From: Gammaproteobacteria bacterium
GTDB taxonomy: Bacteria; Pseudomonadota; Gammaproteobacteria; Chromatiales; Chromatiaceae
Direction: 5' to 3'
Assembly (NCBI GenBank): GCA_020445405.1
Contig: JAGRGQ010000002.1
Location: 124,001-188,000 of the forward strand
DNA: 64,000 nucleotides
The notes below the pieces were generated by a model that saw nothing but the letters and a program-made list of their open reading frames with translations, ran no database searches and was not told the origin of the DNA. Within the stretch, counting starts at the first letter, position 1. Each line of letters begins with the position of its first letter. Below are positions 1 through 64,000 of the stretch, in pieces. The translations under genes were made by a program, and so were the position numbers.

Positions 1-2631
1 AGAGAACTCCGCGCCTTCACCCCCGCTCATAATCCGCTGTTCCAGTATGTGTCCGTCCTCGATCTCCCCTGTGCCCGATTTATAGCGAACGATATCCATG
101 AAATGACCTGAGTTCATCTCAGCGTTGAGTTCATCAGCGGACTTCAGTTTGTCCCAGCCGCCGCGCTTTTTGCCGCGGCGTCCCTGGACTTCGATATCAC
201 TGCGGCTCTCTTTGAGATATTTGGTCACTCCCCGGCTGAGATCCAGCTGCCCGGCAACCGCGTTGCCGCCGGCCGTTGCGGTATCGGGAGTGTCCGGCAT
301 GGTGCGGATATCGTGGTGACAGGTGCCCCAGCATCCGGCACGATCGGCGTATTCAACGGCGTCGGTGGCGAACATTACTGCCAGTTTGACTGGATTGTCA
401 GGGTCCATCTTCCCGCCCTCTGCAAATGGCACCGGCGAATGCTCGCTTTCGGGCCAGCTGAAGCGCAGGTAGAGGTTTTCACCGTCGTGGGTCGACTCCA
501 CATTGACCGGAATGCTGCCCCGCTTGCCCGGTATAGGCGTCGACTCCGCCTTGGCGCCGCTCACCATTTTCCTGCCCATGTCCTTCGTTTCCTTGTCATG
601 GCAGGTGGTACAGCGGTCGCCACCGATCATAAAAGGACGCGCGCCGCCATGGTCTTTTCCCGTCATGACCCACTCTATCGAGGTTTCACCGGGGTAGAAG
701 AGGGTGATTTCGCGGCTGCCGGCTTTACTCCAGTCGATCCCGCTTGCACTTCCCCCGGCAACCGCTGTCGAGGCCGGGGCAGCAGCAGCGGATACAGCGG
801 CTTCACGCTTCACCGCGTTGATCTCTATGCCGTCGGCATCCGCATCGAACCCCAGTCTGTAACCGAGAGAGACATGATGAAACCGGGCGCCGCTGAAGTC
901 GTCGTGAATGGCAAATCCGAGGTTGTAGACTTTGTCCAGCGCCAGGCTGAGATCTCCGGGTTTGTCGGATAACAGCTTCCGTTTCATTACCACAACCCAG
1001 CTCCCGCCTTCATTGCGGGCATCCACTTCGAAGCCCTGGCCCCCACTCATGTAACGCTGGTCCAGGATATATCCGTCTTCGGTTTCACCCTTGCCGGATT
1101 TATACCGCAGCAGATCCATGAACTGGTTGGCAGCGAGGGCGGCTTTAATCTCTTCTTCCGGTTTCAGTTTGTCCCAACCGCCCCGCTTTTTGCCGCGGCG
1201 TCCCTGGACCTCAATGTTCGTACGGCTCTCCTTGAGATATTTCGTGACACCCCGGGTGAGATCCAGGCGCTGTGCAACCTCGCTGCCGGCGGCCGCATCC
1301 GCCGCAGGCGTGTCGGGCATGGTGCGCGCGTCGTGATGGCAGGTCTGCCAGCAACCGGAACGATCCGCAAATTCCACGTCATCGGTGGCGAGCATGACAG
1401 CCAGCTTCATCGGATTGTCCGGATCCATCTTGCCGCCATCCACGAACGGAACAGGCACGTGATCGGTCTCCTCCCAAGCAAAGCGCAGATAGAGATTATC
1501 GCTATCGTGAGCCGCTTGCACGTTGACGGCGATACTGGCGCGCTTGTCCGGCAGTGGCTGGCTTTCCGCCTTCTGACCGGTGACCATCTTCCTGCCCATA
1601 TCCGCGGTCTCTTTGTCGTGACAGGTGACGCAGCGGTCACCGCCATTCAAAAGCGGACGGGCACCGCCGTGATCCTTGCCGGTCATCACCCACTCCATCG
1701 AAGTTTCGCCGGGGTAGAAGAGGGTGATCCTGCGCTCGGGCACGTTGCCCCAGTCGATGCCGAAGCCGACGCTGGGAACAGCCGCTGCCGGGGGCGGGGG
1801 TGCCGCAGCTGAACCGGACATGGCGGAGTTTTCCGCCTGATATGCCGCCAGCGCCGCGGCTACAGCTTTATCGATGCGTTCCTTTTCCGCCTGTCTGGCG
1901 ACTATTTTTTCTTCGCGCTCTTTCTGTTTCGCCGCTTGCTCGGCCTCTGCCTGTTCTCTCTCTTTGGCTTCCACCGCCGCCAGACCGTCAAGGTACATTT
2001 GCGGCACTTTGCGTACGTACGTGGGGTCAGGCGCCTCCAGCGCTTCAAGTTCCTCATCGCTCAGCTGGTCCCGCACCTGCTTATGGGCGATGCCCTTGTG
2101 ACAGTCGATACAGGTTTGACCCGTTTCGAAGGCGTTGAGGTGCTGCTTACGGGCGCGCGGTCGTTGAAATTTGGGATTCATCGACTCGAAATTATGGCAG
2201 TTGCGGCACTCGCGGGAGTCCGTCGTTTTCATCGCTTTCCAAACACGCTTGGCCATTTCCAGACGATGTTCGTTAAATTTTTCCGGGGTATCCACCGTCC
2301 CGATGATTTTGTGATAGACCTCATTACTGGCCTGTATTTTCCTGACCATCTTATGAATCCAGGGATCCGGTACATGACAATCCGGGCAGGTGGCCCGAAC
2401 GCCTGTGCGATTGGAATAATGGATCGTCGGCTTGTATTCCTGGTATACGTTCTCCTCCATCTCATGGCAGCTGATACAGAACTCCAGTTTATTGGTCGCT
2501 TCCATCGCGGTGTTGAATCCACCCCAGAAAATGATGCCCAATATAAAGAATACGACGGCGCCGCCTATGGTCGTGCCCAAGACGATACGACGCGACATCA
2601 TGCCCGGTTTCTTAAACTGGAGGTCCGACAT
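1..2631 (-). CDS. NapC/NirT-type tetrahaem cytochrome fused to two EB_dh-like haem domains (partial, C-terminus outside window)
   Basis: The reading frame is open for 877 codons from an ATG at 2631 to the window edge with no stop. Residues 14-37 form one membrane anchor. Four CxxCH motifs follow (C52, C82, C142, C174), the plan of NapC/NirT/NrfH quinol dehydrogenases. Residues 218-268 are a charged, Ala/Glu-rich probable coiled coil, then a proline-rich linker. Two near-identical domains start at about 290 and 630, offset by exactly 340 residues. Each has one CxxCH (C334, C674) and one CxxxCHH (C427, C767) and resembles the ethylbenzene-dehydrogenase/cytochrome c-552 haem-binding family. NirT proteins pass electrons from membrane quinol to periplasmic cd1 nitrite reductase, and nirS lies directly upstream on the same strand. 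The added domains probably form a periplasmic electron wire or store; that is inference. The family call of the repeats is moderate; the NapC/NirT part is firm. Confidence 0.88.
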   Translation of the reverse strand, partial: MSDLQFKKPGMMSRRIVLGTTIGGAVVFFILGIIFWGGFNTAMEATNKLEFCISCHEMEENVYQEYKPTIHYSNRTGVRATCPDCHVPDPWIHKMVRKIQASNEVYHKIIGTVDTPEKFNEHRLEMAKRVWKAMKTTDSRECRNCHNFESMNPKFQRPRARKQHLNAFETGQTCIDCHKGIAHKQVRDQLSDEELEALEAPDPTYVRKVPQMYLDGLAAVEAKEREQAEAEQAAKQKEREEKIVARQAEKERIDKAVAAALAAYQAENSAMSGSAAAPPPPAAAVPSVGFGIDWGNVPERRITLFYPGETSMEWVMTGKDHGGARPLLNGGDRCVTCHDKETADMGRKMVTGQKAESQPLPDKRASIAVNVQAAHDSDNLYLRFAWEETDHVPVPFVDGGKMDPDNPMKLAVMLATDDVEFADRSGCWQTCHHDARTMPDTPAADAAAGSEVAQRLDLTRGVTKYLKESRTNIEVQGRRGKKRGGWDKLKPEEEIKAALAANQFMDLLRYKSGKGETEDGYILDQRYMSGGQGFEVDARNEGGSWVVVMKRKLLSDKPGDLSLALDKVYNLGFAIHDDFSGARFHHVSLGYRLGFDADADGIEINAVKREAAVSAAAAPASTAVAGGSASGIDWSKAGSREITLFYPGETSIEWVMTGKDHGGARPFMIGGDRCTTCHDKETKDMGRKMVSGAKAESTPIPGKRGSIPVNVESTHDGENLYLRFSWPESEHSPVPFAEGGKMDPDNPVKLAVMFATDAVEYADRAGCWGTCHHDIRTMPDTPDTATAGGNAVAGQLDLSRGVTKYLKESRSDIEVQGRRGKKRGGWDKLKSADELNAEMNSGHFMDIVRYKSGTGEIEDGHILEQRIMSGGEGAEFS

Positions 2632-2670
2632 TTTTTCCGTCCCAAATACAAAGAGCGTTTAAAAACGATT

Positions 2671-2705
2671 AAAAAAGCGGGCATGGAGGGTTTCCATGCC
2701 CGCTT
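2671..2705 (-). terminator. Intrinsic terminator between nirS and the NirT fusion gene
   Basis: On the minus strand a perfect 12-bp stem (AAGCGGGCATGG / CCATGCCCGCTT) with a 7-nt loop is followed by a run of T. It sits after the nirS stop and only 40 bases before the start of the downstream cytochrome gene. It should end most nirS transcripts and let only read-through reach the cytochrome gene. Confidence 0.85.
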
Positions 2706-2735
2706 GGTACTACCTTCCTGGTCTGCGCCGGTCGA

Positions 2736-4364
2736 TCAGGTTACGTGATTGACACGGTTGTGGACATTGAACTTGCCAGTCGGTGCGTACAGACCTTTGA
2801 CGCGGGCTTTCTCCTCAAGGGTCTTGGCGTCGAATATGATAATTTCACCGTTCGGCTCCTTGCTGTCCTTACGGTTCCAGACCGAGGTCCAAACCTCACT
2901 GCCATCATTATTGAACTCAATATGGACAGCCGCATAGCCTTTCTTGTCCGTCAGGCGAATGGTTTTGACAATCTCGTGGGTCTTTTTGTCGATGACCTGG
3001 ATGGACTGCTGAACCTCAGGCTCCGGATGCTTGGTCTGATCCGCCCATACATAATCGGAATTGGGATGAGTGCGTATGAATACACCCGGTCCGTCGGTCT
3101 CGACCTCATAACAGATCTTCCAGGCCTGCTCCGGATGACCCGCTGGATCGTTACCCCAGACAGTGACTTTACCCACACCCAGATGGGTGGTGCCGCCGAC
3201 GGGACCGCACTTGGCATCCATCCAGTTGGCGCCGGGACCCGGATGCGGCAACTTGTCCACGTCGATCATCGCTTCGAGCTTGCGTTCCTTGGAGTCGATT
3301 ACCACCATCTTGTTGGAGGCGTTGGCGGCGATCTGGAAATAACGACCGGTGGGGTCAAAAAAACCGTCATGCAGGAATTTGGCGGAGTTGATCTCGGTGA
3401 CTTGCAGATTGTCCAGATCGCTGTAATCCACCTGCCACATCTGTCCAAGTTCCTTCATTGAGACCAGCCAGGTCGGGGCCATCGGCGTATCGTATACAGC
3501 GGCGACACGCGATTCGCCGACGTAATCACCGTCCACGTTTACACCGCGGGCGGAGACGACTTTCAGCGGTTCCATGGTGAGGGCGTCGGCAATGACAAAG
3601 TGCGGCGGCCAGTAACCGCCGCCGATGACGTATTTCCCGTCGCCGGATACAGCCACATCGCGGGCATCGTAAGCGACCTGAACCTGGGCCACCTTCATCT
3701 TGTCCGGGCTCTGCCACAGGTCGACCTTGGTCATCATGCCGTCACGACCCATGACGTACCAGAATCGGCCGGGATTATCCACGTGCATGCCTTCGTGATG
3801 TTCCACTGCTTTGAGTACATGCACTGCATAACCGGTCGGAATGTGTGCGACGATCTCCTTCGTGTCACCGTCGACAATGGCAATTTTACCGACGTCACGT
3901 TCGATCACCAGGAAGAAGTTCTCCCAGTTGCGGCCATGCACCGGCTTGCTGGGATAGTCTTTCGGCTCAACGAAGACTTTATGACGTTCTTTCATCAAAG
4001 CCAGTGACATTTCCGGTGGCACCGGCGGCTCGAGCTGAATATAGCTGGCCATCAGTCGGATCTCGTCCTTCGACAGGATGTCGTCGAAGTTGTTCATTCC
4101 ACCTTCTGTGCCATAGGTGATAATCTTTTCAAGCCGCTCCTGACCCAGTTTCTGCGTGTTTTTCGGCTCCAGGTTCTTACCCGTGGCGCCTTTACGCAGG
4201 GTACCGTGGCAGCCTGCGCAGCGCTGGAAGTATATGGTTTTGGCAATCTCAAAATCCGCTTCGGACAGGGTGGGCTCGGCGGCGGATACGTTCACGGCGA
4301 GACCGGATACCGCAAATCCGACAGCTACTCCGAGAGCGGAAAGACCGAATTTCATTTTTTTCAT
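2736..4364 (-). CDS. nirS: Cytochrome cd1 nitrite reductase NirS
   Basis: This periplasmic enzyme reduces nitrite to nitric oxide in denitrification. The 542-residue product has a signal peptide (residues 1 to about 29, ending VSAAEPTL), an N-terminal cytochrome c domain with one CAGCH haem motif, and a long C-terminal eight-bladed propeller that binds haem d1. Histidine-containing segments typical of the d1 pocket are visible (GTTHLGVGKV and IRTHPNSDYVW). I chose the ATG at 4364 rather than a TTG at 4379, because GGGGATT lies about 9 bases before the ATG and the signal peptide then starts MKKMKFG. An FNR/DNR-type box lies about 110 bases upstream and an intrinsic terminator follows. No haem d1 synthesis genes are in the window. 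Length is normal for the family. Confidence 0.97.
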   Translation of the reverse strand: MKKMKFGLSALGVAVGFAVSGLAVNVSAAEPTLSEADFEIAKTIYFQRCAGCHGTLRKGATGKNLEPKNTQKLGQERLEKIITYGTEGGMNNFDDILSKDEIRLMASYIQLEPPVPPEMSLALMKERHKVFVEPKDYPSKPVHGRNWENFFLVIERDVGKIAIVDGDTKEIVAHIPTGYAVHVLKAVEHHEGMHVDNPGRFWYVMGRDGMMTKVDLWQSPDKMKVAQVQVAYDARDVAVSGDGKYVIGGGYWPPHFVIADALTMEPLKVVSARGVNVDGDYVGESRVAAVYDTPMAPTWLVSMKELGQMWQVDYSDLDNLQVTEINSAKFLHDGFFDPTGRYFQIAANASNKMVVIDSKERKLEAMIDVDKLPHPGPGANWMDAKCGPVGGTTHLGVGKVTVWGNDPAGHPEQAWKICYEVETDGPGVFIRTHPNSDYVWADQTKHPEPEVQQSIQVIDKKTHEIVKTIRLTDKKGYAAVHIEFNNDGSEVWTSVWNRKDSKEPNGEIIIFDAKTLEEKARVKGLYAPTGKFNVHNRVNHVT

Positions 4365-4473
4365 CAAGACAATCCCCAATCAATTACTGTGGCAGAGAAA
4401 AGAGAGGGCAAACGACATATCCAAATCTCATTCACCGGAGCAGATAACATCATATAGGCAGAGGAAAAGGTCT

Positions 4474-4487
4474 TTGACTTATATCAA
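4474..4487 (-). promoter_or_regulatory. FNR/DNR-type box upstream of nirS
   Basis: TTGACTTATATCAA matches the FNR/DNR consensus TTGAT-N4-ATCAA at 9 of 10 conserved positions. Its centre is 116 bases before the nirS ATG. A -10-like TATGAT lies at 4456-4451 on the minus strand, roughly where a class II FNR promoter would need it. Anaerobic or NO-responsive activation of nirS is the expected role. Confidence 0.75.
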
Positions 4488-4652
4488 AGGAGGGCCGTTG
4501 AAAAGGAAATTAATACTTTTTTACTGTGGTTTGGTGCCTGCGCCACCAGGAAGTGAAAGGAAGGGACGGGCGGATATCAAATATCAGCAGACTATCATAT
4601 TGAATAAATTGGAGGATGAACTGGAACCCACCCCATGATCCTACATGGCCGC

Positions 4653-4692
4653 GACCGTTGCGGTTTTGGTTCATGGCGCAACGCGGCTCGAG
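4653..4692 (+). repeat. Dispersed degenerate repeat, copy A
   Basis: The segment containing CGTTGCGGTTTTGGTTCATG recurs in degenerate form at 5721-5760 (reverse orientation) and 7665-7702. All three copies are in non-coding DNA around the nitrite-reductase and octahaem cytochrome genes. The rest of this gap (4488-4951) holds no convincing gene; a hairpin-forming GCGCTG...CAGCGC pair lies near 4757-4782. Confidence 0.5.
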
Positions 4693-4951
4693 GGGGATGA
4701 TGAGATGGGTCCCAAATCCAATCATGCGATTTCATCCTGAATTTGAGCATGAGTGCGCTGCGTTAGCGTGTCATCAGCGCTGCTTCGAGTTTAGTATTAT
4801 TGATCCATGTCAGTAATTCTCATTTGTTCGATTACCTATACTTTAAAACAGTAAAGGTCAGGATATTTTACGCGCTGCTAATCGCAGAATATGCGGCAGC
4901 ACGCCCAGCTTACAGATTACAATAATCACGATTTTCAACCGGAAGCTAACT

Positions 4952-5506
4952 ATGAAAAAAAATATCAATGCGTTGATTCTGGCTGCGGTTATAAGCCTGC
5001 TTATCGTGGCTGTCGGCCTGGGTTTTTTGTTTGGGCCTGCAAATCCCGTCCCCTGGATTCTGATTGGCGTATTAATCGCCATTGTCGTGGCCTACCGATG
5101 GGTATCCTCGCGCGACCGGGTTGAATGGAAGGAGGCCTATTCCGTCGGCGTGGATGAACTGGATGACGATCATAAACGCCTGATTGAACTGCTTAATCGA
5201 TTCCAGACAGCCTATAAGTATCACACCGGCGAGGAGTTCGAGCGTCAGGCGCTCAATGAACTGGTGGATTACACCAAATACCATTTTGAGCGCGAAGAGA
5301 AGATGATGGAGGCGGCGGATTATCCCGATCTGCAGGCACACAAAGAGGCACATCGGAGCATGATTGCCAAGGTTGACGAATTTCAACAGGAGTATCAACA
5401 GCACGGCCACGAGGCGCTTGATGGTGTCGCCCGTTTTCTCAGCGATTGGCTGATCGAACACATCAATGGAACAGACAAGAAATACGGGCCTTACATCAGC
5501 CGATAG
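4952..5506 (+). CDS. Membrane-anchored bacteriohemerythrin
   Basis: The 184-residue protein has two N-terminal membrane helices (about 6-28 and 34-50) and then a cytoplasmic or surface-facing hemerythrin domain. The seven di-iron ligands of the family can be traced: H74, H111, E115, H130, H134, H170 and D175 (the last two as HINGTD). Hemerythrins bind O2 reversibly, and some bind or detoxify NO. The gene stands alone on the plus strand between nirS and the octahaem cytochrome, which are both on the minus strand, so a role in oxygen or NO handling next to a NO-producing enzyme is plausible but inferred. The ATG at 4952 has GGAAG about 7 bases upstream. I see no FNR box before it. Confidence 0.9.
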   Translation: MKKNINALILAAVISLLIVAVGLGFLFGPANPVPWILIGVLIAIVVAYRWVSSRDRVEWKEAYSVGVDELDDDHKRLIELLNRFQTAYKYHTGEEFERQALNELVDYTKYHFEREEKMMEAADYPDLQAHKEAHRSMIAKVDEFQQEYQQHGHEALDGVARFLSDWLIEHINGTDKKYGPYISR

Positions 5507-5720
5507 TATCAAGCCGGCGTAGCGGCTCATCGCATCAGCCGACGTGCCGAAAACATCGTCTCCGGTCAGCAACGCATTCCCGTTTAAAACCTCTCCATTC
5601 CGATGACAACCAGAGAGCAGCGATGCAGTGGTCTGTTTTCAACGCAACCGCCTGGGAACAGGCAACCTGGGCTCCCGGGACGGTGCTGCGACCCTTTTGC
5701 ATATGTGCGGCCGGACTACG

Positions 5721-5760
5721 CGCGTTGTGTTGCACCATGAACCAGAATCGTCACGGTTGA
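5721..5760 (-). repeat. Dispersed degenerate repeat, copy B (inverted)
   Basis: Read on the minus strand this matches copy A at 4653-4692 over the core CTGGTTCATGGTGCAAC. It lies in the non-coding stretch 5507-5800 after the hemerythrin gene, where I find no other feature. Confidence 0.45.
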
Positions 5761-5800
5761 GGCCCTGGGTTTTTTATCAGACAGCTCGCGTAGAAGCCGG

Positions 5801-5835
5801 AAAAAGCAGGGGTGCAATCGCTGGATTGCACCCCC
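5801..5835 (-). terminator. Intrinsic terminator of the octahaem cytochrome gene
   Basis: On the minus strand an 11-bp perfect stem, GGGGTGCAATC / GATTGCACCCC, with a 4-nt loop is followed by TGCTTTTTC. It sits 28 bases after the octahaem gene stop. Confidence 0.88.
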
Positions 5836-5862
5836 TTGTTGGTGTTGGTATCAAACCGGCGG

Positions 5863-7326
5863 CTAGTTTTTGGCCGCCATTTTGCCGTCGTGCTCAGCAC
5901 GCATCCGCTTCTCTTCCTCGAGGATAGTGTTGACCGCCGTCTTCAGAGGAGCCCATCCATACCAATGCATATAGTCGTTACTGACGTGAAATGCACCCTG
6001 GAACGTACGCTGCCGGTATTCGAGCATGATGAGATAGAGTTCCTGCTCGATCTTGGTTTTGGCATCGTAGTACTGCAATAGGTCCGGTGCGTATGTCCAG
6101 CCTTCGGGCTTTTTCAGGATACCGTCCCGGTAGAGACCCTGGACCGCCTGAATCGCTTTTGCGAATTCATGGTCCGCGGCTTTGACGATCTCGTCCGAAG
6201 CCTTGAAGTGTTGGTCCACGAAACCCCTGGCGTGGCACTTGTTGCAGTTCGCCTTCATTTTCGCGCGCAGCTGGTTGAACTCTTCGGGGCCTCGCGCGGC
6301 CTGCGACTGCACTACAATTTCAATGAAGCGTTCGGTAGGTTGCAATGAAGCATCCAGCACACCAGCCGCCTGCAGTATCAGCGCACGGTCGAACGTCCAC
6401 TGGGGATCGTCATCGACATCCATGAAATGGCCGCTGGGCAGAGCGGCCGCCAGTTTCCTGAGAGGCTCTTCCAGTGACGGCGCGACATCGATCAGCGCAA
6501 GTACATTTTCCTTGGTGGGGATCCGCAATGCCAGGAAACCCCAGGGAGTTTTTACTTCATGATCCCCCTCCATGACATGGCAGGCCTGACATGTCGGTGC
6601 ACGGGCATCCTCCTCGTGTCCCTCGATTCCCCAGATGACACCATGCTTCGAGGAGCTGTACATCTCCCACTGCGGATGGTCGAAGCCCATGTGGCAGTTG
6701 GAACAGGCTCTTGGGTCTTTGGCCTCTGATTTCTTGAAGCTGTGGCGGGTATGGCAGGCATCGCACTGGACATTACCGTAGCGGTAGGTCGCAGCCTCTT
6801 CACCGTTGTCGTGCTTCACCTCTCCCATATTACCGCCGGTAACGCCAATCAGGCCTTTCTCGCCGATCTTGTGGCAGCCGGAACAGCCGCGGTATCCCTG
6901 TTCGGTGATTGCGCCAGGTTGTCCGTGCCATGCGATCTGGGATTTCATCACTAACCAGCCAAGATTGTGCTTGCCGGCTTTATGTTGCTTCATCTGCTTC
7001 TTGTGGCACTCTCCGCAGGTCTCGGCGGTGGGCATTTTCGCTTTGGCCCAGTCGTCCATCGTTTTATGCTGGTCACCGTGACAGTCGTGACAGCGAACTT
7101 CCTCCTCTGCAATTTTGGTGTTGGCATGCGGGCTGCCCAGGTGTTGGGTCACTATGCCTGGCGTTACGTTGATATGGCAGCCCAGACACTCTTTATGGGC
7201 TTTTTGATCTTCATTCAGTGTCTTTTTCATTGCAGCAGCATCGGCATCGGCATTGGCAGGAGCCACCTGGCCCAACGTGATTAAGATACCGGCTGTTACG
7301 GAAACCAAAAACTGATGGAGTTTCAC
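5863..7326 (-). CDS. Octahaem cytochrome c, hydroxylamine oxidoreductase-like
   Basis: The 487-residue product has a signal peptide (cleaved about residue 26, after APANA) and eight CxxCH haem motifs starting at C47, C79, C104, C148, C188, C208, C246 and C361. Seven are clustered and the eighth follows a gap of about 110 residues, which is the hydroxylamine-oxidoreductase (HAO) family layout. Family members oxidise hydroxylamine or hydrazine or, in the Campylobacterota type, work as reductases of nitrite or hydroxylamine. Whether the tyrosine cross-linked to the catalytic haem in true HAO is present cannot be settled by eye; Y452 and Y456 are the candidates near the C-terminus. The GTG start has AAGGAGAGG upstream. 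With a perfect FNR box and nirS nearby, an anaerobic reductive or detoxifying role fits better than ammonia oxidation. Confidence 0.9.
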   Translation of the reverse strand: MKLHQFLVSVTAGILITLGQVAPANADADAAAMKKTLNEDQKAHKECLGCHINVTPGIVTQHLGSPHANTKIAEEEVRCHDCHGDQHKTMDDWAKAKMPTAETCGECHKKQMKQHKAGKHNLGWLVMKSQIAWHGQPGAITEQGYRGCSGCHKIGEKGLIGVTGGNMGEVKHDNGEEAATYRYGNVQCDACHTRHSFKKSEAKDPRACSNCHMGFDHPQWEMYSSSKHGVIWGIEGHEEDARAPTCQACHVMEGDHEVKTPWGFLALRIPTKENVLALIDVAPSLEEPLRKLAAALPSGHFMDVDDDPQWTFDRALILQAAGVLDASLQPTERFIEIVVQSQAARGPEEFNQLRAKMKANCNKCHARGFVDQHFKASDEIVKAADHEFAKAIQAVQGLYRDGILKKPEGWTYAPDLLQYYDAKTKIEQELYLIMLEYRQRTFQGAFHVSNDYMHWYGWAPLKTAVNTILEEEKRMRAEHDGKMAAKN

Positions 7327-7558
7327 TTCGCCTCTCCTTAAATAATACGAAAATTTTATTGATCTTTTCCTGCACGGTCAGTTAGTGACCTAAACACCGA
7401 CCGCGGAGTCTGTTCCAATCCGGGCGAAACGGATCGCCCTTGGTGACTCGAGTGCTGATATATGCAGAACTGCACTCCGCTCTGTTCAAAGCACCTGCAA
7501 TGAGCATGCAATTTTTTTTCAGCCGGATATTACGATAGCAATAAAAGCTACCGGGGCA

Positions 7559-7572
7559 TTGATTCAAATCAA
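7559..7572 (-). promoter_or_regulatory. Perfect FNR/DNR-type box upstream of the octahaem cytochrome
   Basis: TTGATTCAAATCAA is an exact match to TTGAT-N4-ATCAA. Its centre is about 240 bases before the GTG at 7326, so a class II promoter would give a 5' leader of about 200 bases. There is no plus-strand gene nearby that it could serve as well. Confidence 0.82.
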
Positions 7573-8296
7573 GCGGCGCAATTTAATTGCCGTGGATTCC
7601 CTGGCGATCAGCCCGAGAAGAGACCGACTGAGGTTAAAACCTGTCGCACAATCCCCCACGGCAACGACCGTTGCGGTTTCAGTGCATGGCGTGACGCGGC
7701 AAGCGTAGTGCAGCTGAGACCGAATGAGCGAACCGCAACAAAGCCAGGAGCCAAAATCGCCTGTCCAAAGGGATTTCGCCCGAAATTCGTCCCTGCTGCA
7801 TTGCGCCGCCTGCCCGTGCATTATGAACTGTGCTGCGCAGCGCGCCTTGCAGGCACGCATCACGGACCGCGACGCGGTTTGCGAGGGATTATGGATAGTG
7901 CGTAGCCTGGTGCGGCTTCCGCTGTTCGGTCGTGCAGTGGAATTTTTTATGTCGGAGGAGAGAGTCGTACGAAGCAGGTGTTGGGGATTGCAGCGGGCGA
8001 CGCCGCAGCATCTTTCTGAAGTTGCGTGCGTTATACTCTTTTCCAACGGTTGTCCATCCGCCGGATACCGCCGTCGCCGGTGTGTTTCGAGGGGTGATGC
8101 GGCAACAGGATAGACTATTTTGTCTGTCCGTCGGCACGTGTCATAAAAGTATCCGCCCGCTGAAGGTATCATAGGCCCTGGACCTTGACGGGGATTCCCG
8201 TTAAGAACGGCGGCTCACACAATCAACAGGCTTGCTGCGAATAATCCGGCCTGGTATTTGAGAATTTCTTCGGTTTTGGCTCAGGCGATCATCATT
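7573..8296. other. Non-coding stretch of about 720 bases
   Basis: I find no gene here. Open frames exist on both strands (for example 7724-8113 plus), but they overlap each other, have no recognisable domain and no convincing ribosome-binding site. The interval contains repeat copy C at its left end. Confidence 0.5.
7665..7702 (+). repeat. Dispersed degenerate repeat, copy C
   Basis: The segment CGACCGTTGCGGTTTCAGTG and the following CATGGCGTGACGCGGC match copy A (4653-4692) at about 30 of 35 positions. Confidence 0.5.
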
Positions 8297-8770
8297 ATGC
8301 GTAAAAAAATCATATCCCCACTCCAGCCGGAGAGCACGCCTCCGGAACTGGAGTGGTTGAATCTGGATGAGCTGGCAGAGGTGGAACTCTCCTCCGAGGA
8401 TGCCGCCCACCCGATTGAGTCCGCGCTGCTGCAGGATCGCGCTTCAGGTTGGCGTGCGGCGGAACCCGGGGAGCAGAAAATACGCCTGCTGTTTTACCAT
8501 CCGCAACACCTACGTAGAATCTGGCTGAAATTCGTTGAAGCAGAGCGGGAGCGAACGCAGGAGTATGTCTTGCGCTGGTCGCAGGATGGCGGACGCTCTT
8601 TTCAGGAAATCCTGCGCCAGCAGTGGAACTTCAGTCCGCGGGGGGCAACCTACGAGACAGAGGATCTTCACGTCGATCTTGCGGCAGTCACGGTGCTTGA
8701 GTTGACTATCATTCCGGACATCAGCGGAGGCGGTGCATTTGCATCCCTGGATCGGTTCTGGCTTGCCTGA
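8297..8770 (+). CDS. Conserved-looking hypothetical protein, possible beta-sandwich
   Basis: The 157-residue soluble protein has no signal peptide. The first 55 residues are acidic and the rest alternates hydrophobic strands, ending with IIPDISGGGAFASLDRFWLA. This pattern (LRRIWLKFVE, YVLRWSQDGG, VLELTIIPD) resembles discoidin or galactose-binding-like beta-sandwich domains, but I do not recognise a named family. I chose the ATG at 8297 over a TTG at 8258, because the extra residues look non-native. It converges on the PEP-CTERM-like gene at 8801, with 30 bases between stops. Confidence 0.65.
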   Translation: MRKKIISPLQPESTPPELEWLNLDELAEVELSSEDAAHPIESALLQDRASGWRAAEPGEQKIRLLFYHPQHLRRIWLKFVEAERERTQEYVLRWSQDGGRSFQEILRQQWNFSPRGATYETEDLHVDLAAVTVLELTIIPDISGGGAFASLDRFWLA

Positions 8771-8800
8771 GCAAAGGAAGTAATCCTTCCCCGATTGTGC

Positions 8801-9439
8801 TTAGTCTCGTTGTTTGCGCCGCCGCGCCAACGGAACAAGGCCGAGCAATCCGGAGCCGATCAGCCAGGCGGCTGCCGGAATGGGCACAGTCGCCGCTGAA
8901 GGAACAGCTGTAATGGTCATCGAATAGGCATTTGCATTGGCTGAAGAGAGAGACCATGTTGCGGCGGTGGATCCCAATGCACCGAGAGTGTCTGTAAGTG
9001 TTCCGGTTCCTGCCAGGGATAACAGCAGGATATTGCGGGGAGTCTCGAACGCGACCGAGTCAAGTTGGAAAGACCATCCCCCGATGTTGATGAAATTGCT
9101 TATCGCACCGGTAAATGGGTCGAAAGAGAGATCCAGGACTGAACCAATGCTGCCAAAGCTCACACCGATGTTACCGGTTGCGTTGGAGGTGGCGCCGATG
9201 ATATTTGTGCTGAAATCCAGGCTCGTTATCGTTGAAAGATCATCCCCCGATGGAAGAGAATACCCCCCTGCACCTACCAGTATCATGGTCCCGGTAATGG
9301 CGGCATGAGACGGTATCGCAACCAGTGTGATCGCTGACAGCAGGAGTGAGCATGCCAGAGTTCGAGGCAGCGATGAAGTATTGCCAGCATGCCTACATTG
9401 CTTGTCCCGTGCTTGCAGTTTTTGTATTAATGTTTTCAT
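8801..9439 (-). CDS. Exosortase-substrate-like secreted protein (VPxPA-type C-terminal sorting signal)
   Basis: The 212-residue protein has an N-terminal signal peptide (hydrophobic core about 30-44, cleavage near SHA-AIT), a Gly/Ser/Thr-rich body, and a C-terminal tripartite tail: VPIPAAAWL, a hydrophobic helix, then the basic cluster ARRRKQRD. This tail is the PEP-CTERM-like sorting signal recognised by exosortase, which anchors or releases proteins at the cell surface or into extracellular matrix. The body shares phrases with the next gene upstream (for example DPFTGAISNF against APFSGPIASF), so the two are probably paralogues. Function beyond surface export is unknown. No exosortase gene is in the window. 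Confidence 0.82.
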   Translation of the reverse strand: MKTLIQKLQARDKQCRHAGNTSSLPRTLACSLLLSAITLVAIPSHAAITGTMILVGAGGYSLPSGDDLSTITSLDFSTNIIGATSNATGNIGVSFGSIGSVLDLSFDPFTGAISNFINIGGWSFQLDSVAFETPRNILLLSLAGTGTLTDTLGALGSTAATWSLSSANANAYSMTITAVPSAATVPIPAAAWLIGSGLLGLVPLARRRKQRD

Positions 9440-9524
9440 GCCTGATTTGTTCTTAACTTATTTACACTCACTCCGTCAAGTTTAAAAGCACCTTATCTGC
9501 AATGGCCTGAAATATCATGCTTGA

Positions 9525-10136
9525 TTAAAATTTGGGGTGCGGTTGTTTCTTCAATGCCCTCGCAGAACCGAACCCAAGCAATCCTATTCCAAGCAGGGCC
9601 GATGTCATGGGTTCCGGCACAGTCGTCGATGACCACCCAAAGTCAATGCCGTTTGTAGTGTCGCCCGCCAGGCTCCAGTTACCGGGGGTTGAGTCCAGAC
9701 CTGCGATGGTAGAGTGGATAACACCGATGCCGGCAAGTGCTATTGCACCGGTGCCCAATGATTTCACAACATGGGTGACAGACGTCAGGTCGAAGGTGAA
9801 ACCATAGGTCGAGAGGTCCCAGAAGCTGGCGATGGGACCGCTGAAAGGTGCGAACTGAAAATCCGTAATGTTGCCAACGGCTAGAAAAGGTATGCCGCTG
9901 AAATCCCCTGTCGAACCTGTCACAATAAACGTATTCAAGTTATTTGGGGGTGGAAGGGGGATAAAATCGATGCCGGTGGATTGGCTCAGCGACGTCTGAT
10001 TACCGGATGCGTCAATGAGTTCAAAACTGCCGCCAATGCTGATAGAGCCCGTGATAGGCCCAGCATGGGCCAGCATCGTGCACCAGGCGAGGGCCACTGC
10101 AACCAGCCACCTGAAAATTTCTCTGAAGGTGCGCAT
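9525..10136 (-). CDS. PEP-CTERM secreted protein
   Basis: The 203-residue protein has a signal peptide (cleavage near AHA-GPI), a low-complexity beta-rich body and a C-terminal VPEPMTSALLGIGLLGFG tail with a short basic end (ARALKKQ), the classical PEP-CTERM signal. I chose the ATG at 10136, because AAGGAACAG precedes it at good spacing and the signal peptide then begins MRTFREIF; a longer frame to 10217 adds an unlikely basic leader. It lies 85 bases upstream of its likely paralogue on the same strand. A palindrome at 10253-10265 could be its operator. Confidence 0.82.
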   Translation of the reverse strand: MRTFREIFRWLVAVALAWCTMLAHAGPITGSISIGGSFELIDASGNQTSLSQSTGIDFIPLPPPNNLNTFIVTGSTGDFSGIPFLAVGNITDFQFAPFSGPIASFWDLSTYGFTFDLTSVTHVVKSLGTGAIALAGIGVIHSTIAGLDSTPGNWSLAGDTTNGIDFGWSSTTVPEPMTSALLGIGLLGFGSARALKKQPHPKF

Positions 10137-10252
10137 AATCTGTTCCTTAAAATGGTAATTGTTAGGACGCAATTTCCTACGTCGCACCAAAAATATACCG
10201 TATCTAAATATAAGCATTGATCATACCAAATTTATATTAATAATAATTATCA

Positions 10253-10265
10253 ATCACTTAGTGAT
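10253..10265. promoter_or_regulatory. Short palindrome upstream of the PEP-CTERM pair
   Basis: ATCACTTAGTGAT is a 13-base palindrome in A/T-rich DNA about 120 bases before the PEP-CTERM start. It could be an operator, but no known regulator is implied. Confidence 0.3.
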
Positions 10266-10423
10266 ATTGTTGCCTCCTAATGTCGATAGAACTGTAAAGA
10301 ATTTTTAAAACCAGCCGGCGACTCGCGGGTGAAGCGGCACGATCAGGCAAAAGTATCTACATCGCACACTTAGATAGACCGACTTCGCCGATTCGATCCG
10401 AAACTTGTCCGATTTCGCGTATG

Positions 10424-10463
10424 GAAAACAAAAAGCCCCCCCCAACACCGGGTTGGGGGGGGC
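10424..10463 (-). terminator. Intrinsic terminator of the ethylmalonyl-CoA cluster
   Basis: On the minus strand a long G/C stem (CCCCCCCCAACC pairing with GTTGGGGGGGG) is followed by CTTTTTGTTTT. It lies 32 bases after the ccr stop and closes the mcd-ecm-meaB-ccr run. Confidence 0.9.
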
Positions 10464-10494
10464 GGGAAAACGAGTTAACGTTTTTTACCTGCTG

Positions 10495-12273
10495 TCAGCT
10501 GTCGACCACCAGTTTCCGTACTACGTCGGTCAGCGAGATGATACCGACAGGCACGTCCAGCCCATCCCGTTTCTCGGTCACCACCAGACGGTGGATCCGC
10601 AGCTTCGTCATGGTAGTCACGGCATCCGAAAGTGCCGTCTCCTGATCGCAGGTCAGACAGCCCTCGTTCATGATTTCGCGTGCTGTCATTGTGCGCAGAT
10701 CGTCGGCGTTGCGGCCCTGCCTCGCCAGCACGATATCGGTCTGGGAGACCACACCGATAGCCTGATCATCCTGTTTTACAATGACCGCGTGGATATCGTT
10801 GCCGATCATGGTGCGGGCGACGGTTTCAACGCTGTCTTCCGGTCCGCAGGAGATCAGACCCAGGAACATCAGGTCTTTGACCTTGGTGCCGTCATCCACC
10901 ATTACCGGCTCGGTATCCTCCTCCACGTCTATGCCGGGCAGAGCATAATCGGCCGGGAATGGGTTGGGGGTGCTGTGAACTGTAGCAAGAGGCACATTCC
11001 GGGCGTCGATGCTCGCCGGCACCGGTGCCTCTGCGGTTGCTCCCAGACCGAAGTCCGGCGCTCCGATCAATACTGACATGTTGCCGTGGGGGTGTTTGTT
11101 CTCGTACATCAACTGATGTGCCTGCGGCAGCTCTGCGCAGGTAAATGCGCGCGACAGGCAGGGATCCAGATGTCCTGCAATGGCCAGCTGATTCATCGCA
11201 TAGGACTGATCGTCATTGGCGAAATGGGAGCCCTGAACCCGTTTCTGCCGCATCCACAGGTAGCGCAGGTCGACGGTGGCGTTGTAACCCGATGTCCCTG
11301 CGCAGATGACGACCGAACCTCCTGTCTCGCAGACAAACATGGAGGTGGGCATGGTCGATTCACCGGGATGCTCGAAGACGATATTGGGGCCGCGTTTTTC
11401 CCCCAGTACTTCCCAGATCGCGGCGCCGAATTTGCGCACACCCTTGAGCCAATTGCCGTAACCGACGTTGTCCTTCCAGTGCGGGAGCATACCCCAGTGA
11501 TCGAAAGCGTTGCGGTCGATGCAGCCTTTGGCACCCAGTTTTTCGCAGTATTCGATCTTGTTGCTGTTTGAGATGACCGCGATCGAGGTCGCGCCCGCTG
11601 CCTTGCAGATCTGAATGGCCATGGAACCCAAGCCGCCTGCGCCACCCCAGATCAATGCGACGTCTCCCTGCTTGATTGCATGTTCGCTCCAGCCGTGCAG
11701 CATACGGTAGGCGGTTGCGCCGACCAGAACGTAGGATGCAGCCGCTTCCCAAGTCATGTGCTTGGGTTTGGGCATGCACTGATGTGCCTGGACTTTGGTG
11801 AACTGGGCAAAACTGCCGTAATTTGTCTCGTAGCCCCAGATTCTGAAGGTGGGGGAGTACATCGGATCACCGCCTTTCAGCACGTGGGGGCAGTTTCTGT
11901 CCCAGGTGCCGCAGTGGGCCACTACTTCGTCGCCAACTTTGATGTTGGTAACGTCCTTGCCCACTTTGTAGACGATGCCGGACGCGTCGCTGCCGCCGAT
12001 GTGGAAATCCTCGGGTTCACCAGCCTTGTTGCGGGCTTTGATCACATTGACGGGGATTCCCAGTGCCGCCCACACATTGTTGTAGTTGACACCGGCCGCC
12101 ATAACGTAGATCAGCGCTTCGTCGTCGGCGATCTCGGGAACGTCCACCACCTCCATCTGGAACGATTTCGTAGGCTCTCCGAAACGCTCTTCACGAATCA
12201 ACCAGGCATGCATTTTGGCCGGGACTTCTCCAACCGGCGGTGCCTCACCGATATCGTATAGCTCTTTCGTCAT
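10495..12273 (-). CDS. ccr: Crotonyl-CoA carboxylase/reductase with C-terminal CBS-domain pair
   Basis: The enzyme reductively carboxylates crotonyl-CoA to ethylmalonyl-CoA with NADPH, the committed step of the ethylmalonyl-CoA pathway. Residues 1 to about 412 are a full medium-chain reductase: GVNYNNVW at 61-68, GYETNYG at 147-153, the nucleotide-binding GGAGGLG at 210-216, and GSHFAN at 348-353. The Asn, Glu and His of these motifs match the known CO2-handling residues of the family. After a Pro/Ala linker (about 415-460) come two CBS domains (about 464-520 and 530-590; GVVSQTDIV and GIISLTDVV are diagnostic). CBS pairs usually bind AMP, ATP or related ligands. Family members normally stop near 430 residues, so the 592-residue fusion is unusual. 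The ATG has GAGAGG upstream. A 231-base gap separates it from meaB, so it may have its own promoter. Confidence 0.95.
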
Positions 12274-12504
12274 TTTCTACCTCTCTATAAATTTGTCTGG
12301 TGAATTTCCGAGGTTTTCTGTACAACCTCCCGAATCTACAAGTTTCCCTACCACCCGCGAAGTTTCGTTCATCCATTCCGGGATTACGTTTTCCGGCCGG
12401 GTTTTCCAGTTTTATTGTTCCGTTTCCCCCCTCATACAAGCACATTACCGTTGCCAGGTTACCGTCAGATTACACACCTATCGGTGCGCCCATAGCGGGC
12501 AATG

Positions 12505-13518
12505 CTAAGGCTGCGTCTGTCGCTTCCGCTTACCTCCCCAGCCTTCCAAAAACCGTTGACACAGCAGTTCGAACTGTTCGAATGGCGAGCTTTCGCTCCG
12601 CTCCAGTTCCCGCTTGATCGCGTCAGCCCCACCCAGTGCGTTGATACCGAAGCGGCCAAACTCATCATCCAGACGCTTGAGCACCCACTCCGCCTGGAAT
12701 TGTCTGCGTCGTGCATTTAACTGGTTCTGGTTCAGCAGCCAGCGCCGGTGCGCTTCGATGCCATCAGCCAGTTCCGTTATACCCGTTCCTCTGGCAGCGC
12801 TGGCGGCGAGCGCCGTCACCTGCCAGCTGGACTCATCAACCGCCGGCTTCAGGGTGGCGCGCAATTCTGCCAGCGTCTTGCGTGCCGCCAGACCCAGATC
12901 CGCTTTGTTGACCACCAGCAGGTGCGGTACCTCCATGATACCCGCCTTGAGAAACTGAATGCTGTCGCCCGAAGCCGGCTGAGCCACGAAAACGGTGGTG
13001 TCGGTCAGCTTCGAAACATCTATCTCTTTCTGTCCCACGCCGACGGTCTCAACCAGGACGACATCGAATGCGGTCAGCATCACGAGGCTCATGGGCCAGA
13101 CTTCGGCGCTCAGCCCCCCGAATTCGCCCCTGCAGGCGAGCGATCTGATAAAGACTTCGTTGTCGATCTGGCCGGAGAGCATGCGCAGGCGGTCTCCCAA
13201 CAGTGCGCCGCCGCTGATCGGGCTGGATGGATCCACCGCCAGCACCGCAACCCGCAATCCCCGCTCCCGCCACAACGTGATCAGGGCGGCGGTGATTGAG
13301 GATTTGCCAGCGCCCGGCGGACCGGTCAGGCCGATCAGATGCCCGGATGCGTATAATTTCTGCTGCGGCAGCAACCGCAGCAAACGGGTCGCCCGGCGAC
13401 GCGCCTCGGGACGTTGGTCATCGAGCAGATTGAGCGCCTTCGCCACCGCGGGCCGCTGTCTGTCTATCACCGCTAAGGCCAGCGCATCAGGGTCAGGAAA
13501 TGTACTCGAGGTCAGCAT
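12505..13518 (-). CDS. meaB: MeaB-type GTPase chaperone of the acyl-CoA mutase
   Basis: The 337-residue G3E-family GTPase has Walker A GPPGAGKSS near residue 65, the AVDPSSP switch, ETVGVGQ and the NKAD specificity motif. MeaB proteins protect adenosylcobalamin-dependent acyl-CoA mutases and gate cofactor loading. It starts 5 bases after the ecm stop, so co-translation is likely and its partner is most probably the ethylmalonyl-CoA mutase next door. Length is normal. Confidence 0.95.
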   Translation of the reverse strand: MLTSSTFPDPDALALAVIDRQRPAVAKALNLLDDQRPEARRRATRLLRLLPQQKLYASGHLIGLTGPPGAGKSSITAALITLWRERGLRVAVLAVDPSSPISGGALLGDRLRMLSGQIDNEVFIRSLACRGEFGGLSAEVWPMSLVMLTAFDVVLVETVGVGQKEIDVSKLTDTTVFVAQPASGDSIQFLKAGIMEVPHLLVVNKADLGLAARKTLAELRATLKPAVDESSWQVTALAASAARGTGITELADGIEAHRRWLLNQNQLNARRRQFQAEWVLKRLDDEFGRFGINALGGADAIKRELERSESSPFEQFELLCQRFLEGWGGKRKRQTQP

Positions 13519-13523
13519 CAGTT

Positions 13524-15533
13524 TCAGGCTTCGTAGCGTTCCAGCCCGTTGGATGCGCGGATAATGTTCACCAGATCGAGCATGATCAGGTTCATATCAC
13601 CGTCCTTGGGCGTATAAACTGCCGCAACGCCCAGGGATTTCAGATTGGCTTCGTCTTCCGGCGGAACGATGCCTCCGACAATCACCGGTATTTGCGCCAG
13701 ACCCACGCCTTCCAGCCGGCCCATCGCATCTTCGACCAGTTCCAGATGGCTGCCGGAGAGTACCGACAGTCCGATCAAGTGCACGCCTTCCTCTTCGGCC
13801 GCCTTGACAATCTGCTCGGGGGTCAGTCGGATGCCCTCATAGACCACCTCGAACCCCACATCCCGGGCTTTCACCGCGATCTGTTCAGCGCCGTTGCTGT
13901 GTCCATCGAGTCCGGGTTTGCCCACCAGGATTTTGAGCGGTCGACCGAGTTCCTCACCGGTTTTGCGCGTATGTTCCCGCAGACGGTCGACAGTGTTGGA
14001 GCCGGCCATATTCAGAGTGGAGATATCGATGCCTGTCGGAGCCCGGTATTCGCCAAAGATATCCCGCAGTACACCACTCCATTCACCGGTGGTTACACCG
14101 GCGTGCGCACAGCGGATGGACGCGGGCATGATATTTTCGCCGCTGACGGCCGCTTCCTTGAGATTTTTCAGTGCGGTTTTCACTTCCACCTGGCTGCGCG
14201 CTGCGCGGAACGCCTGCAGGCGCGCAATCTGCTCGCGTTCGGCGGCCGGATCGATCTTCATGATACCGCTGTCGGTACCGGAGGTTAGCGGTGATTCAGC
14301 GGTTTCGGTGAAACTGTTTATGCCGATGATTTTCAGCGCGCCCGTCTCGATGGCACGCATGCGCGCGGTGTGGCTGGTGACCAGCTGGCGTTTGACGTAA
14401 CCGGTCTCGATCGCCTGGACCATGCCCCCCTCTTCCTGCACGCGCCGCATCTCTGCTTCGGCGCCGCCGATCAGATCACGCACCTTGGCATCGATTATCG
14501 GCGAACCATCCAGGATGTCCCCGTACTCCAGAAGATCGGTTTCAATTGCCAGCACCTGTTGCATACGCAGCGCCCACTGCTGGTCCCAGGGGCGGGGCAG
14601 GCCGAGCGCCTCGTTCCAGGCAGGCAACTGAATCGCCCTCGCACGGGCCCTTTTCGACAGTGTCACCCCCAGCATTTCGAGCACGATTCGCTGAACGTTG
14701 TTTTCCGGCTGCGATTCCGTCAGACCCAGGGAGTTGACCTGTACCCCGTAACGGAATCGTCGTAACCTGGGATCCTCCACGCCGTAGCGCTCCCGGGTCA
14801 ACTGCTCCCAGAGGTCTGTGAAGGCGCGCATCTTGCAGCACTCCTCAACGAACCGAATTCCGGCATTCACGAAAAATGAGGTGCGTCCCACGACTTGGGA
14901 AAAGGCATCCGCCGCGATCTGCCCCGAGTCGCGGATGGCGTCCAGAACCGTGATGGCGGTTGAAAGAGCATAGGCGAGTTCCTGCACCGGTGTGGCGCCA
15001 GCCTCCTGCAGATGGTAGCTGCAGATGTTGGTTGGATTCCATTTGGGGATCTGGTTTACCGTATAGCTGATGACGTCAGTGGTCAGCCGCAGTGATGGCT
15101 CCGGTGGAAAGATATAGGTGCCGCGTGAGAGATACTCCTTAATGATGTCGTTCTGGGTGGTGCCCTGGAGCTGGGACTGATTGACGCCCTGTCGTTCGGC
15201 GGCGGCAATGTAGAGCGACAATAACCAGGCCGCGGTTGCGTTGATGGTCATGGAGGTGTTCATCTTGCCCAGCGGAATCTGGTCGAACAGTGTCTCCATG
15301 TCAGCGATATGGCCTATGGGAACTCCGACCTTGCCCACTTCCCCGCGCGCCAGAGGGTGATCAGCGTCGTAGCCGGTCTGGGTGGGAAGATCGAATGCGA
15401 CCGACAACCCGGTCTGGCCCTTGGCCAGGTTGGTCCGGTAGAGTTCGTTGGACGCTTTTGCTGACGAATGTCCTGAGTAGGTGCGCATCAGCCAGGGTAG
15501 GTCTTTCTTTGACTCGGTTTTCTCGCTGGTCAT
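13524..15533 (-). CDS. ecm: Ethylmalonyl-CoA mutase (adenosylcobalamin-dependent)
   Basis: The 669-residue enzyme rearranges (2R)-ethylmalonyl-CoA to methylsuccinyl-CoA. It has the TIM-barrel substrate domain (RTYSGHSSAKASNELYRTNL, then FDLPTQTGYD) and a C-terminal B12 domain with the base-off motif DGHSNG. It lacks the longer N-terminus of methylmalonyl-CoA mutase and is close to Ecm length. The flanking mcd, meaB and ccr genes are the other steps of the same pathway, which favours Ecm over methylmalonyl-CoA mutase. The main doubt is substrate preference, which sequence reading alone cannot prove. Confidence 0.9.
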   Translation of the reverse strand: MTSEKTESKKDLPWLMRTYSGHSSAKASNELYRTNLAKGQTGLSVAFDLPTQTGYDADHPLARGEVGKVGVPIGHIADMETLFDQIPLGKMNTSMTINATAAWLLSLYIAAAERQGVNQSQLQGTTQNDIIKEYLSRGTYIFPPEPSLRLTTDVISYTVNQIPKWNPTNICSYHLQEAGATPVQELAYALSTAITVLDAIRDSGQIAADAFSQVVGRTSFFVNAGIRFVEECCKMRAFTDLWEQLTRERYGVEDPRLRRFRYGVQVNSLGLTESQPENNVQRIVLEMLGVTLSKRARARAIQLPAWNEALGLPRPWDQQWALRMQQVLAIETDLLEYGDILDGSPIIDAKVRDLIGGAEAEMRRVQEEGGMVQAIETGYVKRQLVTSHTARMRAIETGALKIIGINSFTETAESPLTSGTDSGIMKIDPAAEREQIARLQAFRAARSQVEVKTALKNLKEAAVSGENIMPASIRCAHAGVTTGEWSGVLRDIFGEYRAPTGIDISTLNMAGSNTVDRLREHTRKTGEELGRPLKILVGKPGLDGHSNGAEQIAVKARDVGFEVVYEGIRLTPEQIVKAAEEEGVHLIGLSVLSGSHLELVEDAMGRLEGVGLAQIPVIVGGIVPPEDEANLKSLGVAAVYTPKDGDMNLIMLDLVNIIRASNGLERYEA

Positions 15534-15591
15534 CCTAAGCTTCTCTTGCGGTTGGAACGATCTTAAGGTTGGTTTGATCCTGTGGCTCGGT

Positions 15592-17301
15592 TCAGGCGCC
15601 CGTTTCGCCCGCTCTGTCGATCAGTGCCCGGGCGATCACCTTCAGCGCCAGAATCTCCTCAACGCCTTCGAAGATCGAGAGCACCCGGGCATCCAGGAAG
15701 TAGCGGCTTACCGGCATCTCCTCAGCGTAGCCCATGCCGCCGTGGATCTGCTGCGCCTCCCGTGTCACCCACTCCGCGGTTTTGCAGGTGAAGAATTTGA
15801 CCATGCTCGCTTCCATCTCTCCCTTTCCCTGGTCCATCAGGCGACCGACGGCATAGGTGAACTGGCGGCTGGCAAGGAGATAGGCTGCAAGGCGCGCCAG
15901 TTTAACCTGAGTCAGCTGATATTTATTGATGGAGTTTCCGAACACCTGGCGCTCGTCGGCATACGCGACGGCGCGTTCGAAAGCCGCCTGCATCAGGCCG
16001 ACGGCACGCGCAGCGGTCTGAATTCGGCCACCTGCGAAACCCGCCATGGTGAAATAGAAACCTTTGCCTTCACCTTCGGGGCCGCCCAGCAGGTTCTCTG
16101 CGGGTACGAGATAGTTGTCGAAGAATACATCGTAGGAGTGCATGCCACGGTATCCGATGGTTGAGATCGCCTTACCGGTGATTACCCCGCCGCCCTCCTG
16201 TTGATGCTTGAACTCATGGCCATCAGAAGAGGGCTTCTCCACCAGAAACATGGACAATCCTTTGTGACCCTTGGAAAGATCCGGATCGGTGCGGGCCAGC
16301 AGCAGCAGTACACCCGCTTTGCCGCCGAAGGTACACCAGGTTTTGGCTCCGTTGATGAGCCAGCCGCCTTCAGTGCGGGTCGCCTTGCAGCGCATGCCGG
16401 CGACGTCGGAACCGTAGTTGGGTTCTGTAACCGCCACAGCGCAAAGAGGGTTGGCTTCCGCCAGTCGGGGCAGCCATTTCTGCTTCTGCTCCTCGGTGCC
16501 GCCCTTCAGCAGTGCGCGGGTCAGGATCTCGGGCCGGGTAATCAGGCTGCCGGCGGCGCCGAGTGAACCTCTTGAGAGCTCCTCGGTAACCACGATCATA
16601 CCCATGTTATCTTCGTGGTCATCCGCTTGCAGTCCGCCGAAGCGCTCGGGAATCGAGAGGCCGAAACAGCCCAGTTCAGTCAATCCTTCCAGGATCTCGT
16701 CGGGTATGATCAAGTCCTCCCGGTGGATATCCTCGGCCAGCGGCATTACCACATCGTTGGCGAATCTGCGGAAGGTGTCGCGCATCATCTCATGGTCGTC
16801 GTCGAGCAGGTACGCGCCGGTGCGTCCGTCCATTTCTGCAACGGCTTTGCCCAGTTCCGCCATCTGGGCAACCGCCAACTGTTCCGAGCAGAAAGCCTGC
16901 AGTGATTCACTGTCCAGGGTTTTGGCGAGGATGGTTCGGGTCAATCCATAGTCCTGGGGACGCAACTCGAGCCGTGCCCGGATGGATTCGATGGCTTCGG
17001 CGGTGAACAGCAGGGCACAGCGCTCTTCCAGCGTGATTGGCCGGGTGGGATCCCCTTCCTGCTCGCGAACCCGCTCTGCGTAATCGAGCACAAACCACGC
17101 CCCCGCCGCTTCCGCAGCAGAGAGAGCGGTGTCGTAGGAGACAAGCTGAAAATCGTCGAGTTTGGATGCGGATACGCGGCCGTCCACCAGCACGTGTTCT
17201 CTCAGGCTCCTGATTGCTGTGTTCAGCGCTTTTTCTGTTGCTGCGAGCGACAGGCGCGCCTGTTGCATCAGTTTGTCCGCTTGAAGTAGCTGTTCCGACA
17301 T
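15592..17301 (-). CDS. mcd: Methylsuccinyl-CoA dehydrogenase
   Basis: This 569-residue flavoprotein of the acyl-CoA dehydrogenase family oxidises (2S)-methylsuccinyl-CoA to mesaconyl-CoA. The first 155 residues or so are a helical N-terminal extension, absent from ordinary acyl-CoA dehydrogenases but typical of Mcd. The dehydrogenase core follows (AVTEPNYGSDVAGM, then QIHGGMGYAEE near the C-terminus). The ATG at 17301 follows GGGAGTG at good spacing; an in-frame start at 17409 would add an unlikely leader. It is the first gene of the mcd-ecm-meaB-ccr run and lies 58 bases before ecm. Confidence 0.92.
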   Translation of the reverse strand: MSEQLLQADKLMQQARLSLAATEKALNTAIRSLREHVLVDGRVSASKLDDFQLVSYDTALSAAEAAGAWFVLDYAERVREQEGDPTRPITLEERCALLFTAEAIESIRARLELRPQDYGLTRTILAKTLDSESLQAFCSEQLAVAQMAELGKAVAEMDGRTGAYLLDDDHEMMRDTFRRFANDVVMPLAEDIHREDLIIPDEILEGLTELGCFGLSIPERFGGLQADDHEDNMGMIVVTEELSRGSLGAAGSLITRPEILTRALLKGGTEEQKQKWLPRLAEANPLCAVAVTEPNYGSDVAGMRCKATRTEGGWLINGAKTWCTFGGKAGVLLLLARTDPDLSKGHKGLSMFLVEKPSSDGHEFKHQQEGGGVITGKAISTIGYRGMHSYDVFFDNYLVPAENLLGGPEGEGKGFYFTMAGFAGGRIQTAARAVGLMQAAFERAVAYADERQVFGNSINKYQLTQVKLARLAAYLLASRQFTYAVGRLMDQGKGEMEASMVKFFTCKTAEWVTREAQQIHGGMGYAEEMPVSRYFLDARVLSIFEGVEEILALKVIARALIDRAGETGA

Positions 17302-17918
17302 TGTTTCACTCCCGAATTTCCAGATCCAATAGTTGAGTTTCCGCTTTTGGCGGCCTGATTGATAAGCTGTCTTATACCGATCCGGGTGCCCGTTCCTTGC
17401 TCTCTGCACAGGTTGATGGCCACGCTATTCGAGCATAATATGCTGCAACCGCAAAATCCAGAAAAAATCTATATTTGCAGTAGATTTCTCCAGTTATCCA
17501 ATTAGGAAATTTTGTAAAGAAAGAGAAAAGTCAGACCCTTTCGACACATTTTTCATGCTTTGATAAAGGTTGTACGGAGTGAAAAAATGTCGCTGCAACA
17601 GGGTCCTACGAATAGGAGGTTCATGCCGGAGTGACGGCATACTGTGGGAATGCCACGACTATCCGACAACCGGACAGTCAGGTTTGCCATTTGTCTGCGA
17701 ATGAAAATCCCAATGCCGGCGCTCTCCTGCCCCAGCGCGCCCGGTCAGTTAAAAAAACGGATGAGAGAGTAGAATCCACTCCCCGGAAGGGAGACGGGCG
17801 GTTCTGCTTGTCAGTATGGCGTTGTACAGACCGCTGCCGCATTTCGCTTAACGAAGACGCAAAAACCGGTCGTATCGGGCGCGTATTCGGAATGGCGTCC
17901 CAAAAAGCGGTTTGAAGT
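17302..17918. other. Non-coding upstream region of mcd
   Basis: This stretch of about 600 bases lies between mcd and a small membrane protein gene. It is A/T-richer near 17450-17530, where an mcd promoter would be expected, but I could not pick a convincing -35/-10 pair. An open frame at 17631-17915 has no recognisable feature and I do not count it as a gene. Confidence 0.4.
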
Positions 17919-18185
17919 TTACTCGAGCGAACGGAGGTAGTCGATCAACGAAATCACGAGTGTTACCAGAGACATGGTTATGACCAGAACGATGATAACA
18001 TAGGCAAGTACTTCTATAATTTCCGAGCCTCCGTCAATTTTCTCGAATGTGACCAGTGCAGGAAACAGAAGCGCGGCCAGCAAAAACGGCAGCACGGAGA
18101 GAAAAACCTTGCTGCTGGTGCGCAGTTCTCTTTCGCCCCCCGGCTTTTCTTTGGTCCAGAGACTGAATCTTTTTGTGCCGGGCAT
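17919..18185 (-). CDS. Small membrane protein of unknown function
   Basis: The 88-residue product has a basic N-terminus (about 1-26) followed by two hydrophobic helices (about 27-46 and 58-82), giving a hairpin with both ends in the cytoplasm. I do not recognise the family. The charge pattern favours a real protein, but the ribosome-binding site (AAGGTT) is about 11 bases from the ATG and weak, and there is no operon partner. Confidence 0.45.
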   Translation of the reverse strand: MPGTKRFSLWTKEKPGGERELRTSSKVFLSVLPFLLAALLFPALVTFEKIDGGSEIIEVLAYVIIVLVITMSLVTLVISLIDYLRSLE

Positions 18186-18475
18186 AGCGAAGTAACCTTG
18201 CTGTTGCGTTGAATCGGATAGTTCCTGGCCCCCAAATCAGTCATACATCTGATTACATGACCGAATCTGCCAGCCTTTCATGACTGAGTTTAGAATAAAA
18301 AAAAGGTGACACTACAACAACTCCATCATGCCGTTGCCCGAGATCAATGGGTGTTGTTGACCGCATCCCCGGTCCAGCCGATGTTGATACAAAGGCGCGC
18401 ATTGGCGGAACTATAGGTATATAATAATGTCATATAAAAGATACGTGTTTTTGGCTAGAGCCGGTGCAGTGGTAT

Positions 18476-19051
18476 ATGGATCTTAGAGTTACGAGAATTT
18501 TGCTGGCGTTGAGTCTGGTAACTATAGTCTATTTGTTGTTTTCCGATGACGATCAGGTGGTAACGGAACTGACAGAACATCAGTTGCAGACGACAAAACC
18601 AGCGATAAATCAGACTACCGAAGCGCAGCAATATCGCCGCCCCCAGGGTGGGCAGTACCAAGGGTCTCCGGCTGTTCCACCCAAGTATTCCAGTCGCTTC
18701 GGGCAACGACCGGGAGCGGACCCGGATTGGAGCGCACAATTTCCCGAATCCCATTTCCGGTCACCTGATCAGAGAGGCAGCGTAGCCGGCGGCTATCAGC
18801 CGGAGATACGTCAGCCTCAGCCGAACTATCCGACCTTTTCTTACGGCCCGCCCAGCTACGATTATCCGGATTACCGTTATCCGGGACAGCAAACGCTCCC
18901 GAATGCCATGATGGAGCGTTTTCGGCCTTTGGATGAGCAACGGAAAACGAAACGCTGGCATGGTAACTACCAGCGTATGTCAACCTGGCCTGAACAACTG
19001 GCGTCACCGGACCGCTCGGCGTACTATCTCAGATTGGCGGGACAGCAGTGA
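18476..19051 (+). CDS. Anchored Pro/Tyr/Gln-rich hypothetical protein
   Basis: The 191-residue product starts with a single hydrophobic segment (about 7-21) and continues as a low-complexity tail rich in Pro, Gln, Tyr, Gly and Arg, with repeated phrases such as YGPPSYDYPDYRYPGQQ. It is probably a membrane-tethered, disordered periplasmic protein. The start is uncertain: a GTG at 18464 adds four residues. I do not recognise the family. Confidence 0.55.
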   Translation: MDLRVTRILLALSLVTIVYLLFSDDDQVVTELTEHQLQTTKPAINQTTEAQQYRRPQGGQYQGSPAVPPKYSSRFGQRPGADPDWSAQFPESHFRSPDQRGSVAGGYQPEIRQPQPNYPTFSYGPPSYDYPDYRYPGQQTLPNAMMERFRPLDEQRKTKRWHGNYQRMSTWPEQLASPDRSAYYLRLAGQQ

Positions 19052-19317
19052 AGTAGTTCTCTGCTGCGCACCGGAGTCGTTCAAGTGGATTCGGCTGCGG
19101 TCATTTCATCGTATCTGCCTGTTCCGGCTTCAGGGTGAAGGGGAAGCTGCAACCGAAAAAGGCGCCCAACCAGGCAAACTTCGTGCTGCCTTTGTTACTG
19201 CGGGGGCTGGAATAACACCTGATCCTGTTGCCCGAACCAGAGGTCATGATGCTGGCGATCAATGTGGCTTTCTGTTCAATGGCAGCGGATTCCGAAACCA
19301 GGCGCCGTCAGCTGAAA

Positions 19318-21024
19318 TTAAGCGCGTGATCGGGCTATAAGATCCGGTGCTATCACGTCGAATATTCGGCTATGCTCGGCATCTCTCTGCTTTTCCTCAA
19401 ACACCAGCGTATCCGCGATGCTGAATACGCCGTTCCGCACTTTCACGTAGATGGTATCCGTCATACGGTCGATGAAATTGACTTCAGGGATTTTCTTTAC
19501 GCACTGATTCAGAAACCCCACATTGTTCTCAACCGACATGATTGACCCCGAAGGGTAAACCTCCTCGGCCCGCTTGGCCCGGGTATTGATCTTCTGGTAA
19601 CGCTCGATGTCGATGAAAATCGAGCAGTTCACGATGTTCATCTCTTTCTGTGTACCAAATGCGATGGTTCCGGGAAAAGTCCCCTTGGGAACACTGTTAT
19701 CCAGAAAACGGTACCGGAACAGGGGACAGTCGTAGGCAAGCCACTTGAACAGTATCCTGGGCATTCCGACGTAGGCTTCGACGCTGTGAGCGAGAAAATC
19801 CTCTACCGCCTTGTAACGTCCGGTCTGCAGGCCGCGTTCCCAGCCGCGCTCCACCGTCGCATGGGGCGGTGTGACGATAAAATACATCTCCAGGGTGTTT
19901 ACATGTTTCAAATAGGTATTGTGCAGAATTTTGGCAATACCTTCGGTGGAAAAGCTGTCGAACCGGAAGCGATCCACCAGCAGGTGCGGCAGCGCTCCGA
20001 TTCGGTCTGCCTTGTCCCGGATATAGCGGTCGAGCTTGGCATCGATGAGAATCACCTCGTGGCTGGTAAAGCGTCCCGCGTACTTTTGCGCCGTGCCCAA
20101 TGACTCGTAGTCGATAAGCAGGCGCCGCCAGATATCGGGGCTGATTGTGGCATAACCTCCAGGCTGAATACCGCGTTCGCTCATCAATTGTCTCAACATG
20201 GAGCGGAGCGAACTCTTGCCGGCTGCCGATGCACCCTTGAGACTGATCAACAGCGGTGTATCCACGCTGGTAATTCGGGTGTATCCCTCCTTTTCTATAG
20301 CCCGATCGATCAGCGGCGCGATTTTCTGTCCGATGAACTCACTGCCATAAGTGTTGCAGATGCGATTGCACGTCAGGTTGATCAGAAATGCACTGTCCGG
20401 CCCGAGGTAGCCGCGATTGCCGGCGATGCACCCCAAGACATGGTAGAGATTTCTGAATATCGCTCTACTCAGCGGGTCACTGGCATCCAGACCCTGCTCT
20501 TTGATAACGGATATGGCTCGATGCTCTCGCTCCAGAATCGATTCCCGGCCCTGGGGTTTGATTCGTTTTCCGGCGCGCGGACAAAATGAGAAAAACCGTT
20601 TCCTGGGCAACTCCGAACGCGGTGTGGAAAACAGCGATTCAACGAGCACCTGCTCAACCCTGCTGTAAACCTGAGTGCGAAGTTGCTTGAAATCCTGCGT
20701 CAACTCGGCCATAAAAGGCTGGATATAGCGGGTTAAAATAGTCTTGCTGACGCGGCGGAAGTTTCTGCCCAGCTCGATCTCGTCGCTTCCTTCAAGCACG
20801 ACGATATCAGCGGTAACCCTGATGATCAGTTCATGAAGCGCAAGGCGTTCCGGTCTGAACACGACCAGTTCTACCGGGTCGAGGCCTGTTTCTCCTGAAA
20901 TTTCGTCTATATCCGCGGTACACGAAGTGACGTTTTCGGGTCGATAGATAGTCTCCAATGTTCGGAAGGCACGCGGTATCTCCGACTCTAGGCCGGGGTT
21001 CCAGGCTGAGTTTCCCTCTTTCAT
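19318..21024 (-). CDS. Large P-loop kinase-like protein of unknown function
   Basis: The 568-residue soluble protein has a helical N-terminal region (1 to about 250) without a known motif. A P-loop follows (GASAAGKSS at 264-272). The next part, with ISPDIWRRLL and a basic stretch around VDRFRFDSF, recalls zeta-toxin or small-molecule kinase folds, in which an acidic residue after the P-loop binds the phosphate acceptor. A C-terminal region with paired aromatic and acidic residues remains unexplained. No small antitoxin-like gene adjoins it, so a toxin-antitoxin role is not supported. It stands alone, flanked by non-coding DNA. Confidence 0.8.
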   Translation of the reverse strand: MKEGNSAWNPGLESEIPRAFRTLETIYRPENVTSCTADIDEISGETGLDPVELVVFRPERLALHELIIRVTADIVVLEGSDEIELGRNFRRVSKTILTRYIQPFMAELTQDFKQLRTQVYSRVEQVLVESLFSTPRSELPRKRFFSFCPRAGKRIKPQGRESILEREHRAISVIKEQGLDASDPLSRAIFRNLYHVLGCIAGNRGYLGPDSAFLINLTCNRICNTYGSEFIGQKIAPLIDRAIEKEGYTRITSVDTPLLISLKGASAAGKSSLRSMLRQLMSERGIQPGGYATISPDIWRRLLIDYESLGTAQKYAGRFTSHEVILIDAKLDRYIRDKADRIGALPHLLVDRFRFDSFSTEGIAKILHNTYLKHVNTLEMYFIVTPPHATVERGWERGLQTGRYKAVEDFLAHSVEAYVGMPRILFKWLAYDCPLFRYRFLDNSVPKGTFPGTIAFGTQKEMNIVNCSIFIDIERYQKINTRAKRAEEVYPSGSIMSVENNVGFLNQCVKKIPEVNFIDRMTDTIYVKVRNGVFSIADTLVFEEKQRDAEHSRIFDVIAPDLIARSRA

Positions 21025-21307
21025 CGGAAAATATTACCGGAGATTGTCGACGCACGGATACCTGCCGTGCTGCGGACGGCCTTTGTTCCGTGGCAGTCGT
21101 CGGGATTGATTCTACGCATTCCGGCAACGGCAACCGAAAGGGTAGGTGTAAGGGAGGAGTGCCTGAACGGAGAAAAACTCCGATTCGGGCGCATCCGACC
21201 TCGTCGGCATTTACCGCAGCAGACTACTGCAATGGTTCTGCCTTGACTCCTCGCTGCTGGCAGCGGAGCCGTGCCCGGGCGGAATGCGGAGCGTTGCACC
21301 TGGTCGC

Positions 21308-21342
21308 AAAAAAATGGAGCCCTGCCGGGGGCAGGGCTCCAT
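21308..21342 (-). terminator. Intrinsic terminator of the cold-shock gene
   Basis: On the minus strand ATGGAGCCCTGCC pairs with GGCAGGGCTCCAT and runs into seven T residues. It lies 30 bases after the cold-shock gene stop. Confidence 0.92.
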
Positions 21343-21371
21343 TTCCGCTTGGGTAGACCCGGAACCCGGGT

Positions 21372-21575
21372 TTACTGGGGTACGACGTTGGTTGCACTGG
21401 GGCCTTTCTGGCCTTGCTCGACGTCGAAGGACACGGTCTGTCCTTCAGCCAGTGACTTGAATCCGCTGCCCTGGATGGCGCTGTGGTGAACGAAGACGTC
21501 TTTGGATCCGTCTGAAGGTGTGATGAATCCAAAGCCTTTCTGATCGCTGAACCACTTAACTGTTCCTGTAGCCAT
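21372..21575 (-). CDS. cspA: Cold-shock protein (CspA family)
   Basis: The 67-residue single cold-shock domain has both RNA-binding motifs, GFGFI and DVFVHH. Such proteins bind single-stranded RNA and DNA and act as RNA chaperones. I chose the ATG at 21575, since the product then begins MATGTVKWF as in the family; an upstream in-frame start at 21650 would add a foreign leader. CspA-type genes often have long structured 5' leaders, and the A/T-rich DNA at 21580-21740 would fit. The symbol denotes the family, not a specific orthologue. Confidence 0.95.
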
Positions 21576-22230
21576 TTCTATTACCTTTGTATGAATTTGA
21601 ACGTGTGTATATGCAGATGCTTGTCGAGCAATTACGGAAAAATCTGCCACAAACTGAAGAGAAGGGAGAAACCGAAAAACTACAAGAACTCTGCATGTCC
21701 AAACTCTATTAAGTATTTAACAAAATATCAAGGGCTTATGGATTGCTTTCACTGGCTGTCTGCGGCCAGCCGACCGGCTTCGGCGCTGCCGCCGACGCTG
21801 TTGTAGTGAAAGCTGTCCAGCTGCCGCGCGTGCCGGATGCGTGTGCCGCGCGATGTATCACTTTATCGGTCACCGTTGTCGGATAGCGTTTCATCCAGCC
21901 ATTTCCAGCACACCTGAAATGCGCATATAAAAAATAAAAAATATAACGATTACAATCATATAAAACCCAATCACCATATTTCTGGGCAACGATCTTCTAA
22001 CAGCGGTTCGTCAGGAATGGCAGGCTGATTTGTGGAAACTGAAGCTGATGCACAACATTTACGGCATGCATCGTGGACGCAATTCCTGTCTGAAATCAGC
22101 GCAGAACCGCTGTGTAAACTGCGGCACTGCGAGCGCACCGTTGAAAGTTTTTCAACTTTCCGATGGTTGAAATTCAGTGCAGCTATTTAAACTTGGCCTG
22201 ACGGCCGCCTCCACCCGGTTTTGCGCCGGG
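21576..22230. other. Non-coding stretch between cspA and lysA
   Basis: No gene is supported in these 650 bases. The left part should hold the cspA promoter and leader. The right part holds a pair of nested inverted repeats (22000-22113), a hairpin GAAAGTTTTTCAACTTTC near 22146, and, just after the lysA stop, an ACCCGG...CCGGGT stem without a T-run. Confidence 0.5.
22000..22113. repeat. Nested inverted repeat, 114 bases end to end
   Basis: ACAGCGGTTC (22000-22009) is exactly inverted as GAACCGCTGT (22104-22113), and CAGGAAT (22012-22018) as ATTCCTG (22082-22088). It could be a structured RNA, a terminator-like region or the remains of a small non-autonomous element. No coding potential inside. 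Confidence 0.35.
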
Positions 22231-23487
22231 TTATTGAGCAGCGAGCCTGTCCGGTTCAAAGTCAAGCGTGGCAAAGTAGTCCTCCAGGCGCTCTTCGCGG
22301 CGGATCAGTTCGACCGATCCGTCTTCCCGCAGCAGCAGCTCCTTGGGACGAAGTTTGCCATTGTAGTTGAAGCCCATGGCGATACCGTGTGCGCCTGTAT
22401 CGTGGATAAGAAGGAGATCCCCATCTTCGGTTTTCGGCAGGCTTCGCTGTATCGCAAACTTATCGTTATTTTCACACAGTGAACCAACGACATCGACGAT
22501 CTCATCCCCGCCGCTTTTTCCGGGTACGGTGATGTGGTGGTATGCGCCGTACATACCGGGACGCATCAATGCGGACATGCAGGCATCCACACCGACATAG
22601 GTGCGGTAGATCTCCTTGCGGTTGATGGCGCTCGTTACCAGAATGCCGTGGGGTCCCGTGATGTATCTTCCGCTCTCCATGTACATTTTAGGTGCATAGC
22701 CGTTGTTTCCGCGAAAATCATCGAACGCTGCGGTAATCTCTTTGGCCATGGACTGAATGTCGAGCCGGCTCTCCCCGGGTCTATAGGGTATACCCAGGCC
22801 ACCGCCGATATTGATAAACTCGAACTTGATATCGAGTTCGCCCGAAATCCACTTCACCAGTTCGAGCAGCATGCGAGCAGTCTCCACCATGTAACTGTAT
22901 TCGCGTTCATTGGAAGCGAGCATGGTGTGCAGGCCGAATCGGGTTGCGCCGCGCTTCATGGCGCGCTGGTAGGCCGCTACGATCTGGTCGTGGGCGACAC
23001 CGTATTTGGCCTCGACCGGATTGCCGATAATGCTGTTGCCGGTTCTTCTTTCGCCCGGGTTGTAACGGAAACAGATCAGCTCGGGCATATCCGGCACTTT
23101 GTCCACGAAAGAGACATCGTCGAGATTCAATATGCAGCCGCCGTCAGCGGCCGCCGCCAGATACTCCTGCCTGCTGGTGTTTGCCGAGGTGAACATTATC
23201 TGTTCTCCGCGTGCACCCAGTTGACGGCTCAGTTCCAGCTCGGCGATGGAACTGCAATCGAATCCGAAGCCCATGCCTTGTATGATTTTCAGGATGGCAG
23301 GATTCGGTAGCGCTTTTACCGCGAAATACTCCTGAAAACCGGGTATTCCCGCAAACGCATTGCTGAGACCCGCACAGGTCTCTTTTATCCCCTTCTCGTC
23401 ATAGATGTGAAATGGCGTACCAAAGTGCCGGATGACGGCACTGAGTCTGGATTCCAGACGTTGTTGAAACTCTGCTGATGCTGGCAT
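22231..23487 (-). CDS. lysA: Diaminopimelate decarboxylase
   Basis: This PLP enzyme converts meso-diaminopimelate to lysine. The 418-residue product has the fold III (alanine-racemase-like) layout: EYFAVKALPNP with the PLP lysine, FEFINIGGGLGIPY for the phosphate site, ESGRYITGPHG and the second-subunit Cys region VGSLCENNDKFA. The ATG at 23487 gives a family-like N-terminus; the frame extends to 23547 but without support. It is the last gene of map-glnD-spx-dapL-lysA, 162 bases after dapL, and is functionally tied to it. Confidence 0.94.
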   Translation of the reverse strand: MPASAEFQQRLESRLSAVIRHFGTPFHIYDEKGIKETCAGLSNAFAGIPGFQEYFAVKALPNPAILKIIQGMGFGFDCSSIAELELSRQLGARGEQIMFTSANTSRQEYLAAAADGGCILNLDDVSFVDKVPDMPELICFRYNPGERRTGNSIIGNPVEAKYGVAHDQIVAAYQRAMKRGATRFGLHTMLASNEREYSYMVETARMLLELVKWISGELDIKFEFINIGGGLGIPYRPGESRLDIQSMAKEITAAFDDFRGNNGYAPKMYMESGRYITGPHGILVTSAINRKEIYRTYVGVDACMSALMRPGMYGAYHHITVPGKSGGDEIVDVVGSLCENNDKFAIQRSLPKTEDGDLLLIHDTGAHGIAMGFNYNGKLRPKELLLREDGSVELIRREERLEDYFATLDFEPDRLAAQ

Positions 23488-23649
23488 GGGGCGTTTTTCA
23501 CTCTTCACTGGAAGTCGACTACCGGGCCCGGAGAGTCGTGTCTTCAATTGGTTACTGTAACGGAAGCCGTTTGCACCATGGCTCCGATCACATATCTGTT
23601 GCGGCAGAGAAAAAGGGCTTTCCCCGGCTGATAACCCGAAGAGAGGCGC

Positions 23650-24873
23650 CTATTTGAGCGCCTGGCCGATTCGCTCCATCGCTTCCTGCACGTTCTCGAA
23701 ACTGTTGAACGCACTGATGCGGATAAATCCTTCGCCGCATTTTCCGAAGCCTGCACCCGGTGTGCAGACTACCGCCGCCCGGTTCAGCAGCAGGTCGAAG
23801 AAGTCCCAGGAATCACTCTTTCCATCGATCCAGATGTAGGGTGAGTTCTCTCCGCCGATACAGTCGTAGCCGAGAGTCTCCATCTGCCTGCGAATGTATT
23901 TGGCGTTGTTCAGATAGTAGCCGATCAGCTCCTTGACCTGGGCTTTTCCCGCAGTGCTGTAGACCGCCTCGGCGGCACGCTGCACCGGGTACGAGACACT
24001 GTTGAACTTAGTGGTGTGGCGGCGGTTCCAGAGCGTGTTGATCGAGAATGTTTTGCCTCCTTCTGTGTAGGCTCGACATGTTTTGGGTACCACCGTGTAG
24101 GCACAGCGGGTGCCGGTGAAGCCCGCAGTTTTGGAAAAGCTGCGGAACTCCACCGCTACCTCTCTGGCCCCCTCTATTTCGTAAATGGAGTGGGGCAGGT
24201 CTGCGTCCTGGATGAATGCCTCGTAGGCCGCATCGTACAGAATCAGCGCTTGATTGTTACGTGCGTAATCGACCCACAGTTTGAGCTGTTCCCTGGTTGC
24301 CATCGCCCCGGTGGGGTTGTTGGGAAAACAGAGATAGATCAGATCAACCGGCTCAGCGGGCAGATCCGGTATGAATCCATTTTCCTTGTTGCCATCCAGA
24401 TAGACCAAGCCCTGGTAGCGTCCGTCTTTAACCTCACCGGTGCGACCCGCCATGACGTTGGTGTCAACATAGACCGGATAGACGGGATCGGTGATGGCTA
24501 CCTTGATATCTCCGGAAAAGATCTCCTGAAAGTTGCCTGAATCGCATTTGGCGCCGTCGCTTACAAAGATCTCATCAGGTTGTATATCCGCGCCGCGCGC
24601 CTGGAAATCCTCTTTCGCAATGGCCTCACGCAGGAAATCATATCCTTGTTCCGGACCATAACCGCGAAAGCTGTCGTCATGCGCCATTTCGTCCACGGCA
24701 GCGTGAAGCGCCTGGATGCAGGCGTCCGGAAGTGCCCGGGTAACGTCTCCGATTCCCAGTTTGATCAATCTCCTGTCCGGATATGCCTGCTGATGCGCGG
24801 CGACACGTTTGGCGATGTCGGAGAACAGGTAGGAGGACTGGAGTTTGAGGTAATTCGCGTTGATTTTTATCAT
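23650..24873 (-). CDS. dapL: LL-diaminopimelate aminotransferase
   Basis: This fold I PLP aminotransferase makes LL-diaminopimelate from tetrahydrodipicolinate in one step, bypassing the succinylase route. The 407-residue protein shows the DapL signature segments: [59 protein letters not shown], and the PLP lysine in [17 protein letters not shown]. DapL is known mainly from plants, chlamydiae, cyanobacteria and some Deltaproteobacteria and Bacteroidetes. In Pseudomonas-like genomes dapC occupies the spot next to glnD, so this looks like replacement in place. Confidence 0.94.
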
Positions 24874-24967
24874 GTAAAGCCCTGCTGTTTCGCATACTGC
24901 TGCTACGGTGGGGATTTTATGCCGATCGCCATTATACAGCGTGCGGCAGAATATTTAATCGCGCTCG

Positions 24968-25315
24968 TCACTCCCGGAACAGCGCCCGGTAATTCTCCTC
25001 AGTGAAACCCACGGTCAACTTATCACCGTTGTCCAGCACCGGCCGCCTGATGATCGATGGGTTCTCCAGCATCAGCGTTCTCGCGCTGTCTAGATCGATA
25101 TTGGCTTTTATCCCGTCATTCAGTTTACGCCATGTCATTCCGCGCCGGTTGAGCAGGGGTTCCCAGCCGATACGTGCGATCCATGCATCCAACAGGGATG
25201 CATCGATGCCTGCTTTCTTGTAATCATGGAATTGATACTCGATTTCGTGCGCTTTCAGCCAGGTAAAAGCCTTTTTCATGGTGTCGCAATTGGGTATCCC
25301 GTAGATCCTGATCAT
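24968..25315 (-). CDS. Spx/MgsR (YffB-type) ArsC-family protein
   Basis: The 115-residue thioredoxin-fold protein begins IYGIPNCDTMKKAFTWL, with a single Cys in the position of the ArsC active site and no CxxC. It ends with NGDKLTVGFTEENY, typical of the YffB subgroup. Members of this subgroup are usually annotated as arsenate reductase-like, but true arsenate reduction is unproven for them. It lies between glnD and dapL on the same strand, an arrangement seen in other gammaproteobacteria beside dap genes. Confidence 0.88.
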   Translation of the reverse strand: MIRIYGIPNCDTMKKAFTWLKAHEIEYQFHDYKKAGIDASLLDAWIARIGWEPLLNRRGMTWRKLNDGIKANIDLDSARTLMLENPSIIRRPVLDNGDKLTVGFTEENYRALFRE

Positions 25316-25349
25316 GCTGTTTCCTCACCGGCGTGAACTGCGGAAGCGA

Positions 25350-28022
25350 TCAGCTCTTGCCGGGTTTGCTGTCCAGGCGATCATGAATCGCTTTTTCCAG
25401 CTTTTCGAACGTCTCTCGGCCGGATAATGGACGGTTTTCGTGATCCGAAATGAAGAACGTGTCATCGACTTCCGCGCCGATGGTGGCGATTTTCGCGCTG
25501 ATCAGTCGAATTCCATTCTCCGCGAACGCATAACCGACCTGAGAGAGAAGTCCGGGGCGGTCGTCAGTGTTGAGCTTCATGATCGTCCGGTGGTTGACGT
25601 GGTCTTGCGCGAAATCGACGCGCGTTGGTATGGAGAAGTGCTTCAGTTGCCGTGGTACTCTGCGGTAGACGCCAATGTCGCTGTTTACCGGTTCTTTCAG
25701 GGCTTTTTGCAGGGCCTGCTTTATCCCCTCCTTCCGCACCGGATCCTCGATCGGTGAGCCGTCCTCTTCCAGCACCAGAAAGCTGTTGATGGTCAGCAGG
25801 GTATCGGTGGTCTCTATGCGAGCACTGACGATGTTCAGTCCAAACCGGTCAAGCAGGCTGGTAGTGAGCGCAAAAAGCGCCTGCCGGTCCTCGACACAGG
25901 TAAACACTTCGGTGCCCCCGCGAATGGCCGAATTTCGCAATACCACAAGAGGGAGCGCCTCGGGACTGGTGGTCAATACCAGCCTGGTTTGCCAGGCGAT
26001 CTCCTCCCAACTGTAATAAAGGAAATAGTCGAGACTGAGCGTCAGCCAGTACTGTATGACGTCGTCCCTCCCGATCCCGTCCGATTTCAGCAGATGCAGG
26101 GCGCCGGCCTGTTTATTCTGAACGATCTCATCCCGCTCCTGGGGATTCTGCAGACCGCGCAGCAACGCCTGCTTGGTTACGTTGTAAAGTTCCCTCAGCA
26201 GGGAGTTTTTCCAATTGTTCCATTTCTTTGGATCGGTGGCACGAATATCGGCGATGGTCAGAAGATAGAGATAATCCAGTCGCTCCGGATTTCCAACGGT
26301 CCTGGCAAAGTCTGCGATAACCTCGGGGTCGCTGATATCCTTGCGCTGTGCTGTCATGGACATAATCAGATGGTTCTTTACCAGCCATGAGACCAACTGG
26401 CTGTCACGCTCGCTGAGCATATGCAGGCGGCAGAAATCGTACGCCTCTTCAGCACCCAGCGTGGAGTGATCCCCGCCGCGTCCCTTGGCGATGTCATGGA
26501 ACAGCGCAGCCAGAAACAGCAGCTCCGGGTAGTACAGTCTCTCCATGATGTCGCTGCAGAGCGGAAACTCGTTGCGGTGCTTTGCAATCATGAAACGCCG
26601 CAGGTTGCGGACCACGAAAAGCGTGTGTTCGTCAACCGTGTAGACATGGAAAAGATCGTACTGCATTCGACCGACGATATTCGCGAAAGCCGGTATATAG
26701 CGCGACAGGATGCCATAGCGATTCATACGCCGCAGTTCATTGGTGATGCCCTGGCGCTGGCGCAGTATCGCCATGAACATTGCACGTGCTTCTGGATTGG
26801 CGCGGAATTTATTGTCTATTGACCGCCGCTGATCTCTTATCAGGCGTATCGTACTGGCGCGCACTCCGTTGAACTCCGGATGCTGTTCCATCACCAGGAA
26901 CAGTTCCAACATCGCCAGTGGGTGCTTTTCGAAAACCTGATCGTCGACCACTTCGAGAAAACCGCTGCGCGACTGGAAGCGGCTATTGAGCGGCTTGGGT
27001 TCGTCCAGGTGACACTTGAGCACGATGACTTCGCGGAAATGCTGCAGCAGCATTTCATTCATTCGATTGATGCGAATCGCAGTCTGATAGTACTGCTGCA
27101 TGAACTTCTCAATGCCCAGCCCGGCTTCGTCGTCCTGAAACCCAAACTGATCCGCCAGAATTTTCTGATAATCGAACAGCAGCCGGTCTTCGCACCGGCC
27201 AGTATGCAGATGCAGCGCAAAGCGTATCCGCCAGAGCCAGTCCTGTCCGAACTTCAAGTCCCAGTACTCGGTTTCGGTCAAAAATCCGTGTGTCACCAGA
27301 TCGCTCATTCGCTCTGCGTCAAAGTGGCGCTTGACCACCCAATCGATGGTTTGAATGTCGCGTAATCCCCCGGGTCCCTCCTTAAGATTGGGCTCCAGCG
27401 CGCTTACGGCGTCATCGTATTTCTGGTAACGTTTTTTCTGTTCTTCCAGTTTGGCTTCGAAAAAGCGGTCACTGGGCCACATCTTGTCGGTTGCAATGGC
27501 TCGCTTGAGTCTTTCGTAGAGATGAATGGGACCGCATAATGGACGCGCCTCCATCAGGCTGGTTATCACGGTGATATCCAGCTTGGCCTCGGCAACGCAC
27601 TCCTGCACCGTGCGCACGCTGTGTCCGATCTCAAGACCGATATCCCAGAGAAAGGTGAGCAGATTCCCCAGTGGTTCGGAAATGTAATCGAGGTCTCCGT
27701 CACCGAGCAGAAACAGCAGATCGATATCGGACGCGGGGTGCAGTTCGCCGCGCCCGTAACCGCCAACGGCTATAAGCGATGCATCCGCGTTCCCGGGAAT
27801 CATGCGCGACCATGCCTGGAGCAGAAGGAAATCGATCGAACTGGCGCGCAGTTTGACCAACTGGGTCATCGTTTCGCCCTGGTCGAACAGTACCTTGAGC
27901 CGCTCATTGCTGCGTTTCAGGGTGTCCCGAAACAGCGGAAGCGGGGAGTTGCTTCCACTCAACCTGCTCAGGAAGCCGTGCTCATCGATCAGCGGCGGAA
28001 AGGACTCCAGTATACTGTTCAA
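25350..28022 (-). CDS. glnD: Bifunctional [protein-PII] uridylyltransferase/uridylyl-removing enzyme
   Basis: GlnD senses glutamine and modifies PII proteins to set nitrogen assimilation. The 890-residue product has the nucleotidyltransferase motif GGYGRGELHPASDIDLLF (near 87-104), the HD hydrolase motif LFHDIAKGRGGDHS (near 510-523), and two C-terminal ACT domains that bind glutamine. The start is a TTG that overlaps the map stop codon (TTGA), so translation is coupled. Full length for the family. Confidence 0.97.
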   Translation of the reverse strand: MNSILESFPPLIDEHGFLSRLSGSNSPLPLFRDTLKRSNERLKVLFDQGETMTQLVKLRASSIDFLLLQAWSRMIPGNADASLIAVGGYGRGELHPASDIDLLFLLGDGDLDYISEPLGNLLTFLWDIGLEIGHSVRTVQECVAEAKLDITVITSLMEARPLCGPIHLYERLKRAIATDKMWPSDRFFEAKLEEQKKRYQKYDDAVSALEPNLKEGPGGLRDIQTIDWVVKRHFDAERMSDLVTHGFLTETEYWDLKFGQDWLWRIRFALHLHTGRCEDRLLFDYQKILADQFGFQDDEAGLGIEKFMQQYYQTAIRINRMNEMLLQHFREVIVLKCHLDEPKPLNSRFQSRSGFLEVVDDQVFEKHPLAMLELFLVMEQHPEFNGVRASTIRLIRDQRRSIDNKFRANPEARAMFMAILRQRQGITNELRRMNRYGILSRYIPAFANIVGRMQYDLFHVYTVDEHTLFVVRNLRRFMIAKHRNEFPLCSDIMERLYYPELLFLAALFHDIAKGRGGDHSTLGAEEAYDFCRLHMLSERDSQLVSWLVKNHLIMSMTAQRKDISDPEVIADFARTVGNPERLDYLYLLTIADIRATDPKKWNNWKNSLLRELYNVTKQALLRGLQNPQERDEIVQNKQAGALHLLKSDGIGRDDVIQYWLTLSLDYFLYYSWEEIAWQTRLVLTTSPEALPLVVLRNSAIRGGTEVFTCVEDRQALFALTTSLLDRFGLNIVSARIETTDTLLTINSFLVLEEDGSPIEDPVRKEGIKQALQKALKEPVNSDIGVYRRVPRQLKHFSIPTRVDFAQDHVNHRTIMKLNTDDRPGLLSQVGYAFAENGIRLISAKIATIGAEVDDTFFISDHENRPLSGRETFEKLEKAIHDRLDSKPGKS

Positions 28023-28804
28023 GCCGCACCCGGGAGAGCGCTCTCTTCACCTTCACGCAACGTCAACACCTCGTAGCCGGATTCGGTCACCAGCAAGGTA
28101 TGTTCCCACTGGGCGGAGAGGCTGCGATCTTTGGTTACCACAGTCCAGCCATCCGGCAGCAGTTTTACCTGACGCTTGCCGGCATTGACCATTGGTTCGA
28201 TGGTAAAGCACATGCCGGGCTGCAGCAGGACGCCGTTTCCGGGCGAGCCGTAGTGCAATACCTGCGGTTCTTCGTGAAACCTGCGGCCTATGCCATGTCC
28301 GCAATATTCCCGCACGATAGAGTAGTTGTTGGACTCCACATACTGTTGAATGGCATGCCCGATGTTACTCAGATGAGCGCCGGGCCGGACCTGGTGTATG
28401 CCGATCCACAATGCCTCCAGGGTGATTTTTGTCAGGCGCCGCGCCAGCACGGATGGTTCGCCGATGAAAAACATCTTGCTGGTATCGCCATGAAAACCGT
28501 CCTTGATTACCGTGATATCGATATTCACGATGTCGCCGTTCTTGAGTATTTTCCCCCCGGGAATGCCGTGGCATACCTGATGGTTGACAGAAGTGCAGAT
28601 GGACTTGGGGAAACCCATATAGTTCAGCGGCGCAGGAATAGCCTTCTGTTCGTGCACGATATAGTCGTGACAGATCCGATCTATCTCCTCCGTACTGGCG
28701 CCAGGCTGCACGTGGGGAGCAATCATCTCCAGCACTTCTGCGGCAAGGCGGCCCGCCAGCCGCATTTTTTCGATCTCTTCTGGAGTTTTGAGGGTGATGC
28801 TCAT
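28019..28804 (-). CDS. map: Methionine aminopeptidase, type I
   Basis: This metalloenzyme removes the initiator methionine from new proteins. The 261-residue product shows the five metal ligands of the family in context: NIDITVIKDGFHGDTSKM (two Asp), GHGIGRRFHEEP (His), FTIEPMV (Glu) and SAQWEHTLLVT (Glu). The ATG at 28804 gives MSITLKTPEEIEKM; the frame runs to 28921 without support. It is divergent from rpsB, as in many gammaproteobacteria, and overlaps glnD. Confidence 0.96.
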   Translation of the reverse strand: MSITLKTPEEIEKMRLAGRLAAEVLEMIAPHVQPGASTEEIDRICHDYIVHEQKAIPAPLNYMGFPKSICTSVNHQVCHGIPGGKILKNGDIVNIDITVIKDGFHGDTSKMFFIGEPSVLARRLTKITLEALWIGIHQVRPGAHLSNIGHAIQQYVESNNYSIVREYCGHGIGRRFHEEPQVLHYGSPGNGVLLQPGMCFTIEPMVNAGKRQVKLLPDGWTVVTKDRSLSAQWEHTLLVTESGYEVLTLREGEESALPGAA

Positions 28805-28972
28805 ACGGCCAGGTTCCGGGAAAGTCCAGTAAATCAGCCATTCGGGGGGTGTCTGACCGGGTACGCTGATTGTGGCAACCAGCGCGTTATGGTATAAAAC
28901 GTGCCCCGGATTCGCAAACATTCCGGAACTCGCAGGAATCTGGCAGACATTTCAGTCCTGACGAATCACACA

Positions 28973-29031
28973 CACGCACCGGCACAATCGCCTGGGTGCC
29001 CGGGAAACCGGGTTGGCCGTTGGGGTGCGTG
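28973..29031 (+). promoter_or_regulatory. Probable S2 (rpsB) mRNA leader structure
   Basis: CACGCACC (28973-28980) pairs exactly with GGTGCGTG (29024-29031), closing a domain that contains a GC-rich hairpin (CCCGGGAAACCGGG). A purine-rich GGAGGATTAA follows at once. This matches the layout of the gammaproteobacterial t44/S2 leader that lets S2 repress its own operon. The family assignment is from layout only. Confidence 0.6.
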
Positions 29032-29065
29032 GAGGATTAACCCTAAATAAATTGGAGTTTACTAA

Positions 29066-29821
29066 ATGAGTGACGTGTCCATGCGTCAGATGCTTGAGTC
29101 TGGCGTCCATTTCGGGCATCAGACCCGCTACTGGAATCCGAAAATGGGTGCTTTCATTTTCGGTCACCGGAACAAGATCCACATCATCAACCTGGAAAAG
29201 ACCCTGCCGCTTTACAAGGAGGCGATGAATTTTCTCGGTTCCCTGGCTGCCAACGGTGGCCGGATTCTATTCGTCGGCACCAAAAGGTCCGCGCGCGATA
29301 CCATCAAGGAAGAGGCGGAACGCTGCGGCATGCCCTATGTCAACCATCGCTGGCTGGGCGGCATGCTGACCAATTTTTCCACCATCAGGACGCGCATCAA
29401 ACGCCTCAAGGAGCTTGAGGATATGTTCGAGACGGGCTCGATTTCGCGTTTCAACAAGAAAGAGGCACTTGGCCTTCGCCGCGAAATGGAGAAGCTCGAT
29501 CGCAGTCTCGGTGGTATCAAAAACATGGAGAAACTGCCGGATGTTCTCTATGTGATTGATGTAGGACACGAGGATATTGCGATTGCAGAGGCCCGAAAAC
29601 TGGGTATTCCGGTGGTTGGTGTCGTGGATACCAACAACAGTCCCGAAGGAATCGATTACGTCATTCCCGGGAATGACGATGCGATACGCGCGATTCAGCT
29701 CTACGTTCAGGGCGCTTCCGCTGCGGTATTGGAAGGCCGCGCCAGCGCAGCCCACCTTGGCGGCGGTGCTGTCGACGAATTTGTGGAAGTTGAAAACGGT
29801 AAGGGTGAGGAAGCCGGGTAA
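29066..29821 (+). CDS. rpsB: 30S ribosomal protein S2
   Basis: The 251-residue product carries the S2 signatures [19 protein letters not shown] at the N-terminus and [16 protein letters not shown] in the middle, with the coiled-coil insert (about 105-145). It belongs to the small ribosomal subunit. The ATG follows GGAG at 7 bases. First gene of rpsB-tsf-pyrH-frr; a structured leader precedes it and a partial terminator follows. Confidence 0.98.
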
Positions 29822-29875
29822 TTCGAGCTACTTCTCCCTTATTAATCTCCGGAAATCTATGATTAAAAAGAGAGT

Positions 29876-29910
29876 GGCCTCTGCCAGGTATCCACAACCG
29901 GGCAGGGGCT
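29876..29910 (+). terminator. Attenuator-like hairpin between rpsB and tsf
   Basis: GGCCTCTGCC and GGGCAGGGGC form an imperfect stem with a 13-base loop followed by TGCTTTTATC. Excess of S2 over EF-Ts transcripts by partial termination here is known in Escherichia coli, so a similar role is likely. Confidence 0.6.
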
Positions 29911-29946
29911 GCTTTTATCTATTATTTTAAGCGAGGAATAGTACTC

Positions 29947-30831
29947 ATGGCCATTACCGCCTCTTTGGTGAAGGAACTGCGTGAACGGACCGGTTCCGGC
30001 ATGATGGAATGTAAGAAAGCACTGGTCGAGACCAATGGTGATATTGAAGCTGCAATCGATATGATGCGTAAATCCGGCCAGGCCAAGGCCGCCAAGAAAG
30101 CGGGACGCACCGCGGCAGACGGCGTAATCTCCATCTGTTTCAACGAAGATGGCAGCAGGGCAGCGATGGTTGAGGTTAATTGCGAAACCGATTTCGTGGC
30201 GAAAGACGACAACTTCACCTCGTTTGCCAAAGCGGTTGCCGAACGGGCGCTGGTGTCCGATGTGAAAACAGTTGAAGAGCTGCTGGATTCGCCTCTCCAC
30301 GACGGAGAGGAGACCACGGTCAATACCGCGAGGGAGGCATTGATCTCCAAAATCGGAGAGAACATGAACGTGCGCCGTTTCCAAAGGTTTCAGGCCGGAG
30401 CCGGCACGCTCACCAGTTACAGCCACGGCGTCCGAATCGGTGTAATCGTGGAATTGGAGGGTGGGAACGACACCCTGGCGAAGGATATTGCCATGCACAT
30501 CGCTGCCTCCAGTCCGCTCTGTATTTCGGAACAGGACGTTCCTGCAGAAACGCTTGAGAAAGAGCGCTCGATCTTCAAGGCTCAGGCTCTGGAGAGCGGC
30601 AAACCCGAAAACATTGTTGAAAAAATGGTTGATGGGCGGGTACGCAAATACCTGGCGGAGATCACACTACTCGGTCAGCAGTTCGTCAGGGATCCCGAAA
30701 TCAGCGTCGGGAAACTGCTGGCGGATGCGGGTGCACGGGTGGTTGCTTTCTGCCGTTTCGAAGTCGGCGAGGGTATTGAAAAGAAACAGGAGAATTTCGC
30801 AGACGAAGTAATGGCGCAGATAAAGAGCTGA
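29947..30831 (+). CDS. tsf: Elongation factor Ts
   Basis: EF-Ts is the nucleotide exchange factor that recycles EF-Tu. The 294-residue protein has the N-terminal UBA-like domain with [16 protein letters not shown] and the core [11 protein letters not shown] motif that contacts EF-Tu. Length is normal. It follows rpsB after a leaky hairpin and precedes pyrH by 11 bases. Confidence 0.98.
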
Positions 30832-30842
30832 GGCTGCCGGAA

Positions 30843-31556
30843 TTGATCTGTCGGCGCATTCTTCTCAAGCTCAGCGGTGAGGCGCTGATGGGGCAGGGGG
30901 ATTTCGGAATAGACCCTGCGGTTATCAACCGGGTGGCTGGTGAAATAAGTGATCTGACCGCAGCCGGCGTGCAGGTCGGCCTGGTTATCGGCGGCGGCAA
31001 CATTTTTCGCGGTGCCGGCCTCGCAAGGTCCGGCATTGATCGGGTTTCCGGTGATCACATGGGCATGCTGGCCACAGTGATGAACTCGCTTGCGATGCAG
31101 GACGCACTGATCAAAGCGGGCGCAGACGCACGAGTCATGTCCGCGCTGCGGATGGATCAGGTATGCGAGTACTATGTACGACGCACTGCACTGGAGTATC
31201 TGCAACGCGGCGAGGTCGTGATCCTGGCAGCGGGGACCGGGAACCCCTATTTCACCACGGACTCTGCGGCCAGTCTGAGGGCGGTTGAGATTGGAGCCCA
31301 GTTGATGATCAAGGCGACCAAGGTCAATGGTATCTATTCTTCGGATCCGGTAGTCAACCCCAATGCAGCGTTTTATCCCCGTCTCAGCTATGATCGTGTT
31401 TTGGCGGAGGGACTGCAAGTGATGGATACCACGGCTATCGTGCTGTGTCGCGACAATGGAATGGCGCTGCGGATCATGAATATCAACGAGTCGGGTGCAT
31501 TGATGCGTCTTATGCAGGGGGAGTCGGTAGGGTCCCTGGTGGATAAAGGAGAGTGA
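30843..31556 (+). CDS. pyrH: UMP kinase
   Basis: PyrH phosphorylates UMP to UDP and belongs to the amino acid kinase fold. The 237-residue product begins with [16 protein letters not shown] and carries the GGGNIFRG motif and the [12 protein letters not shown] loop. The start is a TTG, with GAGG about 9 bases upstream overlapping the tsf stop. It ends one base before the frr start. Confidence 0.97.
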
Positions 31557-31557
31557 A

Positions 31558-32115
31558 ATGATCGACGAAATCAAAACGGATGCGGCAGATCGAATGAAGA
31601 AATGCGTTGCCACCCTGGAGCTGGAACTGGCCAAAGTCAGGACAGGTCGCGCCCACCCAAGTCTCCTCGATCACATCACCGTAGCCTATTACGGAACGGA
31701 GGTTCCGCTGAGTCAGGTAGCCAACATTAATGTCGAGGATGGCAGGACATTGACGGTGACGCCCTGGGAGAAAAATATGGTACAGCCGGTGGAGAAGGCA
31801 ATTCTCAAGTCGGATCTGGGGCTCAATCCCAATACTGCCGGCACCATCATCCGGGTGCCTCTGCCAGCGCTTACCGAGGAGCGGCGCAGAGACCTGATCC
31901 GGGTTGTCAGGGGCGAAGCGGAACAGGCCCGGGTGGCAGTGCGGAACGTACGGCGAGATGCCAACAGCAGCCTGAAGGAGCTTATGAAAGAGAAGCTGGT
32001 TTCTGAAGATGACGAACATCGGGCTGAGGAGGCAATTCAAGTACTTACCGATAGATACATCAAGGAAGTGGATGCTGCGCTTGAGAAAAAAGAAACAGAT
32101 CTGATGTCGATCTGA
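31558..32115 (+). CDS. frr: Ribosome recycling factor
   Basis: This 185-residue protein splits post-termination ribosomes together with EF-G. The three-helix bundle and beta-sandwich head are recognisable ([13 protein letters not shown] and [14 protein letters not shown]). The ATG has AAGGAG at 6 bases and lies directly after the pyrH stop. Confidence 0.98.
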
Positions 32116-32133
32116 GATTCACAATCGAAAGCG

Positions 32134-32916
32134 ATGGACAGTACCGGAACCGAATCCACATTGGCCAAAGCAGCGGCTCGCATTCCGCGTCACGTAGCAA
32201 TAATCATGGATGGAAACGGACGCTGGGCCCAGGAACGGGGACTTCCAAGATTTGCCGGTCATAAGGCGGGCGTCGAAACGGTCCGTTCGGTTGTTGAACA
32301 GTGTGTCATGCTGAAAATCGAGGCGCTCACCCTGTTTGCCTTCAGCAGCGAGAATTGGCGGCGTCCGGCGACGGAGGTCAGTCTGCTGATGGATCTGTTC
32401 ATGCTGGCCCTGAACAGGGAAGTGAAGCGGCTCAAACGGAATAATGTCCGTCTCCGCATCATCGGCGACCACGGAGGATTTCCACCCAAACTCCAGGCCA
32501 AGATTCTGGAAGCGGAACAGACAACGTCTGAGTGCAGTGGCCTCACGTTACAGATCGCCGCAAACTACGGTGGCCGTTGGGATCTGACCCAGGCTGCCAG
32601 AAATATAGCGCGACAGGTGGCAGCCGGCCAGCTGGAACCGGACGCGATTACAGAAGATACACTCTCCGGCAATCTTTCCACCAAAGGCCTGCCGGATCCC
32701 GACCTGTTTATCCGTACCGGTGGGGAACAGCGGTTGAGTAACTTTCTTTTATGGCAGTCGGCCTATGCGGAACTCTACCTGACCAATGTGCTCTGGCCGG
32801 ACTTCACTCCCGCTGTTTTCAACCGTGCGTTGCAGGATTTTGCGGGACGACAGCGCCGGTTTGGTCGTACCACGGAACAGGTCAGGCAGCATTCCGGCAA
32901 CTTTAGTGATGACTGA
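32134..32916 (+). CDS. uppS: Undecaprenyl diphosphate synthase
   Basis: UppS is a cis-prenyltransferase that makes the C55 carrier lipid for peptidoglycan and O-antigen. The 260-residue product has IIMDGNGRWA with the catalytic Asp, FAFSSENWRRP and the C-terminal RTGGEQRLSNFLLWQSAYAE. It begins 18 bases after frr with a weak ribosome-binding site. Confidence 0.97.
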   Translation: MDSTGTESTLAKAAARIPRHVAIIMDGNGRWAQERGLPRFAGHKAGVETVRSVVEQCVMLKIEALTLFAFSSENWRRPATEVSLLMDLFMLALNREVKRLKRNNVRLRIIGDHGGFPPKLQAKILEAEQTTSECSGLTLQIAANYGGRWDLTQAARNIARQVAAGQLEPDAITEDTLSGNLSTKGLPDPDLFIRTGGEQRLSNFLLWQSAYAELYLTNVLWPDFTPAVFNRALQDFAGRQRRFGRTTEQVRQHSGNFSDD

Positions 32917-32943
32917 ACGTTACAGTTCCGGCGGGGTACACTC

Positions 32944-33765
32944 GTGCTGCTTCAGCGTGTCATAACCGCCTTGGTTCTGGTGCCGTTGGTTGTTGCTGCG
33001 GTGCTGCAGTTGTCGACCCTGACACTCTCGTTTTTTCTTGCCCTGGTGGTGCTGCTGGGCGGTTTTGAGTGGACCCGGCTGGCTGCGCTTGGTTCGCTGC
33101 CTGAGAAGTTAGTGTTTTTGACGTTTCTGGCTGCAATCATCGCGGGTTCTGCCGTGACCTTCCACAAGTATCCGCAATGGGTTTTTCCGAGTGCCCTTAT
33201 TTTCACGCTGTTCTGGATCGTGGTTTCCGTGAGACTGCTGCGTTACCGTCGATCGGTGGCAAATGCTTCAGGCAGAATCTGGAAATCCCTCCTCGGGGTT
33301 CTGGTTCTGGCGCCCGCATGGATTTCCCTGCTGATGGTGCACGGACATCGTGACGGGCCCTATCTGGTGCTCTACCTGATGGTGCTGATCTGGGTGGCGG
33401 ACAGTTGCGCCTATTTTGCCGGACGTCGCTGGGGAAGGGTGAAACTGGCACCAGAGATCAGTCCCGGAAAGACGCGCGAAGGAGTATACGGTGCGTTGGC
33501 CGGGGCGGCGTTGTGTGGTGCAGTGGTCCACGCGCTGCGGCCGGAAACCGGTTCTCTGTTGATGTTGATTCTGTTTTCGGTTGTTGTTGCCCTGTTTTCG
33601 GTGGTTGGGGATCTGTTCGAGAGCCTGCTGAAAAGAGAGGCAGGCTTGAAAGACAGCGGCGACCTGCTGCCGGGACACGGTGGCGTACTGGACAGGATTG
33701 ACAGTCTGACTGCCGCTGCGCCGGTGTTTCTGTTCGGGCTGCTGTTGCTGGAGATTTCCAAATGA
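32944..33765 (+). CDS. cdsA: Phosphatidate cytidylyltransferase
   Basis: CdsA makes CDP-diacylglycerol for phospholipids. The 273-residue integral membrane protein has about eight hydrophobic helices and the C-terminal CDP-alcohol signature around [20 protein letters not shown]. The start is a GTG (product [10 protein letters not shown]), like the family N-terminus. It overlaps dxr by four bases. Confidence 0.96.
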
Positions 33766-34940
33766 TCGGGTTGACCATTCTGGGGTCAACCGGCTCAATC
33801 GGTCTGTCGACACTGAATGTGATTGCTCGTCATCAGGATAAATACCGGGTGGTGGCATTGAGCGCCAACCGGGATGTCGAAAAACTGGTTCAGCAGTGCC
33901 TGCTGTTTCAACCCGAGTATGCCGTTTTGGCGGATAGAAGCCGGCTGCCGGAACTGGAACAGCAGCTGCGGCGGCGCGGGCTCAGGACAAGGCTGCTGGG
34001 AGGCGTTGAGGGTCTGGAGGAGATCGCCGGCCTCAGCGACGTGGATTATGTGATGGCAGCGATCGTGGGGGCGGCGGGACTTTTGCCAATTTTAGCCGCG
34101 GCACGGGCAGGAAAAAGAATCCTGCTTGCCAACAAAGAGGCGCTGGTGGTGGCCGGTCCGCTGTTCATGCAGGAGGTGGAGGCGAATGGAGCCGAAATTC
34201 TTCCGATTGACAGCGAGCACAACGCCGTGTTCCAGTGTCTGCCGCCTGATTTCAAAAATGGCCTGGAACGGGTGGGTGTTCGGCGTATTCTGCTGACCGC
34301 TTCCGGCGGTCCCTTCAGAACCATCGCCCGGGAAGCGCTCGAGTTTGTGACCCCGGAGCAGGCATGTGCGCATCCAAACTGGGACATGGGGCGCAAGATT
34401 TCGGTCGATTCCGCGACCATGATGAACAAGGGCCTGGAAGTCATCGAAGCCTGCTGGCTGTTTCATACCACTCCCGACCGGGTTGATGTGGTGCTTCATC
34501 CGCAAAGCGTAATCCATTCCATGGTCGAGTACTTTGACGGTTCGGTGTTGGCTCAGCTGGGCAATCCGGATATGCGCACTCCAATCGCGCATGCGCTGGC
34601 CTGGCCAAATCGCATCGAATCGGGCGTATCCAGTCTGGATCTGTTTGCAGTGGCGCAGCTCGATTTTGAGAAGCCGAGTCCAGAGCGGTTTCCCTGTCTG
34701 ACACTCGCTTATCAGGCCATTGAATCCGCCGGAAACGCACCCGTTGTGCTGAATGCGGCAAATGAAGTCGCGGTTGCGGCGTTTTTGCAGCAGAAGATAA
34801 AGTTCACGGCTATTCCTGAAGTGATAGAACGCACGCTGGGGTTGATTCCGGCAGCGAATTGCACCGGCCTGAGCGAGCTTTTGCATGTCGATGCCGAGGC
34901 CCGTATTCGGGCGGAACAAATAGTTTGCGAACTGGTCTGA
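33762..34940 (+). CDS. dxr: 1-deoxy-D-xylulose-5-phosphate reductoisomerase
   Basis: Dxr is the second step of the MEP isoprenoid route. The 392-residue enzyme has the N-terminal NADPH motif [12 protein letters not shown], the [12 protein letters not shown] segment, the metal-binding PIDSEHNA and the catalytic loop near [21 protein letters not shown]. Its product line feeds the neighbouring uppS. Confidence 0.98.
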
Positions 34941-35068
34941 CTTCGTGTATTCCTCCCCAAACAATGTGATCTTCGGAATGTGCATCTGTTGCAGTGACCT
35001 CCTCGGGGAGGTACCTGTCGTGGGGAACTGCGCGGCGGCCCAGGGGTTTGCAGGCCGATAGATATGCT

Positions 35069-36433
35069 ATGGAATCACTGATTACAACCATTCTCTCATT
35101 CATCCTGGCGCTGGGGATACTGATCACCGTGCATGAGTTCGGGCATTTCTGGGTTGCCCGCAAACTCGGGGTCAAGGTATTGCGCTTTTCTGTTGGCTTC
35201 GGCAAACCGGTCCTTAAACGTATCGGCAAAGTGGATGCCACCGAATACGTCGTTGCCGCGATACCACTTGGTGGTTACGTTAAAATGCTGGACGAACGGG
35301 AGGCGGAGGTTCAACCGCAGGAGTTGGATCGTGCGTTCAACCGGCAGTCGCTCAAGACGCGTTCTGCCATCGTGGTGGCAGGACCCGCTTTCAACTTTCT
35401 GTTTGCCGTGCTGGCCTTCTGGCTGGTTCTGGTTTCCGGTGAGAGCGGCTCCCGACCCTGGGTGGGTGAGGTGGCTAAGGATTCGATCGCCGAAGCCGCA
35501 GGATTCAGCGTCGATGATGAACTGCTGGCGGTGGCCGATCGCCCGACGCCCAGTTGGGAGGCAGTCGTTTACGCACTGTTGCGGGAGAGTGTCGAGGGGA
35601 CGGAACTGGTGGTGAACGTCCAGGATCGGGACGGAAATCCCCGCACAAGAGTGATTCCGGGCGATGCACTGGCGGCGTTGAGTGACGGCGGGCGGATTCT
35701 GGAGGGGCTTGGGCTGACCCCAAAACGCCCCCGTGTACCCCCGGTCATCGGTCAGGTCGTCCCAGAAGAATCGGCTGACCGGGCAGGCCTGAAGCGGGGT
35801 GATCTGGTGCTGACGGTTGATGGCAAACCAGTGGACAGCTGGTCCGGGTTGGTTGACATCATACGGGCACATCCGGGAAAACCGCTGGTTCTGGAAATTG
35901 ACAGAGAGGGGCGGCGTCTGCAACTGCCGATAATCGTCGGCAGCCGCGACGAGAACGGGAAGCGCTACGGTCGAATCGGCGCTGGGGTCGATATTCCCGA
36001 GGGATTGTATGAAGAGTACAGGAGCGAATACCGCCTTGGTCCGGTGGATGCACTGGAAGCATCGATCTACAAAACCTGGGATATGTCGGTGTTTATGCTG
36101 CGTATGCTTGGGAGAATGCTGACCGGCAAGGCCTCGGTGGAAAATCTCAGCGGTCCCATCTCGATAGCGCAGACGGCCGGTAAAACAGCCAGCTATGGCG
36201 TCGTCTATTTTCTTAAGTTTCTGGCACTGGTCAGTATCAGTCTCGGTGTATTGAACCTGTTGCCGATACCGGTACTGGATGGCGGTCATCTGTTCTATTT
36301 TCTGGTGGAAGCATTAAAGGGGGGGCCATTGTCCGAGGAGTTTCAGATCCAGGGACAGCGCGTCGGGATGGCCATTCTTCTGGCGGTGATGATTTTGGCA
36401 TTTTACGTCGATATTTCACGTTTGCTGGGCTAG
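35069..36433 (+). CDS. rseP: Site-2 intramembrane metalloprotease RseP
   Basis: RseP cleaves anti-sigma factors such as RseA to activate the envelope stress response. The 454-residue membrane protein has HEFGHF with zinc ligands in the first helix, two PDZ domains (about 110-310), and the C-terminal NLLPIPVLDGGHLFYF motif. The ATG at 35069 fits the family (MESLITTIL); the frame extends to 34994 without support. A small palindrome ACCTCCTCGGGGAGGT lies at 34997-35012. Upstream of bamA, as in E. coli. Confidence 0.97.
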   Translation: MESLITTILSFILALGILITVHEFGHFWVARKLGVKVLRFSVGFGKPVLKRIGKVDATEYVVAAIPLGGYVKMLDEREAEVQPQELDRAFNRQSLKTRSAIVVAGPAFNFLFAVLAFWLVLVSGESGSRPWVGEVAKDSIAEAAGFSVDDELLAVADRPTPSWEAVVYALLRESVEGTELVVNVQDRDGNPRTRVIPGDALAALSDGGRILEGLGLTPKRPRVPPVIGQVVPEESADRAGLKRGDLVLTVDGKPVDSWSGLVDIIRAHPGKPLVLEIDREGRRLQLPIIVGSRDENGKRYGRIGAGVDIPEGLYEEYRSEYRLGPVDALEASIYKTWDMSVFMLRMLGRMLTGKASVENLSGPISIAQTAGKTASYGVVYFLKFLALVSISLGVLNLLPIPVLDGGHLFYFLVEALKGGPLSEEFQIQGQRVGMAILLAVMILAFYVDISRLLG

Positions 36434-36570
36434 AAACTAAAGTTTATTTATACTGCGCACTGGCAAGACCCCGCGACGGTTTTTTTCGTTGCTTGTCTCT
36501 AAGTGGCGGCAATCACGATATTCGGTTAGTTGAATATTCAGTATAATAAACAATTAGTTATCCATAAATA

Positions 36571-38862
36571 ATGAAGAGATCGACGCAATTATTTTTGCTT
36601 TCATTGCTGTGCATTCTGTTTTCCGCTGCTTTGCGCGCAGCAGAGCCGATTGAGGTGACCGATATCCGGATCGAAGGACTGCAGAGAATATCGGCGGGCA
36701 CGGTATTTAATTACCTCCCGGTCAGGATAGGCCAGCGAATCAGCCCCGAGGATACCGCGGGCATCATTCGGGAACTCTATAAAACCGGTTTTTTCAAAGA
36801 TGTCCGGTTGGAGCATGAGGGAAGTGTGCTCATCGTTTCGGTTACCGAACGTGCCGCGATCGCGAAAATCGAGATATCGGGAAACAAATCGATTGAGAGC
36901 GAACAGCTGCTGGCTTCCCTGAAGGACATCGGCCTTGCAGAGGGGCGGGTGCTGAATCGTTTTGTGCTCAATCAGATTGAGCAGGAACTCGGGCGGCTTT
37001 TCTTCAATCTGGGCAAATACGGTGTTGAAGTGAAAACCACCGTGACGCCATTGGAGCGCAACAGGGTGGCTATCGCGATTGACGTTCGCGAGGGCGTCAC
37101 GGCAAGAATTAAAAAAATCAACATCGTCGGCAACCGGACGATAGACGAGGATGACCTGCTTGACGAATTCGAGCTGAGTCCGCCCAATTTTCTTTCATTT
37201 ATCTCACGCAACGACCAGTACTCCCGGCAGAAACTGTCGGGCGATCTTGAAAAACTGCGCTCCTACTACCTCGACCGGGGCTATATCAATTTCAAAATCA
37301 GTTCAACCCAGGTCTCGATTACCCCGAATAAACAGGATATCTACATCACGGTCAATGTGAGCGAAGGCGATGTCTACAAAATCCGTGATATCAAATTGAC
37401 CGGGGAACTGGTCGCTCCACCGGAGGAGTTCTACCCGCTTATCCATTTGAAACGGGGTAGTGAATTCTCCAGAAAGCAGGTACTTGGAAGCACCGAGCGG
37501 ATCGGCGAGATGCTGGGTGATCTGGGTTATGCATTCGCCAATGTAAACAGCATCCCGGATATTGACGAAAAAACCAAAGAGGTCGATATCACTTTCTTCG
37601 TCGATCCCGGCAAGCGCGTCTACGTTCGCCGGGTCAATATGGGCGGCAACAACCAGACCCGTGATGAAGTGCTCAGGCGGGAGATGCGGCAGATGGAGGC
37701 GGCCTGGTTTTCAGCCGCCAAGGTAAAAGAGTCCAAAAAGCGTCTGCAGCGTCTTGACTATTTCGAAGAGGTCCACATAGAGACTCCCGCGGTGCCGGGT
37801 TCAACCGACCAGGTGGATGTGAATATCAAGGTTACCGAAAAGCCGATGGGCAATCTCGGGGCGGGCATCGGTTTTTCCCAGTCTCAGGGGGCGATTTTCA
37901 ATGCCAGTATTTCCCAAAACAATTTTCTGGGAACCGGTAAACGCGTCTCAGCCGCGTTGAATACGAGTGCCGCGAACAAGGTCTATTCGCTGGGCTACAC
38001 GAATCCCTACTATACGGTTGACGGCATCAGTCGCGGTTTCAACCTGAGTTACAGGGAGACCGACTTCGAAGAGGTCGATACCGCCCGCTACCTGATCGAC
38101 AGTTTTGTTGCCGGCGTAAACTTCGGCATTCCCACCAGTGACACCGACCGGTTGGTGTTCGACCTGGACATCGACTCCACAACATTCAAATTGGGAGCCG
38201 ATGCTTCAGATGAGCTGATGGCGTACCAGGCAGATAATGGCGAGGACTCAGTCAGTCTTCGTGCCGGGTTGAGTTGGTCGCACGATACACGGGACTCGGC
38301 GGTGCTGCCCACTGAGGGCGGATATCAGCGCGTTGCCGGCAGCTTTTCTCTTCCGGGCAGCGACCTGGAATATTACAGATTGGAGTACAATAACAAATAT
38401 TATATCCCACTCAGCAAGACGTTCACGTTGGGCATGGAGGCGGATCTCGGTTATGGAGATGCTTACGGAAGCACCTCCAAACTGCCCCCGTGGCGCAATT
38501 TTTTCGCAGGTGGCCGCAAAACAGTGAGGGGGTTCAAGGATTACAGTCTTGGACCCAGAGACAGTGAAGATGAGCCGCTCGGCGGTAATCTGAAAGTGGT
38601 GGGAAACGTCGAGGTACTGTTTCCGGCACCCTTTAAATTAATGGAGAAAACGGTGCGCATCGGGCTTTTCGTGGACGCCGGCAACGTTTACGATATTACC
38701 GAATCCAGTTTTGATTTTGGTAAAATTCGTTACTCAACGGGTATCTCCGGTTTTTGGCTTTCCCCGTTCGGTGCCTTCGGCGTAAGTTTTGGCTTCCCGT
38801 TGAACGCCGAGTCGGATGACGAAACGGAAATCTTCCAATTTGCCTTTGGATCCGCTTTTTAA
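36571..38862 (+). CDS. bamA: Outer-membrane protein assembly factor BamA
   Basis: BamA is the central barrel of the machine that folds outer-membrane proteins. The 763-residue product has a signal peptide (cleavage near LRA-AEP), five POTRA domains (about 24-420) and a C-terminal 16-strand barrel with the RGF-type motif (VRGFKDYSLGPRD, near 650) and a terminal Phe. The 137-base gap after rseP is A/T-rich and probably has a promoter, but I cannot assign its sigma factor. Confidence 0.98.
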   Translation: MKRSTQLFLLSLLCILFSAALRAAEPIEVTDIRIEGLQRISAGTVFNYLPVRIGQRISPEDTAGIIRELYKTGFFKDVRLEHEGSVLIVSVTERAAIAKIEISGNKSIESEQLLASLKDIGLAEGRVLNRFVLNQIEQELGRLFFNLGKYGVEVKTTVTPLERNRVAIAIDVREGVTARIKKINIVGNRTIDEDDLLDEFELSPPNFLSFISRNDQYSRQKLSGDLEKLRSYYLDRGYINFKISSTQVSITPNKQDIYITVNVSEGDVYKIRDIKLTGELVAPPEEFYPLIHLKRGSEFSRKQVLGSTERIGEMLGDLGYAFANVNSIPDIDEKTKEVDITFFVDPGKRVYVRRVNMGGNNQTRDEVLRREMRQMEAAWFSAAKVKESKKRLQRLDYFEEVHIETPAVPGSTDQVDVNIKVTEKPMGNLGAGIGFSQSQGAIFNASISQNNFLGTGKRVSAALNTSAANKVYSLGYTNPYYTVDGISRGFNLSYRETDFEEVDTARYLIDSFVAGVNFGIPTSDTDRLVFDLDIDSTTFKLGADASDELMAYQADNGEDSVSLRAGLSWSHDTRDSAVLPTEGGYQRVAGSFSLPGSDLEYYRLEYNNKYYIPLSKTFTLGMEADLGYGDAYGSTSKLPPWRNFFAGGRKTVRGFKDYSLGPRDSEDEPLGGNLKVVGNVEVLFPAPFKLMEKTVRIGLFVDAGNVYDITESSFDFGKIRYSTGISGFWLSPFGAFGVSFGFPLNAESDDETEIFQFAFGSAF

Positions 38863-38879
38863 TTGTTTGGAGAATTATT

Positions 38880-39386
38880 TTGAAAACGTCTCTGTTGGTT
38901 CTGATCATCGTCGGTTTTCTTGCGGTAGCGAATGTCGCAACCGCGGCAGAGGTAAATATCGGCGTGGTGGACGTTAGTAAGCTGCTTGAGGAGTCGCCCC
39001 AGGCGGAGAACCTCAGAAAAAAGCTTGAATCCGAGTTTCAACGGCGTAGTCAGGATCTGCTGGACCAGCAGAAGCAGTTGAAGAAACTCAGCGACAAGCT
39101 GGCCAGGGATGGTGCGGTAATGAGCGAATCCGAGCAGAATCGTCTGGAACAGGATATACGTGCCCGCCGCAGACAGTTGAAATCTGCCAGCGATGAGTTC
39201 CGTGAGGACCTCAACCTGCGACGCAACGAAGAGTCTCAGAAATTGCGGCGTCAGTTGACCGAAGTTATTCACCAACTCGGAAAGGACGAAAACATCGATC
39301 TGATTCTGGACAATGCGGTTTACGCCAGCGGTAGAGTGAACCTGACCGAGAAGGTTTTGACGCGGTTACGTGCCCAGGCCAGGTAG
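38880..39386 (+). CDS. skp: Periplasmic chaperone Skp (OmpH)
   Basis: Skp holds unfolded outer-membrane proteins in the periplasm. The 168-residue product has a signal peptide (cleavage near ATA-AEV), IGVVDVSKLLEESPQ and long helical arms (about 45-120). The start is a TTG with GGAG at 8 bases, as no ATG or GTG suits. It overlaps the upstream frame of lpxD. Confidence 0.94.
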   Translation: MKTSLLVLIIVGFLAVANVATAAEVNIGVVDVSKLLEESPQAENLRKKLESEFQRRSQDLLDQQKQLKKLSDKLARDGAVMSESEQNRLEQDIRARRRQLKSASDEFREDLNLRRNEESQKLRRQLTEVIHQLGKDENIDLILDNAVYASGRVNLTEKVLTRLRAQAR

Positions 39387-39405
39387 ACTGCGCGGGGAAC
39401 AAATT

Positions 39406-40446
39406 TTGGCCTATCGACTGGGCGACCTGGCTGAACGGGTAGGCGCCGTACTCAGGGGCGATGCGTTGTGTGAGGTTGACCACGTCGGCCAACTCCAGAG
39501 CGCACTTCCCGGAGCAGTCAGTTTTCTCGCCAACAGTCGATATCTGAAACACCTGGCGAACACCCGTGCGTCTGCAGTCATTATCTCCCCGGAACTGGCG
39601 GACAAATCACCGGTAAATGCACTGGTAAGCGATAATCCATACCTTTGCTACGCACGCACAGCCGATCTGCTTCATCCGAGACCGGAGTTTGAGGCGGGCG
39701 CTCATCCGTCAGCGGTGATTTCTGAGGATGCAGTTATCGCGGAAGGTGTCTGGATAGGCCCCTGTGCGGTAATAGAGGCTGGATCAAGGATCGATCAGGG
39801 CGTCTTTATCGGACCCGGTTGCGTGGTTGGAGCTGGAAGCCGGATCGGCAGGGACTGCAGGCTGGTTGCGAATGTCACACTCTGTGCCCGGGCGAAGATC
39901 GGGGAGCGTGTGTTGATTCATCCGGGGGCGGTAATTGGCAGTGACGGATTCGGGCTGGCGAACGACCGGGGCAAGTGGATCAAGGTGCCTCAACTCGGGA
40001 GCGTCACTATCGGAAATGACGTGGAAATTGGCGCCAATACAACCGTGGATTGCGGCACAATCAACGATACATGCATCGCAGACGGCGTAAAACTGGATAA
40101 TCAGATACAAATCGCGCATAACGTCGAGATTGGGGAGAATACTGCGATCGCAGGCTGTGCCGGTATTGCCGGTTCAACCAAAGTGGGTAAAAACTGCACA
40201 CTTGCAGGAGGGGTAGGGCTGGCGGGTCATCTCGATATAGGCGACAACGTTCATTTTTCCGGACAATCGCTGGTGACCCGTTCATTTACAGAGCCAGGAC
40301 ACTATAGCGGCAACCTGCCGGCAGTAACGACCGGAGAATGGCGTAAAACCATTGCCCGTATCCGGCGGATGAATGATATGATGCAGCGCCTCAGGGTATT
40401 AGAGAAGAGAGTTGAGGCAATAGACGCACGACATAAACCTGACTGA
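39406..40446 (+). CDS. lpxD: UDP-3-O-acyl-glucosamine N-acyltransferase
   Basis: LpxD adds the second acyl chain in lipid A synthesis. The 346-residue product has the N-terminal uridine-binding domain followed by hexapeptide repeats (about 105-300) and the catalytic-His segment [21 protein letters not shown] favour the TTG at 39406, because GCGCGGGGAA lies at ribosome-binding distance and the product then starts [11 protein letters not shown] like the family; a GTG at 39370 would add 12 residues inside skp. Confidence 0.95.
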
Positions 40447-40517
40447 TCGGATCTCGTACCCAATACCTTTATCAGGTCAGATGGCTGACGTTGTTTTCAG
40501 CATCCGGGAGCAATATT

Positions 40518-40967
40518 TTGATAGTGATGGACATTCACAAGGTGCTGAGTCTTCTGCCGCACCGTTACCCCTTCCTCATGATCGACAGGGTGCTTGAATT
40601 CGAAGCACATCAGCGCATATTGGCGATAAAGAACGTCACTTACAACGAACCTTTTTTTAACGGACATTTTCCTATTCGCCCCGTGATGCCCGGCGTATTG
40701 ATTGTTGAAGCGATGGCCCAGGCGACCGGACTTCTTGCCATGGAGTCCAATCCGGAAACCGTCAGCAGGACATCGATCTATCTGTTCGTCGGCATCGACA
40801 AAGCCCGTTTCAAGAGACCGGTCGAACCCGGTGACCGTCTTGAAATCGAGATGTATCAGCGATCAATGAAGCGGGGCATCGGTTTTTATTCCGGGACCGC
40901 AAAGGTTGATGGGGCATTGGCAGCCACCGCGGATATCATGTGCACAGCCAGAGATTTCGGGGATTGA
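40518..40967 (+). CDS. fabZ: 3-hydroxyacyl-[ACP] dehydratase FabZ
   Basis: FabZ is the hot-dog-fold dehydratase of fatty acid synthesis. The product is about 149 residues: [13 protein letters not shown] with the catalytic His, then [23 protein letters not shown] with the Glu. GGGAG sits 7 bases before a TTG at 40518; an ATG at 40527 three codons later is the alternative. The stop overlaps the lpxA start. Confidence 0.95.
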
Positions 40968-41734
40968 TCGACGCACGCGCAGTTGTCGATCCCGGATCGG
41001 ATATCGACGAAGATGTCGAGATAGGTCCGTTTACAGTAATTGGTCCCGACGTACAGATCGGTCGGGGAACCAGGATCGGTTCCCATGTGGTGATCAAGGG
41101 GCCCACCGTTATCGGCAGAAACAACCGGATCTTCCAGTTCGCATCGCTTGGTGAAGATCCTCAGGATATGAAATATTCGGGGGAACCGACCAGCCTGGAA
41201 ATTGGCGACAGAAATGTATTCCGGGAGTTCGTCACCGTCAATCGCGGCACCGTCCAGGGCGGGGGCGCGACGCGGATCGGAGATGACAACCTGTTTATGG
41301 CCTATATCCACGCCGCCCACGACTGTATTGTCGGGAACCACGTCATTATGGCAAATGGTGCCTCTTTAGGGGGTCATGTCAATATCGATGATCACGCGAT
41401 TCTGGGCGGGTTCACTATGGTTCACCAGTTCTGCCACATCGGCTCGCATGCTTTCTGCGCCATGGGCACGGGCGTTACCCGGGATGTACCCCCATTTCTG
41501 ATGGTCGCGGGCCAGCCCGCGAAACCCCACGGCATCAATAGTGTGGGACTCAACCGCCGCGGTTTCAGCGATCAGGCGCTGCAGTGCATCAAGCGCGCAT
41601 ACAAGACACTGTACATGAGAAATTTTAAACTGGAGGAGGCGTTGGATTCGCTGAGAAAGTCGGCTGTCGATTCACCGGAAGTGGCGTTGCTGGTGAAGTT
41701 TATTCAGAACCGCTCACGCAGTATTGTACGCTGA
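40964..41734 (+). CDS. lpxA: UDP-N-acetylglucosamine acyltransferase
   Basis: LpxA is the first enzyme of lipid A synthesis. The 256-residue left-handed beta-helix has repeated hexapeptides and the catalytic-His segment [13 protein letters not shown], and ends with the helical C-domain. The start is a TTG that overlaps the fabZ stop (TTGA), giving an N-terminus [10 protein letters not shown] that matches the family; the frame open from 40940 is inside fabZ. Confidence 0.95.
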
Positions 41735-41826
41735 AAATACCAGGACCGATAAAGTCCGATAATACAGCAAAATTTCCATGAGCCTTTCCCGCTTCTCGGC
41801 TTCTACTTGACGATATTCCGGGCCAT

Positions 41827-42996
41827 ATGGCTGAGATGCGGAAAGCGAACTTGCGAATAGGAATCGTGGCCAATGAGCCATCCGGAGATCTGCTCGGCGC
41901 CGGCCTGATGCGCGAGTTGAAAAAACGGGTGCCAGAGGTTGTTTTTGATGGAGTCGGCGGTCCCCTGATGGAGAGCGAGGGGATGGTCAGTCTGGTTCCG
42001 ATGGAACGCCTGTCGGTAATGGGGCTGGTGGAGGTATTGAAGCACCTGCCAGGGTTGCTCTCGATACGTAATGGGTTGAAACGTCATTTCTTTGCCCAGC
42101 CACCTGACGTTTTTGTCGGTGTGGATGCGCCGGATTTTAATCTCGGTCTGGAAAAAAACCTTAAATTGGCCGGCATTCCGACCATTCACTATGTCAGTCC
42201 CACAGTCTGGGCATGGCGGCCGGGAAGAGTCAGGAAGATCAGGGACTCTATCGATCTGATTCTGAGCATTTTTCCGTTTGAAGTTGAGTTCCTCAGATCG
42301 CATGGGGTGGCGGTCGACTATATCGGCCACCCACTTGCCGATGAGATCGCGCTGGACGCGAACCAACTTGCGGCACGTGGGAAACTCAACATACCCCCGC
42401 AGGCCAGGGTAATAGCCATGCTGCCCGGCAGCCGCATGAGTGAAATTGAAGCGCTTGCCGCCACTTTTATCAAAACCGCCAAAGTTTGCCGGAACAGGGA
42501 ACCGGATCTCCATTTTGTGGTGCCGATGATTAACGGCAAAACGAGGGCTGCGTTCGAGGCGATATGGCGTACGGTTGCACCCGAGCTGGAACTCAATTTG
42601 CTGGACGGGGCTTCCCGGGAAGCGATGTCGAGCGCCAATGCAGTACTCAGCGCCTCCGGTACGGCAACGCTTGAGGCGCTGCTGCTGAAACGCCCGATGG
42701 TAGTGGCCTATCGGCTCAATCCGTTGACCTATCAAATCGTAAAATCCTTTAACCTGGTGAAAACGCCTTTTATCGCAATGTCCAATCTGCTTGCCGGGGA
42801 AGAGTTGGCACCCGAGTTTATTCAGGATGAGGCGACACCGGAAGCGCTCTCCGGAGCATTGCTGAGTATCCTCAACTCACCCGATAAAAGGGACTATATC
42901 CAATCCGTTTACAGCAGGATCCATCGCCAGCTGCGTCAGGGTTCCAGCGCCAAGGCGGCCGAGGCGGTTCTGCGGCTGGTGCGGGAGCGGTCGTAG
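41827..42996 (+). CDS. lpxB: Lipid-A-disaccharide synthase
   Basis: LpxB is a GT19 glycosyltransferase that joins two acylated glucosamines. The 389-residue product has [31 protein letters not shown], the [13 protein letters not shown] signature and [10 protein letters not shown]-like [10 protein letters not shown]. It starts 92 bases after lpxA, and its stop overlaps the rnhB start by one base. Confidence 0.97.
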
Positions 42997-43568
42997 TGTC
43001 CGGACTTACTATGTTGACGGCTGGAGTAGACGAGGTTGGCAGGGGGCCGCTGGCCGGGCCGGTGATCGCGGCTGCGGTGATACTTGATCCGGGCAATCCC
43101 ATTGCGGGGATTGGCGATTCCAAGAAACTGAGTGCTGCGCGGCGGCAGCTTTTAGCTGAAATGATCCGCGATCGGGCAGTCGCCTGGGCGCTTGGGCGTG
43201 CCGATGTGGAGGAGATAGACCGTTTGAATATTCTCCAGGCTTCGCTTCTGGCCATGGCGCGGGCGGTGGCTGCATTGCCGGTCGCGGCACAGCACGTCGT
43301 GGTGGATGGAAACCGCTGCCCGGATGTTCGGTGCAGCGTTGAGGCCGTGGTCGGGGGCGATGCCACTGTCGCGGCAATCGGTGCGGCCTCAATACTGGCG
43401 AAGGTGGCGCGCGACCGCGAGATGGTGACGCTGGAGAGTGCCTATCCCGGTTATGGTTTTGCGCAACATAAAGGATATCCAACCAGAGCGCATATCGAAG
43501 CGCTCTCCCGTCTGGGGGTGAGCGAAATACACCGCCGCTCGTTTGCCCCGGTAAAACGTCTGCTGTAG
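42996..43568 (+). CDS. rnhB: Ribonuclease HII
   Basis: RNase HII removes ribonucleotides from DNA. The 190-residue product has the [12 protein letters not shown] motif with catalytic Asp and Glu, IGDSKKLS, and the later Asp in VVDGNR. The GTG at 42996 overlaps the lpxB stop; an ATG at 43011 would also fit. Confidence 0.96.
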
Positions 43569-43974
43569 CTGCTGAACCATTTCCTGATTAGCCGCGACAT
43601 TCAGCTATTCATGCCATAGTTTTCATGTTGCTAAGTAGGGGTTATCCAGGCGCAACTGCCAGGACCCGCGCTGGAAACTTTCATGTACGCTCGACTGCGG
43701 CACTCCCGCCGCGGACGGTCTTGTCGGTTGAACCTGGATAACGCATTAAATAACCGGGCTTTTCCCGGCAAACACATGTGTACGAATTGGCAGAGATGCG
43801 CAGTTGATCAGGAGCCGTTTTCGGGAGTAAGCCGGCCGCTGTGGTAAACATGTTTCGCAGCACCCGATAATACGCCTGGGATCCTGAGCAGCCCGATTCA
43901 AACCGGCGCTTTTACAGATCGGCTTTTGATTTCACCGCTGTTGCAAGCAAGCCGGCTGTGGTTAAATTCGCTCC
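43569..43974. other. Non-coding stretch before dnaE
   Basis: These 406 bases contain no supported gene. They hold a 106-base inverted-repeat unit (43639-43744), a CCGGGCTTTTCCCGG hairpin near 43757-43771, and presumably a dnaE promoter. Confidence 0.5.
43639..43744. repeat. 106-base unit bounded by 18-base inverted repeats
   Basis: The left arm GGGTTATCCAGGCGCAAC (43639-43656) matches the reverse complement of 43727-43744 at 15 of 18 positions. The interior is non-coding and could be a structured RNA or a MITE-like remnant. No flanking target duplication is evident by eye. Confidence 0.4.
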
Positions 43975-46900
43975 ATGGCTGATCCCGCTTTCGTACATCT
44001 TTGTGTTCACTCAGAATACTCACTGGTGGATGGTCTGGTACGCATAAAGCCATTGGTAAAAGCGGCCGCCACAGCCGGCATGCCCGCGGTTGCCGTCACC
44101 GATCAGGGTAATCTGTTCGCACTCGTGAAATTTTACAAGGCCGCCCGGTCTGCCGGTGTAAAGCCTCTAATCGGCGTTGACGCCTGCATCAGGGATGACG
44201 CCGACAGCGGCAATCCGTTCCGCATGGTGCTGCTGGTGCAGAATAATCAAGGCTACAGGAATTTGATTCGACTGGTCTCCAGGAGTTACCGCGAAGGCCA
44301 GCATCTGGGCCGGCCGCTGCTGGAGCGGGAGTGGTTGGACCAGCAGAGCTGCAGCGGACTTATCGCGCTCTCCGGTGGCAGGCTGGGGGACGTGGGTCGG
44401 AGCCTGCTCAACGGCAACAGGGAGGAGAGCAGGTCTCTGCTCGCCGGTTGGCTGCGTATATTCGGTGATCGTTACTATCTGGAACTGCAGCGCACCGGAA
44501 GAGAGTATGAGGAGGATTGCCTGCATGCGAGCGTCGAGCTCGCCCGGGAGTTCGAACTCCCGGTGGTCGCGACCAACGATGTGCGTTTTCTGGATCCTGA
44601 AGATTTCGAGGCGCACGAAGTCCGGGTCTGCATTCACGACGGCAGAACACTGGACGATCCGCGTCGTCAGCGGCTCTACAGTCCGCAGCAGCATCTGCGT
44701 ACACCGGAACAGATGGCTAAGCTGTTTGCCGATCTTCCCGAAGCGCTCGCAAACAGCGTGGAGATAGCCAAGCGCTGTACGCTTGAACTTTCGCTGGGCG
44801 AAAACTACCTTCCGGATTTCGCGTTACCTCAGGGCATGACTGTCGAGGAGTATTTCAGTCGGCAATCGTATCAGGGCCTGGAATGGCGTTTGCAGAATCT
44901 GGGCAAAAAATCTGAGGGGGATTTTGCCGAACTTGGCAAGCGCTATCGCGAGCGTCTCCAGCTGGAGCTGGATGTGATAAACCAGATGGGATTTCCCGGT
45001 TATTTTCTCATCGTAGCCGATTTTATCCAGTGGGCCAGAGACAACGATGTACCGGTCGGCCCCGGACGCGGCTCTGGCGCTGGTTCGCTGGTCGCGTACG
45101 CCCTCAGAATCACCGATCTGGACCCTATCGAACACGATTTGCTGTTTGAGCGTTTTTTGAATCCCGAGCGCGTCTCCATGCCCGACTTCGATATCGATTT
45201 CTGTATGGATAAACGGGACCGGGTAATCGAATATGTCGCCAATCGCTATGGCCGCGACTCGGTCTCGCAAATCATCACCTACGGCTCGATGGCGGCCAAA
45301 GCCGTGGTGCGCGACGTGGGCCGGGTATTGGGACATCCCTACGGCTTTACCGACCGCATTGCCAAGATGGTACCGTTTGAAATCGGGATGACGTTGTCCA
45401 GAGCGCTCACGGAGAGTGAGGATCTGAGCCAGGCGTACCGTTCGGACGAGGAGGTGACGCAGCTAATTGACATGGCCAGAAAACTGGAGGGATTAGCCAG
45501 GAACGCCGGTAAACACGCCGGCGGTGTTGTCATTTCTCCCACCGTATTGACTGACTTCACGCCGCTTTACTGTGAACCCGGGGGGGCCAACCTGGTAACT
45601 CAGTTCGACAAAGACGATGTGGAGCAGGTGGGACTGGTAAAGTTCGATTTTCTCGGGCTGCGCACGCTGACCATCGTCGATTGGGCGCTGAAGAGCGTCA
45701 ATCGGGATCGCCGCGAGCAGGGTCTGGAGCAGATCGATATAACGGCGGTTCCGATGGATGACGAAGCCTCCTTCAATATGCTGAAGCGTTGCGAGACTAC
45801 GGCTGTATTCCAGTTGGAGTCCCGCGGTATGAAGGAGTTGATAAAAAAGCTGCAGCCCGACTGTTTCGAAGACATCACTGCGTTGGTTGCGCTGTTCCGT
45901 CCGGGCCCGTTGCAATCCGGTATGGTGGATGATTTTATCGCCCGCAAGCACGGACAGCAGGAGGTGGTCTATCCGCACGCTGATCTGGAGCCGATTCTGA
46001 AACCCACCTATGGGGTTATTCTGTATCAGGAACAGGTGATGCAGATCGCCCAGGTACTGGCCGGCTATTCGCTGGGCGGTGCCGATCTGCTGCGCCGGGC
46101 CATGGGAAAGAAAAAACCGGCGGAGATGGCCAAGCAGCGCACCGTATTCGTACAGGGTGCGGTAAGCCGCGGTGTGGATGCAGATACTGCCACCTATATT
46201 TTCGACCTGATGGAAAAGTTTGCCGGATACGGCTTCAACAAATCCCATTCGGCTGCCTATGCATTGGTCTCTTATCAGACGATGTGGCTGAAGGCCCACT
46301 ATCCAGCGGCCTTCATGGCGGCGGTACTGTCCGCGGATATGGATAACACAGACAAGGTGGTGACCCTGATCGAGGAGTGCCGCAGCATGAAACTGACGGT
46401 CAATCCGCCGCATGTAAATCATTCGGGGTTCAAATTTACAGTCGCTGGAGATGACACCATCGTCTATGGCCTGGGGGCGATAAAGGGGGTGGGGGAGTCT
46501 GCTATAGAGAGTATTATCAGTGCGCGTGACAATGCCGAACCCTTCCGGGATCTGTTCGATTTCTGCCGGCGTATAGAGTTGCGAAAAGTCAACAAACGGG
46601 TGCTGGAATCCCTTATAAGAGCCGGTGCGCTGGATCAATTGGGGACAAACCGCGCAACCCTTATGGCGCAGCTGGCGCTGGCACTGAAGATGGCTGAGCA
46701 ACAACATTCGATGCAGGCTGCGGGGCAGGATGATCTGTTTGGCATCGCCAGCTCGGCATCGCAGATGATGGCGGACCAGGTCGTTCAGGGCGAAGCCGAG
46801 GAGTGGGTGGATGAGCTGCGTCTTCAAGGAGAGAAGGAGACGCTCGGACTGTATCTTACCGGCCACCCGATCGACCGTTACCTGGCGGAATTTACCGGCC

Positions 46901-47535
46901 TTGGCATTACCCCAATCGCTTCACTTTCGCTGGAGAAAGGGAATGGAAAAGATTACCGGCGAAGAAGTCAGCGGGTCATGGTGGCCGGACTCTCGGTTTC
47001 AGTCAGCCACAGAAAGACCCAACGCGGGCGCATGGCAAGTATATTGCTGGATGATCGTAGCGGCCGAATCGAGGCGACGCTGTTCTCCGAGGCATGTGAA
47101 ACCTACGCAGAATTGCTGACCGTCGACCGGGTGCTGGTGGTGATCGGAAATTTAAGCCACGATGAGTATCGTGGCGGGTTGAGCATCCGCGTCGATCAGG
47201 TAGTGGCGTTCGAGCAGGTCAGAGCGACCAATGCCGGCAGCATCAACATCAAAATTGATGAGCAGCGCCTGCATGATCGAAATGTGGCGGCTGCTGAATA
47301 TATTCTGGAGCTGGAGCATGTATTGTCGGCTTATCGCGGCGGTGATTGTCCCTTGCATGTCACCTATGAGGTAAAGGACGCCAGCGTGGTACTGGCGCTC
47401 GGTGACGATTGGCGGGTACAGCCAACGGATGAGTTGATAAGACGTCTGGAACGGATTACGCGGCCCGGAAAGATAGAGGTAAAGTATGGCCAGAAAGCAC
47501 GTCAGCGCAACTTGTCAGAGCAGGCTGCCTCCTGA
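43975..47535 (+). CDS. dnaE: DNA polymerase III alpha subunit
   Basis: DnaE is the replicative polymerase. The 1186-residue product has the N-terminal PHP domain (CVHSEYSLVDG), the C-family polymerase catalytic acids in MPDFDIDFCMD (near 403), the helix-hairpin-helix region GYGFNKSHSAAYA, and a C-terminal OB fold (about 1000-1080). Length is normal. Confidence 0.98.
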   Translation: MADPAFVHLCVHSEYSLVDGLVRIKPLVKAAATAGMPAVAVTDQGNLFALVKFYKAARSAGVKPLIGVDACIRDDADSGNPFRMVLLVQNNQGYRNLIRLVSRSYREGQHLGRPLLEREWLDQQSCSGLIALSGGRLGDVGRSLLNGNREESRSLLAGWLRIFGDRYYLELQRTGREYEEDCLHASVELAREFELPVVATNDVRFLDPEDFEAHEVRVCIHDGRTLDDPRRQRLYSPQQHLRTPEQMAKLFADLPEALANSVEIAKRCTLELSLGENYLPDFALPQGMTVEEYFSRQSYQGLEWRLQNLGKKSEGDFAELGKRYRERLQLELDVINQMGFPGYFLIVADFIQWARDNDVPVGPGRGSGAGSLVAYALRITDLDPIEHDLLFERFLNPERVSMPDFDIDFCMDKRDRVIEYVANRYGRDSVSQIITYGSMAAKAVVRDVGRVLGHPYGFTDRIAKMVPFEIGMTLSRALTESEDLSQAYRSDEEVTQLIDMARKLEGLARNAGKHAGGVVISPTVLTDFTPLYCEPGGANLVTQFDKDDVEQVGLVKFDFLGLRTLTIVDWALKSVNRDRREQGLEQIDITAVPMDDEASFNMLKRCETTAVFQLESRGMKELIKKLQPDCFEDITALVALFRPGPLQSGMVDDFIARKHGQQEVVYPHADLEPILKPTYGVILYQEQVMQIAQVLAGYSLGGADLLRRAMGKKKPAEMAKQRTVFVQGAVSRGVDADTATYIFDLMEKFAGYGFNKSHSAAYALVSYQTMWLKAHYPAAFMAAVLSADMDNTDKVVTLIEECRSMKLTVNPPHVNHSGFKFTVAGDDTIVYGLGAIKGVGESAIESIISARDNAEPFRDLFDFCRRIELRKVNKRVLESLIRAGALDQLGTNRATLMAQLALALKMAEQQHSMQAAGQDDLFGIASSASQMMADQVVQGEAEEWVDELRLQGEKETLGLYLTGHPIDRYLAEFTGLGITPIASLSLEKGNGKDYRRRSQRVMVAGLSVSVSHRKTQRGRMASILLDDRSGRIEATLFSEACETYAELLTVDRVLVVIGNLSHDEYRGGLSIRVDQVVAFEQVRATNAGSINIKIDEQRLHDRNVAAAEYILELEHVLSAYRGGDCPLHVTYEVKDASVVLALGDDWRVQPTDELIRRLERITRPGKIEVKYGQKARQRNLSEQAAS

Positions 47536-47598
47536 TCCAAGCCACGCGCGCTGACTTTCATACTGTAACAGCAGTGTCGATTCCGGTATATTTCGCCC

Positions 47599-48555
47599 AT
47601 GAACCTGAACTTCCTCGAATTTGAACAACCCATCGCCGAGCTGGAGGCAAAAATCGAGGAATTGCGCCTTGTCGGCAACGACAATGAGATCAATATTCAG
47701 GACGAGATAAACCGCCTGGAAGCGAAGAGCCGGACGCTGACAGAGTCGATTTTTTCCAATCTGAAACCCTGGCAGGTGGCACAGATAGCACGCCATCCAC
47801 AGCGCCCCTATTTGCTGGACTACGTGTCCCGCATATTCAGGGATTTTCAGCAGTTGCACGGTGACAGGGCGTTCCGGGATGATCACGCGATCGTGGGGGG
47901 CGTCGCCCGGCTGGATGACCGTCCGGTCATGCTGATCGGCCACCAGAAAGGCCGGGATACTTCAGACAAGATTTACCGCAACTTCGGTATGCCGCGTCCC
48001 GAAGGATATCGGAAGGCGCTCCGGCTGATGCATCTGGCGGAGCGTTTCAAACTTCCCCTGTTGACGTTTATCGACACCCCGGGCGCGTACCCGGGCGTGG
48101 ATGCGGAGGAGCGGGGACAAAGTGAGGCGATCGCCAGGAATCTTCTGGAGATGGCGGACCTGAAGATACCCATCGTCTGCACGGTTATGGGTGAAGGTGG
48201 TTCGGGAGGTGCACTGGCAATAGGCGTAGGCGACCGCGTGATGATGCTCCAATATAGCACTTACTCGGTGATCTCTCCCGAAGGGTGCGCATCGATTCTC
48301 TGGAAAAGCGCGGATAAAGCGCCGCTTGCCGCTGAAGCCATGGGCATCACTTCAGACCGTCTGAAAGAGTTGGGTATGATCGATACTATCGTAACGGAAC
48401 CTCTTGGCGGTGCGCATCGGGATATGGATGCCATGGCACGCACGCTAAAAAAGGAATTGATCAAGGCGTTGGACACGCTGGAAACCATGGCAGCCGATAA
48501 GATGCTGGAGACCCGCTACCAACGGCTGATGTCCTACGGACAGTTCAGTAGTTGA
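47599..48555 (+). CDS. accA: Acetyl-CoA carboxylase carboxyltransferase, alpha subunit
   Basis: AccA with AccD transfers CO2 to acetyl-CoA in malonyl-CoA synthesis. The 318-residue product begins with a helical region followed by the crotonase-like core with [20 protein letters not shown] and [15 protein letters not shown]. It is 63 bases after dnaE and just before tilS, as in related genomes. Confidence 0.98.
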
Positions 48556-48604
48556 TCGCTCACCAGGAGCAGTTCGGCCTGTCGAGAACACGGTCACCGC
48601 GGCC

Positions 48605-49951
48605 GTGGGGGATTATGAGATAGGTTCTATAACTCCTCAACGGCTGCTGGAGACCCTCACTCGGCTGCCGCAAACGGATCACTATCTGGTTGCCTACAGT
48701 GGCGGCAGGGATTCTCATGTACTTCTGCATCTGCTCGCCAAACTTTTTGCAAAATCCTCCGGTCCGCAGTTGAGCGCAGTGCACGTCAATCACGGTTTGC
48801 AGTCCGGCGCAGACAAATGGACGGAACATTGCGTCGAGGTTTGCCGCCAGCTCGAAATTCCCTGCCATACGTTTGCACTGAAACTGCCGCAACTCAAAGG
48901 GGAGAGCCCGGAAGCGCAGGCGCGAAAAGCGCGCTACCAGGTATTTGAGGCAATCATCGAGTCGGGCGACCTGTTGCTGACGGCGCATCATCAGCAGGAT
49001 CAGGCGGAAACCGTGTTACTGCAACTGTTACGCGGGGCGGGGACCGCCGGTCTATCCGCAATGCCGGAAGTGGCTGGATTCGGTTGCGGCTTTCTCGCAC
49101 GCCCGTTGTTGCACACCAGCGCCGCGGATATCGACGATTACGCCAGGAGGGAACAACTGAGCTGGATCGAAGACCCCACCAATCAATCACTGCAATTCGA
49201 TCGCAACTTTATCAGAAATCAGGTTATTCCCATTCTGCACGGGCGCTGGCCGGCGCTCTCGGCTACCGTTTCACGCAGTGCGCGTAATTGCGCCGAGAGC
49301 CAGGAACTGGTCGATACGCTTGCCGCTGCGGATCTCGCTGCCATTGTTGGCGGTGACGGGCAGACACTGGCGTTGTCCGGATTATCCAAGCTGTCGCCGG
49401 CGAGGGCCCGGGCGGTATTGCGGGCGTGGATCCGCGGCGGGAATTTCCCGCTTCCCGGTAGTGCCCGGCTCGAAAGTGTATTAACGGAAATGACGACTGC
49501 GGGCAGGGACCGGAATCCGGTGGTTCGTTGGCCGGGTGCAGAGATCAGACGGTTTCGGGACAGGCTCCATATCATGCAGCCGCTGGTACCGCTGACCAAA
49601 GACAATGGATTGGACTGGGATGGCAGTACCGTACTGCAAATGCCCGCCGGCATAGGCCGGCTGGAGCCGCGTATCGGGCCCGGAGGACTGAGTCTGTCGC
49701 ATTGGCGAAAGGCACGGATACGGATTCGATTTAGTGTCCGGCACCGCGAGAATCTCAGGGTAGCCGGACGCGCTCACTCCACCTCCTTTAAGAATCTGTT
49801 TCAACAGTTTGCCGTTCCGACCTGGAATCGTGCCCGTATTCCTCTGGTTTACCTCGACGGTAAACTGGCTGCGGTAGGCGATCTGTGTATCTGTGAGCCG
49901 TTTGCCGGCAGCGCATCCGAACAGGGCGTCCATATCCACTGGACACATTGA
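48605..49951 (+). CDS. tilS: tRNA(Ile)-lysidine synthase
   Basis: TilS adds lysidine to the CAU anticodon of a minor tRNA-Ile. The 448-residue product has the ATP-pyrophosphatase P-loop YSGGRDSHVL (near 32), VNHGLQ, and the catalytic HHQQDQAETVLLQLLRG. C-terminal domains (about 360-448) complete the enzyme. The start is a GTG with a weak ribosome-binding site and is uncertain. It converges with the next gene; 6 bases separate the stops. Confidence 0.95.
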   Translation: MGDYEIGSITPQRLLETLTRLPQTDHYLVAYSGGRDSHVLLHLLAKLFAKSSGPQLSAVHVNHGLQSGADKWTEHCVEVCRQLEIPCHTFALKLPQLKGESPEAQARKARYQVFEAIIESGDLLLTAHHQQDQAETVLLQLLRGAGTAGLSAMPEVAGFGCGFLARPLLHTSAADIDDYARREQLSWIEDPTNQSLQFDRNFIRNQVIPILHGRWPALSATVSRSARNCAESQELVDTLAAADLAAIVGGDGQTLALSGLSKLSPARARAVLRAWIRGGNFPLPGSARLESVLTEMTTAGRDRNPVVRWPGAEIRRFRDRLHIMQPLVPLTKDNGLDWDGSTVLQMPAGIGRLEPRIGPGGLSLSHWRKARIRIRFSVRHRENLRVAGRAHSTSFKNLFQQFAVPTWNRARIPLVYLDGKLAAVGDLCICEPFAGSASEQGVHIHWTH

Positions 49952-49957
49952 AACCGA

Positions 49958-51019
49958 TCAGACTTTGGTTTGGTTGGCGTGGGTGATACCACCTTTCAAT
50001 ACATAGGCGTCGAAACCCAGCTGCCCGAGCAGGAAGGCACCCGCTGAGCTGCGCTGGCCGGTGTCGCAGTAGAGCACGAACTTCTGCAGTCGATTCATCG
50101 AACCGGCCTGTTTGCGCAACTGATGCAGCGGAATGTTTATCGCGCCGGGCAACGCAGATTTCCTGAATTCACTCTCCAGCCGGGTGTCAACCCGGATTGC
50201 GCCTTCATCAATCAGATCTGCAGCGGTCTGGGCGTCAACCCAGTTGAGCAGCGGCTCTTCCAACAGCTCAACGAAATCGGCTTTCGAAAGGCGCATCAGC
50301 TTGCCGTCCGTCAACATGGTGACGGTGGCATTGCGCGGTGAGTCGGAAATGAGCGCCTCCTCACCAAAACTGTCGCAGCGCTGCAGCTCGGCCAGGGTGT
50401 TCTCGCCATGGCCGACCGGCCGGAACACTTTGCAGCGGCCCTCTTTTATCATGTAGTAGTAATCGCCCGGGGTGCCGTACTCTATGATCTGATCACCCGC
50501 TTTGACCTTGATCTCAACAAGTCGTGAGAAAAGTGACTGGATATTGGCTGCGGGAAGTTTCAGGAAAACTTTGGTCTGGAGCATGGACATCATCCATTCG
50601 CTGTCCTCGGCATTGGGTGCTTTGGCCGGGCGTATGCGCTCGTTTGGAGGAAAATCCGGTGCAAACTGTCCCCAGGCCAGCAACTTCTCCATCAGCTGGG
50701 TATTGACCCTGACCAGAGTTGCCCGCTCGGAAATAACTTTGGCTTTAAACTGACGGGGTTTGAAATTTCCAAGCGCGTAAAGCGCCTCCTCACTGCCTGA
50801 ACTGATATCGGAATGCTGACTGTTGGCCGAGGTCTCTCTGACTGTGCCGGTAAGCAGGAATATCGAGTCGGTATCTTCGTCCCCTATATTAAAGATTACA
50901 TCGCCCGCTTTCAGACGTTCGAGAGTTGACTGACCAGCCAGAAAGAGCAGGCTGTCATCGTAGAGAGCGTTGATCGGTATCAACGTCCGGAATTTATTCA
51001 GGTCCAGGTTCATGTCCAT
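49958..51019 (-). CDS. Double cyclic-nucleotide-binding domain/rhodanese fusion protein
   Basis: The 353-residue cytoplasmic protein has a divergent cNMP domain (about 20-115), an intact one (about 150-252) with FGEEALISDSPRNATV, which includes the phosphate-binding Arg (R229), and a C-terminal rhodanese domain (about 262-350) with the active-site loop YCDTGQRS (C318). No DNA-binding domain or membrane segment is present. It is probably a cyclic-nucleotide-gated sulfurtransferase or sensor; the partner sulfur pathway is not visible nearby. The ATG at 51019 fits. Confidence 0.9.
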   Translation of the reverse strand: MDMNLDLNKFRTLIPINALYDDSLLFLAGQSTLERLKAGDVIFNIGDEDTDSIFLLTGTVRETSANSQHSDISSGSEEALYALGNFKPRQFKAKVISERATLVRVNTQLMEKLLAWGQFAPDFPPNERIRPAKAPNAEDSEWMMSMLQTKVFLKLPAANIQSLFSRLVEIKVKAGDQIIEYGTPGDYYYMIKEGRCKVFRPVGHGENTLAELQRCDSFGEEALISDSPRNATVTMLTDGKLMRLSKADFVELLEEPLLNWVDAQTAADLIDEGAIRVDTRLESEFRKSALPGAINIPLHQLRKQAGSMNRLQKFVLYCDTGQRSSAGAFLLGQLGFDAYVLKGGITHANQTKV

Positions 51020-51197
51020 GTTCGGGTCGGTTGTCTGACATTATCTCTATGATATAACGGAAAAAAGGATAATAACTTGATTGCCGGATAAAAACAGCGG
51101 CATTGCCAGCAGGTTGGCGGTATCAACTCTTGTCCCGGTTTCCGCCGGAGCATGTTGTGTTGTAAAATCCGCAGCTTCGTTCGGCGCGAGGTATACC

Positions 51198-52296
51198 ATG
51201 CAGGATCTTAATCCCATATTGAGTAAAATCAGTGAATTACAGGGGCGCTCGAACTCCCTGAGGGGGTATCTTTGACTATCCGGTCAGGCGGGAACGGCTG
51301 ACGGAAGTACTTCGTGAGCTGGAAGATCCGGATATCTGGAATGATCCGGAGTATGCCCAGAAGCTCGGCAGGGAGCGCGCGGCGCTGGAAAATGTGGTGC
51401 TGACGCTGGATGCACTCGACACCGCGCTTGCCGATGCCAGCGACTTGATGGAGATGGCCGTCGAGGAGGAGGATGACGATGCCGTCAGCGCAGTGGCGCG
51501 CGATTTGGAAAACTCCGAAAAGAGCATCTCCGAATTGGAGTTTCGGCGCATGTTCTCCGGTGAGATGGACGCAAACAATGCGTTTCTCGATATTCAGGCG
51601 GGTTCCGGGGGTACCGAAGCTCAGGATTGGGCTGAGATGCTGCTGCGCATGTATCTCCGCTGGGGCGAGCGACGCGGTTTCAAAACCACATTGATGGAGG
51701 TCTCTCCGGGTGATGTGGCCGGTATCAAGTCTGCTACCATCAAATTCGAAGGTGAATACGCGTTCGGGTGGCTGAGAACCGAAATTGGTGTTCACCGGTT
51801 GGTGCGCAAATCCCCGTTCGATTCGGGCAACAGGCGGCACACCTCCTTCGCAGCGGTTTTCGTAGCGCCGGAAGTGGATGATTCGATCGTAATCGATATC
51901 GATCCATCGGATCTTCGAATTGACGTCTACCGTGCCAGCGGCGCCGGAGGTCAGCACGTCAACAGGACTGAATCCGCGGTGCGTATCACCCACAATCCGA
52001 CAGGCATTGTAGTGCAATGTCAGAATGATCGATCGCAGCACAAGAATAAGGACCACGCGATGAAACAGCTGAAGGCGAAGCTGTATGAGCTGGAGATACA
52101 GAAGCGCAGCGTCGACCAGCAGGCGCTGGAGGAGACAAAATCCGACATTGGCTGGGGAAGCCAGATCAGATCCTACGTGCTGGATCAGTCGAGGATCAAG
52201 GATCTTCGAACCGGGGTTGAAACGGGCAATACCCAGGCGGTACTCGACGGTGGGCTGGACATGTTTATCGAGGCCAGTCTGAAGAGTGGAATGTAA
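51198..52296 (+). CDS. prfB: Peptide chain release factor 2, expressed by programmed +1 frameshift
   Basis: RF2 ends translation at UGA and UAA. The coding sequence needs a +1 shift: 51198-51272 encodes 25 residues up to an in-frame TGA (51273-51275), then reading continues at GAC (51274) to 52296, for a total of 365 residues. The second part has the SPF anticodon-like tripeptide ([14 protein letters not shown]) and the catalytic GGQ (GAGGQHVNR). Levels are self-regulated through the shift. The gene upstream converges on tilS; lysS follows on the same strand, as in E. coli. Confidence 0.98.
51261..51275 (+). promoter_or_regulatory. RF2 programmed frameshift site
   Basis: The internal Shine-Dalgarno-like AGGGGG is followed by TAT CTT TGA C, identical in its core to the E. 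coli prfB site. The ribosome slips from CUU to UUU when RF2 is scarce. Confidence 0.97.
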
Positions 52297-52488
52297 TACT
52301 CGGGTTGAACGCTGGGAATGGGTTCAGTTACGTGCCCTCCGGATATACCAGTCTAACGCGTTGGCCGCTCAGATTCGGCGCCGGGCGGGATAAGTTTGAT
52401 TGATACGCCGGCTGTGTCTGCAACCGGCCAGGCGTCTCCGGCCGCTCCCTACGGTTCAATTCACGTCGCAACATCCAGGTGTTTTGAA

Positions 52489-53976
52489 ATGACAGAAGAT
52501 GAAAACAGACTCATTGCGCAGCGCCGGGAGAAGCTGAACCGGATAAGAGAGCGCGGGATCGCATTTCCCAACGATTTCAGGCGCAATGTGGTGGCGGGTG
52601 AACTGCAGGCGGAGTATGGCGCGCGCACTGCCGAGGAGTTGGAAAAGCTGGCCGTCCGGGTAAAGGTCGCCGGCAGATTGATGAGCCGGCGTATCATGGG
52701 GAAAGCCAGTTTTGTCCATATCCAGGATATGTCGGGCCGTATTCAGGTTTTCGTTCAGCGGGATGCGCTGCCGGAGGGGTATTACAACCAGCATTTCAAG
52801 AAAGAGCTGGATGTGGGTGATATCGTCGGCGTTGAAGGTCAGCTGTTCAAAACCAAGACCGGAGAGCTGTCGATCCGGTGCGACGAGTTCCGGCTGCTCA
52901 CCAAGTCCCTGCGTCCGCTGCCGGAAAAGTTCCATGGTCTGACCGACCAGGAGCAGCGCTACCGTCAGCGCTATCTGGATCTGATCATGAATGAGGCGTC
53001 GCAGGAGACATTCCGGATTCGCACCCGGATTATTCAGTCCATGCGCAACTTCCTAAATGGTAAGTCTTTTCTGGAAGTGGAAACACCGATGATGCAGGCG
53101 ATTCCGGGCGGCGCCGCAGCCCGGCCGTTCATGACTCATCACAATGCGCTCGATATGCAACTGTTTCTGCGCATAGCACCGGAACTCTACCTGAAACGGC
53201 TGGTCGTCGGCGGTTTCGAGCGGGTATATGAAATCAATCGCAACTTCCGCAACGAAGGTCTCTCCACGCGCCACAACCCGGAATTCACGATGGTGGAGTT
53301 CTACCAGGCCTACGCGGATTATCACGATCTGATGGATCTTACCGAGGATATGCTGCGGGTGATAGCCGTTGAAGTGCTGGGTACCACCCGGATCACCTAC
53401 CAGAACGACACCTTCGATTTCGGCCGGCCTTTCCAGCGTATGACGGTAAAAGAGTCGATTCTGCATTTCAATCCGGATATCAACGCCGCTGAACTGGATG
53501 ACCTGGATCTGGCGAGGCAACATGCTCTACGCTTGGGAATCGCGCTGAAGGAGGGGTATGGGCTGGGTAAGATTCAGGTGGAGATATTCGAGAAGACGGT
53601 GGAACATCGCCTGCTCGATCCCAGTTTTATCACTGCTTATCCCACTGAGGTTTCACCCTTGGCCAGACGCAACGACGACGACCCGTTTATTACCGACCGC
53701 TTCGAGCTGTTCGTTGGTGGTCGTGAGATAGCCAACGGCTTTTCCGAGCTGAATGACGCCGAGGACCAGGCTGACCGCTTCCTGCAACAGGCGGTGGAGA
53801 AGGAGGCGGGAAATGAGGAGGCAATGCATTTCGATGCAGATTACATCCGCGCGCTGGAGCATGGGATGCCGCCCACCGCAGGCGAGGGGATTGGCGTGGA
53901 CCGTCTGGTCATGCTGTTTACCGATGCCGCTTCGATACGCGACGTACTGCTGTTTCCGCACATGCGCCCCGAATAG
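52489..53976 (+). CDS. lysS: Lysyl-tRNA synthetase, class II
   Basis: The 495-residue enzyme charges tRNA-Lys. It has the N-terminal OB anticodon-binding domain (about 55-150), motif 2 ([17 protein letters not shown]) and motif 3 ([14 protein letters not shown]). I chose the ATG at 52489, since the product then starts [19 protein letters not shown]; the frame extends to 52396 but the added residues are not family-like. A gap of about 190 bases follows prfB. Confidence 0.96.
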
Positions 53977-54149
53977 GGGTTAGTGCAGGTGGACACTGTG
54001 GCTTCCCATCCCCGGAATCGCCCGATGCAATATTATGTCGAGAGCCGGGGATAACGCGGCGAAGGCTCACACCTATAGAGATCCTGCCCATCGATGAGAG
54101 CCGGCTTGATCGATGATCGCTGGGGTCACCCGGAAGCTGCGCGGATTGT

Positions 54150-54968
54150 CTACAAAAGGATCTGTTTTACCTCATCCACGTCATCGGCCACGCCTTCGAT
54201 CTCGATGACCTCGACTTCCGGCTCCAGACCCAGTTTGCGAAAGGCCGGGGCCAGCAGCCACTCGGGGTCCATGTTACCGATGATTTGCAGTCGGGCTACC
54301 TGCACGATGTCGACATAGTCCGCTGCTGGCCCACCGTCGTATTTGCGGTTCCGGTAATTCTCGGGAACTTTGATCAGATTTTCCGAAAACCCCCAGGTCT
54401 CCAGAATCAGCTTCCCGATTTCCGGGCTCAGGTGCTCCACAAAACCATCGAGTTTTTCCGGATCGGCCATCAATTCCGGGAACGAGTCGGCCATGGTCAG
54501 AATTGGCAGGCTGCCTATGTTGTGGATCAGGCCCGCCAACATCGCCTGTTCCCGATTCAGTCCCACCGTCTGCGCCAGCGCCCGGCTGATGGCGGCCACT
54601 TGCACGCTCTCCTCCCAGATCGCGCGGAGCCGTTTGTCCAGAGTGTCCGAGGTCGCCTGGAATATCTGCCGCATGGCCAGGCTCACCACCAGACTGCGCA
54701 CCAGTTTCTGCCCCAGGCGGGTCACCGCCATCTGGATGTTCTCGATTGGAACGCGGCCACGGTAAAGGGGGCTGTTGGCAACCTGCAGCAGCCGTGCCGA
54801 CAGTGCCGCGTCGGTGGCCACCATATCGGCTATCTGCTGCGCGGTCGAACTGTCCTGTTCCACCGCATCGCGGATCTTGAGTGCGACTTCGGGCAAAGTC
54901 GGCAGGGTGATCCTGTTTTGCTCGATTGCGGTTTTAAGCTGACTGGAAAATGCCTGTTCTGTAATCAT
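54150..54968 (-). CDS. HDOD-domain protein
   Basis: The 272-residue protein is almost entirely an HDOD domain (about 10-210; LPTLPEVALKIRDAVEQ, then LLQVANSPLYR, LGLIHNIGSLPIL-like AGLIHNIGSLPIL). These domains are HD-fold relatives that usually lack hydrolase activity and work as signalling scaffolds. No response-regulator or output domain is attached. The ATG at 54968 has AGG upstream; a TTG at 54983 is the alternative. It follows ygfZ on the same strand with 17 bases between, so they may be co-transcribed. Confidence 0.9.
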   Translation of the reverse strand: MITEQAFSSQLKTAIEQNRITLPTLPEVALKIRDAVEQDSSTAQQIADMVATDAALSARLLQVANSPLYRGRVPIENIQMAVTRLGQKLVRSLVVSLAMRQIFQATSDTLDKRLRAIWEESVQVAAISRALAQTVGLNREQAMLAGLIHNIGSLPILTMADSFPELMADPEKLDGFVEHLSPEIGKLILETWGFSENLIKVPENYRNRKYDGGPAADYVDIVQVARLQIIGNMDPEWLLAPAFRKLGLEPEVEVIEIEGVADDVDEVKQILL

Positions 54969-54985
54969 GTTACCTGCTGTCAACG

Positions 54986-56017
54986 CTATGCCTGCTCGAG
55001 GCTGTAAGGTAGTGCCCGGAATTGGAGCTTTTCTCCATTTTCGCCGCCGATATGGATATTGCCATTGTCGTGGCTGGAGATCTCGATGACGGCCAGCATT
55101 TCACAACCGCCATCCGGGGAAACCTGGGCATCGACCACTCTGCCCGGGCCCTGTCCAGAATCACTGTCGGCCGAATAAAGCTCCTCTCCGGGTTGTGGAC
55201 AGCGATCGCCTTCGATCCGCGCAAGATACATGCGCCGTTTGATTTTACCCAGGTACCTGGTGCGTGCCACTACCTCCTGGCCGGTATAGCAGCCCTTGGT
55301 GAAGCTGACACCATCGATCAGATCCATATTAGCCATCTGCGGCAGAAAACTCTCCGATGTGCTGCCATGGAGTGTGGGAATACCTGCGCGTATATCTTCC
55401 AGCGTCCAGCGCCCGCTAGTTCCATGTATAGTCGATCGCGCCAGTTTTTCCCAGAGCGTCATCATCGCATCCGGCTCGCCGACAATCTCGATTCTCGGCG
55501 TTTCACCCGGGTGGCGTAACAGTGTAAAGCCGTTCTCCTGGACCGCGTCCCAGGCCGTTGCCGGCACCCGGTTGAAATGCAGTTGCAACAGCGCCTGCGC
55601 ACTCTCCCCGAGCAGACCGACGCACACCAGCCCGTCGCTTGCATCGGTGACTTTGGTCCTGGACATCAGAATATACATCGGAAACCGCTTGAGCAGGATC
55701 TGCTGGATATCCCGGGGCATCTGCAGCACTATCTTCTGCCGGTGGCGGAACACCAGGAAATTGGCCAGCATTCTGCCTTTGGGAGAGCAGCAGGCACTGA
55801 TCTGGAAATGATCGGCAGTCAGACTACGCACATCGTTCGTCATCTGCCCCTGGAGAAAGGATTCTGCATCCTCTCCCTCTAAACCGATCAGGCCGAGATG
55901 GGAGAGATCGATCAATGCGCACGCCTGATCAGCTCCATTCCGTCCGCGTTCTACTCCGCGATTCTCGCCGCTGCCGGCTGATTGGGTTTGGAGAAATGAG
56001 TTCCACTGGCTGTTCAT
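54986..56017 (-). CDS. ygfZ: Folate-binding Fe/S cluster repair protein YgfZ
   Basis: This is a GcvT-related tetrahydrofolate-binding protein that supports certain iron-sulfur enzymes. The 343-residue product carries the diagnostic KGCYTGQEVVAR motif (near 238) and the N-terminal FLQGQMTNDV segment. Its gene runs into the HDOD gene on the same strand and diverges from the RNB gene. Confidence 0.94.
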   Translation of the reverse strand: MNSQWNSFLQTQSAGSGENRGVERGRNGADQACALIDLSHLGLIGLEGEDAESFLQGQMTNDVRSLTADHFQISACCSPKGRMLANFLVFRHRQKIVLQMPRDIQQILLKRFPMYILMSRTKVTDASDGLVCVGLLGESAQALLQLHFNRVPATAWDAVQENGFTLLRHPGETPRIEIVGEPDAMMTLWEKLARSTIHGTSGRWTLEDIRAGIPTLHGSTSESFLPQMANMDLIDGVSFTKGCYTGQEVVARTRYLGKIKRRMYLARIEGDRCPQPGEELYSADSDSGQGPGRVVDAQVSPDGGCEMLAVIEISSHDNGNIHIGGENGEKLQFRALPYSLEQA

Positions 56018-56179
56018 TACAGGGTCTCTTAATATTGTTTCAGTTGTCTATAACGCAACAATAATAGGAGAAATAGTGGCAGGTGTCAGGCAGAATCGGA
56101 AGTTATGTTATCTACACCTGGTAAGCTTTCAGGCCCAGGGATTCACGCCGCAGCATTTAAAACAGAATCGAGAGATTGA

Positions 56180-58003
56180 ATGACTGACTATCCTACCGTT
56201 CCGGGCTGCCTCGTACTCTACAAACAGAGTGCGGCTTTGGTTGCCGCGGTAAACGACAAAATTGAAATTCTGCTTGGCGGCGGAAAGAGCAAGCGGGTGC
56301 GTGCAAAGGACATTACCCTGCTGCATCCCGGACCTTTGAATGATCTGTCGGATCTCGAGCAGCCTGAGGCCGAAGTCGCGGAGGCGTGGGAGTTGTTGGG
56401 AGAGGAGACAACCGACGTCAAGGAACTCGCGGAGTTGATTTACGGGGAGTATACGCCCGCATCCGCCTGGGGTGCCTGGACCCGGGTTGCGGAAGGGCTC
56501 TATTTTGAAGGTGATCCGGAACGGATTCGGGCCAGGTCCAGAGCACGCATTGAAGCGGATATTGCCGAGCGGGCAGCCAGGGAGGCCGCAGAGCGGGAAT
56601 GGAACGGCTTCATTGCACGGCTCCGGAGTGGCAATCTTGGCGAATTGGACGGCCAGCGGTTGGGGGAGGTGGAGCAGCTGGCATTCGCCCAGAGCGAATA
56701 CAGCCGCATACTGACGGCGCTGGAGTATCCCGAAAACCCAGTCAGTGCCCACCGTATGTTGATCGATGTCGGACATTGGCCGGAAACGTACAATCCCTAT
56801 CCGCGGCGTTTCTCCCTGCCGTTGGAGAATCCGCAGATTACGTGTCCCGAACTTCCTTCGGAAGTGCGCCTGGACCTGACGCATCTGGAGAGCTTCGCCA
56901 TAGACGACGAGGCAAGCAATGACCCTGACGATGCCGTCAGTCTCGATAACGGCCGCATCTGGGTGCATGTCGCCGATGTGGCGGCGCTGGTGAAACCGGA
57001 TTCTGAACTCGATCTGGAAGCGCGCGCCAGGGCTGCCAATCTCTATCTTCCGGAAGGCATAACCCATATGCTTCCTCCTGCGGCAACCGTCAGTCTGGGG
57101 TTGGGACTGACGGATCCTTCGCCGGCGCTTTCGTTCGGTTTTCTGCTGTCCGGGGATGCCCGTCCGACGGACCTGAAAGTGACTCCCAGCTGGGTGAAAG
57201 TGATGCGGAAAAGTTATGCTGAAGCGGAACAGTTGATGGACAGTCAGCCGTTTACCGAACTGAGACGTTTCGCGGAGATGTACCGCGAACGCCGCAACAG
57301 AGAGGGCGCGGTCGACCTGGATCTTCCCGAGGTCAATGTACGGGTGAACGCTGACGGCGGGATACGCATTCAGCCGCAACAACCGCTGGTCAGCCGGGCA
57401 TTGGTTACCGAACTGATGCTGATGACCGGCGAAGCGGTCGCCGGCTTCGCTTCGGATAACGGGATCGCGATCCCATTCGCCACTCAACCGGCACCGGACA
57501 ATCCGCACCAACCAGAGGATATGGCCGCCAGGTATGCCTATCGGCGGCAGATGAAACCTTCGCAGGCAAAAACGCTGGAGGCGCCTCATGCGGGTTTGGG
57601 GCTCTCTCTGTATGTGCGCACAACCAGTCCATTGAGACGTTATCTCGATCTCGTGGTCCACCAGCAGTTGCGGGCGTTTCTAAGCGGCCGAACTCTGATG
57701 CCGGTCACCGCGGTAGCGGAACGCATCAGCGCCTCCGACCTGGTTTCGGGAAAGGTCAGACGGGCGGAGCGGCTGTCGAATCTGCACTGGAAGCTGCTCT
57801 ATCTGAAGCAGCATCCGAAATGGAAAGGGCTGGGGGTGGTGGTGGAGAAGCAGGATCAACGGCTCACCGTATTGATTTCCGAGCTAGCGCTGGAGACAAA
57901 AATCCGGTATTCGGGTACCGTCGATCTTAACACGGAGCTCAGACTGGCGGTGAGAGCGGTGGATCTCCCCAACCAGACCGCCCGCTTTGGTGTGGTGTCC
58001 TAA
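56180..58003 (+). CDS. RNB-domain exoribonuclease (RNase II family)
   Basis: The 607-residue protein hydrolyses RNA 3' to 5'. The catalytic acid cluster is intact in AIDDEASNDPDDAVSL (near 247). The RNB core continues to ARYAYRRQM and RTTSPLRRYLDLVVH (near 475), and a short C-terminal S1-like barrel closes the protein. The N-terminus lacks the usual cold-shock pair of RNase II, being a mostly helical region of about 210 residues, so it is neither a classical rnb nor rnr. Confidence 0.9.
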   Translation: MTDYPTVPGCLVLYKQSAALVAAVNDKIEILLGGGKSKRVRAKDITLLHPGPLNDLSDLEQPEAEVAEAWELLGEETTDVKELAELIYGEYTPASAWGAWTRVAEGLYFEGDPERIRARSRARIEADIAERAAREAAEREWNGFIARLRSGNLGELDGQRLGEVEQLAFAQSEYSRILTALEYPENPVSAHRMLIDVGHWPETYNPYPRRFSLPLENPQITCPELPSEVRLDLTHLESFAIDDEASNDPDDAVSLDNGRIWVHVADVAALVKPDSELDLEARARAANLYLPEGITHMLPPAATVSLGLGLTDPSPALSFGFLLSGDARPTDLKVTPSWVKVMRKSYAEAEQLMDSQPFTELRRFAEMYRERRNREGAVDLDLPEVNVRVNADGGIRIQPQQPLVSRALVTELMLMTGEAVAGFASDNGIAIPFATQPAPDNPHQPEDMAARYAYRRQMKPSQAKTLEAPHAGLGLSLYVRTTSPLRRYLDLVVHQQLRAFLSGRTLMPVTAVAERISASDLVSGKVRRAERLSNLHWKLLYLKQHPKWKGLGVVVEKQDQRLTVLISELALETKIRYSGTVDLNTELRLAVRAVDLPNQTARFGVVS

Positions 58004-58176
58004 AGGCTTGTAGCAGCCCGTTGGCGGAACGAGTGAAACAACATTTACCGAAAGGGCATCGTGGGCGTTGGTACAGAGACAGTTTGCTTTGACCGCAAAC
58101 CCAATTCAGGAGATGTATGATGTTTCGATTCCCCGGCTGCGGAAGCGCAGGCTGCGTCCGTCGGAAAGTTGCTTAG

Positions 58177-58371
58177 ATGACTGATCCCTATCGTTCCTGC
58201 TCTCTCTGCCGCTTTATGCGCGCCCTGGCATTCAGTGCCATCGGGGCCGCTCTGGCGGGGTACGGTTCTCTGGGCCTGGGTCTCGACCGCAGCAGCGCGA
58301 TCATTGCCGCATTCTTTGGTGCACTGGGAGCGGTTGTCTGGATTGGTCGTCGCAGGCGCGGCGGAGAGTAG
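58177..58371 (+). CDS. Small membrane protein
   Basis: The 64-residue product has two hydrophobic stretches (about 13-33 and 38-56), a Cys-x2-Cys near the N-terminus (SLCRF) and a basic end (IGRRRRGGE). No family is recognised. GGAAAG lies upstream of the ATG. Codon use looks coding-like, but evidence is thin. Confidence 0.45.
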   Translation: MTDPYRSCSLCRFMRALAFSAIGAALAGYGSLGLGLDRSSAIIAAFFGALGAVVWIGRRRRGGE

Positions 58372-58382
58372 CGGACGGGAGA

Positions 58383-58865
58383 TCAACGCTGGACATTGAC
58401 CAGGGTCGGCCTGAGAACTCTTACCAGCTCCTTCGGGTCGAGTGATACCAGATAGCCTCTGGCGCCGCCATTGATATAAATAAGCGGCAATTCGAGAATA
58501 CTGCGTTCGCAGTAAACCGGCATCGATTTGCGGGTGCCGAACGGTGATGTGCCTCCTACCTGATATCCGCTGTTCAGCTCGGCACCGGCCGGATCGCAGG
58601 GTCGCACCATTTTCAATCCCACCTCACGCGCCAACGCTTTGGTGGAGACTTCGCGGTCTCCATGCATGAGTACGATCAGGGCGTCGTTGTTCTCATTCTG
58701 CATGATCAGCGTTTTTATCACCGCGTGCTCATCGACCGCGAGTTCCCGCGCTGAAACCCTGGTACCCCCACCTGTTTCGTAGCGGTAGCTGTGATTTGAA
58801 AACGGGACTCCAGCAGCACGCAATGCCCGGATTGCGGGAGTCACAGGAGTTTTTTTCCTAGCCAT
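58383..58865 (-). CDS. ybaK: Cys-tRNA(Pro)/Cys-tRNA(Cys) deacylase YbaK
   Basis: The 160-residue editing hydrolase removes Cys from mischarged tRNA-Pro. It has the YbaK/ProX fold segments VIKTLIMQNE with the key Lys, GYQVGGTSPFGTRK near 100-113, and the C-terminal YINGGARGYLVSL. The ATG at 58865 gives the normal length. It converges on the small membrane gene. Confidence 0.94.
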   Translation of the reverse strand: MARKKTPVTPAIRALRAAGVPFSNHSYRYETGGGTRVSARELAVDEHAVIKTLIMQNENNDALIVLMHGDREVSTKALAREVGLKMVRPCDPAGAELNSGYQVGGTSPFGTRKSMPVYCERSILELPLIYINGGARGYLVSLDPKELVRVLRPTLVNVQR

Positions 58866-59667
58866 AACGGGGCGGTTCGTGGTTTGATTATCGAAAACGG
58901 TTTCGAAGGTCCGTTGAAATTCGTTAACGCTGTTGCGAAGTTCACTGAAGAATAACCGGTAAGTGTTAACTATTTCTAGTGTTTCGTCTAAATCGATTGG
59001 AATCGGCGTTGTCGTGCCCAGAGTATTGACGGTGCCGGGGTTGGCTTACCGTGATGTGTTGATGAGCGTTATCGACACGATTCTGAGCCCGACCGACTCC
59101 AGCGCAGTTCGAGGAGGGGAAATTTTACTGACCTTCGGTTTACCTGGAAAACGGTTTGCAGGAATCAGGGAGTGGTTCTGCGACATCGCTTTGTGGCAGG
59201 AGAGGTGAAATTGGTTTTCCGAAATACTCCCATGCGGTCGGTACGCGCGCTGTTGGAACGCACGCGCGCGATTCTTCCCGGGACAGTATGCCGTCCCCGA
59301 CCCGGATCTCGATTGACGGTTATCCATTTGGCGCGGCCGGAACAGACACGGCATGCCGGGCGCAGGATTTTACCGGAATTTGCGGATAGCCGAGTTTCAC
59401 CTGGTGAGAAAGAAGGCGCAGCCGAAAGGGAGATATTCAGCGCATTGTGGGTAGGTAACGCTTCAGGACGTGGTAGCGACCGACCGGATCCAGCCTGATA
59501 CAGGGTGTCTACGGCATATTGAACAGTGGTGTTGTGGTGTCATTTCCCGATCTGTTGTTTTCGGCATTTCTACAGGGCGAACAGGCAAGGGGCATCGTGG
59601 CCCAAATGGTTGATTGGTTCACAACTTACGCCGGATTGACGACCGGCGTATATCGGAGAGTCTACAC
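58866..59667. other. Non-coding upstream region of rpfF
   Basis: About 800 bases between divergent ybaK and rpfF. Open frames on both strands at 59046-59498 overlap and look spurious. The stretch includes GCGCGC-rich near-palindromes around 59245-59270. It probably holds the rpfF promoter, but no -35/-10 pair is clear. Confidence 0.45.
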
Positions 59668-60558
59668 ATGAGCATTAACATTGAAGAGACAAGAAACATT
59701 CGTTTCAATCATATCAATCTGGTATTCGAACCGGAGTATCAGATGGTCTGGGCGCGGCTTCGGTATCCGGGACGTCCCTGTATGAGTGAGGAACTGCTGC
59801 GGGATGTGGCCAGGGCACAGCAGATTGTGGCGGAGAAGGCCACTGGCGAGTATCAGCAGGATCACGCTTCCAGGTTGCAGTATCAGGTGCTCGGCTCCGA
59901 CCTCAAAGGCGTGTTCAGTCTCGGCGGCGACCTGGCTCGATTCATCGCTCTGATTGATCAGAAAAACAGGGTGGCATTGAGGCAATATGCCAAGGCATGC
60001 ATCGATGTGCTGTACCGATCGGCAACCAGCTACGGTTTGCCTTTCACGACCATCTCCCTGGTCCAGGGTGAAGCATTGGGCGGCGGATTCGAGGCGGCGC
60101 TTTCAGCCAATGTTGTGATCGCTGAAAAGCAGGCGAGATTCGGTTTTCCGGAGACGGTTTTCGGGCTGTTTCCAGGCATGGGCGCATTCAGTTTTCTGGC
60201 CAGACGCCTGAATCCCGGCTTGGCCAAGCGTCTGATTGCCAGCGGCAGGGTTTACTCCGCGGAGGAGCTTTATGAAATGGGCGTGGTGGACGTGCTGGTT
60301 CCCGACGGCAAGGGTGAGGAGTCGGTTTACGAATACATCCAACACCAACGCTGTCGCTATTCGGGATTTTCCGGCCTGGACAAGGTCGTCGAACAGTATA
60401 ACCCGCTCACTTACGCTGAACTGGAAAACGTGATTGATCTCTGGGTGGATACCACCCTGCGGCTATCGAAAAAGAACATCAGATTGATGCAGTATCTGGT
60501 GCAGGCACAGGAGAAACGCTGGGTCAACAACGTTCCGCTCAAAACCATGGTCGGATAG
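59668..60558 (+). CDS. rpfF: DSF-type fatty-acid signal synthase (RpfF-like crotonase)
   Basis: RpfF makes cis-2-unsaturated fatty acid quorum signals (DSF family) from acyl-ACP by dehydration and thioester cleavage. The 296-residue crotonase-fold protein has SRLQYQVLGSDLKGVFSLGG and both catalytic Glu of the family: E142 in GGGFEAAL and E162 in FPETVFG, with GLFPGMGAFSF after. The ATG at 59668 has GGAGAG at 8 bases. It converges on an RpfC-like sensor kinase, the same arrangement as in Xanthomonas. The type of signal made is unknown. Confidence 0.92.
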   Translation: MSINIEETRNIRFNHINLVFEPEYQMVWARLRYPGRPCMSEELLRDVARAQQIVAEKATGEYQQDHASRLQYQVLGSDLKGVFSLGGDLARFIALIDQKNRVALRQYAKACIDVLYRSATSYGLPFTTISLVQGEALGGGFEAALSANVVIAEKQARFGFPETVFGLFPGMGAFSFLARRLNPGLAKRLIASGRVYSAEELYEMGVVDVLVPDGKGEESVYEYIQHQRCRYSGFSGLDKVVEQYNPLTYAELENVIDLWVDTTLRLSKKNIRLMQYLVQAQEKRWVNNVPLKTMVG

Positions 60559-60674
60559 GTTTATCCACCGGTGCAACAGGATGCCAGGGAAGGCTTACCG
60601 GACGACGACCGGTCGCCGGCCCGGCGTCGGAGCCCGCGGGTAAATTGCGAGCGGGAGATGGCTGAAATATGCGC

Positions 60675-63206
60675 TCAATGCACCGCCGGTTTGGGATAAT
60701 CCAGTAACTCCGACAGCGTCGATCTGGCCCGCTCCATACCGGCACCCACCAGTTTAGTATGCTGTGTTGCTGTAGCGGTGAATCTGGCTGCCGTTATTTT
60801 TTCCGATTCTGCGGCGAGCGAAGAGAGTTCCAGTAGACCGAGATTCAGACTGGAACCTTTGAGAGCGTGCGCCAGTGCGCGATATCTGGTGATATCTCCA
60901 CTGTCCGCAGCTACCTTCATCCCGATCAGTATCTGCCTGCTGTCCCTGGTAAAATTGTCAAATAAGCGGTAGAGGAACTCATCACTGGGCGCAAGATCCT
61001 TGACCTGAGTAAAAATGGTCTGATCCACAATCGCGGGATTGCGCTTTTCCGCTTCAATTGCGTTCGCGGTGCCTGCAGCAGTCGTTTCGGTCTCGTAATG
61101 CGCAGCGGTCAGGTGTTCGCTTGCCTGCGCAATGGTTTCCAGCAGTTTGTGCGAAGAGACCGGCTTGGTCAGAAAATATTTGATGCCTGCCTCATGGCAC
61201 TCCTGACGGGCATTGACCGTGGCATTGGCGGTCAGCATTATAAATGGGATGGGGTTGTCGTCGCTGGCGTGCGCGAACCGGTACATACGGAAAGTATCGA
61301 CGCCGCCCAGTTCGGGCATCTGCATGTCCACAATGACCAGATCGTAGTGCTGGGATTCGAGCGCGTCCAGCACCTGCAGGCCATTCTCGACAAGATCGTG
61401 CTGATGACCGGCGTGTTCCAGAATTCTTCCCGTTACGATACGGTTGACGCTATTATCCTCGGCAACCAGGATTTTGAGCGGTCGTTGGACGCTGCGGTTC
61501 TTTGTAAAGTGTTCGGAAAGACTGATAACGCCACTTTCCCGGTGATTGGATACGCTGGATGCATGCAGGGCGTTGAACAGAAGCGCTTTGTCGAACGGTC
61601 TTGTGAGGGTGTAAACCGTATTGCCGATCTCCCCCAGATCGCTGATCTGAATGCTGTTTTCCTCAGACTGTACGATCAATATCGTGATACCGGGCAGCGC
61701 CAGATCGTGGCTCAGGGAGAGTAGAAAACTGCGTGTTTCATGGCTGAACGGCACATCATCGAGAATGATCACTTCATAGGTGGAACTTTCGCTGGTGCTG
61801 CTGATCAACAGGCGCAACGCTTCCCTTGTATTGGCGACATCGTTAAAGGGTACACCCCAGCCTTTCAGTGTATGCGAGATATCGGTAGTTGCGCCGGGTT
61901 GACTGCAGAGGCGCATTACGCGGCACTCCTGCAGTTGCTGGAGTTCTTCCTCTTTTACCAGCTGGTCCTGGTGCTGAAACTCGATATCGAACCAGAAAGT
62001 CGAACCGATATCCGGTGTACTCTGCAATCTGATTCGCCCCCCCATGAGCTCCACCAGTTGTCGGGCGATAGCGGTGCCGAGACCTGTCCCTCCAAACCTT
62101 CTGGTTGTACTCTCGTCCGCCTGGGAAAAATTTTCAAATATTCTCGCCTGAGCCTCTGCGCTGATGCCGATACCGGTATCCACAATCTCAAAACGGACAA
62201 GCGAGCGCTGCTCACCCGCCCGGATTGTGTGACAGCGCAGTTCCACCGAGCCCTTGTCGGTAAATTTAATCGCATTTCCAATCAGGTTGATCAGCACCTG
62301 CCGCAGATGGTGAGGGTCGCCTCTCAACCAGTAGTGCGTTTCCAGTCCGATATGGGAACTCAGATGGAGATTTTTGGACTCGGCTTCCGACGAGAGCATG
62401 CGCAGGGTGGAGTTGATCAGGCTATGCAGATCGAAATCGGTGTGCTCAATCTCGAGCTTTCCCGCTTCGATTTTGGAGATGTCCAGTATATCCTCGATCA
62501 GCTTGAGCAAAGTCTGACCGGAAGCATATATGATGTCCGCGTACTCGCGCTCCTCGGTATTCAGTCTGCATGTTTTCAACAGGTCGCCGGTGCCGATGAT
62601 TCCATTGAGCGGCGTCCGGATCTCATGACTCATGCGAGCCAGAAACTCGCTTTTCGCCTTGTTCGCGGCAATCGCTTTCAGCTTCTCTTTATTGAGACGC
62701 CCGAACAGTGTGTAGGTAAACAGGGATATCCCGATAATGGTAAACAGTGTTCCGATAGCCAATGCAAGATGATCTTGCCAGAAGTCGTTGAAACTGGTGG
62801 TTATCCAGAATCCGGTGGCGGCTAAAAACGTGGCCAGCAGAAGGTATGCTTTTCCAAAACGTCCGCCATTGCCCACAACAATCCAAATATAGACGCCGAC
62901 CCAGGCCGCGCCGATCTCCCCGGTAAACGCGAGTACATATGAAATGGCAGTCACATCGGCAACAATGCCGGTTACTCTCCGGGTTATGGATTTGGTCGGT
63001 TTGAAATAGAATGAGACAAGAACGAGAAAACTATATAAAAAGAAGATCCATATCAGTTCTCTGTTTATTTGAGGAAGTACCGAAACAGATCTGTGAAAAT
63101 CCGAAAAAAACAGATAGGAAAGAAACACGCCATGGAAAACCGGGCGCAGCAATGCCTGCTCGAATTCAGCGCGTTCAAGCTGCAGTTTTCTGAAGCTGGC
63201 TAACAT
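60675..63206 (-). CDS. rpfC: RpfC-like hybrid sensor histidine kinase (DSF sensor)
   Basis: The 843-residue inner-membrane protein starts with about five membrane helices (about 22-170), then a HisKA domain with SHEIRTPLNG (H194), a HATPase_c domain (DTGIGI, then GGTGLGTAIA), a degenerate receiver-like segment (about 430-570), a full receiver (LKILVAEDNSVNR, phospho-Asp in VIVDMQMP), and a C-terminal HPt domain (ALAHALKGSSLN). This matches RpfC, which senses DSF with its N-terminal membrane part and also restrains RpfF. The extra degenerate receiver is longer than expected. No RpfG (HD-GYP) gene is in the window. Confidence 0.92.
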   Translation of the reverse strand: MLASFRKLQLERAEFEQALLRPVFHGVFLSYLFFSDFHRSVSVLPQINRELIWIFFLYSFLVLVSFYFKPTKSITRRVTGIVADVTAISYVLAFTGEIGAAWVGVYIWIVVGNGGRFGKAYLLLATFLAATGFWITTSFNDFWQDHLALAIGTLFTIIGISLFTYTLFGRLNKEKLKAIAANKAKSEFLARMSHEIRTPLNGIIGTGDLLKTCRLNTEEREYADIIYASGQTLLKLIEDILDISKIEAGKLEIEHTDFDLHSLINSTLRMLSSEAESKNLHLSSHIGLETHYWLRGDPHHLRQVLINLIGNAIKFTDKGSVELRCHTIRAGEQRSLVRFEIVDTGIGISAEAQARIFENFSQADESTTRRFGGTGLGTAIARQLVELMGGRIRLQSTPDIGSTFWFDIEFQHQDQLVKEEELQQLQECRVMRLCSQPGATTDISHTLKGWGVPFNDVANTREALRLLISSTSESSTYEVIILDDVPFSHETRSFLLSLSHDLALPGITILIVQSEENSIQISDLGEIGNTVYTLTRPFDKALLFNALHASSVSNHRESGVISLSEHFTKNRSVQRPLKILVAEDNSVNRIVTGRILEHAGHQHDLVENGLQVLDALESQHYDLVIVDMQMPELGGVDTFRMYRFAHASDDNPIPFIMLTANATVNARQECHEAGIKYFLTKPVSSHKLLETIAQASEHLTAAHYETETTAAGTANAIEAEKRNPAIVDQTIFTQVKDLAPSDEFLYRLFDNFTRDSRQILIGMKVAADSGDITRYRALAHALKGSSLNLGLLELSSLAAESEKITAARFTATATQHTKLVGAGMERARSTLSELLDYPKPAVH

Positions 63207-63260
63207 GTAGCTTTACCGCTCATTCACTTTCCCGACAGTTGAACTGGAGTGCACATCGGA

Positions 63261-64000
63261 TCAAGCCGTTCTGCAAAAGCGGTATTGCCCATTTCCGTAC
63301 GCAAGACCATTTTCGGGCCAAAACATCGCCTTACAAAGTACAAAATAGTTGTTCCAGTGACGGACGCTCTCCAGGTCTATCTTATCCGGATAGATTTGAT
63401 GCAGGTTATTCCAGAAGTTTGCGTGCCATCCATCCAGTGTTTTCCAGTAGTTCATACCGTTGATGAACCAAGCGTCTTTAAGTATGAATCCTTTGGGGTT
63501 GTATTGTAAGGCGCTGAATGGCAAAACCTTGCCTCCAGGAAAATACTTCCCAATCAACGTCTTATCCGGATCCAGAAACTGCGGAATAAGGTCGCGGGAG
63601 ACAATCAAATGATGAAACATGCTACCGTTTTCAGCGAGTAGTTCGTTTATAATTTCAAACAATAGCCCGATGTTATTGATTTGTTCCAGCAAACCGACGG
63701 AAAAAACCAGTTGGTATTTCTTCCTGCCCCAGCGGTCAGGGCTGCTCGCGTCGACATTGCCGAAGAAAAGCCTGAACCGCTCTGACGAAAGAATGTCGCT
63801 GGGATCTTTTGTGCGATTGAGTATGAAATCGTATTGTTCTTTACTTTGCGTGGTCGCTGAAATACGCAAATTTTTGTAGGTATCGAGCAGAAAGGACTCA
63901 AAGTACCCGAATCCGCAACCGATATTCAGCAGCTGCTCGTCACCGGTCAACTGCATTCTTTGGGCAATTAAGTTAAACTTTCTGGCTTGGGCCTCTGCAA
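63261..64000 (-). CDS. Cyclopropane-fatty-acyl synthase-like SAM methyltransferase (partial, N-terminus outside window)
   Basis: The frame is open to the right edge with no stop, so the N-terminus lies outside; 246 codons are visible. An AEAQARKFNLIAQRM lead is followed by the SAM motif LLNIGCGFGYFESFLLD, the order seen in cyclopropane-fatty-acyl-phospholipid synthases. The rest (VFSVGLLEQINNIGLLFEI, then FMHHL-like MFHHLIVSRDLI, and YFPGGKVLPFSAL) also fits that family. It would be modified from a membrane lipid double bond, and it lies 54 bases upstream of rpfC on the same strand. Confidence 0.82.
   Translation of the reverse strand, partial: AEAQARKFNLIAQRMQLTGDEQLLNIGCGFGYFESFLLDTYKNLRISATTQSKEQYDFILNRTKDPSDILSSERFRLFFGNVDASSPDRWGRKKYQLVFSVGLLEQINNIGLLFEIINELLAENGSMFHHLIVSRDLIPQFLDPDKTLIGKYFPGGKVLPFSALQYNPKGFILKDAWFINGMNYWKTLDGWHANFWNNLHQIYPDKIDLESVRHWNNYFVLCKAMFWPENGLAYGNGQYRFCRTA

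Follow-up and report, generated by a model that had tools for sequence, protein, structure and literature searches.

The locus analysed here raises the question of whether a crotonyl-CoA carboxylase/reductase (Ccr) carries its own ligand sensor and, if so, to which signal this sensor would respond. It lies in a stretch of 64,000 nucleotides (contig JAGRGQ010000002.1, positions 124,001 to 188,000), referred to as the window, in which an open reading frame of 592 amino acids runs on the minus strand from 12273 to 10495 (ATG to TGA) and consists of a Ccr core, a linker and a pair of CBS domains. The original prediction, made from the DNA letters, had described a full-length reductase followed by a linker and two CBS domains; its coordinates were correct, with the gene on the minus strand, and the anatomy was borne out by Pfam and by the NCBIfam model TIGR01751. 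Pfam placed ADH_N at residues 50-171 and ADH_zinc_N at residues 214-360 and found two CBS stretches (PF00571, E 5.8e-19) within residues 455-592, where the sensor had been expected, the CBS pair spanning approximately residues 459-590. In the full-length model, the linker had a pLDDT below 50 over residues 421-458; as low-confidence stretches were present in the core as well (304-311 and 316-343), this model was consulted solely on the fold class and on disorder. The features of the locus are listed in Table 1.

Table 1. Features of the fused ccr gene and its neighbours in the window.
Feature	Position	Strand	Remarks
CBS domain 2	10510..10683	minus	residues 531-588; motif GIISLTD
CBS domain 1	10714..10887	minus	approximately residues 463-520; motif GVVSQTD
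Cys476, Cys539 and Cys542 codons	10848-10846, 10659-10657, 10650-10648	minus	in the CBS tail
Linker	10900..11043	minus	residues 411-458; weak conservation, predicted disordered
Ccr catalytic core	11044..12273	minus	residues 1-410; TIGR01751, ADH_N and ADH_zinc_N
MeaB-type GTPase (B12-mutase chaperone)	12505..13518	minus	TIGR00750, 246.7 bits (cut-off 240.75)
B12-dependent acyl-CoA mutase, likely ecm	13524..15533	minus	531 vs 876 bits
Acyl-CoA dehydrogenase, likely mcd	15592..17409	minus	N-terminal extension of about 200 residues; start uncertain

The search for the same fusion in other genomes recovered 60 fused loci in a genome scan. Together with the window, 59 of these form a set of 60 intact fused sequences of 582-599 amino acids without internal stop or frameshift, so that the break between the two parts by which the fusion might have been refuted was seen in none of these 60; a single further fused locus (L062) was frameshifted, on a contig with a coverage of 2.5. 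A pure assembly artefact or a chance event is ruled out by 60 intact fused copies, and the Ccr-CBS fusion is confirmed as real. One locus (L061) was considered as a separated Ccr and CBS protein and rejected, as the tblastn match crossed a stop into other sequence; the Ccr encoded there is a plain one, and no CBS domain was seen in the reading frames that follow it. L061 and L062 were left out of the set of 60 sequences used below, and 34 of the 60 are contained in alignment A3.

The core scored 559.4 bits against TIGR01751, the crotonyl-CoA carboxylase/reductase model, over residues 17-413 (cut-off 378.55). We take Asn63, Asn65, Glu149 and His350 to match the CO2-pocket columns of the reviewed Kitasatospora enzyme, and these candidates are kept in all 60 fused sequences. 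The pocket itself has been described by residue type only, as His, Asn, Glu and Phe (excerpt of PMC10176493). The fused sequences have Tyr148 in place of Phe in 60/60 cases, a position occupied by Phe in the Kitasatospora enzyme and by Tyr in the Ccr of M. extorquens (4gi2). The best explanation of these features is a fused protein that is predicted to be an active crotonyl-CoA carboxylase/reductase.

The neighbouring genes point to the ethylmalonyl-CoA (EMC) pathway. Upstream of ccr and on the same strand lies meaB, separated by a gap of 231 bases, followed by the mutase gene, whose product reached 531 bits as opposed to the equivalog cut-off of 876 for methylmalonyl-CoA mutase and is 62-67% identical to mutases adjoining plain ccr genes (79% in one partial match). 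Since it falls far below this cut-off and resembles ccr-adjacent mutases, it is most likely an ethylmalonyl-CoA mutase (ecm), and the acyl-CoA dehydrogenase is most likely a (2S)-methylsuccinyl-CoA dehydrogenase (mcd). The ccr-, ecm- and mcd-like genes of the pathway thus stand side by side in the window. In 39 of the 60 fused loci, ecm and meaB precede ccr in the same orientation, as a rule with mcd still further upstream, while a divergent ecm with a downstream mcd was found in eight (Defluviicoccus, Rhodospirillales, L048 and L051); meaB lies on a cut contig in four, and neither arrangement was found within the available stretch in nine. These varied gene orders suggest that the tail travels with the ccr gene and not with one gene order.

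Several further genes were observed around ccr. In many loci (L017, L023, L026 and others from Accumulibacter and Competibacteraceae), a gene for a second medium-chain reductase, which shares about 21-29% identity with the Ccr core, lies directly 3' of the fused ccr. In the window, two secreted-looking proteins without a Pfam match adjoin ccr (8801-9439 and 9525-10217, minus strand), the C-terminal tails of which we take to be of the PEP-CTERM-like sorting type. Further away are a multi-haem cytochrome (PF13447; 5863-7326, minus), a protein with cytochrome c and cytochrome d1 heme domains (PF02239; 2736-4379, minus), presumably of the nitrite-reductase type, and, near these two cytochrome genes, a hemerythrin (4952-5506, plus). 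A 568-amino-acid protein (19318-21024, minus) resembles zeta toxins only weakly, with a score short of the cut-off.

The tail was modelled separately with a mean pLDDT of 86.9, and the 50 structural matches listed had VIA Z scores of 15.6-18.0. MJ0100 (SAM/MTA), AcuB (AMP/ADP), CBSX2 with AMP and CBS-CP12 gave Z scores of 16.8-18.0, with 123-128 residues aligned at an rmsd of 1.6-3.4 A. The tail profile also matched AMPK gamma-1 (E 4.6e-14 to 9.2e-14), and in the single tail sequence a stretch of 13 residues pairs with VHRLVV..GIVSLSD of AMPK gamma-1. In CBS1, Gly507, Ser510, Thr512 and Asp513 are present in 60/60 fused sequences and His495 in 57/60; in CBS2, Gly577, His561 and Asp583 are found in 60/60, Arg562 in 58/60 and Ser580 in 57/60, so that each site has an invariant candidate ribose-binding Asp (Asp513 and Asp583). 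In AcuB, the riboses are bound by Asp52 and Asp122, and His34 bridges the alpha-phosphates (excerpt of PMC13121692). A constant offset of 14, derived from the alignment ranges, gives tail positions 66, 136 and 48 for these three residues, which would correspond to Asp513, Asp583 and His495. In AMPK, the CBS2 site has another residue in place of the ribose Asp and shows no binding (excerpt of PMC5535039). Because of the invariant pair of ribose Asp residues, the HR motif, and the fold neighbours that bind AMP, ADP or ATP, nucleotide sensing is the best-supported role predicted for the CBS pair, and Ccr may be tuned by energy charge, as the original prediction had proposed.

However, the fold does not settle the ligand, since MJ0100 with bound SAM/MTA has the top VIA Z score among the matches listed (18.0), tied with AcuB. 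The CBS pair might therefore sense another adenosyl ligand, such as SAM, Ap4A, c-di-AMP or the adenosine part of CoA or NADPH, instead of the ratios of AMP, ADP and ATP. Human cystathionine beta-synthase with SAM, DarB with c-di-AMP and AcuB with Ap4A are likewise among the listed fold neighbours, and a ribose-binding Asp would be common to adenosyl ligands in general. We nevertheless regard this explanation as unlikely, as His561 and Arg562 on the phosphate side of CBS2, together with His495, would point to phosphorylated ligands.

We retain adenine nucleotides as the preferred ligands. The fused protein is probably an active Ccr whose C-terminal CBS pair, a Bateman module, serves as an allosteric switch within the same protein, operated by bound adenine nucleotides, at the committed step of the EMC pathway, as judged from sequence and structural models. 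AMP or ADP would compete with ATP for two sites per subunit, the CBS pairs would dimerise across Ccr subunits, and the bound nucleotide would shift the CBS dimer and, via the linker, the arrangement of the Ccr subunits, thereby altering activity. Ccr enzymes occur as tetramers or dimers, and a preprint proposes that their oligomery affects activity (excerpt of PMC12632816). As for the direction of control, we slightly prefer inhibition by AMP (and ADP) with relief by ATP to the opposite sign, an expectation drawn by analogy from CBS-pyrophosphatase, in which AMP and ADP inhibit and ATP relieves.

The proposed link between oligomery and Ccr activity (excerpt of PMC12632816) would also suit a tail of mainly structural function, in which contacts between CBS domains set the oligomeric state or tether a partner such as the mutase or a PHA granule, without any control by a ligand. 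The CBS domains of CBS-pyrophosphatase permit tetramerisation (excerpt of PMC10742508), and the long, disordered linker would allow a loose scaffold role. However, the residues of the ligand sites belong to the best-conserved positions in the tail, even if other tail residues are invariant as well, and we consider a purely structural tail improbable.

Three cysteines in the tail are mostly conserved, Cys476 in 57/60, Cys539 in 54/60 and Cys542 in 49/60 fused sequences, the latter two within a GCxTC pattern in CBS2, and they form a possible, putative thiol or metal site. From such a site it could be argued that the CBS pair senses redox state or a metal, with a disulfide or a bound metal reporting the switch between anaerobic and aerobic conditions. 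A zinc-bound CBS protein, HRP1, is among the fold neighbours of the tail, and the host genera that accumulate polyphosphate (PAO) or glycogen (GAO) alternate between anaerobic and aerobic phases (excerpts of PMC8956781, PMC12604563 and PMC9041414). However, Cys542 is replaced by Val or Ile in 11/60 sequences (Caenispirillum, Defluviicoccus, L051, L060 and others), and Cys539 and Cys476 are lost in some sequences, whereas the ribose Asp never is. We regard a sensor of this type as very improbable.

The conservation of the three parts was compared. With gaps treated as a further letter, the mean column identity over the 60 fused sequences is 87% for the core, 70% for the linker and 77% for the CBS part. 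In 13 chosen close pairs, the dN/dS of the tail was 0.04-0.23 throughout, which places the CBS tail under purifying selection as estimated from these alignments. It exceeded that of the core (0.01-0.10) in 12/13 pairs, in line with the lower identity of the tail, which evolves faster than the core. The tail was below the linker in just 6/13 pairs, so that the two are not distinguishable among close pairs.

The original prediction had also suggested a lineage-specific invention. This proved too narrow, because the fusion occurs in alpha-, beta- and gammaproteobacterial genomes; the connection with PAO/GAO hosts and with isocitrate lyase, described below, was not part of that prediction. The scan of genome contigs required exact 8-residue peptides and covered the best 80 of 137 relatives, as a result of which diverged fusions are undercounted. 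These 80 comprise 60 fused loci (L005-L065 without L061 and including the frameshifted L062) and 20 plain ones. Within the same best 80 of 137 relatives, 37 of the 60 fused loci belong to named PAO/GAO genera, namely Accumulibacter (19), Competibacter/Competibacteraceae (11), Contendobacter (3), Propionivibrio (2) and Defluviicoccus (2). The other 23 consist of proteobacterial metagenome-assembled genomes (MAGs) without a PAO/GAO name, one further assembly (L048), two Caenispirillum and four single MAGs labelled Deltaproteobacteria, Actinomycetales, Anaerolineae and Synechococcaceae. The prevalence of PAO/GAO among the fused loci is partly a matter of genome availability and shared descent. 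The "Anaerolineae" MAG (L055) and an "Alphaproteobacteria" MAG (L056) contain near-identical fused Ccrs (branch of 0.008 in the first tree described below), probably because one of the two was binned wrongly.

Whole genomes were counted at E <= 1e-60 with the window's genome included, which is 98% complete and has one Ccr. Ccr was found in 4/55 genomes of relatives, all fused, and in 4/369 genomes of the class sample, three fused and one plain (G038), while the phylum sample contained Ccr in 61/398 genomes, fused in two (G000 and G671) and plain only in 59. Ccr was present in 23 of 28 genomes from the genus of Accumulibacter contiguus, invariably in the fused form, and no plain Ccr was found in these 28 genomes; the family sample yielded 6/199, five from that genus and one with a two-piece copy reaching the tail. 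In the family of Competibacter phosphatis, Ccr was detected in 22/39 genomes, 19 with full-length fused genes (23 copies) and three with cut or broken copies, and a full-length plain Ccr was not found in these 39 genomes. Two full-length fused ccr genes each were found in four genomes of this family (L035 and L040; G794, G800, G1290, G1307). In the phylum of L061, labelled Actinomycetota, Ccr was present in 35/246 genomes at E <= 1e-100, and none of the 35 matches had a CBS tail in an open frame, the row of G810 crossing a stop. Spread by plasmids was not seen, as 0/72,556 plasmid records contained at least 80% of the query in one place. Since the whole-genome samples overlap with the scan loci (L085-L087 repeat L005, L006 and L009), the counts are not independent.

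Two phylogenetic trees were constructed from the Ccr core only. The first contained 36/61 fused and 20/51 plain sequences and showed long branches from plasmid Ccrs; these were left out of the second tree, with 35 fused and 22 plain sequences. The fused Ccrs are separated from those of alphaproteobacteria, and the plain Ccrs of the phylum of L061 form a well-supported clade (100/99) beside the fused ones, the basal fork being open. The label fused or plain requires three changes in both trees, as opposed to a mean of 16.7-17.8 in shuffles, and the branches with starred support force at least two changes in both. Two relatives are without the tail. Of these, the plain L061 lies inside a group of Competibacteraceae, Accumulibacter and L054 (100/99), while the place of the unfused L120 is open in the second tree, like the base. 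Given the few label changes, the nested L061 and the floating L120, one gain and one or two losses of the tail would fit the trees. Accumulibacter sequences are placed among the Competibacteraceae, with starred support in the first tree and an open fork in the second, from which a transfer of ccr between gamma- and betaproteobacteria appears likely. That the tail is a neutral passenger, as its absence from L061 and L120 might suggest, is hardly credible in view of its dN/dS in the 13 pairs and its presence in 23/23 Ccr-bearing genomes of the genus of A. contiguus and in 19/19 genomes with a full-length Ccr of the family of C. phosphatis.

The physiology of the hosts was evaluated with 34 of the 60 fused hosts, which were searched for isocitrate lyase, mesaconyl-CoA hydratase and PhaC. 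Isocitrate lyase was found in 19/34 fused hosts versus 0/5 plain hosts tested alongside and 0/57 plain-Ccr proteobacterial genomes (the 59 above without G603, with 46% identity, and G701, a partial match). Large as this contrast is, it comes from hosts that are related to one another, and the positive fused hosts fall into about four lineages on the tree. Isocitrate lyase was absent in the other 15/34 fused hosts, including the window's genome, so that arbitration between the EMC pathway and the glyoxylate shunt, two pathways for acetate, was rejected as the general reason for the fusion. Paracoccus denitrificans has both Ccr and isocitrate lyase (excerpt of PMC6747724), showing that the two can coexist outside the sampled genomes, and its plasmid record has a ccr match to the core only. 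Mesaconyl-CoA hydratase (PF19315) was detected in the window's genome (G000) with 76.2 bits (cut-off 26.5), and at E <= 1e-20 in only 11/34 fused hosts. PhaC, searched in fused hosts only, was present in 32/34, with three matches in the window's genome. In the literature, ccr, mcd and mch were upregulated over four-fold in an enrichment of Contendobacter, and Competibacter had only five of the seven EMC genes (excerpt of PMC8956781). The EMC genes of Accumulibacter were up at low phosphate (excerpt of PMC12604563), and the pathway is complete in several Defluviicoccus genomes and incomplete in others (excerpt of PMC9041414). For all three of Contendobacter, Accumulibacter and Defluviicoccus, it has been proposed as a source of PHV or as a redox sink (excerpts of PMC8956781, PMC12604563 and PMC9041414).

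In PHA-storing hosts with ATP swings, the adenylate switch would gate the entry of acetyl-CoA/crotonyl-CoA and NADPH into the EMC pathway, with propionyl-CoA for PHV, a redox sink and C4 supply as outlets, and PHB, oxidation and, where present, the glyoxylate shunt as alternatives. The same fusion in phosphate- and glycogen-storing wastewater bacteria suggests an undescribed control point for carbon storage. A more far-reaching and rather doubtful scenario is that a single fusion event placed an adenylate (possibly thiol-redox) switch on the fastest known carboxylase type and that the gene was passed among unrelated PAO/GAO lineages. There it would allow the EMC pathway to coexist with the glyoxylate shunt, and the EMC pathway would be toggled within minutes as ATP rises and falls over anaerobic feast and aerobic famine, which would set the ratio of PHV to PHB. 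Enzymes of the Ccr type have been described as the fastest carboxylases known in nature and serve as core enzymes of non-natural CO2-fixation cycles (excerpt of PMC10176493), for which a natural ligand-switchable Ccr, if confirmed, would be a ready part. It would also reveal post-translational control of the EMC pathway, which was left to future work in a study of Paracoccus denitrificans (excerpt of PMC6747724). Moreover, the fused enzyme offers a single-protein test of energy state versus EMC flux in wastewater bacteria, as well as a marker gene.

No description of a Ccr-CBS fusion was found in the full text of open-licence PMC papers, nor of an allosteric Ccr in the available excerpts of open-licence full-text papers, and the term CBS is absent from the main text of PMC8956781, PMC12604563 and PMC9041414. 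The two open-licence papers that mention both ethylmalonyl-CoA and a CBS domain concern lysine acetylation and the use of phenol by an archaeon. The enzyme is known and the sensor is known; their combination was not found described. In terms of the enzyme, the closest known systems are members of the enoyl-CoA carboxylase/reductase family (PDB 9kva, 4y0k AntE, 4gi2, 6owe and 3hzz), which share the full core, with 51-54% identity to 9kva, AntE and 4gi2 in the Foldseek alignments, and have the CO2-pocket residues and the ecm/mcd neighbourhood in common with the fused enzyme. However, the ten distinct Ccr and octenoyl-CoA sequences from the PDB comprise 410-467 residues and match only the core of the window protein. 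The plain Ccrs of the phylum of L061 (G821, G840, G851, G879 and others) are up to 65% identical to fused Ccr and, unlike it, lack the CBS tail.

In terms of the sensor, AMPK gamma-1 is similar in sequence over the HRLVV...S(L)SD region, but it has four CBS repeats and is a separate regulatory subunit of a kinase. CBS-pyrophosphatase, an enzyme unrelated to Ccr, has its CBS domains inserted rather than placed at the C-terminus. The likeness consists in a CBS pair of its own, with inhibition by AMP and ADP and relief by ATP and Ap4A (excerpt of PMC10742508). AcuB from Bacillus resembles the tail in its CBS fold (Z of about 17) and in the ribose Asp and phosphate His that would match, and it is a CBS sensor of energy charge for acetyl-CoA synthesis, so that the control of acetyl-CoA metabolism is a further likeness (excerpt of PMC13121692, Nat Commun 2026). 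However, AcuB, which contains an ACT domain, is a protein in its own right and targets a deacetylase, whereas here the CBS pair is located on the enzyme itself.

Follow-up and report, generated by a model that had tools for sequence, protein, structure and literature searches.

An rpf locus with acyl carrier protein, NodE-like ketosynthase and CMAS-like genes suggests a custom-made DSF-type signal in Sedimenticola and relatives

Known signals of the DSF family are simple or 11-methyl cis-2-enoic acids that originate from housekeeping fatty-acid synthesis. In Xcc, the synthase RpfF converts 3-hydroxyacyl-ACP to cis-2-enoyl-ACP and then cleaves it, the precursors being drawn from the general fatty-acid pathway (PMC5941067), and DSF sensing requires the residues R15, D17, S18, E19 and Q22 of the sensor RpfC (PMC5391125). 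Xanthomonas also possesses an extra gene resembling the RpfC input region, rpfH (PMC4504480). A 2015 review reported rpf clusters in Methylophaga, Leptospirillum, Thiobacillus and Methylobacillus (PMC4504480), and the Leptospirillum system has already been studied experimentally (PMC8357829). A separate Hpt protein is likewise known from L. ferriphilum, and a text search of the same paper turned up neither acyl carrier protein nor fabF genes (PMC8357829). In rhizobia, nodEF was found to be required for the alpha,beta-unsaturated acyl chains of Nod factors (PMC9048898).

The rpf pair is common well beyond plant pathogens. RpfF homologues were found in 68 of 369 sampled gammaproteobacterial genomes, and across 80 named loci a convergent rpfF/rpfC pair, usually accompanied by rpfG, was observed on most contigs of sufficient length. 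Convergent rpfF/rpfC/rpfG loci occur in alpha-, beta-, gamma-, zeta- and deltaproteobacteria as well as in Nitrospirae. A sequence-only reading of the DNA analysed here had presented DSF signalling outside Xanthomonadales as little described; this wide occurrence and the 2015 review (PMC4504480) speak to the contrary, and novelty of the pair itself was ruled out.

The locus lies in a window of 64,000 nucleotides, the whole stretch that was analysed, which corresponds to C222:124001-188000 in a 322-contig draft genome; the contig extends another 4.6 kb past the window. There, rpfF (59668..60558, plus strand) encodes a 296-residue enoyl-ACP hydratase/thioesterase of the DSF-synthase family, assigned by homology searches and by its placement in the RpfF clade. 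It faces rpfC (60675..63206, minus strand), which encodes an 843-residue membrane hybrid sensor kinase, across a gap of 116 bp (60559..60674). The same reading had claimed such a pair in a Xanthomonas-like convergent layout, with the catalytic glutamates of RpfF and the full RpfC architecture in place, and each of these points was borne out: both genes are real, as seen from homology to solved RpfF structures and from a complete RpfC domain set. With its convergent genes, its RpfF glutamates, its RpfC domain order and an HD-GYP regulator gene rpfG, the locus resembles rpfF/rpfGHC of Xanthomonas. Unlike in Xanthomonas, no rpfB adjoins rpfF, genes for an acyl carrier protein (ACP), a NodE-like ketosynthase (KAS) and a CMAS-like or radical-SAM enzyme lie within the locus, the additional RpfC-like protein contains REC and Hpt domains, and the sensing motif of RpfC is altered. 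A complete rpfF-rpfC-rpfG set outside Xanthomonadales is shared with Leptospirillum and other non-xanthomonad clusters, but the Leptospirillum rpf genes form one unidirectional run.

The rpfF gene starts with an ATG at 59668, just downstream of a ribosome-binding-like GGAGAG motif. In phmmer searches of the PDB, its product matched solved RpfF proteins with E-values from 1e-53 to 6e-45, against about 1e-14 at best for other crotonases; the matches include 7zq7 (E=1e-53), Xanthomonas RpfF 3m6m (E=3e-51) and 6dgn/5fus, RpfF or putative enoyl-CoA hydratase, at about 1e-45. Alignment to 3m6m places E142 (codon 60091..60093, plus strand) and E162 (60151..60153, plus strand) at the catalytic Xcc E141 and E161. 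Both glutamates and the oxyanion-hole glycines G138 and G139 are invariant in 18 orthologues, and the pocket residues are conserved. The protein scores above the cut-off of the broader NCBIfam family NF006452 (325.9 bits, cut-off 177) and below that of the narrow RpfF equivalog NF053515 (212.7 bits, cut-off 550).

RpfC combines a transmembrane input region with HisKA, HATPase_c, REC and Hpt domains, these four all above Pfam cut-offs. H194, the N and G boxes, D627, T659 and K681 of REC and H780 of Hpt are invariant in 12 orthologues, and the REC domain matches that of the RpfC crystallised with RpfF (3m6m chain D, E=6e-26). The DSF-sensing motif is different. Residues 10-17 (63156..63179, minus strand) were aligned with the Xcc motif, whose positions were placed with what we take to be the Xcc N-terminal sequence; L10, R12, A13, E14 and Q17 then stand at Xcc R15, D17, S18, E19 and Q22, so that Glu and Gln alone are kept and three of the five residues are changed. 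The motif is also altered in two same-genus relatives of the window genome. RxDSExxQ or a near form is nevertheless retained in many of the aligned RpfCs, and the canonical form is present in S. selenatireducens and several relatives that carry the same additional genes, a mixed picture that led us to reject a clean link between those genes and loss of the motif. The altered motif in the alignment weakens the case for Xanthomonas DSF as the ligand and names no other.

Most of the additional genes lie beyond the window, which is why the sequence-only reading did not notice them. The CMAS/Cfa-like SAM methyltransferase gene (362 residues, minus strand) begins at C222:188349 and ends at C222:187261, its 3' part falling within the window at 63261..64000, 54 bp upstream of rpfC and on the same strand. 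It is followed by the genes for ACP (C222:188747-188992, plus strand) and for the KAS, which the ACP gene overlaps (C222:188989-190200, plus strand). A kinase-less RpfC2 of 638 residues (C222:190416-192332, minus strand) has transmembrane segments, a REC domain and an Hpt-like region; its REC Asp is lost, with Ser instead, and its Hpt His is kept, as in 8 of 10 homologues. A search for rpfG, which the sequence-only reading had recommended, recovered its 3' end in the same locus at the contig end (C222:192360-192566, minus strand), as a fragment of 64 residues with 53% identity by search and of about 68 C-terminal residues by direct translation. The gene is complete in relatives, where the full-length protein carries REC together with HDIGK and HHERFDGHGYP motifs.

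The adjacent ACP-KAS pair recalls rhizobial NodF/NodE (HsnA/HsnB), a pair dedicated to the acyl chain of a signal. The Cys-His-His triad is kept in all 17 ketosynthase sequences, and the ACP, which keeps its phosphopantetheine Ser, is distinct from the genome's own AcpP. The window KAS is 47-51% identical to NodE/HsnB versus 41% to FabF of the same genome, and the housekeeping FabF gene, with AcpP beside it, lies elsewhere (C292). In a tree of 51 sequences, a branch with 100/99 support separates FabF from the ketosynthases of the rpf loci, NodE and further accessory KAS proteins, a split that ruled out a simple FabF duplicate. The likeness to NodE has its bounds: the rpf enzymes (17 rows plus L184) form their own clade (99/95), NodE forms a separate one (100/100) with the rpf enzymes outside it, and the NodE matches come from symbiosis plasmids, with annotated nod genes next to them, whereas no nod genes occur at the rpf locus. 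The ACP is no nearer NodF than AcpP, so it was rejected as a NodF orthologue. The products would also differ, a free fatty acid for the rpf locus and a lipochitooligosaccharide for NodF/NodE.

The CMAS-like protein shares with Cfa and the mycolic acid methyltransferases (PF02353) the fold, the SAM site and four residues at bicarbonate positions. Its structural model (pLDDT 86, pTM 0.86) retrieved with Foldseek Cfa enzymes and plant N-methyltransferases (7qos, 5z9o and 6bqc, E about 1e-15 to 1e-17). For the bicarbonate site we assume the Cfa/CmaA1 set of Cys, Glu, His, Ile and Tyr; E222, H247, I249 and Y301 stand at four of these positions and are conserved or nearly so. Unlike in Cfa, the Cys is replaced by Met, Thr or Ile in all 12 members, leaving four of the five site residues, and because this holds for the whole family the product could be a cyclopropane or a methyl group. 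Further differences from Cfa are a score far under the Cfa equivalog cut-offs and the lack of a recognised N-terminal lipid-binding region. Proteins scoring above 130 bits against the family were found only in genomes with rpf-module genes, all others reaching at most 73 bits; since the latter include the Cfa-like proteins of relatives, a housekeeping Cfa was ruled out. The window enzyme is only 37-44% identical to the other locus CMAS proteins, compared with 57-68% between the window KAS and other rpf KAS proteins, and its gene is placed upstream of rpfC, differently from relatives. This low identity and odd place make it likely that the tailoring gene of the window locus was relocated or replaced. 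In the relative G055, the usual CMAS place is occupied by a radical-SAM protein, of B12 type by its best NCBIfam matches.

The ACP/KAS/CMAS module recurs in Sedimenticola and relatives from at least three gammaproteobacterial families, and its carriers have an RpfF 48-69% identical to that of the window. ACP and KAS, usually with CMAS, were observed in the rpf loci of many distinct genomes, G136 and G413 representing two further families. The usual order is rpfF forward, rpfC reverse, ACP and KAS forward, then CMAS, RpfC2 and rpfG reverse. The entire set occurs in S. selenatireducens DSM 17993 (L059), G001, G002, G005 and G051; G037, G413 and G136 have the module without RpfC2, G136 also with rpfG flipped, and the loci of the remaining relatives are cut by contig ends. 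The RpfF gene tree that the sequence-only reading had likewise recommended (130 sequences) puts the window protein in a 19-member clade with 100% SH-aLRT support that holds all 16 KAS-positive loci, and the module is present in none of the 111 RpfFs outside it. Presence of the KAS changes only 4 times over the tree against 15 in shuffles; the module has co-evolved with one RpfF clade. Three of the 19 members are KAS-negative: L064 is cut at a contig end ahead of the expected KAS place, L055 has an ACP beside rpfF, and L046 (G035) keeps rpfF, rpfC, RpfC2 and rpfG with ACP, KAS and CMAS absent. Conversely, G040 has ACP, KAS and CMAS and no RpfF, and as each of these last two genomes has one part alone, the link between rpf and module is not obligatory. 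In G305 (L259), whose RpfF is only 40% identical, an ACP gene is divergent from rpfF and the KAS lies elsewhere in the genome.

Taken with the rpf genes, the module suggests a custom-made signal molecule. The locus probably encodes quorum sensing of the DSF type in which dedicated genes supply the acyl-ACP and the carbon-tailoring step is interchangeable, the signal being a 2-unsaturated fatty acid that carries a modification. The NodE-like ketosynthase would lengthen an acyl chain on the dedicated ACP, and the Cfa/CMAS-like enzyme, or the radical-SAM enzyme in one relative, would put a methyl or methylene group on it. Supplied by this ACP, RpfF would dehydrate the 3-hydroxyacyl-ACP to a cis-2-enoyl chain and free it as the modified fatty acid; we infer these catalytic steps on the real substrates and the identity of the signal, whereas the genes, their intact catalytic residues and their conserved linkage are shown by the sequences. 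RpfC would sense the signal at the membrane and relay phosphate via REC and Hpt to RpfG; the kinase-less RpfC2 might be an additional Hpt or anchor partner. As a predicted HD-GYP c-di-GMP phosphodiesterase, RpfG would lower c-di-GMP, so that attachment, dispersal or another behaviour under c-di-GMP control may track cell density. More tentatively, and with rather less confidence than doubt, the signals may be chemically diversified: the NodE-type KAS and dedicated ACP would build the chain and a swappable C-alkylator, CMAS-like or radical-SAM, would yield a lineage-private branched or cyclopropanated 2-unsaturated signal, with the RpfC sensing motif shifting along with it.

Against the favoured reading, ACP and KAS are parted from rpfF by rpfC and other genes, and the main rival is an ordinary DSF system fed by housekeeping 3-hydroxyacyl-AcpP, as in Xcc where precursors come from the general pathway (PMC5941067), with ACP, KAS and CMAS making or modifying an unrelated membrane or surface lipid and merely controlled by rpf or lodged alongside. 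Related KAS/ACP pairs do accompany desaturase/acyltransferase or type III PKS genes elsewhere, and the genomes with one part alone, G035 and G040, keep this explanation alive. We nevertheless hold it to be unlikely: the module is strictly confined to one RpfF clade over three families and is inserted between rpfC and rpfG, genes that adjoin each other in other loci, an ACP beside rpfF arose repeatedly and independently (L055, L259), and the CMAS subfamily is confined to genomes with rpf-module genes.

Quite improbable is a locus that does not signal at all, in which RpfF would work as a thioesterase/hydratase in the making of a specialised lipid and the homologues of RpfC and RpfG would respond to another cue such as redox or membrane state. 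The sub-cut-off equivalog score of RpfF would fit such a role, as would the L/R/A/E/Q motif of the window RpfC in place of R/D/S/E/Q, altered in same-genus relatives too; yet canonical RxDSExxQ accompanies the same module in S. selenatireducens and several relatives, the RpfF-binding type of REC and the RpfF pocket are conserved, and the convergence of rpfF and rpfC is retained. Chance neighbourhood or an assembly artefact might be suspected in a 322-contig draft whose contig stops just after RpfC2, but it has already been refuted by genomes that are closed or nearly so (G136 and G037 in one contig each, G005 in two) and by DSM 17993, all of which share the arrangement.

What looks new, in this group of sulfur bacteria, is the possession by an rpf locus of its own ACP, NodE-like KAS and carbon-methylating enzyme. 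Nothing relevant was found in open-licence PMC papers tying rpfF or DSF to cyclopropane, nodE/nodF, a ketosynthase or biosynthetic cluster, or Sedimenticola. If the favoured reading is true, there are bacteria whose fatty-acid signals are purpose-built and perhaps private to a species, and DSF biosynthesis is linked to the type of enzyme that rhizobia use for the acyl chains of Nod factors; were the signals also diversified, one type of enzyme would build signal acyl chains both in marine sulfur bacteria and in rhizobia. As the full locus is present in a named isolate, S. selenatireducens DSM 17993, the idea is testable in culture.

The host organism had been described from sequence as nitrite-reducing and probably sulfur-oxidising. 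The former is left unconfirmed, Cu-NirK falling below its cut-off in the genome, and the latter is supported by SoxB above its cut-off. A promoter scan was no richer than shuffles, and terminator-like sites numbered 12 versus 6.2 expected.

An acyl carrier protein (ACP) gene adjoins rpfF without a ketosynthase (KAS) alongside in two of the loci compared, L055 (6526-10842, genome G071) and L259 (4170-5810, genome G305). In G071, rpfG, a gene for a protein like RpfC2, the kinase-less RpfC-like protein, rpfF and the ACP gene lie together, and no RpfC was seen near this run, while in G305 rpfF is accompanied by a divergently oriented ACP gene. Because these rpfF genes have an ACP and no adjoining KAS, they suggest that the ACP-RpfF partnership extends beyond the KAS module.

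The place in the module normally held by the CMAS gene is filled in the rpf locus L044 (= L060) by a radical-SAM protein (4077-5588), whose best NCBIfam matches are HpnJ, PhpK and ladderane-type B12 radical-SAM. In a betaproteobacterial MAG, a FabF-like ketosynthase is placed between rpfF and rpfC (L113:11101-12366, minus strand). It is 32-35% identical, has a long branch and falls outside the rpf-KAS clade, and it was possibly recruited into the locus independently.

Accessory KAS and ACP genes were also found in other clusters. On the Xanthomonas sacchari plasmid NZ_CP010410, a NodE-like KAS cluster (L251:6638-12454) further comprises an ACP, a GNAT, an arginase-family protein, a class III aminotransferase and a HAD phosphatase, and looks like an uncharacterised cluster of acyl-amine type. 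In the gammaproteobacterial draft G084, a single run holds a type III PKS/KASIII-like enzyme, an FAD monooxygenase-like protein, an ACP and an accessory KAS (L190:1702-6423).

In the window, about 800 bp without a convincing gene separate YbaK from rpfF (58866-59667); at the corresponding place in relatives such as G001, G005 and G055, an HrpB-type helicase gene lies near rpfF. In alphaproteobacterial rpf loci (L067, L070, L079, L080, L086, L105 and others), the rpfG position holds a protein of 660-780 aa that matches RpfG over part of its length only, which suggests that these proteins carry extra domains. Finally, an rpf locus is present on a contig labelled Mycobacterium sp. KBS0706 (L074); its RpfF nests with Inquilinus limosus, and the genome is probably mislabelled.
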